DNA of 64,000 nt from NCBI RefSeq assembly GCF_027921745.1, contig NC_079239.1, forward strand, positions 1,515,501-1,579,500. Reading direction: 5' to 3'. Below the pieces are notes generated by a model that saw nothing but the letters and a program-made list of their open reading frames with translations, made no database searches and was not told where the DNA came from. The position numbers and the translations under genes were made by a program. This document shows positions 1 through 64,000 of this stretch, in pieces (position 1 is the first letter of the stretch; the number at the start of each line of letters is the position of its first letter). The DNA comes from Schizosaccharomyces osmophilus (lineage: Eukaryota > Ascomycota > Schizosaccharomycetes > Schizosaccharomycetales > Schizosaccharomycetaceae).

Positions 1-2972
1 TAATTATCCTGGTTTGCATCAACCATTTGAACATATTCACCTCGGATATAAGGAATCGACATGTTTTGATTATCAGATTTACCATCACCGAGAATTGGAT
101 TACCAGACAACCGAATGCGATATTTAGGACGTCGTTTACCGTTCTCCATAATAGGACAGTGACCGTCAATTAACACAGAGTAAATACCTCTTTCTTCAGC
201 AGGGCGAGTAGCTGCATCTTCATCCATATAAGCAATTTGAAGATCAGGATACGCTCTGAGTAAAAATTCGGCATTTTCTGATTCTTCTTTGGTAAACTTG
301 GCATAGCGTTGCATGGAAACACAGAATCTAAACTTTCTATTGGCCATCACATCTAATTCTTCGTCTAATCGAGCAGGATCACCATTAGTCCATTCAACGA
401 GTTCAGGGCATTCAGTACGGTATAAGAGTTTAAGTGCTCTGCTGTAGTTACTAAATCCATTGATCGTACGATAAAGGGTTTGAGTACGTAAAGAGGCCCA
501 GATTCTCGTTCGCAAAGTGTACTCAGGTGTAGCGGACTTGAAACCAATGCAGTAAAATGGAAGATCATAAGCTTTAGCCTGCAAGTCATTCTTTTCACCA
601 TCCACGGTTGAATCTACTGATTCACTTTCATCAGCAAGCAGCTTAGTGTCATCAACAAAATTCTTCCATTCAATTGGATATAATTGTTTTAAGTATTCCA
701 GAAGGGTTACACGAGAAAGCTGATCTTCTTCACGGATAATTTCACGTAATGACAGCAAGATCTTTTCGGAATAATGAGGCACTAAGACAGTAAACGTAGG
801 CATAGCATCCACAGAGCAATGCTTAGGAATGGACTCAGCCAATGATTGAGCAAAAAAGGAAATTCTTCTAGCTGCCTCGGAATTTGCGGGGAAAAGATCT
901 TGTTTATAGTGCTTCACTTGCTGAGAGTAAAAAAAATTCGGTGCACGAAGCGTGTGATATCCAGCCTTTTCAGAAGGTACTTGATGATATAATAACTCCT
1001 GAATTTGATCTCGAGAAATCAAGTGTTCCCTGTACATAGAGATAATAATTGCATTCCATACCTGGGAAACTAATACCTTAGGTTTAAACGAAATTTCCAT
1101 ATCATCAGTATGAAGAAGTTTAGTATAAATTCTTCGCGGAACACGGTAAAAAAGCTCGCGCCATGGAGTCCACACACTAATGCCCAAGTAGAAAGCATAA
1201 CCCAAGGAATAAATGGTACTAATCAAAATATACCATAGGTAAGTATCCAAAAAGAACAATGACAAATCAGTAAGATACAGCAAACTAAGCAGTATTTTTG
1301 GTTGAGCTCTGCAAAGGCCGGCCCCCAAAATGTAATCACCACAATCATAAGGACGCATGGCACCTAAGTAACGAATTGAATCTGAGAGATTGAGTGCAAG
1401 GAAGAAATATGATTCACAATACTTAGCAACCAAAACCGTAATCCATAAGCACCAGGAAACGATAGCACCGCCTTTAGAGGTTGGGGTAAAATTAGACGTA
1501 AAATAACGATTCGCTAAATCATGGCCGGAACTTTTTGTCGTGAATCCCACAAGATTTCTCAAAGGTGTAACAGCAAAGTAGACAACACAAACCAATGAAA
1601 AAAAGAAATGCACGATGCCAACCACCAAACGAGAAATGTAAGTCTGTTGATGTTCAGTTGAAGCAAAGATAAACACAGTTGGAGCTATGTTAAGTAATAG
1701 TGCGGTCAAAAGCATCAAAAAGCTTGGCCATAGAGGTCTAGCACAATGATAGCGTCTTGGAACATGAAGGTATTCAAAAGTAACGGCGAGGAGAGTAATG
1801 AAAGAGGCAATCGCACCTGCTAAACCACAAGCAGTCCAGCGACAAGACGCAGGAGGCTTATTGTTTATTCGTATGTGATACTGGGAAGTATACAAATTCG
1901 AAGAATTGTAAGCAGAATAGTACCAATAGGCAGCAATATGCATAACCCAAATTCGAGAAAAGTTTGTGATATTGTGAAACCATGAGCGATATTCATAGTA
2001 CGTCTTGTAAAAACAAGATTTCCATTCAACATTACCTAAATGGCGGTAGCGCATAAAAGGAGGTAGATCTAACAAAGGAGTCTTATCGGTACACTTTATT
2101 TCCTCAAGGCCTTTGTAAGACCAAAAGAACTGGTTAATGTCGTCATAACCAATATTGCTGGCATGATCTCGTTCGCGGCGCACATATTTACCATCCAGAA
2201 CTTCAAATAGCTGGGCATGGAAGAAACGATAGACGGGAGTAATTACAGAGTCCAAAAAATATTCTTTGGGTAAAGCCGAATCCAAATCTCGGGCTTCAGA
2301 TGAGATATAATAATCATAGGCGCATTTATAGATGAAGCAAAGACACTCAGGCATAAACCGGATATTATTGGCCTCACCCCAGCATAAAAAGTATAAGCAA
2401 AGCTGGACCATCATTCGATGGGGAGAAAAACCGCCCATTTGATCTCTCCAGGCTTGTTCGGCCTCTTTTAAGGTCATTTTTTCGACGATCGGGGATGACA
2501 TATCATGGAAACCGATGGCATGGCCATCATTAAAATGTGAAGCAAAATACCACTTTGCGAAATTGGCATGGATACCACCAATAACATCTGCGTGAAGAGT
2601 AAGAAGCGCTTGAGAAGGAGACATACGCGAGGCACGAGAATCAAGTAAAACCATGACATAATCGAATATGTTGCGCATATTATCCTTCTGGAAGCCCAGT
2701 TTGTTTGTAAGATCAAGTAAAATTTCTTGAACACCCTCCATAGTTACCGGGGGTTCTTCAGCATTCTGGTTCCATGAAGGATAAGCGACAGGACTAGTGT
2801 CGACGTTAAAGGAGCTACTATCATAATCAGACTGAAGGTCATCATGAACAGATGGATCATCATAAATCAAACGCTGCAAAGAATTTATGGAATCATCATT
2901 TTCGGAAGTGTAACTCGTGGCATCATCTTCGAAAAGGCCACGGCCTTCTTGCTCACGCCAATACTGATCCAT
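1..2972 (-). CDS. bgs1: 1,3-beta-glucan synthase catalytic subunit, 5' half (partial)
   Basis: Plasma-membrane enzyme that makes linear 1,3-beta-glucan from UDP-glucose; in fission yeast Bgs1 builds the primary septum under Rho1 control. Reading from the ATG at 2972 gives about 990 uninterrupted codons running off the left edge. Seen: a hydrophilic acidic N-terminus (starts MDQYWREQ), an FKS1_dom1-like region, a cluster of hydrophobic segments at roughly residues 330-610, then the start of the large cytoplasmic glucan synthase domain with the hallmark SVDAMPTFTVLVPHYSEK near residue 725. The edge cuts at GEYVQMVDANQDNY, well inside that domain; family members are about 1,700-1,900 residues, so nearly half is missing. 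No intron is needed. The family is certain. The choice of bgs1 among bgs1-4 rests on divergent linkage to mbx1 as remembered from S. pombe. Confidence 0.88.
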   Translation of the reverse strand, partial: MDQYWREQEGRGLFEDDATSYTSENDDSINSLQRLIYDDPSVHDDLQSDYDSSSFNVDTSPVAYPSWNQNAEEPPVTMEGVQEILLDLTNKLGFQKDNMRNIFDYVMVLLDSRASRMSPSQALLTLHADVIGGIHANFAKWYFASHFNDGHAIGFHDMSSPIVEKMTLKEAEQAWRDQMGGFSPHRMMVQLCLYFLCWGEANNIRFMPECLCFIYKCAYDYYISSEARDLDSALPKEYFLDSVITPVYRFFHAQLFEVLDGKYVRRERDHASNIGYDDINQFFWSYKGLEEIKCTDKTPLLDLPPFMRYRHLGNVEWKSCFYKTYYEYRSWFHNITNFSRIWVMHIAAYWYYSAYNSSNLYTSQYHIRINNKPPASCRWTACGLAGAIASFITLLAVTFEYLHVPRRYHCARPLWPSFLMLLTALLLNIAPTVFIFASTEHQQTYISRLVVGIVHFFFSLVCVVYFAVTPLRNLVGFTTKSSGHDLANRYFTSNFTPTSKGGAIVSWCLWITVLVAKYCESYFFLALNLSDSIRYLGAMRPYDCGDYILGAGLCRAQPKILLSLLYLTDLSLFFLDTYLWYILISTIYSLGYAFYLGISVWTPWRELFYRVPRRIYTKLLHTDDMEISFKPKVLVSQVWNAIIISMYREHLISRDQIQELLYHQVPSEKAGYHTLRAPNFFYSQQVKHYKQDLFPANSEAARRISFFAQSLAESIPKHCSVDAMPTFTVLVPHYSEKILLSLREIIREEDQLSRVTLLEYLKQLYPIEWKNFVDDTKLLADESESVDSTVDGEKNDLQAKAYDLPFYCIGFKSATPEYTLRTRIWASLRTQTLYRTINGFSNYSRALKLLYRTECPELVEWTNGDPARLDEELDVMANRKFRFCVSMQRYAKFTKEESENAEFLLRAYPDLQIAYMDEDAATRPAEERGIYSVLIDGHCPIMENGKRRPKYRIRLSGNPILGDGKSDNQNMSIPYIRGEYVQMVDANQDN

Positions 2973-5333
2973 TGATAAATGTTGTAAAAATGTACAAAAG
3001 AGGGAAAAGAAATGATAACGATAGACCGTTAACTAAATGAAAAAAAAAGAAAGAAAGAATAAAGAGAAAAGAGTCTCAATATGAAAGGAAATGTTCTCTA
3101 GAAAATAGCTGTAACCATACACTGTATGATTTCTTAGATACTAAAGTATGACCAAGAACAACTATACGATTGAAAAAGGTAAAATGATAAATAATTTCCA
3201 AAGTACCGTGGACGATGCCGCAATGCAAGATTTATCTTAACTTTCGATGCTGAATTGGATGCAAATTAAAAAGATAGATGCTTTTATGCAATATAAACTT
3301 CGCGAGCGTCAAGCAATTTATGTTTTTTTCTCAAAACGAAAAGGTTTTCAGCATATGCCTTTGTCGCACTCAAAGCTTAGAAAGGATAGAAAAAATAAAA
3401 AAAAGATCGAGTCTGGGATAAATAGAAAAGAACGACCTTTAAAAAAGGAATGAAACACTCCGTAAATTACTTCAAGCTGTATTATAAAAATCAATAAGCT
3501 GAATGAAAGAAATGGATGAGGGTTCGTTCCTCTTTCTCTTCTCTAAGCTGGAGAAAGGAAAACCGCGTTATTTCACTAAAGGAGAAGATAAACCTGTCTG
3601 TAAGTAGAATACAGACGTTTTTAAATTTATCTATTCCCTCAAATCCACGAAATACGGACCAAAATCACTCTCCAAAATACAAAAACTCGAAAAGAAGCAA
3701 GGACCGGATGTTGTGCAATAACAATTCTATAGATGACTTGAAGTCCTTTATATTATGGTTGGACTATCAAGAAATCAACAAAATCAATGTTTCTTGCCAA
3801 CAACTACCAGATTCTTAGTTTGTTGTTTGCAGGTTCCTTAATCCGGGTTTATCCTGATTAAGCCAACCTCCACTGGGAAGGGTAATGCAGATTCTTTGTT
3901 AAATTGAAGCCATACTAGTCAGGCTTAGAACAAGCTGGGGTCGTAATTCGGTTAAGCATCCGAGCGAATGAGAACGCAACATCTATAGACAGCGTCATGT
4001 AAATAAACAGTATTGTAAACAAACAAAGGATAGCAATACTATTTTTTTTCTTTTTTAATTACAAAAATCAATAGAAAATTTAAAAAAACATAGTTTTACT
4101 TGCTTAAAAAAATATACTAAGTACTCGTATTTTTCTCTTTTTTTTTTTTTTTTTTCAGTAGACCTTTGTGATGGGTCCAAATAGCTATGTCACATGGATG
4201 AATGTAGATGAATTTTATAAATGTATTCCTTTCGCTTCTAAACAAGACGAAATCATTGATAGCTTGTTCTGTTGAATCAGGTTTCTCTGTATTTAATGGG
4301 GTGCGTTTTCAAATACTTACTATACTACCTTTCTAAAAAAAGCGACTCCATGGGAGGAGCACTAAGGAATTCACAAATTAACACTGTAAATCCTCTTGGT
4401 TAGAAAACGAAGAAAGTGTTCTCTAATCTGCGTCTGTGACACACAATCCACTGCATTTTTATTCTTTTCTTACCATATACACGCCTTGCCTTCTTGCTAC
4501 TAGAGACAATAGCTAAGAAAAATGTGGATTCAATCAATAACCACAGTAATACTAAGCACCACGTAATTTAATTTTAGTGAATGTGTAGGATAGCTTACAG
4601 TTTTTTAGAACCATTTAGCGAATTTACCCAATACTTGCCAATGTTGTAATTACGATAGGCATACTCAATTACTAAAATTAAATTACTGTACGCTGAGGAA
4701 ATTCTTTATTCAATTTTCCAATACACACGTCAGTGATACTAAACAACTGCAAAACATTTGATTTTCGTATATTTTTTGGAAACAAAATCGTACCATTTGA
4801 AAAGTAGCTACTTGTTTTAAGAATTGTTGAATTCCTTTAAGTCTGTTCTATTATCCACGAATTTTGGCTCTTTGAAAAACGACGACTAGCTTTTTGGGAT
4901 TTAAAACAAAACCTCCAAAGGAGTAAGGTCTGTAAATTATTATATTATAGGTTTCATGGGTCAAAATTCTCTTGGTACGGTTTTCCATTTTTAAGTGTTT
5001 TTTTTTTTCTCTCTTTCTTTCAAAGTGTATCAACGGCTTGGAATCTTTCTTTATTTATCAACCTTTTGAGGTTTCGTTTCTGTCTTTTCTTTAATTGTTT
5101 AATTTTTTCAATTGTAGTACTTACTTTTACTTCTGTCACTCTTTTTACTGCTTTATTCTTGCTTTTACAAGAAATCACTCGTTTTTTTGCTTTCTCAGTT
5201 GCTATCTATTACACACTCTTCTTGAATTCGTGCCACGTTTGACAGGTTTTACATTCTTTACCATTCTTTCTTTTCTTCCTCAGCACCGATTGATCTTAAT
5301 CGGGGGGTTTTTTTTTCTTTTACTTTTGATTAT
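2973..5333. other. large divergent intergenic region between bgs1 and mbx1
   Basis: About 2.4 kb without a convincing protein gene. It must hold the promoters of bgs1 (leftward) and mbx1 (rightward). Visible contents: two forkhead-type boxes at 3999-4027, a strong hairpin at 3832-3868, long T and A runs (for example 4137-4156), and pyrimidine-rich sequence just before the mbx1 ATG. Open frames of 62-100 codons on the plus strand at about 2.85-3.8 kb look like chance: lysine/serine rich, without recognisable domains or splice structure. Confidence 0.7.
3999..4027 (+). promoter_or_regulatory. tandem forkhead (FLEX-like) boxes
   Basis: GTAAATAAACA at 3999-4009 and GTAAACAAACAAA at 4015-4027 lie 6 bases apart. 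Both fit the fission-yeast FLEX/forkhead core (GTAAAYAAA) bound by Sep1, Fkh2 and Mei4. They lie about 1.0 kb upstream of the bgs1 ATG and 1.3 kb upstream of the mbx1 ATG, so either gene or both could respond. In S. pombe, Mbx1 acts with Sep1 and Fkh2 in the PBF complex; use of these exact boxes here is inference. Confidence 0.5.
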
Positions 5334-6611
5334 ATGAATTTTATGTCGTCTTCTAAAATTCCTTCGACTCCTTCGTCTCCTCGTCGTTCAATTCAGCCCA
5401 TAGCTGATGCGAAAAACAAGTCTCTTACGTTTAACCGCCGCAGATTAGGGCTTTTCAAAAAGGCTTTTGAACTTTCTATACTATGTGATGCCAAAGTCGT
5501 TGTTTTGGTTTATGACACCAAGAATGCCTGCCATGTATACTCATCAGAGGAACCTGAGGAAAAGCGTGATAATTTGTTGCGCAAATTTTTGGATAAAGAT
5601 TTTGTTACAAACGACCCTTTGCGTAACAATACTCCTCAAAATCCCCGTCCGGGTGAAACACCTCCTTCCTGGCAAACTCAGGACGACTATACTGCATCTG
5701 TCACTACATATCGTGCTGAATCGTCTCGCAAGGAATTTGTAGATTCGCCTGTGGATCTTGATAGTCAAGCTTATACTATGAAATCTTCTACCTCGTATCA
5801 TTCTGTCCCCCGGAAAGAGAAACCTAACGGTGATTCTTTACCGCCATTGAATACAAGTTCTAGCTCGTCGTTTGATCTACCCTTTTCTCCTCCATCTAGA
5901 GGATCGCATGTCGATGCTTTACCAAATGACTGGATGAACACTTTTTCGGATCAATCTTCAACCTCCCCGTTACCGAATACGCAAGACATCCTATCTCCTT
6001 CTCCTGCTCTTCAACACAATGGCTCGCTTTCTATGGACTTCGACAATTTCCCACAGTATCCTCCTGTTTCTTCTAGACGTACACTTCATGGCTCACGAAA
6101 TCGCCCTGATTATTCTTCTATAAAACGTACCCAATCGCTGAAAACTAGGCGCACAGCAAAACCAAAAGTCACCCGTATACACACTGCACATCCTAGTATT
6201 GATGGTCACTTCGATTATTTCCGTACCAGTCCTTTATCTTCTGCTTCTACTATAGAAACTCTTCCTAGTAACCCATTTGTACCTCAAGAACCACATTCGC
6301 AAATCACTGAATTCGATAATTTAAATTGTAGGGACAATGATTTAAGCTCTAATCCTTACGCTGATACAATACCTGAAATTTCATTACCGGCAGCTGACGA
6401 CAATTTTGGTCTTCTTAATAATGGTCTAGAAGCTACGAATACTGGAAACACATTCTTTAATTCGCAACCCATCAATGAATCTAATAACGTTGATATCTCT
6501 GATATTGCTTTAATGAAAGCAAATGCCGACTGGCATGCGCTTACCACTTCTCACATTGATTTGGATTTAGAAAATCGCAGCCCGGCTTATTCATTACCAT
6601 CGCCCAAATGA
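5334..6611 (+). CDS. mbx1: MADS-box transcription factor Mbx1
   Basis: Sequence-specific transcription factor; in S. pombe Mbx1 belongs to the PBF complex with forkhead proteins Sep1 and Fkh2, which drives M-G1 genes through PCB boxes. The 425-residue single-exon product carries an N-terminal MADS box at about residues 15-70: basic stretch SLTFNRRRLGLFKKAFEL followed by SILCDAKVVVLVYDT. The rest is low-complexity Ser/Thr/Pro-rich sequence with many SP and TP pairs (possible CDK sites), typical of the family. A second ATG three codons in (5343) could be the real start. Transcribed divergently from bgs1 and convergently with the PPR gene. Family certain; symbol supported by neighbours. Confidence 0.88.
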   Translation: MNFMSSSKIPSTPSSPRRSIQPIADAKNKSLTFNRRRLGLFKKAFELSILCDAKVVVLVYDTKNACHVYSSEEPEEKRDNLLRKFLDKDFVTNDPLRNNTPQNPRPGETPPSWQTQDDYTASVTTYRAESSRKEFVDSPVDLDSQAYTMKSSTSYHSVPRKEKPNGDSLPPLNTSSSSSFDLPFSPPSRGSHVDALPNDWMNTFSDQSSTSPLPNTQDILSPSPALQHNGSLSMDFDNFPQYPPVSSRRTLHGSRNRPDYSSIKRTQSLKTRRTAKPKVTRIHTAHPSIDGHFDYFRTSPLSSASTIETLPSNPFVPQEPHSQITEFDNLNCRDNDLSSNPYADTIPEISLPAADDNFGLLNNGLEATNTGNTFFNSQPINESNNVDISDIALMKANADWHALTTSHIDLDLENRSPAYSLPSPK

Positions 6612-6787
6612 AGTTTTCGTGTTGTTTTTTTCTTTCTGGGGTTATTAAGGTTAAACGCTCGTACTTTTCCTTTCTTTAAGGAAAACGGTGTACTAGAATA
6701 CTTTATTACCAACGTTCGTTACAAGTTCAGAATAAATATTTAAATATTTATTTATTAATATATTAATAAATTGAGCTCTATATATTT

Positions 6788-8899
6788 CTAAGTCAAAATT
6801 TGTGTTCCAGTAATACCGTCAATTAATTGTACAGTTGCTTGATCCTTTTTTAAACTAGCAAGTTTTCTAAGATGTCCCAATGAATGAGGGGTCCAATCCC
6901 ATCCTTGATTGAGACTAGCTACTAATAACTTTCTCGCTAATTCTAAGTACCCATGCTTGGAAAACAGAGAAATCATAAGCGTAGTAATTTTTTGTTCATA
7001 TCCCTTTAATTCAGAAGGAATAATACCCTTGTCTTTATGCAAGTAATACTCTTGCCATGCACGATATCCAAGAATAAAATCATCACAACGTAAAGAAACA
7101 TAGATTGCAAAATAATAGGCTAATATGTTCCTTTGAGTAATGAAGTGGTTTTCCAAATCTTCTTTTTCAGCGAAATCCGGCTGAGAAAATTCCGTTAAAT
7201 AGACACTCGTAAAAAGTTCCAAATTCTGTTGCGTTGAGAATATATTTAGAAAAGATAAGCTTGTTTTGGTAACAATCTCTGGATGATATTTTTTCGTGTA
7301 CTCGCGTGTATAAACAGCAGCATAAAATAAATCCGATTTCGTACTTATCTTCCGTAAACCAAAAGGTGAACTAAAGCTTTCATCTTCTTCTAAATTCCTA
7401 ATAACGCTTTCGCGGATCTTATCCAAGCTTGGAATGACGGAAGAATCCTTCGTGGTGGCATTTGCATAAGCCTTGTAAGCAAAATTAAACAATCTTTCAA
7501 CGCTGCAAATCTTAGACAAAACTTGGCTGTTAGCCCAGTATTGAGAATACAAGTTCTTTATAGCATTAATGTTACCGCTTTGAGCAGCTAATCTCAAAAG
7601 CTCATACGATGTTCGTGCGTTCGGGGCTAAACCAAATTTCGTAAATTCTGATAAGTAAGCAAATGCAAGAAAATGATACTTTTTTTCTGTCGACAAAGCG
7701 TGGATTAGATTATTGATTGTAAGCTCGGTTGGTCTCAACGGATTGATAGGTCGTTTTATCATATCATTGTATAATTCAAGTGCTTTTTCTGGCCTTTTTT
7801 GAACAGCACAATGATATATTAAGGAGTTATAATCGATCTCATTTGGTGCTGTGTTAACTGAAACAAATTTCATATAGTCGAATAGAGACAATGCTTGGGA
7901 AGTCATCTGAGCTTTGCAGAAAGATACTAAGCAAACACTAAAAAATGAATGTTCAAATATTTTTACTTCCTTTTGATAACGTTCAATAAGTTTCGTAAAT
8001 TCGCTGTAGAGCCCGAGTCGACTTAAAGCGAATGCTTCTGCACGGCACAAATCTGAATGTACACTGGAGTCAATACTATTATATTGTTCCAAAAGATTCA
8101 AAGATGCGGAAAACATTTTCTTTCTATTACAAGCAACCATAAACTGATAGCATAACTCGCGCCAAAGGCCTAAATCTGTGTTTTCCAAGTTCTTGAGAAT
8201 TTGCTGCATATGTTTCACCTTTAATGTAGTAGGCAATGCCGTGACAAAGGATTCTACATGCAATTTTGAAACTCCCTGAAAGCAGTTGGGGTCAGCCAGC
8301 AAAGCAACGACTTTCTGATTCCAAGCTTCAAGCTTTTTTTTGTTTTCCACAACAAACTTCAAATACTTGCGGTCTTCCCCAATAACCACAAGGGAGTTTT
8401 TTGCTTCTTTCTCGTTATGATGAAGCTGCAGCCTTTTTGAAAGGATAGGGCCCAAATAAAAAGTAGCATCAGGTAAACCCTTTAGTTCGTTCGAAGTTGC
8501 AACATCATTATCAGATTTCCCTTCTTGCTCGATAGAATAAAGAGCTTGCTCGATTTCTTGTTCAGATAGGTTAAGAGAAGGCTATGCCTGTTAATTTTTA
8601 TTCAAAAAAAATCACAGCGATGATAAACTGTAAAAGCATACCCATTTATTGACTTGACTTTGTCTTATTGTTTCTACGTTTCCTTCTAGCTCTTTAAATT
8701 TTCGATCCAATTCTTGCTGAGCAGCTTCTAAAGATGCCACGTTGGAAGCAAAACATCGGGATTTTAGTTTTCCATAACTTCTAGGCCACCGTTGAATTCC
8801 ATGAAAATAGCTTCTATGAGTTATAAGGGCTTTTGGTAATGTGAGATGTACTTTAGCAATGTTTTGGGTATTTCGCGATATTAACCATTTAAATGCCAT
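6788..8899 (-). CDS. ppr7: mitochondrial PPR-repeat protein (Ppr7-like)
   Basis: RNA-binding pentatricopeptide-repeat protein expected in mitochondria; I believe the S. pombe gene at this locus is ppr7, linked to atp6 mRNA, but this is from memory. Two exons: 8642-8899 and 6788-8581, joined in phase 0 across a 60-nt intron (donor GTATGC, branch TTAAC, acceptor CATAG), giving 683 residues. The start MAFKWLISRNTQ is rich in Arg/Lys and hydroxyl residues and nearly free of acids, like a mitochondrial presequence. A coiled, glutamine-rich stretch follows. Tandem degenerate helix-turn-helix PPR units are visible near the middle, for example DYNSLIYHCAVQKRPEKALE followed by a second repeat (TINNLIHALSTEKK). 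The reading frame after the intron opens with a short Glu/Ser-rich segment, so the longest downstream frame alone would mis-start. Confidence 0.82.
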
Positions 8900-9666
8900 G
8901 TGCAACTGTTTCTTATTATTCTGTACTTTGCTTTATTGCATTTCTAGAATCCGTATTTATTTTTTGAAAGATTTCGGCCAATGTTTCTTTTAGGCTTGTA
9001 TTTGCGGTTGCTGAGAACAACCTGGTAACTGTTGTGGTTCTTTCAGGAGTTTGCTGCTTTCAATGGAAATTTACAACTTTAAAAGTCAAAAAATATTTAA
9101 TTTCAAAATATATACTTATTTATATAAACTATAACTTGTTCTTATTGAATTAAAACTGAAAGAGAATCAAGTTTAATTTCTTTCATGATAGTAGGCATAG
9201 TTAAATATCAACTTTTGAAAAAGAATCAAATAGATTTAGATGCAATATGTTTTACAAGTTTCTTTAATACTGTATTAAAATCCCATCTTTGCTTCAGGAG
9301 ATGAACAGGATGTTGACTTTTATGGTATGTAGCTCTTTCATTAGGACTAAAGATTTCTGTCACTGTTAATCATCTAACACTAGTATGAGCTGTATAGTTA
9401 TTTCATTCAGAGAAATTCCGTTTTCTTGATGTTGCCAATCGTAACCTCCAAGTATGAGGCGCACCATAAAGATTAACAATATTCATGAACACTCGTAACA
9501 GAAAAAAAGTTGTTGCGGGATGCACGGGATAACATAAATAAGGACTAGTTGGGAGAAGTAAATGTCGGTGGTGAGTATTGCATCTTCTATTGATGACAGG
9601 GAAATATCAAACCATTAAAGACCCAGAAATATAAATAAATACGAGATAGAAAACAAAAGCGCCTTT
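8900..9666. other. intergenic region between ppr7 and art1
   Basis: About 770 bases: promoter of the PPR gene and 3' region of art1, both on the minus strand. AT-rich, with no ORF, RNA motif or repeat that I can support. Confidence 0.6.
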
Positions 9667-11115
9667 TCAATTCAAAAGCACCATACCATCTTCTGAATAA
9701 CTATACATGTTGTTTTTGGAAGAATCATTCGCACGGATAATATCACAAGTGGTATCCAGTACAGAACCGTTAACGGATTGCCGGGCATCCAAAACTCTGG
9801 TTTGTATGTCGCCGAGGATGGAAGAACTGGCGGAACGAGGGACGGGTGAAACGGTGATAGGATAAGAAATTTCAACATTTCTAGCACGATAAAGTCTCAC
9901 TTTTATTAAAACCATATAAGTGACCTTATACAGATCGGAAGAAGTGCTGAACCCTTGCATGCTATAATCATCTAAGTCAGGATCTGGGAACACTTTTGAC
10001 AGTGTTTGTGAAAGGCCATCTTTTTCCAATCGCACGTCGTCGAGATCTTGTTCAACTTTTAAAACTTTTTTTGAACGAACAATGGGAGAGGAATTGGAAG
10101 AAGGATGGCGGATACTAACACATTCTACCAAGGACAATGACAATTGCTGTACCCGGATTTTGGATCCATTCGAAGCCCTGATAGATATGAACACTGTAAG
10201 TAAATCCATAGGCCCGATACACTGTTTGGGAATGGAAGCCTCCACTATAACTCTACCGTCTATACTTGTTTCTTTTAAGTAGATTGGTGAATTATACATA
10301 CCCCAAGAGGAGAGCGTGTCGTAACGGTGAATGGCAATCGGGACACATTCAGAGATATCTTCTAATCCAGAAAGAGTGAGAACGGCTCGTAATTGGTATT
10401 TTGTAGAGCAAGAAAAACCTGAACGAACAAGATCGAATGTTGGGGTAAGCACTTCTCCCTCAGAATACTTCATTTCGAACGGCAAATCCATAGACCATAT
10501 GTTATAAGCTGAAGATGAAGATGAAGATGACTTTTCAGGTGACTTTTGTAAGTCAGTTATAACCGATGAGGCTGGCATAGAAGAATTGTCTGAAGTTTGG
10601 CTAAAAGCGCGAGAAGGCATTGAAGTGCTTCGAGAAACGTTTTGAACATGTGGAGGTGGTATAGGCGGTTGATTTGAAGAACGACGCCGGGAAGGTTGAT
10701 CGTGTATGTAGGAATCGTAAATATGGCTTATGCCGGAAATGTCAGATGAAGGAGACAAAGCATCGTCACCAGCTTGGATGTTTTCGGAAAGGTAAAGGGA
10801 ATTCGTCTTTTCATTTTTAGAAGAGAAAGGAGATGGAGGAGGAAACAAAACTTGCTGTACTAGCCGCTTTGGTTCAGACAAATGATTGCTTACACCCAAA
10901 GAAGGAACATCAACGGATTCGATTTTCCAGAGCTCCAAAGTGACTCTTAATATAGACAATGGCTGGTTTATTTCTTTGCTTCGCACTTGTACGAGGCCTA
11001 CGATTCTAGGAGCTGATGCAGGAATTCCATTGTAGCCAGCTTGAAAATCCAAATGTGGTAAGGGACGGATTTCAATTGGAGAAAAGTTTTTAATATATGT
11101 ACAGGGAGCCGTCAT
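9667..11115 (-). CDS. art1: arrestin-related trafficking adaptor Art1
   Basis: Alpha-arrestin adaptor expected to recruit a HECT ubiquitin ligase to plasma-membrane transporters. The 482-residue product begins MTAPCTYIKNFSPIEI. A first arrestin strand (IEIRPLPHLDFQAG, then RIVGLVQVRS) is followed by a long Ser/Pro-rich insertion (about residues 85-200, including a run of eight Ser) and a second arrestin half (WSMDLPFEMKYSEG ... YQLRAVLTLSG). It resembles Ldb19/Art1-type arrestins. I see no clear PPxY motif, although PPIPPPH lies in the insertion. A 52-codon ORF in the +1 frame overlaps this start (11090-11248; see findings), so the N-terminus is uncertain. The product ends EDGMVLLN. Symbol from neighbours and fold. 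Confidence 0.8.
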   Translation of the reverse strand: MTAPCTYIKNFSPIEIRPLPHLDFQAGYNGIPASAPRIVGLVQVRSKEINQPLSILRVTLELWKIESVDVPSLGVSNHLSEPKRLVQQVLFPPPSPFSSKNEKTNSLYLSENIQAGDDALSPSSDISGISHIYDSYIHDQPSRRRSSNQPPIPPPHVQNVSRSTSMPSRAFSQTSDNSSMPASSVITDLQKSPEKSSSSSSSAYNIWSMDLPFEMKYSEGEVLTPTFDLVRSGFSCSTKYQLRAVLTLSGLEDISECVPIAIHRYDTLSSWGMYNSPIYLKETSIDGRVIVEASIPKQCIGPMDLLTVFISIRASNGSKIRVQQLSLSLVECVSIRHPSSNSSPIVRSKKVLKVEQDLDDVRLEKDGLSQTLSKVFPDPDLDDYSMQGFSTSSDLYKVTYMVLIKVRLYRARNVEISYPITVSPVPRSASSSILGDIQTRVLDARQSVNGSVLDTTCDIIRANDSSKNNMYSYSEDGMVLLN

Positions 11116-11248
11116 GCTCTATGGAAAGCCACATAGATTGGGGTTTTGTGTGATTTTCTGCGGTTTCAGAAAGTACGGGTTTCACCAGACAAGCAACAGC
11201 TTGGGTTACTTGGGTTACAAGAGAAGGGGGATGTTGGAAAGAAGACAT
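11090..11248 (-). other. 52-codon ORF overlapping the art1 start
   Basis: An ATG in good context (ACAATG) at 11248 opens a 52-codon frame, MSSFQHPPSLVTQ to GSLYIY, that stops inside the art1 ORF, 26 bases past the art1 ATG and one frame away. It is either a regulatory upstream ORF or the true art1 N-terminus separated by a frame difference at the TATATA run (11091-11097). No good intron joins the two frames: the only donor before its stop is a weak GTACAT. Confidence 0.45.
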
Positions 11249-12219
11249 TGTTCGAATTAATAAAAAATAAAAAAAAAAAAAAATTGTATATGTTTATTGT
11301 TCTTTATTCTTTTTTATTTCAGTAAAAAATTTTAAAAAGCACGGCGTACCTTATAATTGTGCCCTTCATAAACTGAAAACATGGTCAGCTAAACGTTTAC
11401 CAAGACGAATGATAAATTCAATTGAATTCGCATCTTCAATCGATCGCAGGAGATGTTGTATATTCGATTTGTTCTCAAAGGTTTAGGTGTAAATAGTTTT
11501 CATTGTAAGCATTCAACTTGAAAGAAAAATCGGTTGCCTGCAACAGTTCTGTCGAATTCCCTCAAATACACACTATGTTTTCCTACTTAGTAAATACTAT
11601 CTATGCTTGAAGTCTACTTCCATCCTTGCAAAAACTTTCAAAACACGGAATGTAAATAAACACAAAAGAGTTCGTTCATTTTGGTCCCTTTCAGTGGAAA
11701 ATCGCCGAAGAAAGGAGAATTTTAGCAATAATTAATCAAAAAACAAGAGAATACTTATAAAGCGATCCTGAAGCTTCATTTTAGGAACCGCTTTGTTTAT
11801 TTACATTCGTACTACTACGATATTACTACATGGTATACGGTGAAGAACTACATTATATTAACATAAGACAATATTAAATTCTCAATCGCAAAGGACTTTC
11901 GATCCCACCTAGAGAAGGACCTGTTCATCCTCGTCTAATTAATTATTTAATTTATTTTTCCCTTCAAGGCTAGCTGAATTTCTGAATTCTAATTTTTGAA
12001 ATACTCTTGAGGTACCATTGATACCTACATCAGTGCTTGCTCATTTCAAACTTTTCACATTCACTACACATTAAAAACCTTCTTTCAGGTGGTATTTTTT
12101 GTCAAGGTTACCTTGACGTGGGATTAGCGAAAGGTTTTACAGCGATATTTCGCGTTTCTACTTCTCTTCTACACTCCCAGTATCCGCAATCCTGTTTCCT
12201 CCTCCATAGACTTTTGTGA
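11249..12219. other. divergent promoter region, art1-ulp1
   Basis: Just under 1 kb between divergent genes. It holds A-rich runs on the plus strand (about 11262-11282), many short AT tracts and no convincing ORF or RNA gene. Confidence 0.6.
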
Positions 12220-13932
12220 ATGATACACGAACGTAATGCGACAAAGCGGTCGCATCCAGATGATGCAGCATCTTTAGAAGAACAAAAAAAGCGAAAGAAG
12301 ACGCTCTTTAACACGTTTGTAGGCATCTGCTCCCGTACTGTAACATATGCGAAAGTTTTCCTCACGGGCACCTCAATGGCAGACATGGACAGTACTGCTG
12401 GCAATACTAGTCCATCTTTATCTGGGGAATCAGCGACATATCCTTCTGGTTCTGCCGAAGCTCAAGGAGTTGCTCACGATCAATCACTTGCTTCGTTCGC
12501 AACAAATTCAGGGGGAAATGGTCATTTCAAAAAAGAAAAAAACATTCAAATTCTGAATGCTCATAGAAAAATGGATCCTATTACCAAGCAGCATCTCTTC
12601 CATCCAAGCATGCATGGTTCCGCCGCTAGTGGATTCCACGAATTGTCTCCTCAGAGTTTTCGCGCTTCTCGCCTACAATATATCCCTCGTCCTCATCAAT
12701 CTTCTAGACGCTTGTCGACTACTGATCGACTAAAGCTGGCTGTATCCCAAGAAACAGCTGAGGGCATGGTTCCTTCTGGCCATAGCCCGTTTCGACGAAA
12801 CGAGACTGAAGGGTTAGGAACCTCGCGTGAACCGTCCTCTAGTCTTAATTCCAAAATTTACCCCTCTCTGCATCCTGCCGGTCCCAAACAAGGAAACGTG
12901 TCAAAACTTCATGAATCCAAATTTGTCACTCCTTCTTCACAGATTCATGATTCAAAAATGCGAATCCGCTCTTCTCATTTACCTTTTACCGCTACGATGA
13001 AAAGGTCCATCGACAAAAATTTAACGCCTTGGCGCCCTCCTCCGCGTCTTGTATCGACAGAGCAGCATCCCCATCCTTCGGGCTTTCCTTTGTCATCAGA
13101 CCTAGATAATGAAAATTCTCTTTTGCAACTTATTCGTAAACTTAAGGAGAAGCAGACCGAAGCGTTTCATGATTGGAACGAAGTTGATTTCTTACAATTA
13201 AAAGGCCTTCACGTTACTCCTCCTCCTGTTCGTCCGAAATTTGTTTCTCTATTAGAATTTCCCGAAGAAGCAAAGAAACGGGCTTTACATCTCTTAAATG
13301 ACAATGATCTTCCACGCTCGTCCTACACTGAGCCTATAATCACCAAATATAATATTCCAATAATGATACGAGATCTTCGTACCTTAAAAAATAGGCAATG
13401 GTTAAATGACGAGGTTATAAATTTCTATATGAACTTACTATCAGATCGCTCTCGCTCCGATTCTTCTTTACCTCGGGTTCATGTATATAATACTTTTTTT
13501 TACACGACACTACAGAGGAAAGGATACGCCGGCGTCCGACGGTGGGCCAGAAAGGCCTCCATGAAAATTGCGGATTTTGATTGTGTATTGGTTCCTGTTC
13601 ATCTGGACGTCCATTGGTGCATGGCTGCAATTAATAAAAAGAAAAAAAGATTCGAATACTGGGACTCGCTGGCCGGAAGTCCTGGTAAAGTCTTTGACCT
13701 ACTAAAAGAATACTACGTTGCTGAAACGAAAGGATCTGTTGATATTACGGACTGGGAAAACTATGTTGATCACAATTCGCCAAAGCAGCAGAATGGGTAT
13801 GATTGTGGTGTCTTTGCCTGTAAGACAGCAGAATGTCTTGCCAGAGAGGTTCCATTACAGTTTTCTCAGAGAAATATGCCAGAATTAAGGTTAAGAATGG
13901 CAGCTAGTATAATTGACGCTCGGATATACTAA
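12220..13932 (+). CDS. ulp1: SUMO-specific cysteine protease Ulp1
   Basis: C48-family peptidase that matures the SUMO precursor and removes SUMO from conjugates, normally held at the nuclear pore. The single-exon ORF gives 570 residues. The long N-terminal half is disordered and basic (early cluster EEQKKRKKT) and would carry nuclear-pore targeting. The protease domain fills about residues 360-570: substrate groove segment NRQWLNDEVINFYMNLL, catalytic His465 in HLDVHWCM, Asp482 in YWDSL, oxyanion Gln near 523 and nucleophile Cys529 in QNGYDCGVFAC. All four are present, so the enzyme should be active. Length is close to that of S. pombe Ulp1. Transcribed convergently with pdc2. Confidence 0.95.
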   Translation: MIHERNATKRSHPDDAASLEEQKKRKKTLFNTFVGICSRTVTYAKVFLTGTSMADMDSTAGNTSPSLSGESATYPSGSAEAQGVAHDQSLASFATNSGGNGHFKKEKNIQILNAHRKMDPITKQHLFHPSMHGSAASGFHELSPQSFRASRLQYIPRPHQSSRRLSTTDRLKLAVSQETAEGMVPSGHSPFRRNETEGLGTSREPSSSLNSKIYPSLHPAGPKQGNVSKLHESKFVTPSSQIHDSKMRIRSSHLPFTATMKRSIDKNLTPWRPPPRLVSTEQHPHPSGFPLSSDLDNENSLLQLIRKLKEKQTEAFHDWNEVDFLQLKGLHVTPPPVRPKFVSLLEFPEEAKKRALHLLNDNDLPRSSYTEPIITKYNIPIMIRDLRTLKNRQWLNDEVINFYMNLLSDRSRSDSSLPRVHVYNTFFYTTLQRKGYAGVRRWARKASMKIADFDCVLVPVHLDVHWCMAAINKKKKRFEYWDSLAGSPGKVFDLLKEYYVAETKGSVDITDWENYVDHNSPKQQNGYDCGVFACKTAECLAREVPLQFSQRNMPELRLRMAASIIDARIY

Positions 13933-14167
13933 TCCTTTGTAAGTGAATTTATATTCTTTTCCTTCATTGGTTGTTACACTCTTTCACTTTTATTTACATC
14001 CATCTATGGTAATTTTTAGAGGCTTTACCAAAAAACAACTCGAACCAATATTCAAATAATGTTGGTTGCATAAGTTTGCTCAAAAGAAAACGGTGATAAC
14101 ATGTAGCATAATGATAAAACACCTTCGATTCATAATTCACAACGATTCATATCCATAATTTACTTGT

Positions 14168-16632
14168 TTAGGCACTCAGCTGACGAGCATCAAGACCCAT
14201 AGCATTCAAGAATAGATTAACATTCGCAATACGTACGAGAGCAATCTCTTCAGGAGATCTCTTGCTTGTAATAATATTATCGAGAACTCTATCTCTCGTC
14301 TCAGACACCAAAACGAAATGTTGGTCCGAAGAAGCAGCAGTAGCACAAGCCGCCAAAAACTCCCAGGGATATGATTCATCAGCGTAAGCGCGGGCATTTG
14401 GAGGAGGAAAAACTGTTGCAAAGTGGTCTTTCAAACAGTCAAATAATCCATTAAATATTCTCTCCCTAAAATTCAGTTAGTACATCAAATAAACAAACAA
14501 GTTCCAACACGTACCAATTTTCTTTTTCTTCTTCAGTACCCGACCCAGTTTGCTTAAGAATTTCGGCTCGGCTAATTAGCATAGTTAAGAACGAAAGTCC
14601 AATTTTAGTTTGGATTAGGTATAAAGGATTGGATCTTCCAAGGAGTTGAGAAAATAAGGTATTAACGTTCGACATGCCCAGCTCATTCACAATAGTAAGT
14701 AAGGAAGGAATAACAAATTGAGTAAATGAAGTCATCTCTGCTGGAATGCCAGCAGGCAACTCGCCATTCGCATCAAAAGTTCCATTCAAGACAATATTGA
14801 GAGAATCGACGTTACCAACGATGACAGTGAGAATAGCATATTGTTGTTCTTTCGAAAGATGAGGTAACAATCGCGGGAGAAGACGCATTCCTTTAGGATG
14901 AGAAATAACTGATAAAAATGGTGGACGAGCTTTCGAAGAGCTGTCTAACGACTCATTGATGTGAAGGACATTCCAAATGCTTTCTAATTTATGGCTAAGA
15001 TCATTTTTCCATTCATTAAAAGTTTCTTCATCCTCAACATTAGAGACAGATAATTTCCGGAGAGAATGCTCGAAATCAAGTAACCAATCATATATTCTCT
15101 CAATTGCTTGAAGAACATCTTTTTTAGTAGCGAAACCTTTAAAGGTAGTTTCTTTGGCGTTAATTGCATGTTCAGAAGGACGCTTAACGTTAAGAAGTTG
15201 TCGAGGAGTACGGACAGTGTTTATGGCAATCTTGCCTAACGCGCCCTCTAGGGATAACTGAGTAGTTTTTGGACGTTCCTTAGCAGAAGAAACCAACTTT
15301 TGTAATTGCTGTTGCAATCTTTGCATTGGGTTTTCCGAACGTCTTCCACGACGGCGATTGCTACTGGGACCTAAGTAGGTCTGAATAAAGTGACTGGAAT
15401 CCTCTTCTGAAGGATTACGGCCACGAATTATAGAATAAACTCGATAATAAAAATCTTCAGATTCGGGGTCTTCAGACATGAGTTGAGATATTTGGATACG
15501 AGCAATAAAAGACTTATCACTGCGAGTCATCAAACCGGCGCATTGCGCCATGAGTATATGGTCTCTTTCCAGTTTTTGACGCTTTTCGTCAAGAATTCTA
15601 GCTTGGGCAAAATTTTCTTGCTGAACAAGGTTTAAAAGTGGAACGGGAGGGACCGGTTCGGCACCGTACACCATATTAGTCGGATATACAACAGGAGGTG
15701 CTTGAGGGGGAGAAAGATTGGGATTTGCAAACAACTGCGAAGGTTGCATCATAGCTGGCAAAGGTAAGCCAGGGTTGGGAACATTCGATTGTTGAGTAGG
15801 GAAAGAGACATTTCCAATACTGGCGACAGCAGGATCCAAAGCTGCAAAAGTATCATGGGTCAAAGTTGAAGGAGGAGGAGCTTGGACTGCTGGTGAAGCC
15901 ACAGAATTAACGGCGGGCATTGTCGAAGCAACAGATTCTTCAGCTTTAGGGCCAGCACTAGGTACATTAAGGGAATTGAAAAGTTGTTCCTCAAGTTCTT
16001 GCAGGCTAATTACCTTTTCACTGTTTTGCGCACCCAAACGATTTTGAAAGCTTGATACTTCAGGAGGGGCCGCTTGAACAGTAGGTTTCTCAGGTACAAT
16101 GGTTTCCCAGATAGAGGCCATGGGTCTCAAATCCGAAAGCATATTAGTATTGGCTGAAATATCGACATTTTCTTCAACCTTACTTGCTGCAGACGCAACC
16201 ATTGGATTTACCTGAGGAAGTAATGAAGCTTGCGCGGCTTCATCAAAAACCTTGTCCTTGGGACTTTTGGTATCGTCCTGTTCATTTTCTAATTTGGTAG
16301 AAACATGTGCAGTTTGATTGAAAAAATCAAAGTCACGACCTATAAATGATTAGATACATCTCTAATATTAAAGGCGAGCTTAAATAAAACCGAGGCTATG
16401 ATGCTGTATTATCACTCTCACATACCAACATTTCCGGCGCTAACCCCAAAGGTTTCGTCGTTCATATCATCTCCCTCCTCTTCAAGTCGATCTGCTAAAT
16501 CGTCGTACGTTTCTTCAAAATCAATTCTACACATCCACGGTCAGCTTTCAACTAGCACTCTTCTCGCCTCAGCAGAAGCCAAAAACAGCATTCATACCCA
16601 TCTTCATCGTATGCTCCATTTTTAGGAGCCAT
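14168..16632 (-). CDS. pdc2: Pat1-family mRNA decapping activator Pdc2
   Basis: P-body protein that links deadenylated mRNA, bound by Lsm1-7, to Dhh1 and the Dcp1/Dcp2 decapping enzyme. Four exons: 16598-16632, 16426-16526, 14515-16339 and 14168-14465, giving 752 residues. Splice signals are good: GTATGA, GTATGT and GTACGT donors, with TACTAAC in the last intron. The N-terminus assembled from the first three exons (MAPKNGAYDEDG, then FEETYDDLADRL, MNDETFG, then RDFDFFNQ) matches the conserved Pat1 N-terminal motif with NDETFG and DFDF. The middle is Pro/Gln-rich; the C-terminal half is the helical Pat1 domain, ending GLDARQLSA. Exons 1 and 2 are short and easily missed. Confidence 0.92.
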
Positions 16633-17164
16633 CTGCTCCTTTGGAAGGGTTGTATCGAACCCGAAAAACGACATTTCGAGTTTTCTATCTCGTTACGACG
16701 TTGGTGGTTAACAAGAGGAACTAGAGCCTTGCCTAGTACTATACGGTGGTGATCTAAGAAGGAGCGTACAATGAAGCTAAGGCTATTCAACTTAAAATAG
16801 AAAATAAAAAGGATTAATAAATGGTTACTATTTAACTTTAAACGGTTTTTGGCTAAAAAACTTGAAGCATTTCATTAAGTTGCTTAACAGTTATCTTTAC
16901 ATCATTTCACTCACAAATAAAATTCTTAAGACTAATTAAAATCTTTTTTTCTTTTCTTAGTTGTTTTAAAGACATAAACGAGGACCTCATAGTTTCAAAT
17001 GCCAAAGTATCATAACTCCCAGAGCTTTGCTTGCCGAAATGTTTGCTCATGCCATAAGTAAGTAGCAAAAAGATAAATTAAAGAAATGATGATAGGTGCG
17101 TTAGACGGAAATTCACGAACCAACTCATGGCATCTAGAAATTATTAAGGAAGGGGTTTCTCAAA
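16633..17164. other. intergenic region upstream of pdc2
   Basis: About 530 bases between two minus-strand genes: pdc2 promoter and 3' end of the following gene. AT-rich; nothing further recognised. Confidence 0.6.
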
Positions 17165-18047
17165 TCAGGAAGTAAGATCACCGCTTGAAGAAGAGGAATT
17201 CGAGCCCCAAACCAATCTATCAAACTCCCTTTGTTGTTTTTCAAATTCTTTGTCCTCAGGAGTCTGAGCCCTCATGTCAGTAGCATCTTCTTTTGGCCAA
17301 TTCGAAGACGCAGCATCAAGATTTTCATCTTCAGAAGGGAATGAGTATCTCTTTTCTTTTTTTGTATTCGTGCGATTCAAATCATCTTTTTCTCGGATAC
17401 GGTCCCATGCCGATTTAGAAGACTCCTGAGACATGAATGTACCTGTTTTGTCTGAACCACCTAAAGAAGCTTCTTGGTTTCCATTTTCTAATTGAGCCTG
17501 CTGTTGATCAGGCAGAGGAACATTTGATGAAGGAGGAAACTTCATTCCTTGTTGCATCATGGCACGTTGTCGGATAAGAGATTGTTGGATTTTCCGCGTA
17601 AGGTCTGAGCCGTCAGAGCGCTGTTTCACTTGTGATACATTATATCCCATGGTAACAATCTGGGAAAGCTGTAATAGAGATTTTGTTAGCAATAAGGCTA
17701 GAAGAAAGTTTCATGAATGAGGCGAGCAAGTGAAGTGAATATCACCGCCGGTTGTAAAGAAAGACGTACTCCATTTCCAGCTATACCTGATATGATAGAC
17801 GTAGCGTATAATCGAAAAGGAGATACTTTTCGTTTTCGAGCTGATAGAACGTTCATAATTAGCAGCCGCAGTATACAAATGTCGAAGACAGAACCTTACC
17901 CAAAACGATGGGAATAGAAAACCCTCCAATGACTCCAATGATTGCATTTCGACGAACCCGTGATCGCGATTGGACCAAAAACTGCTTTTGTTCTTCTGAA
18001 AATTCATTCGTAGGGTCATTGAGCATTTGCTCCCAAAACCCATCCAT
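17165..18047 (-). CDS. small two-membrane-segment protein, function unknown
   Basis: Three exons (17900-18047, 17770-17840, 17165-17668) give a 240-residue protein. The joins are supported by GTAAGG and GTACGT donors, by GCTAAT and GCTAAC branch sites, and by phase. It starts MDGFWEQMLNDPTNEFSEEQ, followed by QFLVQSRSRVRR and two glycine-rich hydrophobic segments (AIIGVIGGFSIPIVLG and ATSIISGIAGNGLSQIV) separated by a basic loop, ARKRKVSPFR. The C-terminal 150 residues are soluble, Gln/Ser/Asp-rich and end in a Ser run. The short acidic-helix plus glycine hairpin layout recalls the OCIA-domain proteins of mitochondria and endosomes, but the resemblance is weak and I do not assign a function. 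It lies between pdc2 and tbf1. Confidence 0.75.
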
Positions 18048-18829
18048 TTCTTTAAAGTAAAAAAACCCGCTTTATATCAAGAATGAAGAAACTGAACTTG
18101 AGCAAACTTAACAGATCAATGGCAAATGGTCAATAAATCGTATTTCCACAACCTTCAAAACTGGTAAGAAAAAAGTATAACAGATCAAAAAGTACAATAC
18201 AATTTTTTCTGCGACTTAAATTTTTAAAAAGGGTAGTAATTCACAGTATAAACTTTGTAATGAAACAAAGTCCTAGGAAGGTAGACTCGACACGTAATCC
18301 TAAAAAGAAATATTATAAGAGCATATGCAATACTTTATAGAAACATATATGCTTATATACACTAAATGTAGGGAAAAAGATTTTTGAAGTAAATTCTGAA
18401 AGAAGAATGCAAAGAAATGTTTTCAATTTGAGAAAACATAAAAATATACGATTTTACTTTTATTTAGCCTTTCTTTTACCAAGCTCTTAAATCGCGTTAA
18501 AATATTCAGGTGGATAATACTGGGGCCAATAGTACCGCGTTATACAAGAAAACAAGCAAAAATATTCATATTTTTCGATTTTCCAACAGTTTGGCATATA
18601 AGCAGGATTGAGGGAATTCGTACAAGTTAAGATATAAAAAAAAGGAATTAAAACAATCCTAGAAAGAAGTGATTAATTTGATGCAATTTTTCTTTTCGGA
18701 GAGAAAATCCCAACCTTTACGAGCAAGGTGATATTCGCACTCAAAATTGATGTTCTGTAACCATTGGATGCGTGTTTGCTTTGCTTAAAAAATAAAGATT
18801 ACTTTGAAAATTGTAGGTTTTGAAGAGAA
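18048..18829. other. divergent intergenic region upstream of tbf1
   Basis: About 780 bases of AT-rich promoter sequence between a leftward and a rightward gene. No ORF, telomere-repeat array or RNA gene is seen. Confidence 0.6.
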
Positions 18830-20284
18830 ATGTCGAAGCAACCGATTGATACATCTAATGAATTCAAGACCCAAAAGGATTTAGAAATTGATCCAGAGTG
18901 TGCGCTCGAACATGATCGGCAAATGTTGCAACAGCTTTCTGAGCATGCCTCTGACCTGGATTCCCCTAATGTTGCTTCCAATGGCGATATTCCACTCGGG
19001 TTTGACCTTTCTGGCATTCCAATTAATATGACTCCAGATTTTTATCTGCGAATGAACCAAAATATGGAATACACTTTTAACCAGTCAAATCCAGTTGCCT
19101 CTCCTCAATATCTACTTCGCAGCTCTCTGGTTCCGACTTTGGCAAATCTCAGCAATATCATTTTGTCTATTCTTGGGAAGCCTGTACAAGAGGCTTCAGC
19201 CATCGTTACAAATCCAGCGTCAGAAATGGGAATGGCCTTCACAAAGCTGATGAGCATGTTTCGTATGATTAAAGACATATACACCGAGGATTCGTTCATT
19301 TACCCCGCCGTCATTAGTATGCGTACTCCTTCTCAGCGAAGTGCCGTTCGTCGGGCCAATTTGGCAATTTTTTTGTCTGCAGTTTATGGTGCTCTTCAGA
19401 TTGGTTTCTTCCATTTAAACGAAAATTTCCTGGAAGTGTTTGCTCCTGATGAAGCCAACATTCTTACCAACCAAGGCACCCTGTACATGGAATTGAAAAC
19501 GCAGGCTTACATTTCTGCCATGGCTCAAGCAGAGCGACCTAAGGAAGATATTTTAAATGACCTTTTCCCTTCCGATATGGCTCATCGGTTTTTACTGCGC
19601 CGTAATGCCAAGCTAGACGACAAGCTCACTTATGTTGAGAAACAGATCCTCGAGAAATGTGCTGCTCGGAAAGAACGGTTATCGAATTTTACTCCTCAAG
19701 AGGCTTTAAACGAAGTTTATCCCTGGGGAAAATTTTTAAGTGAAATAGCCTGCTATATTCACAACAATCACTCATCGATTGCAGCTATTCCTGTTCCCAA
19801 TGGCAATGTCAAGCGGAAAGCGAAAAAACAGGGAGGTAGATATAAATCATGTGAGGAGAATTCGTCTCCTTCAGAGTCTGGTTCTGATTTGACAGACGGT
19901 TTAGCTTTTGGCCTACCAACAGCGACTTTGGATGCTACTTCTGAAGCAAATAATGTTTCCAGTGTTGTATTATATGATCAGGTTCGCAGCATGACAAATA
20001 CTGGTAATGGCAACAAGCGAACCAAAAAAGTTGCAAATCGAAGGACGTGGACGAAGGAGGAAGAAGAAGCTCTTTTGGATGGCCTTGATTCAGTAAAGGG
20101 TCCCCGATGGAGTCAAATTTTGGAGCTTTACGGACCTGGTGGTAGAAAAAATGAAGTCTTAAAACATCGCAATCAAGTTCAGTTGAAGGATAAAGCTCGA
20201 AATATGAAGCTTTTTTTCTTAAAAAGCGGACAGATTGTTCCGGCCCCTTTGCAATGTGTTACTGGTGATCTTCGGAGAGAGTAA
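18830..20284 (+). CDS. tbf1: telobox/Myb DNA-binding protein Tbf1
   Basis: TRF-like double-strand DNA-binding protein that recognises TTAGGG-type boxes at promoters and subtelomeres. The single-exon product is 484 residues, matching S. pombe Tbf1 (about 485). A helical TRF-homology dimerisation region lies at about 95-310 (for example YLLRSSLVPTLANLSNIILS). A Ser-rich basic linker (VKRKAKKQGGR) precedes a single C-terminal Myb/telobox at about 403-460: RTWTKEEEEALLDGLDSV, RWSQILELYGPGGRKN, then VQLKDKARNMK. The last block is the telobox signature, usually written VDLKDKWRN; here Gln and Ala replace the usual Asp and aromatic residue. Confidence 0.92.
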   Translation: MSKQPIDTSNEFKTQKDLEIDPECALEHDRQMLQQLSEHASDLDSPNVASNGDIPLGFDLSGIPINMTPDFYLRMNQNMEYTFNQSNPVASPQYLLRSSLVPTLANLSNIILSILGKPVQEASAIVTNPASEMGMAFTKLMSMFRMIKDIYTEDSFIYPAVISMRTPSQRSAVRRANLAIFLSAVYGALQIGFFHLNENFLEVFAPDEANILTNQGTLYMELKTQAYISAMAQAERPKEDILNDLFPSDMAHRFLLRRNAKLDDKLTYVEKQILEKCAARKERLSNFTPQEALNEVYPWGKFLSEIACYIHNNHSSIAAIPVPNGNVKRKAKKQGGRYKSCEENSSPSESGSDLTDGLAFGLPTATLDATSEANNVSSVVLYDQVRSMTNTGNGNKRTKKVANRRTWTKEEEEALLDGLDSVKGPRWSQILELYGPGGRKNEVLKHRNQVQLKDKARNMKLFFLKSGQIVPAPLQCVTGDLRRE

Positions 20285-20380
20285 AACTACAAGATGACCG
20301 TTTGCTTTTTTAGAAATTGTGTTTTTATCTTTTACTGAGTTTGAATGGTTTGGGTTATTTATATAATTTTATTTTAATGT

Positions 20381-21726
20381 CTAAGGAATTTTGGGGAATA
20401 ATACTTTAAGACTGTTCATCACAATAGAACATTCACGGGTATCTTTTGTAACAATTTCAGAAGATGACTTTGCAATTGCTTGTTCAACTATGTGAGATAC
20501 TCTTTGGCAATCGTTCCGGAAAACTTGAAGCAAAGTAGGATCTCGACGATCTAGGTTCTGCATTTTTGTGCTTATTGAAATAGCTAGTTCCTTAAAATAA
20601 AACATGCTAATTGTAGCGCCATCAAGAATGAAATTGGGTTGTGCTTGAAAGTATTCTAATAAGTTAGCGTATTGTGGTTGGCAAATGGTAGTTTGCTTGA
20701 GAGTCTTTTCCCAGAAAACGCATTGAGATCCAATTTGTGAGATTTGATACCATCCATCTTCAAATTTAGACCAAACTGTAGAATTAGCCGCGGTCGAATC
20801 AGCGGATGAATACAAAAGTCTACGCGTTGTTGGAGACAGCTGAAAGATAGCTTCAAAGCAAGCATTTGCTTTTTGGATTTTAGAGCCTAACAGCTGAGAC
20901 ATATTTCTCTCAAGAAGATACTTGTCTAGTAAAAACAAGGTAGAGCAACCATTGGAAAAGGTTGAGGAATTTGCTGCTAAAATATCTGATTCCTCTTGCG
21001 CCAACAAGAAACTTGACGTTTCTTTTAACATCCTAGAGTGGATGCCGATATTCAAGCTGGAAAATGACTGTACGGAAGATTGGCGTTTCTAAACCTGGTT
21101 AGTTGATTGTAAAACCATAGATAACAAAATACGTACAATAAGCGGATAGCGAGCAAGGAGTTGATCCATCTCTTGCAACAAGGTAGCCGCTCCAAAATAA
21201 TTTTCAAATCTGTACAGTTAGTCGTATGAACGAAACAAAATGGAAAAGACGAAAGGGAAGTAGTGACATACCGTTCATGCTCGTTAGGAACACTGTCCGC
21301 CAAAGCTACCAACTGTTTCTGCAGATCAAAGTAGCGATGAATCCAGTTTAAGCTGATATAAGTTGAATGAAGATTCACGATGGAGTCATGCAATGGAGAT
21401 GCAGAATTATAGGGAACGGTAATTAGAGAGCGTATTCTTTCATAAACATCTGTGAGTTGCTTCATTTTTTCTCTGACTTCTGTTAATCTCGATTGATTTT
21501 GGAGTAAGAATTCCACATTTTCTGCAAGATTATGTTCGTTTGAACCAATAAAAGTCTTTCTTTGGTTTTCAATTTCCTTCAAAGCATATCCTAACCGCTT
21601 TTTCGCTACTGCTTTGTCTTCTGCTGCGTCTGATGCTGCATGAACAGAAGCTAGCACCTGTTTCGCCTGTTTCTTCGGATCAAAGTCGTGAGCTTTATAA
21701 TCGGAAAAGTCATATTGAAATTGCAT
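20381..21726 (-). CDS. cog5: COG complex subunit 5
   Basis: Subunit of the conserved oligomeric Golgi tether, lobe B, which acts in retrograde traffic within the Golgi. Three exons (21272-21726, 21137-21209, 20381-21088) give 411 residues, matching my memory of the S. pombe protein. Donors are GTATGT and GTACGT with ACTAAC and ACTAACC branch sites; the middle exon encodes FENYFGAATLLQEMDQLLA. The N-terminus (MQFQYDFSDYKAHDFDPKKQ) and the long helical coiled-coil segments (EVREKMKQLTDVYERIRSLI) are typical of COG5. The protein is much shorter than animal COG5 (about 800 residues), lacking the C-terminal helical repeats, as in other fission yeasts. Confidence 0.88.
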
Positions 21727-22058
21727 GGAAGTGAAATAAAGACGAGAAACGAAATAGAGGTATCACAATAACAAACAGTTTCCTCTGGCAGATGCGAATC
21801 CTAAAGGGAGACGAATTATAAAAAGTAGGCAGAAAGAAAATTAGGGGTATAATAGAATACACGAAAGAAAGCAATTCACATAAAGATCACGACTCTCCTT
21901 ACAATTATGTCTTACAATCCTGGTGTTGTTCTTGGGATTTCAATCGCATAGTGACAACCCATTCCTACTCGGTAAGTAACGTTTCAAACTAAAGGCCCTA
22001 TTCAATACATGGTGACCATTGTGTCTTCGGCCACTGAGTCAATGCTTTTATTTCTGAT

Positions 22059-22109
<51 letters not shown>

Positions 22110-22647
22110 AAGTAAGATCTGGACGAAAACCTATATTCGCGAATATCAGAGAAGTTATTTTTGCTATTCTAAAATAGAATCATGATATGGATAATGTTTA
22201 AATAAGAGCATTATGCGTAAACTACTGTGCAAATTATTTTTTATACACGTACTATTGTTACACAAAGCATAAACGCATATGCCATGTATATTATGATTAT
22301 ATGCCTATATGAGCTAATATGTATAAGGATATTCATAGTTACTTCCTTTGCTTCCTTGTAGAAGAGAATTCTATTTTCCTACAATTGTTTTCCATGGTAT
22401 TAATATAAACATTTGTTTTTTTAAAAGTATTCTAAATCATCTTTCAAATTATGTATATTTCCCTAATGGGAATTCTTGAGTTTTGATGGTGCAGTACAGT
22501 AAAGCTCATTGTGCGGTGCAACAAAGGGCACCACACTACGAAGCGAAATCCTCATACACACTTTACTTTTACCTGCACTTCTTAGCTAAGGAGTGCCTAC
22601 AAAAAACAAAAGTCGTTGATCAAGATAGACATTTTCATTCTATAACA
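21727..22647. other. divergent intergenic region cog5-nup44 with a long poly-T tract
   Basis: About 920 bases of promoter sequence for two divergent genes. It contains an uninterrupted run of about 46 T (22060-22105). No supported ORF; the short ATG frames near 21907 and 22483 end quickly or look like chance. Confidence 0.65.
22060..22105 (+). repeat. 46-base poly-T homopolymer
   Basis: An unbroken T run, by far the longest homopolymer in the window, between the divergent cog5 and nup44 genes. Such dA:dT tracts exclude nucleosomes. The exact length may be unreliable in the assembly. Confidence 0.9.
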
Positions 22648-23928
22648 ATGTCGTTTTCTTTTGGTAAGTAGAAACATATTAAAACTGCACAGTGCTAACG
22701 CATTTCATTAGGTCAACCTGCGTCGTCGTCAAACACGCCATCTTTTGGTACATCAGGATTGTTTGGTCAACAAAAACAAAATGCTCCTACATCAAACTTT
22801 GGGTCGGGATCGCTGTTTGGAGGAGCGAATCCAGGTTCCAATCCTTCCAGTACTAGTCCTGCAGGAGGATTAGCAGGTTCTTCATTATTTGGTCAACCAC
22901 AGCAGCAACCTGGTGGTATCGGCGGTCCTTCTACATTTGGATCACAGCCTTCAACTGGATTTGGTGCTACCACAACCGCAGCACCCCCTTCTTCTAATAC
23001 TCCTGCGGATGCCGGTGCATCCTCAACTCAACCTCTTTTCTCTTGGAGTACAAATCCTACCACAGCAAAGTCTTCCGATATGGGCATGTCATCTGCGAAT
23101 CCAAATGGGTTTTTGTTATCCTCCACCATGTCTCCGAATGCGGCAGTCAGTAATGCTCAGTATGGCCCTGCCCAACCCCCTTCCATCGAAGAACAAACAC
23201 AAAAAATTCTGAATGCTTGGAATTTGAAGCATCCTGATAGCGCGTTCCAAAGGTATTTTTATAACAAAGTTCCGGTTGAACAAGCGGCCCTATATGTTAA
23301 ACCGCCTACTCACAACCAGCAAAAATGGGACGAAGCTGTTGCAAATAGACCTAGTAACAGCGTTGTGCCAGTGCTTGCTGTTGGATTTCCTGATGTACAA
23401 AAAAGAATGAATATGCAAATTAATCAGGTCAATGCTTATCGCATTCGTATGCGAGAAATTGTCGAAACACTTGAACGATTAGGCAACAAACACGACCTTA
23501 GCTCCAATATAAAACTTACAGAAGCAAAGAATCGCCATATACAACTTTCAGAGCGTGTTCTTCGCCTAGCTATCAAAGTGCATGTCTTGAGACATCGTGG
23601 TTATGCTTTGAAATCTAATGAAGAGGATTTGAGGAAACAACTCGACGAGCTTGCTAAATCTCTCAGCAATCCCGAAGTGTTTGGCCGTTTGAACGAAATT
23701 TGGGCACGAATTACTTTGATTTTTGAGGGAGAGAAGGTTTCAGATGAACAACGGAATTCCCTCGCAAAAGGCACAATTGATTGGACCAAAAACAATGATC
23801 AATTACAAACCATCACAGATGTTTTACGCGATCATCAAAATGGTTTATCATATGTAGCCAAGCTAATTCAAGAGGATCTGGGTACATTGAGCAAACAACT
23901 AGATGAACAAACTAGTGTGTCAAAGTAA
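22648..23928 (+). CDS. nup44: FG nucleoporin Nup44 (Nup57/Nup54 family)
   Basis: Central-channel nucleoporin that works with the Nsp1/Nup62 and Nup49/Nup58 homologues in nucleocytoplasmic transport. Two exons: a 16-nt first exon (22648-22663, MSFSF plus one base) and 22712-23928, joined over a 48-nt intron (GTAAGT, GCTAAC, TTAG), giving 410 residues. Residues 1-140 carry FG and GLFG-like repeats (SFG, SGLFG, SLFGG, SSLFGQ, TFGSQ) in Gly/Ser/Gln/Pro-rich sequence. The rest is helical: the Nup54 alpha/beta region and coiled coils (NAYRIRMREIVETLERLGNK) for heterotrimer assembly. The tiny first exon is easy to miss, but it supplies the only good upstream ATG in frame. Confidence 0.9.
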
Positions 23929-24476
23929 ATCTATCCAGGATTGACAGTGTTGTTTTTCTTTTTTCTTTTTTTTTATATAATGAAACGAGCACATGTACTT
24001 GGGGTTTGTAATCTTATTTTGGGCAACTTGTTTTCTCTTTCTTGTTCTTGTCAAATCGGTGATCATATTATTTCCTCACTATTCCCGTGAAATAAATCGA
24101 TATTCTTAATTTTCTGCTTCTTGTTGATTACCTCGTGTCATTTATTATTTAGACTACATCAGCTCAGCTCTTTTAATCTTATTACACCAGCTTATTTATC
24201 ACAAATCCATACATCATGGAAGTACCTGAATTTGCAAGCCTTTACAAAGTAATGAACCACATTGATATCACGATAAACTATTGACTTTATAAACATCACC
24301 CTGAGCTTCCAACAAGATATGAAAAAGTGTTAAAAATTGTATTTTATTAGCTGAATGCCAGTATAGGGCATGTATGGCAAATAAATCATCAGCTGAACAA
24401 CACCTTACACGCATAGCAACGCTAAATTCATCGTGAACAGTGTATGTATATACAGAAGTTGTGCTCATGAAAAGCT
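23929..24476. other. convergent 3' region nup44-tom5
   Basis: About 550 bases between converging genes. It holds T-rich stretches just after the nup44 stop (23953-23977), consistent with 3' end formation. No gene seen. Confidence 0.6.
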
Positions 24477-24769
24477 TTAAGCGCGCAAGTTCTTGACGAA
24501 AGAGATGACAAAAGGAGCTTAGAAAAAATGTTAGCAAGAGGATATTTCAAGAAAAATTCTAATCGCATTTTTTGAAACTTACTCAAAGCAAGAATGGCAG
24601 CAACAGAAGCACCTTTCTTTATTTCCTAAATAAAATCGGTTAATACAAACTGCTGCATATTCTTTCAAACGTGAATCCCTTTCTGCAAATCGTGGTCACA
24701 TACAGAAATAGCAAGGTTATCATATTGCTTGACTTCTTCTTTAGAAGGACGACCGGAACCAGCGAACAT
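24477..24769 (-). CDS. tom5: TOM complex small subunit Tom5
   Basis: Small tail-anchored subunit of the mitochondrial outer-membrane translocase. Three exons (24704-24769, 24583-24625, 24517 down to 24477) give a 49-residue protein. Splice signals are strong: GTATGT and GTAAGT donors, with TTAACC and GCTAAC branch sites. The product starts [18 protein letters not shown], continues [14 protein letters not shown] and ends [13 protein letters not shown]. This is the Tom5 plan: MF start, acidic/charged cytosolic segment, then one membrane helix with the SPF/TPF-hydrophobic-VK ending (yeast Tom5 has SPMIWHLVKK). The length equals that of yeast Tom5 (50). A longer unspliced frame over exon 3 is a chance ORF. 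Identification is by motif and length only. Confidence 0.8.
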
Positions 24770-25119
24770 TGTGCAATTTCAAAAATTAGTTTAAGGTATT
24801 TTGGTGGAAGGGACTATTCGAACATGGGAATGTATCTGGTTTAGTAGCATTGGACAGGTTTCATACCTTCATTAAAACTCACTTCAATACGGTAAACCAG
24901 GTTTGCAAAGTGTAATACAAAGGGGGTTATATTAGATACTGAGGAATAGCGATACTTAAATCCAACATTTGGTCACCTATTTCATGGTTTGGCAAACGAT
25001 ACTTTTGCCAACGACCGACTGGAGAGAAAAGGAAATAAGATTTGGACTATTCATTAGATTCGAATTCATCTTGTTGCTATAAAACTCACAAAACAGCAGA
25101 TCAAACAAGGGTTCGAAAG
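24770..25119. promoter_or_regulatory. divergent promoter tom5-iws1
   Basis: A short 350-base gap between the divergent start codons must hold both promoters. No specific box recognised. Confidence 0.5.
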
Positions 25120-26379
25120 ATGTCTGAATTAGACGGCCGCGATGCTGAAGTACGGAGTGCTGAAGGAGACGCAAATCGTGATGATGCCGCTGAATCCCAG
25201 CAAGAACCTTCATCACATAGCGAGGAACCTACTCGTGAAAATGCAAATATAGATTTTTCAGAAGACGAACTCTCAGATTTGGATGAAGATCAATTCGAAA
25301 ATTTTGATGAAACGAAGATTGGGCGTGAAGCCGATGATGAACCTACCATTTTCAATTTGCCTTCATTCAAGAAAAAGCAAAACTCAGAAGATGTCAAACC
25401 AGGCAAAGTGGAAAGCAGCAAAAAGGAAAGACGTGCCCGGAGAGGCAGGTCGCGTCGTTCTGCTCAACGAGGAGCTTTAGACGAACTTGAAGAGTTGGAT
25501 GAAGGAGAACGTCGTCCTGTAGTAGAAGAAGCCCCTTTGGATCCTTCTGTGGCTGCTAAGCGACAATTGGATATGCAAATAGATGCAGTTTTGAAACCAG
25601 TTCGTCCAAAAAAGCGCTCAAACGAAGACAATTTGGAACAGTTAGCCGATGATGAAGTCCTTCGTTTACGCGAACAAATGCGTTTAGCCGCTTTACGGGA
25701 TGCAGAGTTGAATTCGGAACGCCTTCCAGCAACTGAAAAGCTAAAAATGCTCCCTCTTGTAGATTCCGTTCTTCGGAAAACTCATTTGTATGATACTATT
25801 CTTGATAACAATTTGTTGGATTCTGTGCGGATGTGGTTAGAACCATTGCCCGATAGATCCCTTCCGGCACTCAATATCCAACAGTCTTTGCTCGATATAT
25901 TGGTTAAGCTTCCTATTGAAACGGAACATTTGCGTGAAAGCAAAATTGGTCGTGTAATCTTATTTTATACAATTTCTAAGAAGCCTGAGCCATTCATTAA
26001 GCGCATTGCAGATCGTCTAGTTAGTGAATGGAGTCGTCCCATCATCAAGAGAAGTGCTAACTACCGAGACCGTGCCGTTGGTATCGCTACCTTGAACCCC
26101 GAGCTCATAAACATGCGTCGTCGTAGGGATCTTGCCATTGCCGAAGACGATGTCAATAATCCCACTAGCAGAATTGGAAGAACAGTTATTCCTCAGTCCA
26201 TCGATTCTAGATACCAAGTTGCACCCCGAGTTCGTCTCAATCAAAACGGAATGTCTGTGGCTGGTCGGTTGAAGCCTGCTGATACAGAACAAGTCCGAAA
26301 ACTGAAGGCTAAAATGAAGGCTATTCGCAGTAAAAGCGCAAAGAAAAGCGGAGTTAGTATTGAAGGTCGAGGTCTTTAA
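25120..26379 (+). CDS. iws1: transcription elongation factor Iws1 (Spn1)
   Basis: Nuclear elongation and chromatin factor that binds Spt6 and RNA polymerase II. Starting at the first ATG in the frame (25120; MSELDGRDAEV) gives 419 residues, close to S. pombe Iws1. The N-terminal 150 residues are acidic and disordered with DE-rich patches (SEDELSDLDEDQFENFDE) and a basic cluster (RRARRGRSRRSAQR). The conserved TFIIS N-terminal (LW) domain lies at about 210-340, including LLDILVKLPIETEHLRESKI and LVSEWSRPIIKRSANYRDR. The basic C-terminus ends SAKKSGVSIEGRGL. The frame stays open upstream to 25042 but only through a TTG, so I reject that extension. Confidence 0.93.
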   Translation: MSELDGRDAEVRSAEGDANRDDAAESQQEPSSHSEEPTRENANIDFSEDELSDLDEDQFENFDETKIGREADDEPTIFNLPSFKKKQNSEDVKPGKVESSKKERRARRGRSRRSAQRGALDELEELDEGERRPVVEEAPLDPSVAAKRQLDMQIDAVLKPVRPKKRSNEDNLEQLADDEVLRLREQMRLAALRDAELNSERLPATEKLKMLPLVDSVLRKTHLYDTILDNNLLDSVRMWLEPLPDRSLPALNIQQSLLDILVKLPIETEHLRESKIGRVILFYTISKKPEPFIKRIADRLVSEWSRPIIKRSANYRDRAVGIATLNPELINMRRRRDLAIAEDDVNNPTSRIGRTVIPQSIDSRYQVAPRVRLNQNGMSVAGRLKPADTEQVRKLKAKMKAIRSKSAKKSGVSIEGRGL

Positions 26380-27001
26380 TTTGATCAACAATATCCAAAT
26401 AGTCTATATCGCTTCAGGATTACTCCTACTGCTCGAATTTCATGCAATCAGAAATGTGTTTGTAACATGCAATATTATTTAATTTAAAGGTCGTGGTAAT
26501 ACCGTGCATTATCGTTGGGAGAGAACATGTTGCGAGAAATCATGGAAGTATTCTTCTATTCTAAAGTTCTTTTGTAATGTTATACATGAAACGTGTATAT
26601 ATAATGATTAATCAATATGGTCATAGCAGGTTCTAAGTGTTTTCTACACATTCAGCAACCGCATTGTATAATAAAATTCTCCTATATATATATGTATCTT
26701 TAATTTCATCGTACTTTTTAAAGTATAAAAGCTGCAACAAATTGGATGTAAAGTAGCTCTTCTATGTACTTTCGGTGATTTCGGAGGTTTGGGAGGCCTT
26801 TGTCGGTCATTTATAAAGATATGTCGGTGATATGTCGATCGTAGTTCACCGAGTTCAGATCAGTAAGGATAGAATATGGGAGTTCAAGGTTGATAAGCGC
26901 ATAATAAAAAGGTTGAAAATGAGCAGGTGTAAGGAGTCAAAGTCATCAAGAACTTGCTTTAGAACTGTTACTAATTAAAACCAGCTCGCTTGTTAAACAC
27001 T
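26380..27001. other. intergenic region iws1 to Sec61 homologue
   Basis: About 620 bases: iws1 3' end and the promoter of the next rightward gene. Contains a short TATATATATA stretch near 26684. No gene or structured RNA supported. Confidence 0.6.
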
Positions 27002-28800
27002 ATGAAGCCGCTAGGCGCTTTATTACCAGAAGTCGAAGGACCACAGACTCGAGTATGTAGCTTGGATGAAGGCCCAGCCATTTTTTGAACAGCAAAGGAA
27101 ATGGAAGTTTACTAACTTTTAAAGTATGAAATGATTGAAAAGTTGGCTTGGATGGCCGGTTGTGCTGTGATCTATCAGGTCTTGCTAAACATGCCTGTTT
27201 ACGGCGTCCCAAAACGCGAATTCGTAGACCCTATCAAGTATGATTTATGAAACTTCTTTGATCGGATGATATGCTAACTTTATTTAGCATCTGGCGTGTG
27301 CTAGATGGTTCTTCTGCATCGTAAGTCGCTAAAATCCTGAATGTTGAATGGAAGGGGACCAGGAACAAAGGGTCTTTTGAGTTACACATTTGTGGGACGT
27401 CTCACAAGAGGTTGAGGATTTTGCCTACAGTGAAGACGATAGCAAGACAATTCTGTAATGCTCTGAACGACCGAATGAAGCCCTGAGTCCTTTTTCTTTT
27501 CGACCAATTTCCAGTTTACAGGGGTTTGTTTCAAAAAACTAACAATAGCAGTGGTGTTTTGGTCACGGGTTTGGCTCCCATCTTCTTCTCTGGCTTTCTA
27601 ATGCAACTTTTGGCTGCCGGTCGTAAAATAGCTGTTAATTTTAATTTAATCAGCGACCGAGTCATGTTTCAAAATACCCAAAAAGGTTTGTGATATCCTC
27701 TTCATGGTTAGTTTTGTTGACTAATATTTTTAGTTTTCTCTGCTTTCTTGTATCTCCTTTTCTCTATCGCATACGTTGTATCAGGCTACTATGGCCCCGT
27801 CTCTGAACTTGGCATCGTTTTAGTTCTCATTTTCATAGTTCAATTATTCATATCCGGAATTATTTGTATTTATTTATGCGAAATTGTCGAAAAGGGATAC
27901 GGCTTGGGCTCTGGTCCTGTTCTTCTCTTGGCGTCTCATATTGTTTCTTCTTTGTTCTGGCAGATTCTAAGTTTCAGCCGTTATCAGTTGACTGAAGACA
28001 TTAGCCAATATGAAGGTACCCTTGTCGGGTTGGTATTCTCTCTGTTTTCATACAAAGAAAAGTTTTACGCCCTTCGTTCAATTCTCTTCCGTACTGATCG
28101 TTTGAATGTTTTTAGCCTTTTAGCTTGTGTTGGTGCATTTGTCGCCTTCATTTATCTTTTGAGCATGAGAATTGATATCTCGATTCGGTCATCCCGGGTT
28201 CGTGGATTCCGTCAAAACTTCCCTTTGAAATTGTTTTACACTTCCATCAGCCCTTTCTTGTGTATCTTCTTTTTCGTTTCTCATCTTTTAGTGTTAGCCT
28301 ACTTTATTCACAGCATGTTCCCTAACTCTGTTTTTACTCGCTTTTTGGTTCAGTACACAAAGAATGAGACTCATCCAATTCAACAATTGCGTCTAACTGG
28401 TGGGTTGATTTATTACTTTGTTCCTCCTTTGAGCATATGGGAAACCATCACTTGCCCGATCCACACCGTTGTCTATGTTGTACTTCTGTTCTCTACATCT
28501 CTCTATCTTTCTCTCGCTTGGACGAAAGCCACCGGCAGCGGACCTCGTGATGTTCTTGCTTTCTTTAAGGAGAACCAGCTTATTATGGCTGGTTTCCGTG
28601 AAGTCAGCATGTTAAGGGAGTTGGAAAAAGTTGTGCCTAGCGCTGCTCGCACCTCTGCATTGGTTATGAGCATTTTGTTATTACTTGCTGGTATCACTGC
28701 TTCCACTTTTGGATTAGGAGTAGTCGTTGCTTCTGCTCTTGTATTTGCTTCCTTTGAAGTTGTCATGGGTTCAAATCCTTCACTTGCTAATGGACTTTAA
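27002..28800 (+). CDS. Sec61 alpha homologue, Ssh1 type
   Basis: Pore subunit of a second ER protein-conducting channel, resembling yeast Ssh1. Five exons: 27002-27052, 27125-27237, 27288-27320, 27552-27685 and 27734-28800, giving 465 residues with about ten membrane segments. Landmarks are the start MKPLGALLPEVEGP, the first helix LAWMAGCAVIYQVLL, the plug region, SGFLMQLLAAG, and SDRVMFQNTQK (Sec61 has SDRELFQ). The acceptor at 27552 is chosen because it follows the only CTAAC branch site (27539-27543) and gives exactly 17 residues between DPI and GLAP, the same spacing as Ssh1 (DPI to GLFP). Acceptors at 27549 and 27522 are also in phase. Intron 3 (about 230 nt) is unusually long, and intron 4 uses a rare GTTTGT donor. 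Confidence 0.88.
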
Positions 28801-29470
28801 CGTTGAACTTACTATAGAGGAGTGCCAATGATAGACAATTTTCATGAAGAAAAGTTTATGCTGCTTTGAACTGCGCTGTTTTACTGTTTTCTTTATGATA
28901 TTAAAAAACAATCACATTTAAATTTCTATTCACTGTGAAACCTTTAATTATTTTTGTAGAAATTATTCTCTGACAAAAATAAGTAAATAAGTAAATTTTT
29001 TCTATTATACTCAAGCATATAAATTATGTTAAAATCTAGAAGGGAAAGCTTCAAGTCGAACGATGCATCTTGTATGATTTGGTTGTAAAGATCAGACAAC
29101 CCTTCAGCTGTTCTGTAACTGTACAGACTGCTGAGTCGTACGAGCACACCACCAGAAAACTGAGGCTCGGTTTGTGTAAAGGTATTTAAATAAGCCATTT
29201 ATTTGACTTATTACTTACTTTTTACCATTGAAAACATTATACGATAATCATTTTCACGACTGCTCTGGATGCCTTACTAACGCTGAACGCGTAAGAATTG
29301 GAATTGCCATATCTGGGTATATATTTGGTGATAATAGCTGTTTCATCGTAATATATATTGTTTCATCCTTCTTGCACTATTAGGTGTAAGTTTACTCATC
29401 AGGTTTAACACGGTGTCGTCTTGCCTAGTCGCATTTGCTTTTTTATTCCTCTTTTTATTTACTTACAGAT
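28801..29470. other. intergenic region with one candidate small ORF
   Basis: About 670 bases between two rightward genes. Apart from the minus-strand ORF at 28944-29198 it is AT-rich and shows nothing I can name. Confidence 0.5.
28944..29198 (-). CDS. candidate small ORF, 84 codons, unrecognised
   Basis: A minus-strand frame from an ATG at 29198: MAYLNTFTQTEPQFSGG, then VLVRLSSLYSYRTAEGLSD and ASFDLKLSLLDF. The first 60 residues look protein-like, with alternating strands rather like a small OB-fold, whereas the last 25 are Asn/Leu/Ile-rich and look like read-through of AT-rich sequence, so a splice site or earlier end is possible. It has no family match that I recognise and may be chance. 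Confidence 0.3.
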   Translation of the reverse strand: MAYLNTFTQTEPQFSGGVLVRLSSLYSYRTAEGLSDLYNQIIQDASFDLKLSLLDFNIIYMLEYNRKNLLIYLFLSENNFYKNN

Positions 29471-30529
29471 ATGACTGCAAGTAGTTATAGCAGTAACGCA
29501 AACAACTATGAGCTTATCCCTTGTAGAGAGTTAACGTGGAACCTTTCACGATCTCATTTAACGACTCAGTACAAGTCATTTTATATGTGCTTTGACGATG
29601 GATCGTTTGGGTATATTCAATTTGCATACGGAAACCTTGGATTATTCGTAAAAGTTGCTCCCTTAGGATGGACTTACTATCCTTCAAAGGATCAACCGGA
29701 CCAGGAGCCCATTATCTCCAGCTCTACGTATATGTACAGGAGTATGAAGGTTTCCAAGGATCATTACAGTGTTGACGTTCATAAACATTTCATGCATTTT
29801 GACGTGAAGGCGCAAACTTGGCATGTTGGGATTGAAGGAATGTACGATCTTACCATACAAATGAAAAACGACGGGTACGCTTTAACGGATTTTGGTCAAA
29901 ACAATACTGGAGGGTACATGGAACATAAAATATTTCCAGTCAGTTCTCTTAAGGGCTCGGTCACTGCGCATGGAAACACAAGAAATGTTACTGGCACTGC
30001 TGTCTTCATTGACGCCATGTTTTTTAAAGATAAATTTACCAATTTGGGACATACATGGCAAAATAGTCTATTGTTTGACGAGTCCAAAAAGAATGTTTTG
30101 ACTTGTTTGCATTATTTTCCCCGAAATACAGCCGACACTTTTCGATCCCAAGCTAGTTTGACTCTGGATGACAAACTGGTTGCCGTTCTCTTGAAAAATG
30201 AGTATTCCACAAATGGCGCTTCCCGGGTGGATGGGATACGATACCAATTACCTACCCATATCGATCGGGTGCTTACAGGATCTACGCTTGACGACAAGCC
30301 TGTCCGGGTGCATCTGGCATCAGATCTTGACAAAGTTCAAAGTATCACTGATGTATTAAATATTTTCCCCAAATGGGCAAAGGATGTTGTATCTATATGG
30401 GCTGGCCTTCCTTATGTCTTTGTGTGGTTGCAGCATTTGAAAGCTGAGGTATATATAGATGACCAGATCGTTTCTACTTTGTCGGGTTGCCATTACGTGG
30501 AGCAAACTTGTGTCCATATGCCCAATTAA
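29471..30529 (+). CDS. Svf1-family (survival factor 1) lipocalin-like protein
   Basis: Relative of yeast Svf1, a lipid-binding protein with two lipocalin-like barrels implicated in ceramide transport and stress survival. The ATG at 29471 gives 352 residues; the frame stays open upstream but only from a TTG. Family features are RELTWNLSRSHLTTQYKSF and DDGSFGYIQFAYGNLGL near the start (yeast: GIFGFAQIIHSNIIGL), GGYMEHKIFPVSSLKGSV in the middle (yeast: GSMRHIFWPRNSCRGTI), and FIDAMFFKDKFTNLGHTWQ. The product lacks the N-terminal amphipathic helix that anchors yeast Svf1 and its acidic insertion, so it may be a shorter paralogue. S. pombe svf1 is, as I recall, on chromosome III, so I leave the symbol blank. 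Confidence 0.8.
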   Translation: MTASSYSSNANNYELIPCRELTWNLSRSHLTTQYKSFYMCFDDGSFGYIQFAYGNLGLFVKVAPLGWTYYPSKDQPDQEPIISSSTYMYRSMKVSKDHYSVDVHKHFMHFDVKAQTWHVGIEGMYDLTIQMKNDGYALTDFGQNNTGGYMEHKIFPVSSLKGSVTAHGNTRNVTGTAVFIDAMFFKDKFTNLGHTWQNSLLFDESKKNVLTCLHYFPRNTADTFRSQASLTLDDKLVAVLLKNEYSTNGASRVDGIRYQLPTHIDRVLTGSTLDDKPVRVHLASDLDKVQSITDVLNIFPKWAKDVVSIWAGLPYVFVWLQHLKAEVYIDDQIVSTLSGCHYVEQTCVHMPN

Positions 30530-31122
30530 AAAAAAAAAGAAATTACATTCAATTCCATTTATGTTCTTCCCTGATCCCTACTTTCTTACAAAAACAAATT
30601 TAACAAAGCGAGGTTTATTTTATTCCCTTTTCTTCTTCCTGTACAAAGAGACATATTATTTCAGTTTTGGCTTTATTTATTAGGTTTCTAAGTTGGTTTT
30701 TTCTTTCTGCATACCTATTATTGCTTGTTTAGTGGCACCTTTCATCCTTATTCCCCTAGTCCTCAGCTTTAGATCATTCTATCTCAGTAATCTAAAGGCT
30801 TTTTTGGTTGGTTTCCTTGTACGAAGAAAACATGCACTTTCGCGTTCCTTTTTTTTCTTGTTCTGTCTTTTGCGTCCTGGTCCGCTTACTCTACAAAAAC
30901 TTTTTGATTGTTTTAGATTCATGAAGCTGGTAATTTTAGATCCAATAACTATGTAAAAATTAATTATTTATGAAGCTTATAAACCAATCTTTCACCTCTT
31001 TCTTCTTGGTCTTCTTCCCATTCTCATTCAGTATAGTGCATTTTAGCGTATATCCCTAATTGGGTTTCTACTATGAAAGTTGTGATGCTGGGAGTTGCCT
31101 TTTACCAAACTCTCTGCTCGCA
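30530..31122. other. intergenic region upstream of sec63
   Basis: About 590 bases. Pyrimidine-rich with a hydrophobic open frame at 30693-30956 that starts at TTG and looks like translated poly-pyrimidine, not a gene. A purine run follows the preceding stop codon (30529-30540). Confidence 0.6.
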
Positions 31123-33057
31123 ATGTCGTCTGAGTACAAGTATGATGAACAGGGACAATTCTTTCCAGTGTTTTTGCTGGTTGGTGTGTCTTGCTTCATC
31201 ATTCCCATGACTATTTCAAGTCTTTTTGGTCAAATCTGTAAGTGACACCAGGATGAATTCAAGTTTGTTAACATATATGGCATTGCAGCATCTAAAAAAA
31301 ATGATTCTATTTCAGATCCATTTGCTGCGTATCGTCCAAAAGACGTTTTAAAAAAGAAAGAATCCAAAATTCGTTTACGGTAAGGAAATTAGGTGTCTAT
31401 ACAATACTAATTCATGTCCTTTTTTTATAGACATTTTATTATTTTTATCGGATGGGCTGTCATTGGTTATTTGTCTTATCGAGTTGCTTTTACCAAACTG
31501 AGCTTTAATGTCTGGGATCCGTACGAAATTTTGGGCATACCAAAAAACATGGCTGTAGATGACATTCGGCGTCATTACAAGCGACTTTCGATAACGTTTC
31601 ATCCGGACAAAATAAGAAGCTTGGTCAACACGACCAGAGAGGAGGTTGAAGCTAAATACATAGAACTTACCACTGCCTACAGAGCCTTGACGGACGAGGA
31701 AACTCGTGAAAATTACGTTCTTTATGGTACGCCTGACGTGCCCCAAAACATTGATATTGGAATTGCGCTTCCGAAGTGGATTGCAGATTCGAGCAATAGC
31801 ATTTACGTACTTGGATTTTATGGTCTTATTTTCGGCATTTTCTTGCCCTATAGTGTCGGTCGTTGGTGGTATGGTAGCAGAACTTACACCCGTGACCAAG
31901 TGCACGTTGGAAGTGTAGATGCTTGGTTTCCCAAGATTCACGAAAATTTGGAGATGGAGGACATTGTGCAACTGTTAGCCTCTAGCAAAGAACTTCAAAT
32001 ACCCTCTTCGCCTGACATTTCCAAAGCGACTGTCGTACGACTCTTGCAAAGTCACCTTCATCGGAAGGATAAGTCGAATCTTGATATGCAGCGATTGTTA
32101 TCTGAAACAGACTTGGTGATGAATGCATTGGTATCTGTTATCTCTGCATATGGATTCTCAAAACCTACCGACAATGTATTTAAGCTTTGGCAACACATCG
32201 TTCAAGCAATCCCGTTGGAAATTCCACTTCCTTTGTTGCAACTGCCACATCTTCAATTTGAAGATGCTAAAAAGTTTGCTTCACGTGGTATTACCCGCAT
32301 CCCTCAATTCTTACGATTAGAGAAAGAAAAGGGCGTATCAGGCTATTCTAGTAAACAAATTCAAGAAATGGTAAAAGTTGCCAATAACATTCCTCGTATC
32401 TCAGTATTGGACTCTAAGGTACTAGTGGATGGAGATGATTTTGTAACTACCGGAGCCATTGCAAACTTTATTTTGCGTTTAAAATGCTCTTATGGAGAAG
32501 AAATTATGCCAGAGGTCAGCGTTGACGGTACAGAAGTGGCCACTGAGCAAGACAAAATTGATGCAGAACGTGTGCATATGGAAAAGGATGTTGTCCTGGG
32601 AGATTTGGAGGTTCTGCCTCATGCTTGGTCCCCTCATTTTACGCAATCTCATAAAACTGCTTGGTGGGTATATGTAGTAGATCCCCGTCAAAACCGAGTA
32701 ATTATTCCTCCATTCAGCATTACGGATATTCCACGCACCGAACGAACTATTCGTATACCTTTCCAGGTACCACCGGTAGAAGGTACCTTCAAATTTCAAA
32801 CGCATATTGTATCCAACTCTTACCTTGGAGAGGACATTGTAAGCAATTTGACGATTATAGTGAAAGATGCAGCAACGATCCAAGATGCTATCGTTGAAGA
32901 GGATGATTTTTCTGACGGCGAAGATGGACTTGTTGACGATTCATTTGAAAAACTTAAGCATGGCGTTGAAGGCACGCAAGACGACGAAGAATCTGACGAA
33001 GAGCATGATCCTAGTGCTAATGGTTTCAACACAGATACTTCTGAAGATGATGAGTAA
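31123..33057 (+). CDS. sec63: ER translocon J-protein Sec63
   Basis: Polytopic ER membrane protein that recruits the Hsp70 BiP (Kar2) to the Sec61 channel during post-translational translocation. Three exons (31123-31237, 31316-31379, 31431-33057) give 601 residues, close to the S. pombe length. The first exons supply the start MSSEYKYDEQGQFFPVF, a membrane helix and IYPFAAYRPKDVLKKKESK. A second helix precedes the lumenal J domain (about residues 95-170), which contains the essential HPD at 117-119, as in LSITFHPDK. A third helix, the Sec63/Brl-type helical and FN3-like domains, and an acidic C-terminus (EEDDFSDGEDG, DTSEDDE), which in yeast contacts Sec62, follow. All expected parts are present. 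Confidence 0.95.
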
Positions 33058-33732
33058 TTATGCAAGTAAAAACGTTAACGATGCAAAAAAAAGTACCCAG
33101 TCCCGCCGAGAAGTGTTTTTTAGTTTATTCGTTTTCCTTTTTGTTTTGTCTTCACTTGTTGCTTCCTTATCTTATTTTACGTACTTTAATTATTTGCAAG
33201 TCTATGGATAGGAACCAAAACTTGTATTTGGCGGCAAAGTCTTCTACTTAATAGCAAACTAATTGCATAGGTTTGCGATACTTTCATTTTTTTTTTTTCA
33301 TAGTACATTTTATTGTGGAATATATTGATTTGGAATTCGTTTTCCAGCTGAGACGCTCTTTTGATGATATAATATATAATTTATGGATTGAGCCATGAAA
33401 TCTCTATATTTCTAATGATTTATATGTTATGTTTATGTTCTATGTGAAAGCAAAGTTGAACCCAATTGTATACAAGTACGACTATTAAACTAGGAACGCT
33501 AATCCATGAAGTATTCAAAAAAATCAAATATAAAGTCAATAAAAAATGAAAATAATTAAGGTGATTAAGTGTAATGTCCAATTTCCGACTGAAAGAGCAT
33601 CAATTGCCAACACTGGATTTCTTTTGACCGGAGCAAAGCACTTGTAGTCAGTTTCAGTTGGGGCAAAAACATTCTTGCTTAGCAAGTACAAATAAAACAA
33701 GAAATTCCTTTTATTAAAATATATATATTTGA
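33058..33732. other. intergenic region sec63-dus1
   Basis: About 675 bases, AT-rich: 3' region of sec63 and promoter of dus1 (TATATATA at 33719-33727 just before its ATG). No further gene seen. Confidence 0.6.
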
Positions 33733-34932
33733 ATGATGGCAGCAGTAAAAAAGCTTCATGGAAGGGAATTTTATAAGAAACTTGGGTGTCCCAAGCGAAT
33801 ATTGGCTCCAATGGTAGATCAAAGTGAATTGCCCTGGAGAATTTTGGCAAGAAGATCAGGAGCCGACTTATGTTACAGTCCGATGTTTCATTCTAGATTG
33901 TTTAGCGAAAGTGAAGATTACCGTAGCAAAGTATTTTCTACTAGAGACATTCCTGAAGAAAAGCCTTTGATAATTCAATTTTGCGGGAATGATCCAGAAA
34001 TAATGCTAAAAGCAGCTCAGTTAGCAGCTCCTTATTGTGATGCTGTAGATTTGAATTTGGGTTGTCCCCAGGGTATTGCGAAAAAAGGTAAATATGGATC
34101 CTTTTTGCAAGACAATTGGCCTATAATCGAATCTATAATTAAAAAGTTGCATGAAGAGTTACCAATCCCTGTAACTGCTAAGATTCGCATTTTTCCTGAT
34201 CCGAAAAAGACGCTGGAATATGCAGAAATGATTCTCAATGCCGGCGCTTCATTTCTAGCTGTTCATGGACGCCTTCGTGAGCAAAAGGGACAATTTACTG
34301 GAGTGGCGGATTGGGAACAAATTAGCATGCTCCGCAAAAGCCTTCCTGCTGGCACGGTTTTGTTTGCCAACGGCAATATTCTTCATCCATGTGATATTGA
34401 CCGATGTATTGAAGCTACCGGTGTAGACGGTGTCATGTCTGCGGAAGGAAGTCTGTATAATCCCAAAATTTTTCTCCCCTCTAATTCCCCCATGAATATA
34501 TTATATCCTCGTGTCGATGACATCTGCGATGAATATTTGAACATTATACGTGAGTTCGGTCTTGATACAGATTATAGTACCCGTTCTGCCATTAAAGGCC
34601 ATATGTTTAAGTTAATGAGGCCTTTATTAAGTATCCATACAGATATTCGAAGTATGCTGGCCACAGAATGTACTCCCCGTGATTTTGAGAGCTTTCCTCG
34701 TGCTGTAGCTGCTCTCCGAAAGCGTCTAAATGAATGCAAAGAAAAGGATGAAATTCGTGAAGAAGACGAACCGAATGAAGAAAAAAAGGATGAACTTGGA
34801 TATCCCAAGATTCCTTGGTGGCGTGCTCAACCATATGTTCGTCCTTCAACAGAACCGTCTGTGACTAAACGGAAACTGGAAGAAGCGCCTGTTTCTGAAG
34901 CTCCGGTTAAAAAGTTGAATATAACTAGTTAG
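33733..34932 (+). CDS. dus1: tRNA dihydrouridine(16/17) synthase Dus1
   Basis: FMN-dependent reductase that converts uridine to dihydrouridine in the tRNA D-loop. The single-exon ORF gives 399 residues, equal to my memory of the S. pombe protein; two ATGs in a row (33733, 33736) make the start slightly uncertain. The TIM-barrel signature RILAPMVDQSELPWRILARR is followed by the catalytic Cys111 in LNLGCPQG, FMN-contact segments (VTAKIRIFPD, FLAVHGRLREQ, LFANGNI) and a Dus helical domain. The charged C-terminus (EEDEPNEEKKDELG) ends after a putative nuclear signal, VKKLN. Confidence 0.94.
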   Translation: MMAAVKKLHGREFYKKLGCPKRILAPMVDQSELPWRILARRSGADLCYSPMFHSRLFSESEDYRSKVFSTRDIPEEKPLIIQFCGNDPEIMLKAAQLAAPYCDAVDLNLGCPQGIAKKGKYGSFLQDNWPIIESIIKKLHEELPIPVTAKIRIFPDPKKTLEYAEMILNAGASFLAVHGRLREQKGQFTGVADWEQISMLRKSLPAGTVLFANGNILHPCDIDRCIEATGVDGVMSAEGSLYNPKIFLPSNSPMNILYPRVDDICDEYLNIIREFGLDTDYSTRSAIKGHMFKLMRPLLSIHTDIRSMLATECTPRDFESFPRAVAALRKRLNECKEKDEIREEDEPNEEKKDELGYPKIPWWRAQPYVRPSTEPSVTKRKLEEAPVSEAPVKKLNITS

Positions 34933-35383
34933 AAAGTTGGGGTTAAAAGACTCTTTGAGAAAATGGAAACGAAGGAAAAATAGAGTTTGGTTTGGGTTAC
35001 TTTTCTACTTGATTGAGAATTGGATATTAGGTTGCATAAAAATATATACATTACGGACTTACATTCTTGAATGTAGAACATAAGTAAGAAGGTATATTAG
35101 GATGAATAAAACAGATGTAAAATATATTATGAACACACTAGCTTAACAAATGAAATTATGAAGAAGAATAAGAGGATGCGAAACTGAACGACTACATTGG
35201 AGAATTCTGTGAGCGTCAGTGGATTATAAAGTGAGCGATTAATAAAAAGGTAATTGAATTAGGAATAATTATAAACAATCCAAACGACAAATAATAATTA
35301 GCGATCATAAACATAAAGTACATAGTAAGCAAAGGAATGAAGTAAAAAAAAAAAATAGAACACCATCATAACATAAATGATAT
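34933..35383. other. convergent 3' region dus1-pib1
   Basis: About 450 bases between converging genes. AT-rich with A runs near 35345-35354; no gene seen. Confidence 0.6.
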
Positions 35384-36226
35384 CTAATGAAAGGTAGCGG
35401 CATGAACAGGGCATCCGGCAGCACCTGTACTTAGCCAGTCGCGATAACATTTTAAGTGGAACATACATAAGCAATATTCAATTCGCGCAACTTTGTCTCC
35501 CGGGGAGAATTCTTCAAAACATACTATACATTCTTCACCAACACAAGGTGAATTCTCCGTTATTTGAACGCTGATATACCGTCGAGCGTGTTTCAGGAAC
35601 TCCTTTATATTTGGGGGAGAAGACCCGTTATGATTGAAACAAGAAGCAATATGCTCTTCTCTTTCCCCTTGTGACTTAAACTTTGAAAGAGATACATAGC
35701 AAACTGGACATTCTATCATGTCATCAAGATTATTCGCATCATTTGCTGAAGGATTGCTTTCAGCACGAGGCAGTGGGAAACGGGTATAAGCTAAAACGGG
35801 AGGAGTGGATTCACCATCCATACAGGTGGGTATCGGAAAAGGAATATCAAGAGTTCTCAGCTCAGATAATTGATGATGGCAGTCTTCACATACGCGGACA
35901 ACGCACCACGTAGGCTCAGTTTCATAATCATTCGTAACATCATCTTCAACGCCATGAGAATCCTCGTCAAAAAGAGCTAATGGATCTAACGAATCTGTCG
36001 GATCGGCAGATATACTTATTGATGGAAGTTCAGCGGTATAATTTGAACAATTGGCACAGTATATCTTTCCACACCATCTACAATGGTGCTTTCGTCGGAA
36101 CCAATTAAAAGAAGATTCACAATGAGGACAAGAGATAGCATCTTCATCTGCTTGCCATTCTGCGGCGGGAGTGTCTATCAGTAGCTGGCACAAGGCAGGC
36201 GGATACGGTGACTCATTCTCATTCAT
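35384..36226 (-). CDS. pib1: FYVE-RING endosomal ubiquitin ligase Pib1
   Basis: E3 ubiquitin ligase bound to PtdIns3P on endosomes and vacuoles. The single-exon product is 280 residues, matching S. pombe Pib1. An N-terminal FYVE zinc finger has the three lipid-binding motifs: WQAD (24-27), RKHHCR (45-50) and a closing RVCEDC. A central C2HC finger (CPVCYVSLSKF, then EEHIASCFNH) recalls UBZ-type ubiquitin binders. The C-terminal RING is at about 233-275: CIVC, then CLCMFH, C, and a final CPVH. The last zinc ligand is thus His275 rather than Cys, a variant I believe is shared by Pib1-type proteins. The protein ends five residues after it. Confidence 0.94.
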   Translation of the reverse strand: MNENESPYPPALCQLLIDTPAAEWQADEDAISCPHCESSFNWFRRKHHCRWCGKIYCANCSNYTAELPSISISADPTDSLDPLALFDEDSHGVEDDVTNDYETEPTWCVVRVCEDCHHQLSELRTLDIPFPIPTCMDGESTPPVLAYTRFPLPRAESNPSANDANNLDDMIECPVCYVSLSKFKSQGEREEHIASCFNHNGSSPPNIKEFLKHARRYISVQITENSPCVGEECIVCFEEFSPGDKVARIEYCLCMFHLKCYRDWLSTGAAGCPVHAATFH

Positions 36227-36669
36227 TCTGAATAGACGGCCACATGTAAATATTTCTGGTGTCGGAAGAATTTATATCGTACTATTATATGTAGATAGCT
36301 AATCTTCCTGCTTCTCGTAAACGAAAAAGCTGCCCGTTAGCTTGATTTAGCCAACTATGAGTGAAGGATAAAGAAAGGGACTGTACAAGCAATCAATTGC
36401 TTAAGCAGTTATATAAGATTGCAAATAAAGATAAAAAATAATAGTTTGTAAATAAAAATAGCCGAATTGGTGTAATTAACCAATTTCTGTGCAGAGTTTA
36501 TACTTCAGTGGCAGGAAGAAGATAGAATTTGGTTCACGAGAAAGCCAACATAAAGTTGATTCTTAACGATAAATAGCAATTCTATCCAAAATGCTAACAA
36601 TAAACTGAAAGGGAAGACAAGAATAAATTCTTTTATAGATGGTAATAAACAAAGTGGATTAGTAGATTG
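36227..36669. other. intergenic region upstream of pib1
   Basis: About 440 bases between two minus-strand genes; pib1 promoter and mug20 3' end. AT-rich; nothing recognised. Confidence 0.55.
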
Positions 36670-37210
36670 TTAGAGGTTTTCGAGCAAGGCTTTCTGAGCG
36701 GAATTTTCAGAGGATTTGAGTTTCTAAAAATGGGAATGATTAGCGGATGTTCTCTTTCAATATAAACTTACTTCCATAGCACGCTTGAGCTTCTCTTGAG
36801 ATGCTTTACAATGGTTTCTTACCGAAACTTGAAAGCAATCTACGCGTTCTTGAAGATCAAGGACGGTGCAATTTTCTTGTGAAAGTTTCTCTTCTTCAGT
36901 ATCAATTTCTTGTATTTTGGTAGAAACCTGCTCGTACTCGGAAAGTAGCAGGGAAAGCGTTTTCGACGCGTCTTGATACAACTTCTGAATACTCTGAAGT
37001 TTGGATTGATTGTTCTGGTAGTGCTGAAGAATTGTTTCCCTAAATTATTAGCTTAGCATTACCAGAGGCTTCGTACTTGGCTTGGCCTTCTATAATGTAG
37101 GATTGAAGGACGCGATCGTGATGTTTATTGAAAGATAGAACAGCTTGTGAAACGAAAGTAGCGTGTCGATTGCTTAATTCCGTTTGTAAATAATTTACTA
37201 AATTAGACAT
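36670..37210 (-). CDS. mug20: meiotic linear-element protein Mug20
   Basis: Meiosis-specific component of linear elements, the fission-yeast relative of axial elements, needed with Rec10 and Rec25/Rec27 for double-strand-break hotspots. Three exons (37077-37210, 36772-37039, 36670-36723) give 151 residues, exactly the remembered S. pombe length. Introns are 37 and 48 nt, with GTACGA and GTAAGT donors. The protein starts MSNLVNYLQTELSNRH and is almost entirely heptad-like helix (LLLSEYEQVSTKIQEIDTEE), ending QKALLENL. Identification depends on position between pib1 and tlg1, length and coiled-coil nature, because such proteins have no catalytic motif. A forkhead FLEX box lies 470 bases upstream, fitting meiotic induction. 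Confidence 0.82.
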
Positions 37211-37911
37211 TGTATATACGAGGAATTGCTTTTTCTGTGATAGGGAAAGAGTAAGTTTGATCTCGCGGTGAATTCATGTTTACCCTATTGTATTCCCGAC
37301 GCGTACTTTTTCTAGGAATCAGTGAGAATTTATATATATAAACAGAAGCAAAAGTTATCTCTTTTCTGAATCTAATTAGAAAGTCTGTTTTTTAAAGAAG
37401 ATTTTTTCAATCGGTTCTTTTTATTGAAGTCAACTTTATGCTACTTATGACTTTGATGAAACGTAAAGAACCTGCTTTTTATAGAGTTAATATCGTTTGT
37501 TCATGTAATATCTGGCTCGATTTCAAGGTAAACAAAAGTAGCTGTCAAGCCGATGGAGCAGTTTTTGTCGATTTCTGCCGAACCAAATTCAGAAATATAT
37601 CAAAAATAGGAAACGTGAAGAATTTCTTTAAGACAAATGTAGAAACAGACACAAAAACTGCTTTACGGACTGCTGACTTGTTTGTTTACACTTCGTAGTG
37701 TTACCTACACGTTTCAATGTTACTTAGTTACTTACTTCGTAATTACAAACTGAAACTGGCTTATTCCGACAAACACTAAGGACGAAGTCGTTGAAACTCT
37801 ATGGTATTATTCTTTTCATATTTTATATAAGCAGATATTAGCATTGTAAACATTCATAATAAGAGTACCTTTTGTTCATAAAAGGTTTGGCTTTGCTTGC
37901 GTTTGGGCAGA
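37211..37911. other. divergent promoter region mug20-tlg1
   Basis: About 700 bases. Contains FLEX-like boxes (37678-37689 on the minus strand; GTAAACAAAA at 37528-37537 on the plus strand). An 86-codon plus-strand frame (37438-37698) has no recognisable feature and is probably chance. Confidence 0.55.
37678..37689 (-). promoter_or_regulatory. FLEX (forkhead/Mei4) box upstream of mug20
   Basis: Read on the minus strand the sequence is GTAAACAAACAA, an excellent fit to the FLEX element used by the meiotic forkhead factor Mei4. It is oriented with and 470 bases upstream of the meiotic gene mug20. Regulation by it is inference. Confidence 0.55.
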
Positions 37912-38697
37912 ATGGAAGACCCTTTTTACGAAGTGAAAGCGTAAGTTGGAGTTATCTCTCTTGCTATACGAATAATCAAATATCAGTGAAAGCTAATGAT
38001 GAACAGTGATGCTTCGGCTCAAATGGAAAATGTCCGCAAACTATTTGGATCATTCATGAAGAATCGAAACGCAGGGATTCCAGCACCAAACACAGAGCTT
38101 TCATTTGCAATTGAAGAGCTGAATGAAACATTAGCAGATTTGAAAGGAGCTATAGAGATTGCGATGAACAACTCTGAACGATATGGTTTGGACGAGCAAG
38201 AATTGACAGCAAGAAGGAAGTTTATTACAGACCTCGATGTTGAATTAAATAATATCAGCTTACAAATGAAGGCAGCTCCAAGTGTTGCTGTAAACACAGA
38301 GCCCTATAGCACGGACATGGCAAAGACAGCATTGACCGAAGACGACCGCCAGTCTCGAAGACAGATGCAGGAACAATTATATGACCAACAGGATGTTATG
38401 TTAGATGGAGTGTATGATACCGTTGGTAATATACGTGGCCTAGCTCAAGTGATGGGTCAAGAGTTGGGAGAGCAATCGAACATTATAGATACACTTGATC
38501 ATACAATAGAAAACACGAATCATAAACTGCGTCGAGGAATGAAAAGATTAAAGGATTTTACAGTTTCCAGTGCCGGTACGAAATCCCATTTTGGAAAGTT
38601 GTACTAACAGACTTCATTAGATTCAAGGTCGGGTTGTTGCATTACTGTCTTAATCTTCGTATTATTAGTTTTGCTTGTACTCATTATTCTTTTGTAA
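37912..38697 (+). CDS. tlg1: Qc-SNARE Tlg1 (syntaxin-6 type)
   Basis: t-SNARE of the trans-Golgi and endosome, with Tlg2 and Vti1 in retrograde fusion. Three exons: 37912-37940, 38007-38575 and 38621-38697, giving 224 residues. The first encodes [10 protein letters not shown], the conserved syntaxin-6 start. The second covers the helical N-terminal domain and the SNARE motif ([20 protein letters not shown], zero-layer Gln in this region). The last exon, reached with a GTACGA donor, CTAAC branch and TTAG acceptor, encodes DSRSGCC and the membrane anchor [18 protein letters not shown]. Without that exon the second exon runs to a stop at 38607 and the protein would lack an anchor, so the three-exon model is clearly right. 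Confidence 0.9.
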
Positions 38698-38836
38698 TTT
38701 GTTTTAAGTCCAATGACCTTTATGATAACTAAGTATACATGGATTTCACGCTACTTATATATTTCATTATCAGACGACATTTCGCCTAAAAGGAGTTTAT
38801 ACCCATGAGATTTATTAATCCTCATCACTTGTAACT

Positions 38837-39731
38837 CTAATTTTTGGATTTTTTGCTGGGTGGTTCCTGATCTGTATAGGTTAGTAAAAATACTACAACC
38901 GTCTTCTATGACAATGACTAGACTTACTCTCTCCTTCTGCGGCCTCGTCTTTTCCTTCATCATCATCTTCTTCTTCCAAATCTACAGAGCCTTCTTCATC
39001 GCTAGCCTCTTCAGTCATGGCTTCAGTGAAGTACTTGACAGCGTTGGGGAATAAGTCTTCAGCCAAAAAGATGGTAAGAGAGGCACCATCAAAGTCGTCT
39101 TCTTCTTCTTCGCCAGTCCAACGGAAATAGTCAAAGAAGTTGGGAGGGCTGTCTTGATTCTTGCGGAATAGGCTCTTTCCAGTCTTCCACTTGATGTCTG
39201 TAGGCTTCGAAACGAGAGAAGTGTTAGTTTTTTCCAAACCCTCTTCGTCTTTTGTAGTGCTTTCTTTCACACAGACTTCCTTAACCAAACTAAGGTTATC
39301 ATCCTCCAAATAATCGTTGGATTGGAAAGTCAAGGTGATGCGAACATTACGAGGGTCTTCCTTGTCATATCTTTCAACATAGATGTTTTCCAACTTCTCC
39401 AAAAGGATGCTATCTTCAGGAGTAATGTATTGGCCTAGGAAAAAGGTTAGCAAACGTTAGTGCAGAGACCGACTCCAGCAAACATACTAATTTCATCTCC
39501 TGCAGCTTCAAGAACGACCACCCAGAAGTTGCGAATGTTCTTTAAAATATCGCGGCGTTTCTCAAAAAGAGGCTTAAACAATTCATTCTGCTTTCTTACT
39601 GTTATAAAGGTTAGTGATACGGAATGACATTGATCTATTGTTATGACAAGCAACTTACAGATTTCAATTTCAGCCTTTCCGAAATCTTGTTCAAGATTAG
39701 CAAGGTTCTCAAAGGCTTCTGCGGCATCCAT
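38837..39731 (-). CDS. ccp1: NAP-family histone chaperone Ccp1
   Basis: Nucleosome-assembly-protein family chaperone; S. pombe Ccp1 limits CENP-A (Cnp1) loading at non-centromeric sites. Four exons (39659-39731, 39488-39598, 38928-39434, 38837-38871) give 241 residues, near the S. pombe 244. The fold is visible: dimerisation helix (LFKPLFEKRRDILKNI), NFWVVVLEAAGDEIS, then the earmuff region (VRITLTFQSNDYL), GKSLFRKNQDSPPNFFDYF, and an acidic tail (EEEDDDEGKDEAAEGE). The last mini-exon adds NQEPPSKKSKN, a small basic tail that could act as a nuclear localisation signal. Name relies on position next to tlg1 and gcn2. Confidence 0.88.
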
Positions 39732-40594
39732 GTTTTATTGATTAGTATAATTTGGCAAAAAGTTGAAATTTTTTAAACAGTATGCTGGCATTCTTTCGAA
39801 ATTTTGTGTATTACCCTTACTAGGAGGTGATATTCGAAATTCTTCACAAGAAAAGGATTTCGCGTTTAATGTTTCTTTTTTGGATTAAACTTTTTTTTCT
39901 TCCTTTCTTGGGGTCCATTGTTCCATTCCTTCTAAGTGCAATGGCGTGGTAACAGAGAAATTATTAAGCTGATATTATATCCTCATTCGGACTTGGATAC
40001 GTTATTTCGCCTAGATACAAGACTACTAGTTGCAATCGATGTTTTCCAATACCTGCTTCAAAAGTTGCCTAGTTAGGTGCATCAAGTGTTTGTTTAATTG
40101 CGGGCATGCTAATTCAAGTCACTCAAGTCTACTTCCCTTGCTATTTAAAGCTTAACTTTCAAAGTACAATAGTAGCTAAAATTGGCCTGTAAAGACTATT
40201 TTCACATAGCGGGTCAGGTATTTCAAACAGGTTGGTTTCATAAGCATTAACTTTTCCGAAAGTTTTTTCTGCACTATTATATCAAATTTAGATGGTAGCA
40301 TTTTGTGCCATCAATCAAGAGTCTTAATTCTTAGGATAATAATCAACCCATCAAAGGAACTTTATGGAGGATGAGTTACTGAAACTATATAGTATGATAC
40401 AGTTTTTAGCAAATAAATTTATGAGTTTTGCGAAGAAGTCCAATAATTTTGTGGAAGTATTATGATGCTCTTTTCTTAGTACTTGTATCTTTTGCACCTA
40501 CCGTACTACAAACTTTCAATTGAACACTGAAGCTGAATAGCATCTAAAAGACATTTGATTATTTCCAATTGACATTCTTTTTAAAGAATTGTTT
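39732..40594. other. divergent promoter region ccp1-gcn2
   Basis: About 860 bases between divergent genes, AT-rich with T runs near 39891. No ORF or RNA motif supported. Confidence 0.6.
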
Positions 40595-43500
40595 ATGGAC
40601 GCTGCGAAACGTTTGGAATTATGTCGGGAAACACAACAGAATGAAATCGCGGCTTTGAAGGCAATTTTCATGGACGACTTTGAGGAGTTGAAATCCAAAA
40701 ATGCGTGGAACGTAAGTGATTTTTATTAATTGTTAAGCTAACCGTTATTATTAGGTATCTAATGGAAGGGTCTTCGCTATTCATTTATGTTCTCGTAGTC
40801 CGAGCGCTAAAAGCATTGCAAAAGTTGATCTCTATATCGAGTTGGGAAGAAGTTATCCCTATGTTAAACCAACAGTAAAGCTTCAAAATGGAGAAAATGT
40901 TTTGAAGTCTCAGATTCGCTTTCTGCTTAAAAAATTGGATCAGAAGGCGAAGGAACTATTGGGTGAAGAAATGATATTTGAATTCGCTAGTATGGTACAG
41001 GAATATTTGAATGATTGGCAATCAGATCTATCCTCACAGTTTGCCAGTTTGGAGGAAGAGCGTGCTGTACAACTTCAGCAAGATAGAGAGCGTGCTGAAA
41101 TGGATGAACAGTTAAAACTAGAAAAAGAGAAGGAAGCTCATTACGAGGAAGAAAAGATTTTACAGAATAAGATTCGCGATGAACTTCAACGCCGCTCTTA
41201 CGATTCTCCGCAGTCTCCCAAAGAAAAAAAAATAGATGACACTAACAAATTGACTTTTGATCGATTGCCTTCTTCAGTTTATTTTGACTGCTCCATTTCT
41301 GTGAAAAACTACCAAGATTCTCTCGTTGAATTTCATAAAGTGATTCCATTATACAGGATATCTAGCTCTCCTCTTTCCACTTTGGCGCTAGCGAAAGCTG
41401 ATATCGATGAAGCCCTATTTCCAGATTGCATCTTCATGCTTAGAATGGTACGGTTAACGAACCCTTACTATAGTACTGAAGCTGGCAAAAAATCAATTCA
41501 AGATTTGGAAAGCGAACTGGAAAATTTAAAAGTCATTCGACATGATTTACTGGCTTCCATCTATGAATATCAGTTGCAGCGCGAAATAGAAAGTCATGGC
41601 TGGCGTCTGTATATATTACAAGAATATTCTAACAAACTTACTCTGGCTGGCTTGTTACAAACCATTGTGACCTTAGACGTAGAGACTGTTCGAACTTTTT
41701 CCAATAACATTTTAGAAGGACTTGCCGAACTTCATCGACTAGGAATATCTCATCGCAACCTTCATTTAGATAATGTCATTTTATTTCAGTCTGGTCACAA
41801 AACTTTCGCTAAACTCATGGATTTTTGCTTTACAAGGACTTTACGAGATATGAATGCTTCGTCTCCTTTTCATACAGAATCTCAAAGTATCCCTGGAATC
41901 TTGCCAGAGGATTTGTATCCACCGGAAGTCAATGAAACCTTTTTCATGTCGGCTTCTCGGAAAACCGATATTTGGTGCTTTGGACTCTTGGTTTTACAAA
42001 TGCTTTGCGGTATGCATGTTTTGCAGAAATTTTCTTCAATAAAGCTTTTATTCAGTCATGTCATACCTTTACTGCCAGGACCATATCAGGAACTTATTCG
42101 ACGTTGCTTGATGCGTGATCCTAAAAAGAGGCCGACCGCTACGGACCTGCTTGCAAGTCAAGTAATCAGACTCGGGACGTCTATATTGACTACAGTTGAG
42201 CAAGGTTCATTGGGAAGAAACACCCGGATGTCCTATGGCGGACAGGACGGAATAATAGATATGTTATACAGAAAAAGCGTCTCGCGCTATGAATCTGATT
42301 TTGAGGAAATTGAATTCCTTGGCAAAGGTGGATTTGGGGAAGTGGTTAAAGTAAAGAATCGCATTGATGGACGATTTTATGCTATTAAAAAGCTCTTACT
42401 CCACCACAATGACAAAGAAAACAGCCGAATTTTACGAGAAGTAATGACACTTTCACGTCTTCATCACGACCACGTTGTTCGGTATTATACTGCCTGGGTG
42501 GAAACTGATACTAGTGAAAATTTGAAGGAATCTGATTCTGAAGAAGATTCATTTGTTCCATCATCAAGAATAACCAGCGATATACAACATTCAAGTAGGT
42601 ATACCACAGACGATTTGTCAGATCTTGATATACATTTTGAAGGGGAGACTTCTAGTCCAGAAAATCCTGAACTGTCGCCGGAAACATCTTATTCTGCCTC
42701 GAATACTTCTGAAGATATTAATGTGGGTAGAAGTGAAAGCGATGTACGAACAATATACACAAACAAAACTGGAGAGCCGAACCTAAATGCTACTTTGTAT
42801 GTTCAAATGGAATATTGTGAAAAGCTGTCCTTACAAGATATTATTAGGGAAAAACTTCAAGTTGATGAAATATGGCGCCTGTTTAGACAAATACTAGAAG
42901 CGTTGGCGTATATTCACAGCCGTGGAATGATGCATCGGGACCTCAAACCTGGAAACGTGTTTTTAGATGAAAATAGAAATGTTAAGTTGGGAGATTTTGG
43001 CTTAGCGACTGAGAACGAGCCTAGTCAGATTATCAATGACAAATCAAAGAACAGAAATACTGGCGATGGTGAACTTACTTCGGGTGTAGGGACGGCTCTC
43101 TACGTTGCACCAGAGCTTTTAAAGAAAACTAGCGGTTTGCACTATGATGCGAAGGTGGACATGTATAGCTTAGGTATAATACTGTTCGAGATGTGTATGT
43201 CATTTTCAACATCTATGGAGCGAATTCGTTTAATTGATGCTATTAGATCCCCCTTTATCTTACTGCCTAATAATTTCCCCTTCTCTTTGACGAGCCATGA
43301 ATACAAAGTAATTCATTCACTTTTACAGCATGACCCTGCCAAAAGACCTTCTAGCCAAGAATTGCTGGAAAGTGAGGCTATACCTCCTAAAGTTGGCGAA
43401 GAATATATCCAAGAAGGTTTAAAATTGCTATCAAATCGAAATAGTCCCTATTATTCAAAACTGTTAAAAGTTCTCTTTAGCCAAGTTCCAGATAGGCATA

Positions 43501-45359
43501 AAGATTATACTTATGATTTTAACTTGTCGGAAGACGACAATGCCATATCTAGGGTCTTAGAGAGAGGATGTGACAGTCTTCTTGCTGGATTGGTTCGAGA
43601 TCACATAGTTCAAGTGTTTCGAAGGCACGGTGCAAAGGAACGAGAGTCACAAGCGTTATTTCCAAAGTCTACACAGTATGGTGAAAATAAAGCTCTGGTT
43701 TCCTTATTAGACAAAGCTGGAACGCTTTTACAGCTTCCTTACGATACCACATTGCCTTATGCAAGGAATGTAGCCCGTAATGCTGTTGAAGAGGAAAAAA
43801 CATATTTAATTGCGGATGTCTTTAGAGAATCTTATGGCGGCGGTAAACCAAAAGCAATGAAGAAGATATCTTTTGATTTGACTACAAATTCAGACAATTT
43901 AGACTGGTATGATGCGGAAAGTATAAAAGTTTTGGATGAAGTGTTGCTTGAGATTCCATCATTAGTCAACAGTTGTATTTGGATAAACCATGCCGATATC
44001 TTTTCTGGGATCCTCGACTTTCTACAAATATCTAGAGAAAAAAGAAACCGTACGAGCCAAATTCTCGGCCAAAAGAACCAAGGGTTATCTTTTTCGCAAA
44101 TCCGAAACCAGCTTAGGAATGAATCTTTAGTACCTTCAACGACTTTGGATGACTTGAACCTATTTGACTTTTGTGTTAGTTTTGACGAAGGTTTAAACAG
44201 ACTAAGGAGAGTTTTTGGAAAATCGATGACGATTAAAATGCGCAGCGCGTTAAATAATTTAGAAAAAGTTTGGCGTTTTTTGAAAGGGCTGAAACTTTCG
44301 CATCCGGTTTATTTTGTTCCGCTTTGCGTTCACAGTCATGAATTTTATGAAGGGGGAATAATGTTTCAAGCAATACATACCCCCGAAAAAGCTGAGCTTT
44401 TATGTGTGGGAGGAAGGTATGATAAGCTCGTTAGATTATTTGATCCTCCGTTAATGAGAACTACCCGAAGAAAACATGTTGTTGGTATGAGTTTAGGGCT
44501 GGAGAGTATTGTTTCCTCGGTGTCGCGCTACATCCGTTTTCACTCCAGGAAGCAATCAAAAGTACAAACCCGATCACCTATAACGAAAACATTAGGCTCC
44601 TGGTTACCTCGTCGTGTGGATGTCCTTGTAACAAGTATCGGTAAGGATTCTATAATGGAAAAATGTGCCTTACTTCAGGAATTATGGTCTCTGAACATTC
44701 GAGCTGATATTATTCTACGAGGTGCTACAAGCTTGGAAGAAATAGTGACGCGTTATAAAAGTGAAGGAGTAAATTGGGTTTTAGTGGTAAGGCAAAAAAA
44801 CACGCAAATGGAACATTCGGTGAAAGCTCGAAATATCATGAAAAATGAGGATGATGAAATCAAAATAGACGAAGTTGGTGTTTGGCTATTAGGAGAAATT
44901 AATGAGCGAAAAAGGAATGAGAACTTATCCCAAACAAGGCAGGTGATTGATTCCGATATCCAAGACTATGGGAAATACAATGATTCTTCATCAGAAATCG
45001 ATTTGGATGTGCAGCTTGTTCCATTGAAAGCAGCTAGCGACAGAAAATACAAATGGAAGCACAAACAAAACGCAATGAACAAAGTTTATGATCTTGTACA
45101 GTCAGCAATACACGATAGTACTAAAGATGCCTTGGCATTAGCAGTAGATTGTGATGCCGCAGCCATGCAGGGACTGAAAAGCACTAGTTTCAAAGATGAC
45201 GATTCTTGGAAAAAGTTGGTTGACAGTTGTCCTGCTTCCCAAAGAGAGTATATGCAAAGACTTCAAACGAAACTGACAAGTTTGGCTGAGAAAGGTAGAA
45301 ATCGAGTTTGGATTTGCTCTTTTCGGACCAATGAAATATATCTTTACGGTTTAAATTAG
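40595..45359 (+). CDS. gcn2: eIF2alpha kinase Gcn2
   Basis: Amino-acid starvation sensor that phosphorylates eIF2alpha when uncharged tRNA or stalled ribosomes accumulate. Two exons (40595-40711, 40755-45359; GTAAGT donor, GCTAAC branch) give 1,573 residues, close to S. pombe Gcn2. Domains in order: RWD (about 10-140, binds Gcn1; starts MDAAKRLELCRETQQNEI), charged linker, pseudokinase (about 230-480, with HRN in place of HRD near 372), kinase (G-loop GKGGFGEV from 562, Lys584, HRDLKPGN at 766-773, DFG from 786, APELL; large acidic insert after ESDSEEDS), histidyl-tRNA-synthetase-like domain (about 960-1390) and C-terminal ribosome-binding region. All kinase catalytic residues are intact. Confidence 0.96.
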
Positions 45360-45629
45360 TTAATATAAATAGGATAATAGATTATAAGTTCTTGAACTGA
45401 ATTCATAATTTTGCTAGCTGTAAACAAGTAACAGTATATAGACTAGTAAACAATGATTTTACAGTTTTCATTTTTTATCATTTCAAAAAAGAGTTTTTTA
45501 ATTTCTCTTTAAAATTTTAATCAATATTCGTTAGCTGTGGCTTCGTTTGAGGTGTAAAAGCTCGTTTGTCTAAAACAATTGATGTAAAAGGACTTTAACG
45601 GACAGTTCCTGTTTCAGCTTTCACCTTCG

Positions 45630-47219
45630 ATGTTTTCTCTACCAGAAAGACAATTGTTTAACAGATTGGAAACCAAAATAGATGCCATTTGTCCAAAATT
45701 TTACGTTGATGCCGCGAATATTCAGGTTCTTCATGAACCGAATGAGTTTTATGAAACTCTTAAGAACTTAATAAAATCTGCAGAGAAACGGATATTCCTT
45801 TCTACGCTATACATAGGGAAAGAAGAGAATGAATTCGTAAATGTAATTCGACAGGCTATGGTTGCAAAACCAAAATTACAAGTATTTATTTTGGCAGATC
45901 AATTGCGGTCAACGAGGGAATTTCCCGCTAATTCGTCTGCTTCTCTACTTACTAAATTAACAGAAGAGTTTCCCGAACGATGTGAAATAAAGCTCTATCA
46001 CACTCCAAACTTACGTGGTCTCAAGAAAAGAATAGTTCCCAAAAGGTTTAATGAGGGTTGGGGTCTCCAACATATGAAAATTTATGGAGCAGATGATTCC
46101 TTAATAATTAGTGGGTAAGTAAATGGTTAGAGTGCTTCGTCTAATGATTTTTATATTAGTGCAAACTTGTCAAGAGACTACTTTACCAATCGTAAGGATC
46201 GTTACTATCTTTTCCATGACAGCAATTTGTCTGATTTTTTCTTTCACGTTCATAAAACATTTGCAGGATTGTCATTTGACTGCTTGCCTAGTAATCGTGA
46301 ACTTTTGTCAACAACAGCGGAGAGCCTTCCATGTCGGTTTCGACTGGAGTGGAACAATGATGTTCCTAATCCTTTAACCAACTTGACTGGCTTTATAAAG
46401 GAAGCTTCTAATAGACTTCAACATCTCTTAAGCAGAAGTCAAGATCACACTTCTGAAAGAGATTATACTAGACCCCTTACCTCAGCGTACGGGACCAGCG
46501 TCACGGAAAATGATCAAAATGTAAACAAACCAATAGAAAACAATTCGTGTGAACGAACTGCTATTGTGTATCCCCTTTTTCAGTGTATGCCTGTGCTGAC
46601 AGATCAAGTACAGTCCACCGAAGATAAAGTGTTGGATTTACTAGGAAACACCATCATGAACGAAAAGGTTGAATGGACATTGACAGCTGGTTATTTTAAT
46701 GTATACCCGGAGCTACGAAGACAATTGTTGAAAAGTAAGGGACCGGGAGAAGCAATTGTTGCTTCGCAACAGGCTAACGGGTTTTACAAATCAAAGGGAC
46801 CCTCGCATATGATTCCACCTGCCTATCAATACATTGCTGAGAAATTTTTACTTGATGCCATTCGAATGAAAAAAGATATAAATGTCTTACAATGGCAGAG
46901 GCCAGGGCATACATATCATGCTAAAGGTAATGAAGTGCCGAATTCCATTAACTAACTTTTAGGCTTTTGGTTTACCTATCCTGGGAGACCTTTTCCGTTT
47001 TTAACTACAATAGGATCGTCAAACTATACAAGTCGGTCTCGAATATTGGATTTGGAGGCAACTTTAGTGATCATGACACAAAATCAGCAACTTCAATCTT
47101 CATTTCAAAAAGAACACCAGTTAATTCGGCAACATGCCAAACCTATGGGATCTTGCAATCTGGAAAAGGTCCCACTGTATGTAAAGGCATTGGCATCCCT
47201 TTTACGAAAGAAACTCTAA
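45630..47219 (+). CDS. pgs1: phosphatidylglycerophosphate synthase Pgs1
   Basis: Mitochondrial inner-membrane enzyme making phosphatidylglycerol phosphate from CDP-diacylglycerol and glycerol-3-phosphate, the first step to cardiolipin. Three exons (45630-46114, 46160-46926, 46963-47219) give 502 residues. It belongs to the phospholipase D superfamily: HKD motif 1 is HMKIYGADD followed across the first intron by GANLSRDYFTNRKDRY, a Pgs1 signature; motif 2 is HAKGFWFTYPG, split by the second intron, followed by IGSSNYTSRS. The C-terminus is a helical tail ending LASLLRKKL. The N-terminus (MFSLPERQLFNRLE) is only weakly presequence-like. Convincing enzyme family; symbol standard. Confidence 0.93.
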
Positions 47220-47393
47220 CTTCTTATTAATGAAAAACTATATGGAAATAAGTAAGTACGATTTCCTTCTTCTTTAACGATTCCGATTTCCAGGATTTCG
47301 AATTTCTATGTACGAGAATATCATACTAGCCATTCCCACCGCCTACACATTGTGATCTTGAAATAGTGATTCTTCGTCTGTAGATAGTTATTC

Positions 47394-48740
47394 ATGCCTC
47401 TTCAAGTCTCTTTTGGAGATGGTTTAAGCTGTAATTGTTTAAATTTAAGGATTCTGGGAATCCCAAATGACGCGAAGCACAAATGGGTTTCTGTTCCCGG
47501 CGACCTTATTCGAATTGTAAGTTTACACTTGTAATTCACAAAATTAACGTATTAGAAATTATATAGCCTCTCACAAATCCATCACATTGAAGGAAAGTCG
47601 ATAATTGCTTGCAAAGGATGCCGTATTTCTCTTTTTGTCGTGAATAGATTGGTACACGATTTGAAGTATTATCTCAAAGAAAATGAACATAATAATGTCG
47701 ATATTTACATTTATGAAGTAGCAAAGTACCTCTCTACCTTCAAAGATCCGAAAACTGTATCTCAGTTTGGAATTCGCATGGACATGCTGAGTTCAGGTCA
47801 AGACATTGGAATGGAAGACCAAATACTGTTGAATAAGACCCAAATGGACCCTGAAATTGATGAGCTTTTCAAGAACCTCGTTTTAGAACGAAAGAAGGAA
47901 AATCGACAAACATTGTTGTCATTTCTTCGTTCACAACAAGATTCTTATGAAGAGTATACGAAAGAGCTTGAGTGGGATGCTTTTTGTTTGAAACGTAATT
48001 CCTTGCATGAAGCCAAAATTCAGTACGAGGGCGAGATAAAGGCTTTTATGCCTTTATCTAGAGAAAAAAAGCCGAACGTTGTAAAGTCTGAAACAGAACA
48101 CTCTCGTCACACTCAAAGAAGTAAACCGAAGAAGCAAGTTGCATTCACAGACAAATTTGAAGTGATCTGTTCTGACGGTAAGCAACCTAGTAAACCGGTT
48201 AATCAAGAACACGACCAAGTAAAGGCACTTGCACATCAATTTGAGAAAAGCTTGCCAGATGAAGAAAGCGGAAGCTTAAAATATGAACAAGCAGAGAAAA
48301 GTGACTATAATTCGAATGAAGAACTTGCATTCGATATAAGTTTTAGCGATTTGAACGAGGATGGTGTGCTTGAAACTATTCCTCCCGGTGACACAAGTGA
48401 GTTAGACGCCCTGACCTCAGACAAGCATTCAAAAGACACCGATTTTCCTATGGATTTGGATTCTTCTTTTTCTGAAAGCTTCCCAATGGCAATACAATCT
48501 TCCAGCTATACGGAACGCACCCCTTCGTCAAGTATTAGCTCTGATTCTTCCTTTGAAGCACCAACGGCGTCATTTATTGACCGTAAAGAGAGATGGCTGC
48601 GTATGTTGCACAAGGCGGACGAGCATAGTCGCAGCGTACATGCTAGGAGTATGGGCTATAATCTAGCTAATGATGATCCAAATCTTATAACCTCTTATAA
48701 ACATTCTTTCTTATCACATGGCTGGAAGAGCTTAAACTAA
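47394..48740 (+). CDS. toc1: probable TORC1-associated protein Toc1
   Basis: Two exons (47394-47516, 47556-48740) joined in phase 0 give 435 residues; the first exon encodes MPLQVSFGDGLSCNCLNLRI and removes the apparent mid-frame start. The N-terminal 100 residues look folded (ILGIPNDAKHKWVSV, IIACKGCRISLFVVNRL); the rest is acidic, Ser-rich and disordered, with a conserved-looking C-terminus (ERWLRMLHKADEHSRSVHAR, then HSFLSHGWKSLN). I recognise no enzymatic domain. The name comes from position directly after pgs1, where S. pombe has toc1, a fission-yeast-specific TORC1 component, so function is inferred from synteny only. Confidence 0.65.
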
Positions 48741-49322
48741 CGAGACTACCCTAAAATGCCTGAAGCTTTTTACTTTGATTTTTGCCTTTTTTTTATTTTT
48801 TGCTGTTAATTTTTGGATGAATACGTACCTGTCACGAAACAGTTTAATGCAATAGTTATGATTTTAATTAATAAATAATATTTCGAATGTATTTGAGTAG
48901 TTTCGTTTTATGCTGAACATTTGAAGCTTGCTTGTTTCTGGATTTTTGTTTCCCATAGCAATCTTCTTTTCAACCGACAAAGCCAAAGGTCTTAAGGTCT
49001 TAAGAATTATAGACATTAAGATTCTTAAGCAGATTGTAGATTTCATCCATAAACAAGCTTGTATGATCACAGAGTAGTGGAGTACGAACGTACAAGATAT
49101 ATATATGTGTAAGTTTCAAGTTACATTGACTTGGTTACATGGCATAATTATCACCTCGACTACAAAAGTAGAATAGTATTATCTTTCAAGTAAAAAACAG
49201 GCGGATATCAATAACCAATAATTACGGCAATCGTTTAATAAAATTCTACCACATTAATTGGAGAAAATTGGGGTGTAGAATAAAAAGTAAGTCATTTTTA
49301 CCAAGCGCAACATGAATTTTAT
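48741..49322. other. convergent 3' region toc1-rpl33 with inverted repeat
   Basis: About 580 bases between converging genes, with T-rich sequence after toc1 and a perfect 9-bp inverted repeat at 48999-49029. No ORF supported. Confidence 0.6.
48999..49029. repeat. perfect 9-bp inverted repeat
   Basis: CTTAAGAAT at 48999-49007 and ATTCTTAAG at 49021-49029, separated by 13 bases. In RNA from either strand it would form a 9-bp hairpin. Its place between convergent genes suggests a possible role in 3' end formation; this is not established. Confidence 0.7.
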
Positions 49323-49830
49323 TTAGATGTTAGAAGGGTAAAGCATGACGCGAAGGGATGCACCAAAGGTCTTGGGAGGAAGGTTGTGAACAAAGCGAGC
49401 ACGAACTACACCAGAGTTTCCGTGAACACGAGAAACGGTACTAGTCAGTAGTTAGTATTTTGTCAATTGTTTTTAATGTTTCCATTCTTATCCTCGACCG
49501 GTAATAGAGGAAAAGATGAAACTTCTTTATATAGAAAAGGCCAGCATAAGATCAGCAATATAGCCACGAAACCTCAATAACTAATCCATATAAATGGCGT
49601 CACATAAATCTATAGACTTACCCCCAGATGACACGGATCTTAGATCCACGGATAGGTTTGTTGCACTTGTAAACAAAGCAAATGCGCTTACCCAAGTAAA
49701 ATTGAGCATCTTCCTTGGAGTCGCAGCCCTCCACCTTAACCAAAGATGTGTTTGGTTGAATGTGGTGCTTACTGCGTTGGTAAGACAAGTGCTTGGCTTT
49801 AACGTATAATCTGTGTCCTTGGGCAGGCAT
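49323..49830 (-). CDS. rpl33: 60S ribosomal protein eL33 (yeast L33, mammalian L35a)
   Basis: Large-subunit ribosomal protein. Two exons (49622-49830 and 49323-49440) give 108 residues: [20 protein letters not shown], then [31 protein letters not shown], and after the intron [20 protein letters not shown] with the terminal MLYPSNI. Every family landmark is present. The intron (about 181 nt, GTAAGT donor, TACTAAC branch) is long for this window. A HomolD box lies 57 bases upstream of the ATG, as usual for fission-yeast ribosomal protein genes. S. pombe has two copies; which paralogue this is cannot be told. Confidence 0.97.
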
Positions 49831-50374
49831 ATTTGCTTGGTAAAAGGGAGTTGGTTAAAGATAGGGAGTATACGGTTTGGTTTGGTTGTGACTGTTTTGC
49901 AGTACAATGGATAGCAAGACTCGTTGTTTGTATTAACGTCGCACGGTGTAATAGCTTAGTAAACAATAGAATTAGACATTTGTTGATTTAGTCTTTCTTT
50001 TGAATGAAAGAAATTGTAATAGTTATAGACAGAGTCTTATACAGAAGGGCTTTATTATAAAAATGTTCATGAATAAATTCATTTGGTTTCAGTTATTGAC
50101 ACAAATCGTTCACCTACACACTGCATTTAAAATACGAAAAAAATGGTACCTTTATTAAATACATTAGATTTTAAAAGGTCCTTTTATATGTTCTAAAATG
50201 ATAGAGCAAGTCTCAGATTCTTGGACGAATTTCCGTTTATTTTGATTTTCACTTATATTGTTTACTTGCGTAGTCTCCTTACAACCCGTACAAGGAATAG
50301 CAAAGAGCGCTGTACCCCTTTATTTGCCAAAAAGCTGTTACTATTGTAGAGCATTTTTGTTCAATTCTATGAGA
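49831..50374. other. divergent promoter region rpl33-rad60
   Basis: About 540 bases containing the rpl33 HomolD box near its left end and the rad60 promoter. No additional gene seen. Confidence 0.6.
49887..49894 (-). promoter_or_regulatory. HomolD box of rpl33
   Basis: CAGTCACA on the minus strand, an exact match to the fission-yeast HomolD core-promoter element, which replaces TATA in most ribosomal protein genes. It lies 57 bases upstream of the rpl33 ATG in the right orientation. Confidence 0.85.
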
Positions 50375-51638
50375 TGCAGGAGGAAGATGATGATTTAGCA
50401 TTTTTTGCAAAACCAATAAAAAAGCCGCCTTTGAATTTGGCCAAAAGGTTAAGCCATTCTTTGTCAGACTCGGGTGAGTTCAATTTTGAACGTTGCAACC
50501 CAAAAGTGTCGTTTACTAACAATCTGTAGATGAAAACTCGGATCCAGAGCCCTCTGTCGAAGAGCCTCCTTTAAAGCAAATTCGTTCTGAAAGTAGAAAC
50601 CCCCCTGGGACGTCCACTTTGATGAGTACGGAAACGGAGCCCACTGTTTCGTCTACTTTACCTTCTGCTGCTTCTCCAAGGAGAAATGAAGATGACCCAT
50701 TGAACAGCGTACAGCACTCAGTGGACTCGGAGAATGCACCACACCCTTATGCGACAAGAACTGCAACTTCTATTCTTCGAAGCAACAGTTTCAACACCGT
50801 TGATACACCACCTCCAACGCCTTTCCTCGATGTTGACTTTAATAAACGACTTCAAGAGCTAGATCGTCAGGTGAAAGAGTTTCAAAACGTATCAAAGGAT
50901 CAAGCGGATACTGATGTAAGTCTTCCCTTACGTGATACTAGCTCTTCCAAGGATCCCGATACTGCTGCTTCTACCGGACTGAGAACTCATAGCCTACCGC
51001 AAACAGACTCCTCCAACCTGACTCCAGAGGACCCCCTTGCCTCACCACAAAGAGACCATGTACCAGTAATATTACAGCTGGCTGTAATCGGACAAAAGGT
51101 CCCTGGAAGTACCATGTTCCTACCAACGGATTGGGAGTCACCACTTCTTTTTAAGGTAAAATCCAACCAGCAATTCCGTCGCGTCCGAAATGCCTACACG
51201 ATGAGAAAGCGCGTTCAAGACGTTGTATTTGTGTTCCAAAATCGGAAACTTTGGGACTTTGGGACTCCTAAAGGCGCTGGAATGCTAAAAATCGACACTC
51301 GGTTAGTGATTCATGCCTTTCACAAAGTTGACTATGAGCTTCTACAGCAGCAAAGGGCTCAAGAAGAAGCAAAACTTTTTTCACGCGAAGAGCCAAAAGA
51401 AATCCCATTGAAACGAATTATATCTATATTAGTTCGACCAAAAAAAGGACAGGATGTCCACCTTTCGATACCAGTAGATACTTCGGTAAAAGATATTACT
51501 CGAAAGTATTGTAATCAAACAGAGATTCCATTTCATGAAGGCATACGACTAGAATTTGAAGGAGATTGGTTAGATCCAAAGGACAATTTGGAAAATCTAG
51601 AAATCGAGGACGAGGATCAAATTAATATCCTAATTTAA
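50375..51638 (+). CDS. rad60: DNA repair protein Rad60 (SUMO-like domains)
   Basis: Rad60/Esc2/Nip45 family protein that works with the Smc5-Smc6 complex and Ubc9 in recombination repair. Two exons (50375-50474, 50530-51638) give 402 residues, near the S. pombe 406. The donor is GTGAGT, with TTACTAAC branch and CTGTAG acceptor. The N-terminus (MQEEDDDLAFFAKPIKKPP) and Ser/Pro-rich acidic region resemble other family members. Two SUMO-like domains follow: SLD1 at about 218-310 and SLD2 at about 325-402, with LVRPKKGQDVHLSIPVDTSV and the ending LENLEIEDEDQINILI. There is no terminal di-glycine, as expected for a non-conjugated SUMO mimic. Confidence 0.94.
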
Positions 51639-51823
51639 AAAAAAGTAAAAAAAAAATTATTCATAGGGTTTTACATTATTCATATTTTCTCACATTATTG
51701 CATTATTTTGTTTTATTTTAGATTACGACCATTGTTGTAAATAGAAATTCATAAATATATCATCACTTTTCCCGTTTTCTTTTTCCTAAATCTAAAATAA
51801 ACCTATTTTCCGTTCCCAAAAAT

Positions 51824-53623
51824 TTAAGCAAATGCCTCTGGCGGAATAACACCTTGGTTTTTTAATTCTAAATATGAAGTCATGGCTTGTGGATAGTTCC
51901 AGTTATTTTGCTCGCAGCACATTCTAGAAAAATGATCGTTCAATCCCGTTTCCAACTTGAGTCTCAAAACCATTTGTTGTTGCATATCTTGATTGGGTAA
52001 TGCAGCAGGACCAGCCTGCTGATCATTCGTTGGCGCGGTTGACATATTTGGTGTAGATATAGGATTTGTTTGAGTGATCCAAGAGAAAGATCCAACATAG
52101 GAGCGGACAATCAACATGTCGTTGACAACTAACACACCTGTGGATCCACCAGGTAATATGATGATAACGCGATCAAAGTTCCTTGTAAGGCTTTTATTTT
52201 GGGGCTCTTCGAATTTTCCATGTACAACTATTTTTATGGCGCTTCCAATAGAAGGAAGTACCAAGTTCCATCCCTCAATTAACCATTGAGAAGAATCTGA
52301 CATATCATGCCGAGTTTTGGGTAATGCATTTACAGCAGCAACGATGGCTTCTTGTCCAACATACGACCGTGATGCCTGTTCATCTACTGAACGGACATGT
52401 AACAAGTTTCTGCTTTTCTTTTTGTAAATACCCCATTTCAGTGAATCAGATTTAGAAGGAACGGCCTTAGATCGAAGGTTGCTTGAGTTTAGAGAGACGG
52501 AAAAGGTAGCCTGAGGGCTATATACTTGTTGAATAAGAGCTGCACGGTCAGTATCCCAACCTTTAAAAAAAGCCTCGAGAAAGGGATAAATGAGCTGCTG
52601 GGTTTCTGGTTTATCAAAAAAGGGAGGGAAAGCCGGAAAGGGTAGAGAAGTATGAGCAGCCAAAACTTCTGGGTGAATTGGATTCCCATCTAGTAATCGG
52701 AGTTTAGGAAATCTTGTAACCATTTCCGATTGATATTGCAAAACCTGGTTTGCGTAGGTAGTTTGGCAGATTGGGTTGCCTACTAGGACCAGCTCTTGCA
52801 AATCCGGAAATTTCGTTTTAGGGGCCCAGGGCTCCAAGTCTTTGAGTGTGGAAATCCGATTATTTGCGATACTTAAATTTAACAGACGAGGCCAAGTTTG
52901 TGAAAGAGTGGTGACAGAAGACACAGAGTCAATGTTGTTATCAGATAAATTGACAGATACTACATCAGGATAATGAAGAGATGCAACCTTCATTAAAGCA
53001 GGAAACATTTTGCTCTTTGTAGAGGCTTCTGCTAGAATTCCCATTTCTCTTAAAAGAGCATCCTGTTGCAAGCTTCCTAGATCTAGGAATTTGCTTTCAG
53101 AATGGTAACGAGAACCAAGAAATTGCTTTAGCTTTTCAATGGTTTCATTTGTAGAAGAAGACGCTGGTGCCGATGGACTTTTTTCCGGAGCTGAAGAAGA
53201 AGAAAGAGAACGCAAAGCAGAAGTTGATCCTGAAGAAACCAACTGACGAGTTCGCTTCGACTTTGATTTTTTCAATGCAGAAGCAGCAGGAGAGGATCCA
53301 GTGATGCTTCTAATGGCCAATCGATCACCAGCAAAGGCTGTACCATTCAAACCGTTTAGCTTTGGAAAATCCTGACTTTTCACGACTGCTGTAGCAGAAG
53401 CAGGAGTAAGAACAAGATTCATAAGACGCACTTTTGCCTTTCTCCAAACAAAACTAATCAAATCGTCCTCTGAAGCTTTGGAATGACCTGTAATGACTAC
53501 GGATATTGGTGGTTCATGATGTGGCCGGTTCTTGTTAGGTGCTCGTTTGGCTTCTAGTGGCTTGTCGATTGCCATTTCATTTTCCTTGGCAGCATTCTTG
53601 CGATCACGCTTTCTACGCAGCAT
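51824..53623 (-). CDS. mex67: mRNA export receptor Mex67 (NXF1/TAP)
   Basis: General mRNA export factor that carries mRNPs through nuclear pores by binding FG repeats. The ATG at 53623 (MLRRKRDRKNAAKENEM) gives 599 residues, near the S. pombe 596; the frame stays open further upstream but without an ATG. Parts in order: basic RNA-binding N-terminus, RNP-like segment, Ser-rich linker, leucine-rich repeats (VVSVNLSDNNIDSVSSVTTL, LLNLSIANNRI, LQELVLVGNP), NTF2-like domain (about 375-545, pairing with Nxt1) and a C-terminal TAP-C/UBA domain with the NWNYPQAMTSYLEL helix that binds FG. Convergent with rad60. Confidence 0.93.
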   Translation of the reverse strand: MLRRKRDRKNAAKENEMAIDKPLEAKRAPNKNRPHHEPPISVVITGHSKASEDDLISFVWRKAKVRLMNLVLTPASATAVVKSQDFPKLNGLNGTAFAGDRLAIRSITGSSPAASALKKSKSKRTRQLVSSGSTSALRSLSSSSAPEKSPSAPASSSTNETIEKLKQFLGSRYHSESKFLDLGSLQQDALLREMGILAEASTKSKMFPALMKVASLHYPDVVSVNLSDNNIDSVSSVTTLSQTWPRLLNLSIANNRISTLKDLEPWAPKTKFPDLQELVLVGNPICQTTYANQVLQYQSEMVTRFPKLRLLDGNPIHPEVLAAHTSLPFPAFPPFFDKPETQQLIYPFLEAFFKGWDTDRAALIQQVYSPQATFSVSLNSSNLRSKAVPSKSDSLKWGIYKKKSRNLLHVRSVDEQASRSYVGQEAIVAAVNALPKTRHDMSDSSQWLIEGWNLVLPSIGSAIKIVVHGKFEEPQNKSLTRNFDRVIIILPGGSTGVLVVNDMLIVRSYVGSFSWITQTNPISTPNMSTAPTNDQQAGPAALPNQDMQQQMVLRLKLETGLNDHFSRMCCEQNNWNYPQAMTSYLELKNQGVIPPEAFA

Positions 53624-53993
53624 CCTCGCAATTCCAACAGAATGGTGAGAGATTGGTAAAGTGCAAACCGTTTTAGAACTAAGGCGAATGTCTAACACTC
53701 CCTTCCTTTTTGATAACCGAAATAGCTTAGTACTGTTAAGCTTCAATCTAAGCGAACGTGATAGGAAGACCCACGTAAAAACAAATCATCCAAGGTAAAC
53801 AAGGTTAAAAGTTTCATTAACAGGCACGAAAAAAAGTGAAATTCCCATGAAAATCATTGGAAATACCTAACATTCTCAAAAAGTCGTTTAACTACAGTGT
53901 ATGAATAGCCCTTCTTTTGAATGCTCCTTCATCATAAACACAAGCACCAGCCTTTCCTTCCACAGTACCCCATACTTACTTTTCCTTTCGGTT

Positions 53994-54039
53994 AGGGTAG
54001 GGTTGTTATAAAGCAGTCACGCCCAGTAAATATATAAGG
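53994..54039 (+). promoter_or_regulatory. HomolE + HomolD-like + TATA promoter cluster
   Basis: AGGGTAGGG (53994-54002) matches HomolE, CAGTCACG (54014-54021) matches HomolD at seven of eight bases, and AAATATATAAGG (54028-54039) is a TATA box, all in plus orientation. In fission yeasts this arrangement drives ribosomal protein genes and other highly expressed genes. No ORF follows within several hundred bases, which points to an RNA gene. Confidence 0.7.
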
Positions 54040-54059
54040 TTGCACAAACCCTACTTTTT

Positions 54060-54230
54060 CACTATCGTGCGGTTATATACCGACGCCCACATTCGTGTTG
54101 CTCGCTTTTCGATTATTTTTGTGGAATGGTTTGAGCGTCAGACGTGGGCCAGAGTCAAATGGACGTCTTAGTATCCATACAGTGATCGTTGAATTATCAA
54201 GCGGTCATTGTGGGTCGGTGGTTCAGAAAT
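54060..54230 (+). ncRNA. candidate structured non-coding RNA
   Basis: Directly downstream of the HomolE/HomolD/TATA cluster. A closing stem pairs ACCGAC(gc)CCAC at 54079-54090 with GTGGGTCGGT at 54210-54219 (10 bp, one bulge). Inside it are hairpins AGACGT/ACGTCT (54140-54145 with 54163-54168) and CGTTGA/TCAA(g)CG (54187-54203). GACGC/GCGTC (54082-54139) is an alternative pairing. The small ATGs inside stop within a few codons. Boundaries are guessed. I cannot match it to U snRNA, RNase P/MRP, SRP or a standard snoRNA box pattern. Confidence 0.5.
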
Positions 54231-55086
54231 GTCTTATAGATAGATTCTCTTGTAAGCATGAATAAAGAATTGAGTCGGTTTTATTTAAAAGTGGTTTTGA
54301 ACAAGTATTATTTGAAAAAGTGTGTTGAAAAATTCGTAGAAATAAAAATAGAAGCGTACATGGAGGTCTGTACATCGGAATATTAGCAGTACACATAAAG
54401 ATCAACGAGTGTCTTAGTACGACAGTAGGAGCAGTTCGATTATTCTTTACGATTGATTTCTCTTTTGGCTTGAATTCAAGTTGCTTCATGATCGATGAAT
54501 TGGCAAACCATCAAGAAACGTAAGTACAGGGAGACTACCTTTAACCATCTTCGGCTATTGATTTTTTTCTTTTTTTGTTTATTTACATATGAGTGAATAA
54601 ATGGAGCATGGGTCAGTTTGATAGTTGCATAAGCAAGTATAGCTATATGCTATTATAATTTCTTTTAGTAATTCTATGTCTTTATACTAGTATTATTATA
54701 TGGTTCTCTTATCAGACTATCGTGATACTTTCCCTCGTACCGCTGTGAGCAGTATCACAGTACTGTGTTCCTTGGATTTACTATATAAACACAAACTTGA
54801 CTTCAACAACTCACCTCGTCCAACGAACCAACGTTTCAAAAACCCTTAGAAAAAACATTTAGCAGATATAGAATCTTGCTCTGTGTTTTCAATTTAAAAC
54901 TTCACAGCAAAACCTTCTTAGGTGGTGTTTGTGACATATTTGTACAGGAAGAACAGGTTTTGAATCTATACAAAGGAGCTCAATTTGCCAAATTTTCCTT
55001 GTTAGAAGTCCGTTGATTTAGAATTTATCTCTTATTTTTTATTACAGACTTACTACCCATTTCCTTTCTTTTTTTTGCTATCCACG

Positions 55087-57747
55087 ATGCAAGTTACCGT
55101 ACCGTCATCTGGATCAGCTTCTGCTTCCCTAGCAAAGGACGATAATCGTAGCGTTCTACCCACGAATGTCAAACCAATTCATTATGACCTTAGTCTCTAC
55201 CCAGACTTGGAGACATTTGCTTATGGTGGTAATGTCAATGTCTCTTTAGACGTGATTGAGGATTCAGACACGATTACCCTGCACGGAATAAATTTACGTA
55301 TCTTAAGCGCTGCTTTGGAATGGGGTCATCAAACCATTTGGACAGACAACGTTACTTACAAAGATGAACGCATTGTCCTTCAATTCTCCTCCATTGTGCC
55401 TGCTAATTCCGTTGCAGTTTTAAAGCTTGCTTTCACTGGTGTCATTTCCAAGGGTATGGAAGGCTTTTATCGTTCTAGTTATGTCGATGCCGATGGAAAC
55501 ACCAAGTACCTTGCTACCACTCAAATGGAACCTACTAGTGCTCGTCGCGCATTCCCTTGTTGGGATGAGCCTGCTTTGAAGGCAACCTTCAGCATTGACA
55601 TAACCGCAAAGTCCAATTATACTATTTTAAGTAACATGAATATCTCTGAAGAAGTTATCAAGGATGACGTGAAAACTGCTCGTTTCGCAAAGACTTGCCG
55701 CATGTCTACCTATTTATTGGCTTGGATCGTTGCCGAACTTGAATATGTTGAATGCTTTACACCTGGTAAACATTGCCCTCGTTTACCTGTCCGTGTCTAC
55801 ACTACTCCTGGCTTCGCCCAGCAGGGTAAATTTGCCGCCGATTTAGGTGCTAAGACCATAGATTTTTTTTCTGGTGCCTTCAACGAAGCATATCCCTTGC
55901 CCAAATGCGACATGGTAGCTATTCCTGACTTTGAAGCTGGTGCCATGGAAAACTGGGGTCTCATTACTTATCGTCTCTCTGCCATTTTGGTTTCTGAAGA
56001 TTCTGCTGCCACCGTCATTCAGCGCGTTGCCGAAGTTGTCCAACACGAGCTGGCTCACCAATGGTTCGGCAATTTGGTCACTATGCAGTTCTGGGATGGC
56101 TTGTGGCTTAACGAAGGTTTTGCTACGTGGATGTCTTGGTTCAGTTGTCACAACTTCTATCCCGAATGGAAGGTTTGGGAATCATATGTCACCGACGAAC
56201 TACAATCCGCCCTTGCTTTGGATGCTCTTCGTTCTAGTCATCCCATTGAAGTTCCTATTATGCACGAGTATGAAATTAACCAAATTTTTGATGCCATTTC
56301 TTACTCCAAGGGATCTTGCGTCATTCGTATGATTAGCAAGTATGTTGGAGAAGACGTTTTCATTAGAGGTATTCAAAAATACATTTCCAGACATCGTTAC
56401 AACAACACCGTTACCGAAGATTTATGGGCTGCCCTATCTGAAGAGTCTGGTCAAGATATTTCTACCATGATGAAGTGCTGGACCAAGTTCACCGGCTATC
56501 CCGTCATCAGTATCTCGGAAACCAAAGAAGGAAAACTTCGCATTGAACAACATCGTTTCTTATCCACCGGTGATGTTAGCCCTGAAGACGACAAGACGCT
56601 ATACTGGGTCCCATTAAAGTTGAAGACTATTAAAGATGGAAAGCCCACGGTGGATGAGAAGATTGTTTTGACAGAAAGATCTGTTGAGCTTCCCCTTTCA
56701 CAAGAATCTCATGGTGCTTACAAACTTAATTCAGAACAATCTGGTATTTATCGAGTACAATATACGACCGATCACTTAAAGAGACTTGCAAAGGTTGCCG
56801 TTGAAAAGCCCGAATTCCTCAGCGTCGAGGACCGTGCCGGTTTGATTGCTGATGTTGCTTCCTTATCCAGAGCTGGCTATGGGCATGTTAGCAGCACTCT
56901 CGACTTGGCCAAGACTTGGAAAGAAGAACCAAGCTTCGTTGTTTTCACAGAAATTTTAGCTCGTCTAAATGGTATCAAGTCCACTCTACGCTTTGAAAAG
57001 CCCGAGATTGTAGATGCTTTGAAGAAGTTCATTTTGGAGATTTCTTCCGTCAAAGCACACAAACTCGGATGGTCTTTCGACAGCTCTGATGATCACATCA
57101 GCCGTCAATTCAAGAGCACAGTCTTTGGTTTTGCTGGTGTCAATGGTGACAAGAAGGTTGTCTCGGATGCTATCAGAATGTTCGAAGCATACGCTGCGGG
57201 TGACCAAAAAGCCATCAACGACAATCTCCGCTCTTCTGTTTTCATTATCGCAGTCCGTCACGGTGAGCCTAAGTGTTGGGATCAATTGCTGGATATTTAC
57301 AAGAAGTCAAATGACCCATACGTTCGCACCAATTGCCTTAGAGCATTTGGCTACACTGAAAACGACGCATACATTGAAAAGACCCTTCAACTTGCCTTGG
57401 ATCCTATTGTCAAAGAGCAAGATTTGTACTTGGTATTGTCAAGCTTGTCTAGTCATAAGAAGGGTGTAGTCACTATGTGGAAGTTTGCTACAACCCATTG
57501 GGAGCAACTCTTGAAGCGACTTCCCATTGCTGGTACCATGCGTGGCCATATTGTTCGAATCATTACCGGCGGATTTACTCACAAGTCGGATATTGACACC
57601 ATCAAAAAGTTTTTTGCCAACCAAGACATCAAGTTGTACGAACGTGCACTTCAACAATCTTTGGACAGCATTTCGTCCAGCTCTAGTTTCATTGAGAAGT
57701 CGTTGAACGACATTACAGAATGGCTCAAGATTAACAATTACGTCTAA
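55087..57747 (+). CDS. ape2: M1 zinc aminopeptidase Ape2
   Basis: Cytosolic or vacuolar leucyl/arginyl aminopeptidase of the M1 family. The first ATG in frame (55087; [19 protein letters not shown]) gives 886 residues, close to S. pombe Ape2. Seen: N-terminal beta domain ([19 protein letters not shown]), substrate-anchoring GAMEN motif at 285-289, zinc motif HELAH at 320-324 with the third ligand Glu343 in LNEGFATW, proton-donor Tyr region ([15 protein letters not shown]), and the ERAP1-like helical C-terminal domain. All catalytic residues are intact. Codon use is notably biased (CGT, AAG, GTC), suggesting high expression. Confidence 0.95.
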
Positions 57748-58059
57748 TTAAAAAGAAGTTTGTTGAGCTAGTGATACTAAATTTTCTATTATGATACATT
57801 AAAACTACATAAAAATTTATAGGTAGAAAAGACTTAGTTCCTTACGAACATACAAATGATTTTGATTACATCAAGTACTAGCAGCACATCCACTCAGAAT
57901 TTCACTACTTGGTGTATTACTATGTTTACCAAACTATACAAACACAAGCCATAGAAAATAATCAGTCTCATTCAAGCATTTCTAAACCAAACAAAGTAAT
58001 CGATATCTATATAAGAATTTCTCGCATCGTCGGCCCCTACGCCAATCGCCTAATTTAAT

Positions 58060-58190
58060 AGGTCATAAGAGCAGGGTTCTTTGTCAACGAGTTTTGATCT
58101 CGAGGTCGCAAAGTCAACGAATGACCCTGGCAGTAGAATACGTATTAATTCACATATTCACCGTGGCTGACCTCTGACATTTTTGATTCA
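58060..58190 (-). ncRNA. candidate structured non-coding RNA
   Basis: Lies 25-150 bases downstream, on the minus strand, of a TATA and HomolE pair. The sequence at 58072-58129 folds as a long hairpin: ACCCTG/CAGGGT (6 bp), CTTTG/CAAAG (5 bp) and CGAG/CTCG (4 bp) around a 7-base loop. GTCAACGA occurs twice (58083-58090, 58113-58120), and GGTCAT (58061-58066) could pair instead with ATGACC (58121-58126). No ORF over about ten codons. Lacks clear C/D boxes; an H/ACA-like hairpin is possible but no ACA box is evident. Ends are guessed. Confidence 0.5.
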
Positions 58191-58214
58191 AAGAAACAGG
58201 TTGCGAACGCTGCC

Positions 58215-58264
58215 TTTTTATACCTTTTTTTTTGGAGCAGTAGGGTAGGGTTGATAGTGACTTC
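58215..58264 (-). promoter_or_regulatory. HomolE + TATA promoter (minus strand)
   Basis: Read on the minus strand: a HomolD-like GTCAC core (AAGTCACT, 58256-58263), then ACCCTACCCT (58242-58251, HomolE), then a TATAAAAA box (58215-58222). The same order and HomolE sequence as the cluster at 54.0 kb on the other strand suggests two RNA genes of one regulatory class. Confidence 0.65.
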
Positions 58265-58609
58265 TTTTTTCTTCGTGGATACCATACGTAATGCATCGTT
58301 TACAATGAGCAGAAACAGTCAAATAATAAACAAACCAAATACAACAAAAACAAAATTAAAAGAATAAAAAATAAAGTAATTCAAAATGACATTAATAAAG
58401 TAAAAGTATGTAAAATTAAGATGAGAATGTAAGAATTAGAAAGAACAATATTTACATAAGAAAGAAATAAGCAACAAACTTCGTAAAAGAAAAGAGACAA
58501 CAGAGGTTTCGCAACCTATGAAAAATGAAAATGCAAAAAGAAGAAAATAAAAAGTATGCAAGACAATAAAACTATGTTTGGAAAAACATTGTTACAAGGA
58601 GTAATGCAA

Positions 58610-59752
58610 TTAAGGGTTCTCCTCGATAGCAACCGAAGGATAAGAAGCCTTCATACATAACCGTTTTTCATCATCGGGCAGAGTTTGACAGTAAGCACGA
58701 TGCTCGTACATTTTTCGGTACCACTCAATTACAGAAGCTAAAAGCTTCTCAGTTTTGAGCTTGTGAATGACAAGGGCATCAAAACGAAGAAAAGCCTGTC
58801 GAGGATTATAACCTTCGTTGGGCAAAACCATATCATACAAATTGTATCTGGTAAATTTTATATTTTTGACATTACCAGAATTTCTGTTAATATTAAAACC
58901 AGTTTGAGCATCTTCCCAAGGAAAAAAAAGTTTACGCTGACTAGCAATGCGATAGGCTATGTCTGGTGAGACAACATAAGCAAAACCGCACATGTATGGA
59001 AACTCGCGGACAGACGTTGGTAATTCTTTGCGAGCACAATCTCTTCCAAAGTAAAATTCTTCCTTACCAATGTGAGGACGAAGCTCTGAGAGCATCAAGG
59101 GTAAGTTGACGTACGCATCATCATCAACTTTCGCTATAAAATCATATTCATCTCGTGCCACACCTAAGTCGCGAAACTCCTTCATCCCTGGAAGTTCATG
59201 TGTAACAACTGTTTCATTGTAAACAAAACCTCCCTGGCCTTCATGCTCGTACTGTATATCTTTTAAGAGATGGCCATCGGCAACTTTGGAAAGCAAGGGA
59301 TATGACCGATATCCCTTCAAAAATGTCTGAAAGTATACTATACTTTTTCCACGGTCCACGTTTTCCCCAATAGGGAGAACTTCAAGGTCACCATACAATT
59401 GCTGTTCTTCACGAATAGCAGCCAGTCCTTCATTTGAGTTAGGAACACCTAAAACGAATTTGACATCGATCTTGTCTTTACTAGCTACTTCCTTAATGTA
59501 ACGATGGTAGTCCTCACGCAACAGACGTCTTCGTGCGGCATTATTTGCATGCGAAAAAATGCCTAAACACATGCGTAAGGGAGGAGGTTCCGTGCTTAAA
59601 TCAGTGTATAATGGACCAAGGAACATATCCTCTAAAGCGTAAATCGCCTTTGCTTCGGTGCGCCATGATCGGTACATGATGAGAAAAAAGAAAGTAATTC
59701 CAAAAACGAGCAACACCAAATACGAAAAACAATGATTCTTATTGGAGAACAT
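58610..59752 (-). CDS. pvg3: Golgi beta-1,3-galactosyltransferase Pvg3
   Basis: GT31-family type II Golgi enzyme; in S. pombe Pvg3 makes the beta-1,3-galactose that carries pyruvylation on N-glycans. The first in-frame ATG (59752; MFSNKNHCFSYL) gives 380 residues, near the S. pombe 378; a longer open frame begins at TTG. One N-terminal signal anchor, SYLVLLVFGITFFFLIMY, precedes a lumenal domain with the GT31 motifs: RRRLLREDYHRY, KFVLGVPNSNEG, the metal-binding DDD in YDFIAKVDDDAYVNLP, YPYM-type segment FPYMCGFAYVVSPDIA, and the ED motif FPWEDAQTGF. All are present. Confidence 0.92.
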   Translation of the reverse strand: MFSNKNHCFSYLVLLVFGITFFFLIMYRSWRTEAKAIYALEDMFLGPLYTDLSTEPPPLRMCLGIFSHANNAARRRLLREDYHRYIKEVASKDKIDVKFVLGVPNSNEGLAAIREEQQLYGDLEVLPIGENVDRGKSIVYFQTFLKGYRSYPLLSKVADGHLLKDIQYEHEGQGGFVYNETVVTHELPGMKEFRDLGVARDEYDFIAKVDDDAYVNLPLMLSELRPHIGKEEFYFGRDCARKELPTSVREFPYMCGFAYVVSPDIAYRIASQRKLFFPWEDAQTGFNINRNSGNVKNIKFTRYNLYDMVLPNEGYNPRQAFLRFDALVIHKLKTEKLLASVIEWYRKMYEHRAYCQTLPDDEKRLCMKASYPSVAIEENP

Positions 59753-60336
59753 ATTAACAGAGAAGAAACGAAAATAATTCGTAAACGAAAGAATGAATGG
59801 AAACGTAGAATTACTACAATTGGTGACGAACGTATACAAATACTTTTTGCAAATCTACGTTTCACAAGAAAACCATACCAACATGAGAAAGCTAAAAAGA
59901 ATATCCAGACGGCAAAATGAACACACCACTTTTAGCTGTCTTTCAATTCTTGTGGATAACTAAGGGTAAGTTCTTTCCCATGTTCAGATCAATGTAAAGC
60001 GACTTTGCCTCACATAACGCGGATACGCTGGATCTCGGCAAAAAGTAAATAAAACAAATCTTGGGCAATTTACAGCTAAGTAATAATATATAAAAGCGTT
60101 CTTAAAAAATCGATTTCATTGAATTCTCTCTATCATCATATGTACAAATAAAAAACATTCAAATCGTTGGCGTTGCTCTGCAAACGAAGATATCTCCAAA
60201 AGAAAGACCTTGGCAAATTTGCTTTTGTGTTGTTTTACAAGAAAATTATCGTCATCATCACAATTGAACTCGTAGGTTTCTGATAAAATTATGGCATCTG
60301 CACTGTCGAGTTGAATATCTCATAAAGTAGTAGAAT
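59753..60336. other. intergenic region upstream of pvg3
   Basis: About 580 bases between two minus-strand genes: pvg3 promoter and sgf29 3' end. Nothing else recognised. Confidence 0.55.
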
Positions 60337-61198
60337 TTATCCATTGTAGTCCAATACGAGATGCCGTTCCACGGAGGTTTCTTTACCGGCTTCTTCCTCT
60401 CCTTCAAACCGAAGCTTGCAAACTCCACTCGGTAAGGTTCGTATTACCTCTGCCTTATAAAATGTGGTTGTTTCTGGATAGCGTGCCAACACGGTTGTCC
60501 CTGGACCAAGAGATGGCAAGGAAATTGTTTTCGGTGGAATATAAATAAGATTTTTTGCCGAAGTTTTATAAACTTGTCCTGCATTTCCATCATCGTCGGG
60601 CTCGGGATCCTGAACTTCATACCTAATGCCATTCAAGTTAGTACCTGATCCATGCATGCAATTCGACCGTCGAAACTTGCTTCCGGATAAATACAAAGTT
60701 ATAAAATGAAAGGGTTTGCAACAGCACAACTTACTTATTCTTGAGGTCTCCTGTCACCTTTATAATAATACACTGAATCCATTCACCTCCTTCATTGTCT
60801 TGTGTTCGTGGTAAGCGAAAAGCAACAGACATACCAGGAGCCAGCGAAGGAGGAATAAAAATCTGCGAAGCACTCCGGTTTCGCCGACTTCTTGTTAATG
60901 GGCTATTCATGACGGACGCTGCAGACTTTTCATTCGCTTTTTCCAAAACATGAATAATTACCTCCAAAGATTGTATAGCAGGATCTAATTGAGCCTTTTG
61001 GTCCTTCGTTGCTTGCAAACCACGTCGGCAAGCCTCCAGTTTCGCTTCCAAATCCATTTTCTCATCCTCAACGGTTTCATGGCATTCTTTTTGATCCCCT
61101 AGTAATTTCTTTATAGGCTCTAAATCGGCACAAAATTTATTCCACATAGAATCAACATCTTCTGAAGTATTTGTACGACCCATCAGGCTTTGATTCAT
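60337..61198 (-). CDS. sgf29: SAGA complex subunit Sgf29
   Basis: SAGA chromatin-reader subunit that binds H3K4me2/3 and positions the Gcn5 acetyltransferase. Two exons (60735-61198 and 60337-60622) joined over a 112-nt intron (GTAAGT donor, TACTAAC branch, TTAG acceptor) give 249 residues. The N-terminal half is coiled coil (LEAKLEACRRGLQATKDQKA). The SGF29 tandem-tudor domain spans about residues 115-249: PPSLAPGMSVAFRLP, WIQCIIIKVTGDLKNK, YEVQDPEPDDDG at the splice join, PSLGPGTTVLARYPETTTFY with aromatic-cage Tyr residues, and CKLRFEGEEEAGKETSVERH. These match the family closely. Confidence 0.94.
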
Positions 61199-61944
61199 TT
61201 ACTTCTCATCTAAGACCTTCTCGTGCCAAAATTTACTGTGGTGTAGCATCTTCCTTGTCTACTTCACAACGCCCCTCTATGGGCATATTCTTCAAGAAAA
61301 AGTAAAGTATACGCAAATATAATATGGTAGAAGCATGGAAAACAATTACAACTTTCTATTTTCCTATTGGAAAGCAGACCTTTTGAATACTTGGAATTTA
61401 CGAATACTACAATCAGGTTGTTGGTTGCATGTTCAACAAAAGCTAAAGACCATTTATTGTTTGTAATTAAATCAATGTACAGTCCAGTTCACGTAGAGAG
61501 TACAGCTGCTGATAATGCATGCATGCGAACTCTTTCCATTAGCTAATTATTCAAGATTAGACAAAATGACGGCAGTAGTCCTTGCAAACTAGGAAAATGA
61601 ACATATATAGAAAATGCATAGACGGGATGTATGACTCCCGGAGGCTCGACAATTTTGTAAACAAACGGCGCGTATATGGGGCATCTTCGAGTATATCATT
61701 TTCAAGACTTTTTAAGATAAATAACTATCCATTCCAAATGAGCATTTAAGCAAAAAAATACGAAACAAGCAAATCTTTCTTAGCTTCGAATTATCCAAAT
61801 AATGCAAAAGAAAGATTGGAACAAAAATACATAAAGGAAAGTATTCTATTTGCGCATGATCGTTTCGCCCATTTCGTACGTAACAGAGCCACGTAACAAA
61901 ATAGAAGAAAAAAATACAAAAAGGATGCATCATGAAAAAATTAT
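61199..61944. other. intergenic region sgf29-hob1
   Basis: About 745 bases: sgf29 promoter and hob1 3' end. Includes a forkhead-like GTAAACAAAC (about 61658-61667) and a GCATGCATGC palindrome near 61519. No gene supported. Confidence 0.55.
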
Positions 61945-63350
61945 TTAGGATATTTGGTTTAACTGAACATAATTACCCGGGAACTGACCTTCATACCCGT
62001 GCACACGGCCAATCCACCATTCCTATATTAGATTAGTAAAGTCAAGACCACAGAAAAAAGACGAAAAAGAGAAAGATAAATAGAATGACTTACGTTTTGA
62101 TTATCAGATCGTGAAACAATTTCAATGCGATCACCCACGCGGAAAGATAAATCACCGGCAGCCTGAGCTGTATAATCATACACAGCAGTGACATATTCTG
62201 TTGATGGAATAGCAAGCTTTGGCTTTGCTGGTGGAGCAGGCGGGGCAGGAGGAGCTGAGGTAGCAGGAGCTGTGGACTCTGCGTAAGGATACGAAGATTT
62301 TTCTGGGGCATTTGCAGCAGCCGCAGTGGCGGGATGGGTACCGAGGGAGGTGTAAGGAGGGGGGACTTCTGAAGTTGAGGCCTCACCGTCGACAGTGGAA
62401 GCAGAAACGTCCGAGTTGGCGGCGACTTCATGCTTGTTGGAAAAGGATGAAGAAGTAGAGGGCGAAGAGTGAGAGGAATGGCCAGTAAAGCTGCCAGAAA
62501 CCCTGTGACTAGGCTTCGCTGTCTTGAACCGAGTAATGGTCAGAGCCTCCGTACGATCTCTGACATCGCCACGCTTATTTTCGTACGCGGCAATAATGTC
62601 GAAATCTAGATTGAAGTAGGGAATGTTGCAGTTGCTCATCTTTTGATATAGAATCCAAAATATGTTGAGCTGCATGTAATAAAGATCTTGAAAGAGAGGA
62701 GCGATAAACTCTTGCTCAAGCTCGAAAAGACGTGGAAGCTCCTCTTTGACCATCTCATTATAATATTCATACTCCTGGGATGCTTGATCAAAGGAGGTTT
62801 CGGCCTCATATAGATGCTTTTCATCCTTTAGAGAGCGGTCCTTCTTCTCCTGCAGCCTCTTCAAGGTAGAGCGATGACGATCGTAATCAATTTGTTTGTG
62901 ATCACGCTTCGTAAGAAACTTATCGACATCTCGAATGATTTTAAGCAATTCTCCTGCTGGCTCAACGATGCGCGACTGAATCACTTCCAATTCAGACGCT
63001 AAACTAGATTCCAAATCATGTACAATATCTTTATAAGCCTCGGCTGCCTGAACTCCCTCTTCACTTCCTTCTACATGATACGACTCTGGATTAGAAGCTT
63101 GCCCGCTAATAGGATTATAAATTTCTATGCAAGCATCTGCAAATCCTACTTGATGATTCAGTAGACCACGAATTGCGTCTGTGTATTTTGTCGAATCATC
63201 CGAAAGTTTTTTGGTTTCTGTTTCCAACGACTTGAAACGTCGTCCTGCATCTTCATACACTGGATCTTTCGTCTGTTCTCCAATGTTGAATTTGCTACGA
63301 AACGTTTGCGGTGCACGAACCACCGACTTTTTGAATCCTTTCCAGCTCAT
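61945..63350 (-). CDS. hob1: BAR-SH3 amphiphysin Hob1 (Rvs167)
   Basis: Membrane-curving N-BAR protein of endocytosis and actin patches. Two exons (62094-63350, 61945-62022) give 444 residues. The BAR domain (about 1-240) begins MSWKGFKKSVVRAPQTFRSK with an amphipathic helix 0, then GEQTKDPVYEDAGRRFKSLE and LNHQVGFADACIEIYNPISG, almost as in yeast Rvs167. A Ser/Ala/Pro-rich linker (APPAPPAPPAKPK) leads to the SH3 domain at about 387-444: AVYDYTAQAAGDLSFRVGD, RIEIVSRSD, and after the intron EWWIGRVHGYEGQFPGNYV. The intron splits the SH3 domain, so an unspliced message would destroy it. Confidence 0.95.
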
Positions 63351-64000
63351 TCAGTTCCGTCTGTTTTAGGTCTCAATTGGGTGTTGTGTCTTGGGAAGAT
63401 GAGTATGTTCCTCAACCCATCTGTTTCTGCTCATCATATCAGAAATTACGTTCCCCCTCGTTATCTACTTTACCATAAAAGCTACAGCAATCTGTAAACA
63501 AACTTTGCGCACCATAGCAGAGTTTACAAAATAAAATACCACATTAGAAAACAATACAGTAATCAAGACTACGACCGCCTACAAACCCTTTAAAAGGCAA
63601 ATACGGAATCCATTCGTAGTGGCTAAAATGCTCTTCTTCCATTAGTTTGTGCCAAGTGAAACTCTGCTGCGAATGCTAGAAGCAAACGAAATCGACCAAA
63701 CTCAATCTCCGCTATCCATTCAATAAATCTTTTATAGATTTGTTTCATCTTGACTTCCCTTCTCGATTCAAATTAGCCACTAAGTCTTGGCCCCATGTTT
63801 TGTTTTTGTCACTTGGTACACCTAATGATGCTACCTGAGTCAGCAATGTGTGCCTTTCATTTGACTCAGTAGTGTCGCTGAGCATTTGGATTGGCTCGAC
63901 TCAAATTGGTTGATTAGCGCGTCCCACTATATAAAGGATAACGCTTACCAGAATATTTCGCTGCTAATACCTTTTACTCTACTCTTCCTTCTCTGACGGC
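63351..64000. other. right-edge intergenic region
   Basis: About 650 bases: hob1 promoter on the left and, near the right end, promoter elements for a rightward gene beyond the window. A forkhead-like TGTAAACAAAC occurs at about 63493-63503. No ORF of note. Confidence 0.55.
63836..63937 (+). promoter_or_regulatory. promoter of an off-window rightward gene
   Basis: TGAGTCA (63836-63842) and TGACTCA (63862-63868) are AP-1/Gcn4-type bZIP sites; an ATTGG (inverted CCAAT) box lies at about 63905; and TATATAAAGG (63928-63937) is a strong TATA box 63 bases from the window end. The spacing looks like a complete regulated promoter. Confidence 0.55.

Follow-up and report, generated by a model that had tools for sequence, protein, structure and literature searches.

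The window analysed here, a 64-kb stretch of the Schizosaccharomyces osmophilus genome, contains a mex67-like gene on the minus strand (51824-53623) and an M1 peptidase gene on the plus strand (55087-57747), with no ATG-initiated ORF of at least 100 aa between the two. On the other side of the mex67-like gene, a ubiquitin-like protein encoded at 50622-51638 is closest to a solved rad60 chain, and an eL33 gene region occupies 49894-49624 on the minus strand. The first 69 codons of eL33 stop at a GTAAGT-like junction, after which an intron would follow, and this exon is closest to chain 9axt_Br, with 61 of 69 residues identical. Both of these reference chains are presumably from S. pombe, which would fit a Schizosaccharomyces species other than S. 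pombe itself. No tRNA genes were found in the 64-kb window.

Three promoter-type boxes lie between the mex67-like and M1 peptidase genes (53994-54039), all on the plus strand and in the order and at the positions given by the sequence-only reading, the earlier description of this locus. They are a HomolE box, AGGGTAGGGT (53994-54003), which is the proximal activating sequence, a HomolD box, CAGTCACG (54014-54021), which is the core promoter element, and a TATA-like box, ATATATAAGG (54030-54039). An excerpt of PMC10253590 gives the HomolE consensus as ACCCTACCCT or AGGGTAGGGT, located 0-32 bp from HomolD, and the HomolD consensus as CAGTCACA/G, located 39-52 bp before the start. The HomolE box here is an exact match to the inverted form of its consensus, the HomolD box matches the octamer, and the 10-bp gap between them falls within the quoted range. 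The HomolE sequence AGGGTAGGG occurs twice in the window compared to 0.11 expected, and two or more copies were seen in none of 100 shuffles. HomolD alone (CAGTCACR) shows no enrichment, with 2 matches against 2.30 expected; the ordered HomolE-HomolD pair, at most 30 bp apart, is present once in the window and in 0 of 100 shuffles. The AACCCTA motif at 54047 has 4 copies in the window, where 6.0 are expected. The second HomolD match of the window, CAGTCACA at 49894-49887 on the minus strand, lies roughly 57 bp upstream of the start codon (ATG at 49830) of the eL33 ribosomal protein gene, and is a built-in example of the standard use of the box.

A covariance search against Rfam (release 15), the check suggested by the sequence-only reading, assigned the segment downstream of the boxes to RF01438 (S_pombe_snR35, a box H/ACA snoRNA). 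The match covers 54064-54232 on the plus strand and the entire model (1-172 of 172), with 137.9 bits and an E-value of 8.5e-31, far above the gathering score of 35 bits. RF01438 is the sole Rfam family at gathering level in the 64-kb window, and a permissive search of 53600-55090 returned this match together with one at chance level. The earlier proposal that a structural RNA is encoded on the plus strand between mex67 and ape2, behind a ribosomal-protein-type promoter, is borne out; the proposed "unknown family" is wrong, as the RNA matches snR35, an H/ACA family with its own Rfam model, and an unknown RNA family is ruled out by the end-to-end alignment. The segment is almost certainly an independently transcribed snR35 gene of a Schizosaccharomyces species, its transcription being predicted. 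It belongs to an ordinary, already catalogued family, and its orphan appearance is only apparent. The snR35 family has already been annotated by others, and the S. osmophilus genome paper, in the part available, predicted snoRNA genes using Infernal and BLASTN with S. pombe queries (PMC10085805). What looked like an orphan RNA is resolved as a known housekeeping guide RNA.

The snR35 segment shares with RF01438 its full length, both hairpins, the 5′ leader, and the guide halves, and 132 of 172 columns are identical to the consensus. The model alignment shows a hairpin-hinge-hairpin-tail layout, and both hairpins form when they are folded apart (-23.7 and -23.0). The 5′ leader (54064-54084) is identical to the Rfam consensus in 21 of 21 columns. 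It is followed by a 5′ hairpin with a pseudouridylation pocket (54085-54149), whose basal stem pairs 54085-54090 with 54144-54149. Within the pocket, the left guide UUCGUGUU (54092-54099) can form eight pairs, including two G-U, with 18S AACACGGG just 3′ of [UC], and the right guide GUCAGA (54137-54142) can form six pairs, including one G-U, with 18S UUUGAC just 5′ of the target U. Relative to the consensus, the guide is conserved on both sides, in 9 of 9 columns on the left and 6 of 7 on the right. The hinge has a degenerate AGAGUC at the H-box position (54151-54156), and the 3′ hairpin (54160-54226) is followed by the ACA-box position (54227-54229), which reads AAA in place of the AUA in the consensus and lies 3 nt before the 3′ end. 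H/ACA RNAs generally keep a guide-to-box distance of about 14-16 nt, and the distance here is 14 nt, from the right-guide start at 54137 to the box at 54151.

Among the 32 consensus pairs of RF01438, 23 are unchanged, two are changed on one side, four on both sides, two are broken, and one falls in a gap, leaving standard pairs at 29 of the 32 positions; this compares one sequence with one consensus and is hence a small test. All four both-side changes fall within the 3′ hairpin, whose upper stem has diverged from the consensus with paired changes. The earlier description of an ORF-less, structured segment holds, since it is free of ATG ORFs of at least 100 aa and folds somewhat better than its shuffles (-52.8 kcal/mol, z -2.09, with 6 of 200 shuffles as good). 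Few pairs are listed in the curated structure, which is why the bare Rfam pairs have an energy of -19.8, far above this minimum. When the whole RNA is folded to its energy minimum, other pairs take the place of the hinge and of the 3′ hairpin's basal stem, the hinge forming its own small hairpin.

The target of the 5′ pocket was examined using a 1800-nt eukaryotic 18S in L001 and a second 18S in L002, both from organisms other than the host. The eukaryotic rDNA covers 2050-4963 of L001, titled Planomonospora parontospora, and 1-5151 of L002, titled as a Dehalococcoidia MAG; it is probably contamination in both, and the 18S length together with the motif position (U at 1191) suggests a budding-yeast rDNA contaminant in L001. 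For the L001 18S, U1191 is the best of 502 uridines tested, with 8+6 pairs around [UC], and the equivalent site is the best of 483 uridines tested in the L002 18S. Shuffled guides reached the U1191 score in 3 of 2000 cases. In a structured scan of both strands of the 64 kb, the snR35 pocket gives the best of 247 matches to the 1191 site. An equally good structured match occurs in 18 of 48 first-order random windows, so that the gene could not have been located from the guide match by itself, which counts only because Rfam places it.

In budding yeast, snR35 guides the pseudouridylation of U1191 in 18S (PMC7277114; target also in PMC3542256), which is later converted to m1acp3-pseudouridine and is required for 18S to mature normally (PMC7277114). 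In S. pombe rRNA, m1acp3-pseudouridine is reported at one site only, which lies in 18S (PMC4605285). From the computed pairing, the S. osmophilus snR35 is predicted to guide one 18S uridine in helix 31 (U1191 in budding yeast) to pseudouridine. This predicted rRNA target is the one that excerpted sources give for Saccharomyces cerevisiae snR35 and human ACA13 (18S U1191 and U1248, respectively), and the three RNAs are likened by this target. Budding-yeast snR35 is said, in an excerpt of PMC3542256, to lie in an opposite-strand ORF, whereas no ATG ORF of at least 100 aa overlaps the gene here. A diverged snR35 copy, with guide function changed or lost, could be imagined from the degenerate H and ACA positions, as AGAGUC compared to ANANNA and AAA compared to ACA each retain two of three fixed letters and leave the strict motif unmatched. 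However, the Rfam consensus itself departs similarly from the strict boxes (AGAGCC and AUA), and the guide pairs are intact, making such a copy very unlikely.

The sequence-only reading also described a 10-bp long-range stem. The complementarity is real, but an unbroken helix is not formed, because ACCGAC-GC-CCAC (54079-54090) can pair with GUGGGUCGGU (54210-54219) only around a 2-nt bulge. Seven long-range pairs are present in the minimum-energy fold, joining 54078-54084 to 54214-54220, whereas 54085-54090 are bound to 54144-54149 in the H/ACA basal stem, which takes the inner part of the long stem. Compared to the Rfam consensus, the sole change in the two long-stem strands is at 54220, an A that is G here with its pairing to U kept. 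Both strands hardly vary, and there is therefore almost no variation by which to judge the stem. The proposal that this stem defines a new family of structural RNA could appeal to the seven pairs of the minimum-energy fold and to the leader ACCGAC and 3′-pocket GUCGGU, which are the same in the window as in the consensus. It is nevertheless scarcely credible, given the full-length match to a known family, the absence of the stem from the curated Rfam structure, the competition between its inner part and the 5′ hairpin's basal stem, and the both-side changes that support a 3′ H/ACA hairpin.

For an RNA that is snR35, the long-range pairs could have another meaning. They would leave the 3′ pocket covered on its right strand: the leader UACCGAC (54078-54084) might fold onto this strand, GUCGGUG (54214-54220), so that the RNA would have an alternative, closed form in which the pocket is masked. 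All 7 of the 7 pairs of the closed form are present in the minimum-energy fold; we consider the existence of this form unlikely. The 3′ pocket was scanned with sliding pocket ends against 18S, 5.8S, and the two ends of the LSU (model positions before 1290 and after 2710 of 3401), and the 16 sites listed had raw scores of 25-30 with no outlier, none of them convincing as a target. The longest run of pairing between the leader and rRNA is 7, in 18S, no more than the average of 7.0 among shuffles, which go up to 11. A conserved leader able to cover the 3′ pocket is one of two side leads from this analysis that hold any new value.

The boxes might alternatively serve mex67 in reverse, with the downstream RNA a silent relic, as an inverted HomolD is reported to be functional (PMC10253590, in excerpt), but this has next to no chance of being correct because the mex67 ATG (53623) is about 370 bp off, the boxes precede the RNA in order, at the spacing of a start site, and both halves of the guide persist, which would be needless in a relic. 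For the snR35 gene, HomolD lies 43 nt and the TATA-like box 25 nt before the 5′ end of the RF01438 model. With this model end as the predicted start, the 43 nt fall within the quoted 39-52 bp, and consensus boxes, spacing, and start distance all correspond to a HomolE/HomolD promoter as described in the same excerpt. The start near 54060 expected by the sequence-only reading agrees with the spacing from the boxes to the Rfam 5′ end, and this agreement suggests that the mature 5′ end of snR35 is the transcription start site. The relative orientation of HomolE and HomolD differs from that of the fully active pair quoted in the excerpt of PMC10253590, so that their strength may differ here.

HomolD is present at several snoRNAs, and HomolD with TATA is found at U3, as described in an excerpt of PMC12458480; by analogy, the snR35 promoter is of a known kind, the ribosomal-protein type. 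A description of an snR35 promoter of this type was not found in the literature searched, the coverage of which is incomplete. The fission-yeast non-coding RNA promoters with HomolD and TATA (U3 and NC30/RiboCop; PMC12458480, in excerpt) likewise have both boxes before the RNA. They differ in arrangement, as NC30 is quoted with TATA at -50 and HomolD at -20, whereas HomolD is upstream (43 nt) and TATA downstream (25 nt) at snR35, with HomolE added. Budding-yeast snoRNA promoters similarly combine sites for general ribosome-biogenesis factors, Tbf1 or Rap1, with TATA (PMC7277114, in excerpt); a difference is that the protein reported to bind HomolE in vitro is recombinant S. pombe Fhl1 (PMC10253590, in excerpt).

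A plausible pathway would begin with Pol II starting at about 54060-54073 under the HomolE/HomolD/TATA cluster, as judged from the box spacing. The two-hairpin RNA would join the H/ACA proteins, as is established for the class, and its 5′ pocket could select the helix 31 uridine of 18S for pseudouridylation, the pairing being computed and the modification presumed. This pseudouridylation would be the first step towards m1acp3-pseudouridine, and the promoter might tie snR35 output to the ribosomal protein genes. The gene would then be one more snoRNA gene with ribosomal-protein promoter elements, an arrangement that would couple rRNA modification to ribosome production.

A second HomolE/TATA cluster is located on the minus strand of the window, with ACCCTACCCT at 58251-58242 and TATAAAAAGG at 58222-58213. 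The cluster is followed, within 58252-58015 on the minus strand, by a stretch that has two stem structures with an H-box-like AGATCA (58100-58095) between them and no ATG ORF of at least 100 aa, and its fold has a z of -2.62, with 1 of 200 shuffles as good. Rfam gave no match at gathering level in this segment, and a permissive search gave three weak matches, the best with 17.8 bits where the gathering score is 45. Its two pockets are able to pair around LSU positions 2826 and 2880, the sites served by budding-yeast snR34; snR34 is named for 2826, and a triple deletion that includes snR34 loses 2880 along with other modifications (PMC11121408, in excerpt). The snR34-like candidate was spotted by eye, guided by the rRNA sequence and the snR34 targets, before the scans were written.

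In the structured scan, the 2826 and 2880 matches of this candidate rank 6th of 834 and 21st of 562, respectively, and their joint pair ranks 1st of 373 overlapping joint pairs in the window (single-site threshold of 18). A joint score as high was reached in 9 of 48 first-order random windows (single-site threshold of 20). The candidate received no H box in the structured scan, and an extra hairpin in its 5′ right strand brings the guide-to-H-box distance to 31 nt, outside the usual rule. In an unstructured scan of 1068 uridines, 2826 (score 29) and 2880 (25) were not among the best 12 listed, the best of which scored 37, and for 2880 the match picked as best in the region lay elsewhere, with an equal score. 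The unstructured scan thus failed to set the candidate apart: across 2126 window segments, 278 score at least as high for 2826, 903 for 2880, and 148 for both sites. The evidence is no more than suggestive, and as judged from the sequence, the segment is likely an H/ACA RNA and possibly snR34. This possible snR34-like RNA, 4 kb away from snR35 and missed by Rfam, is the second side lead of any new value.
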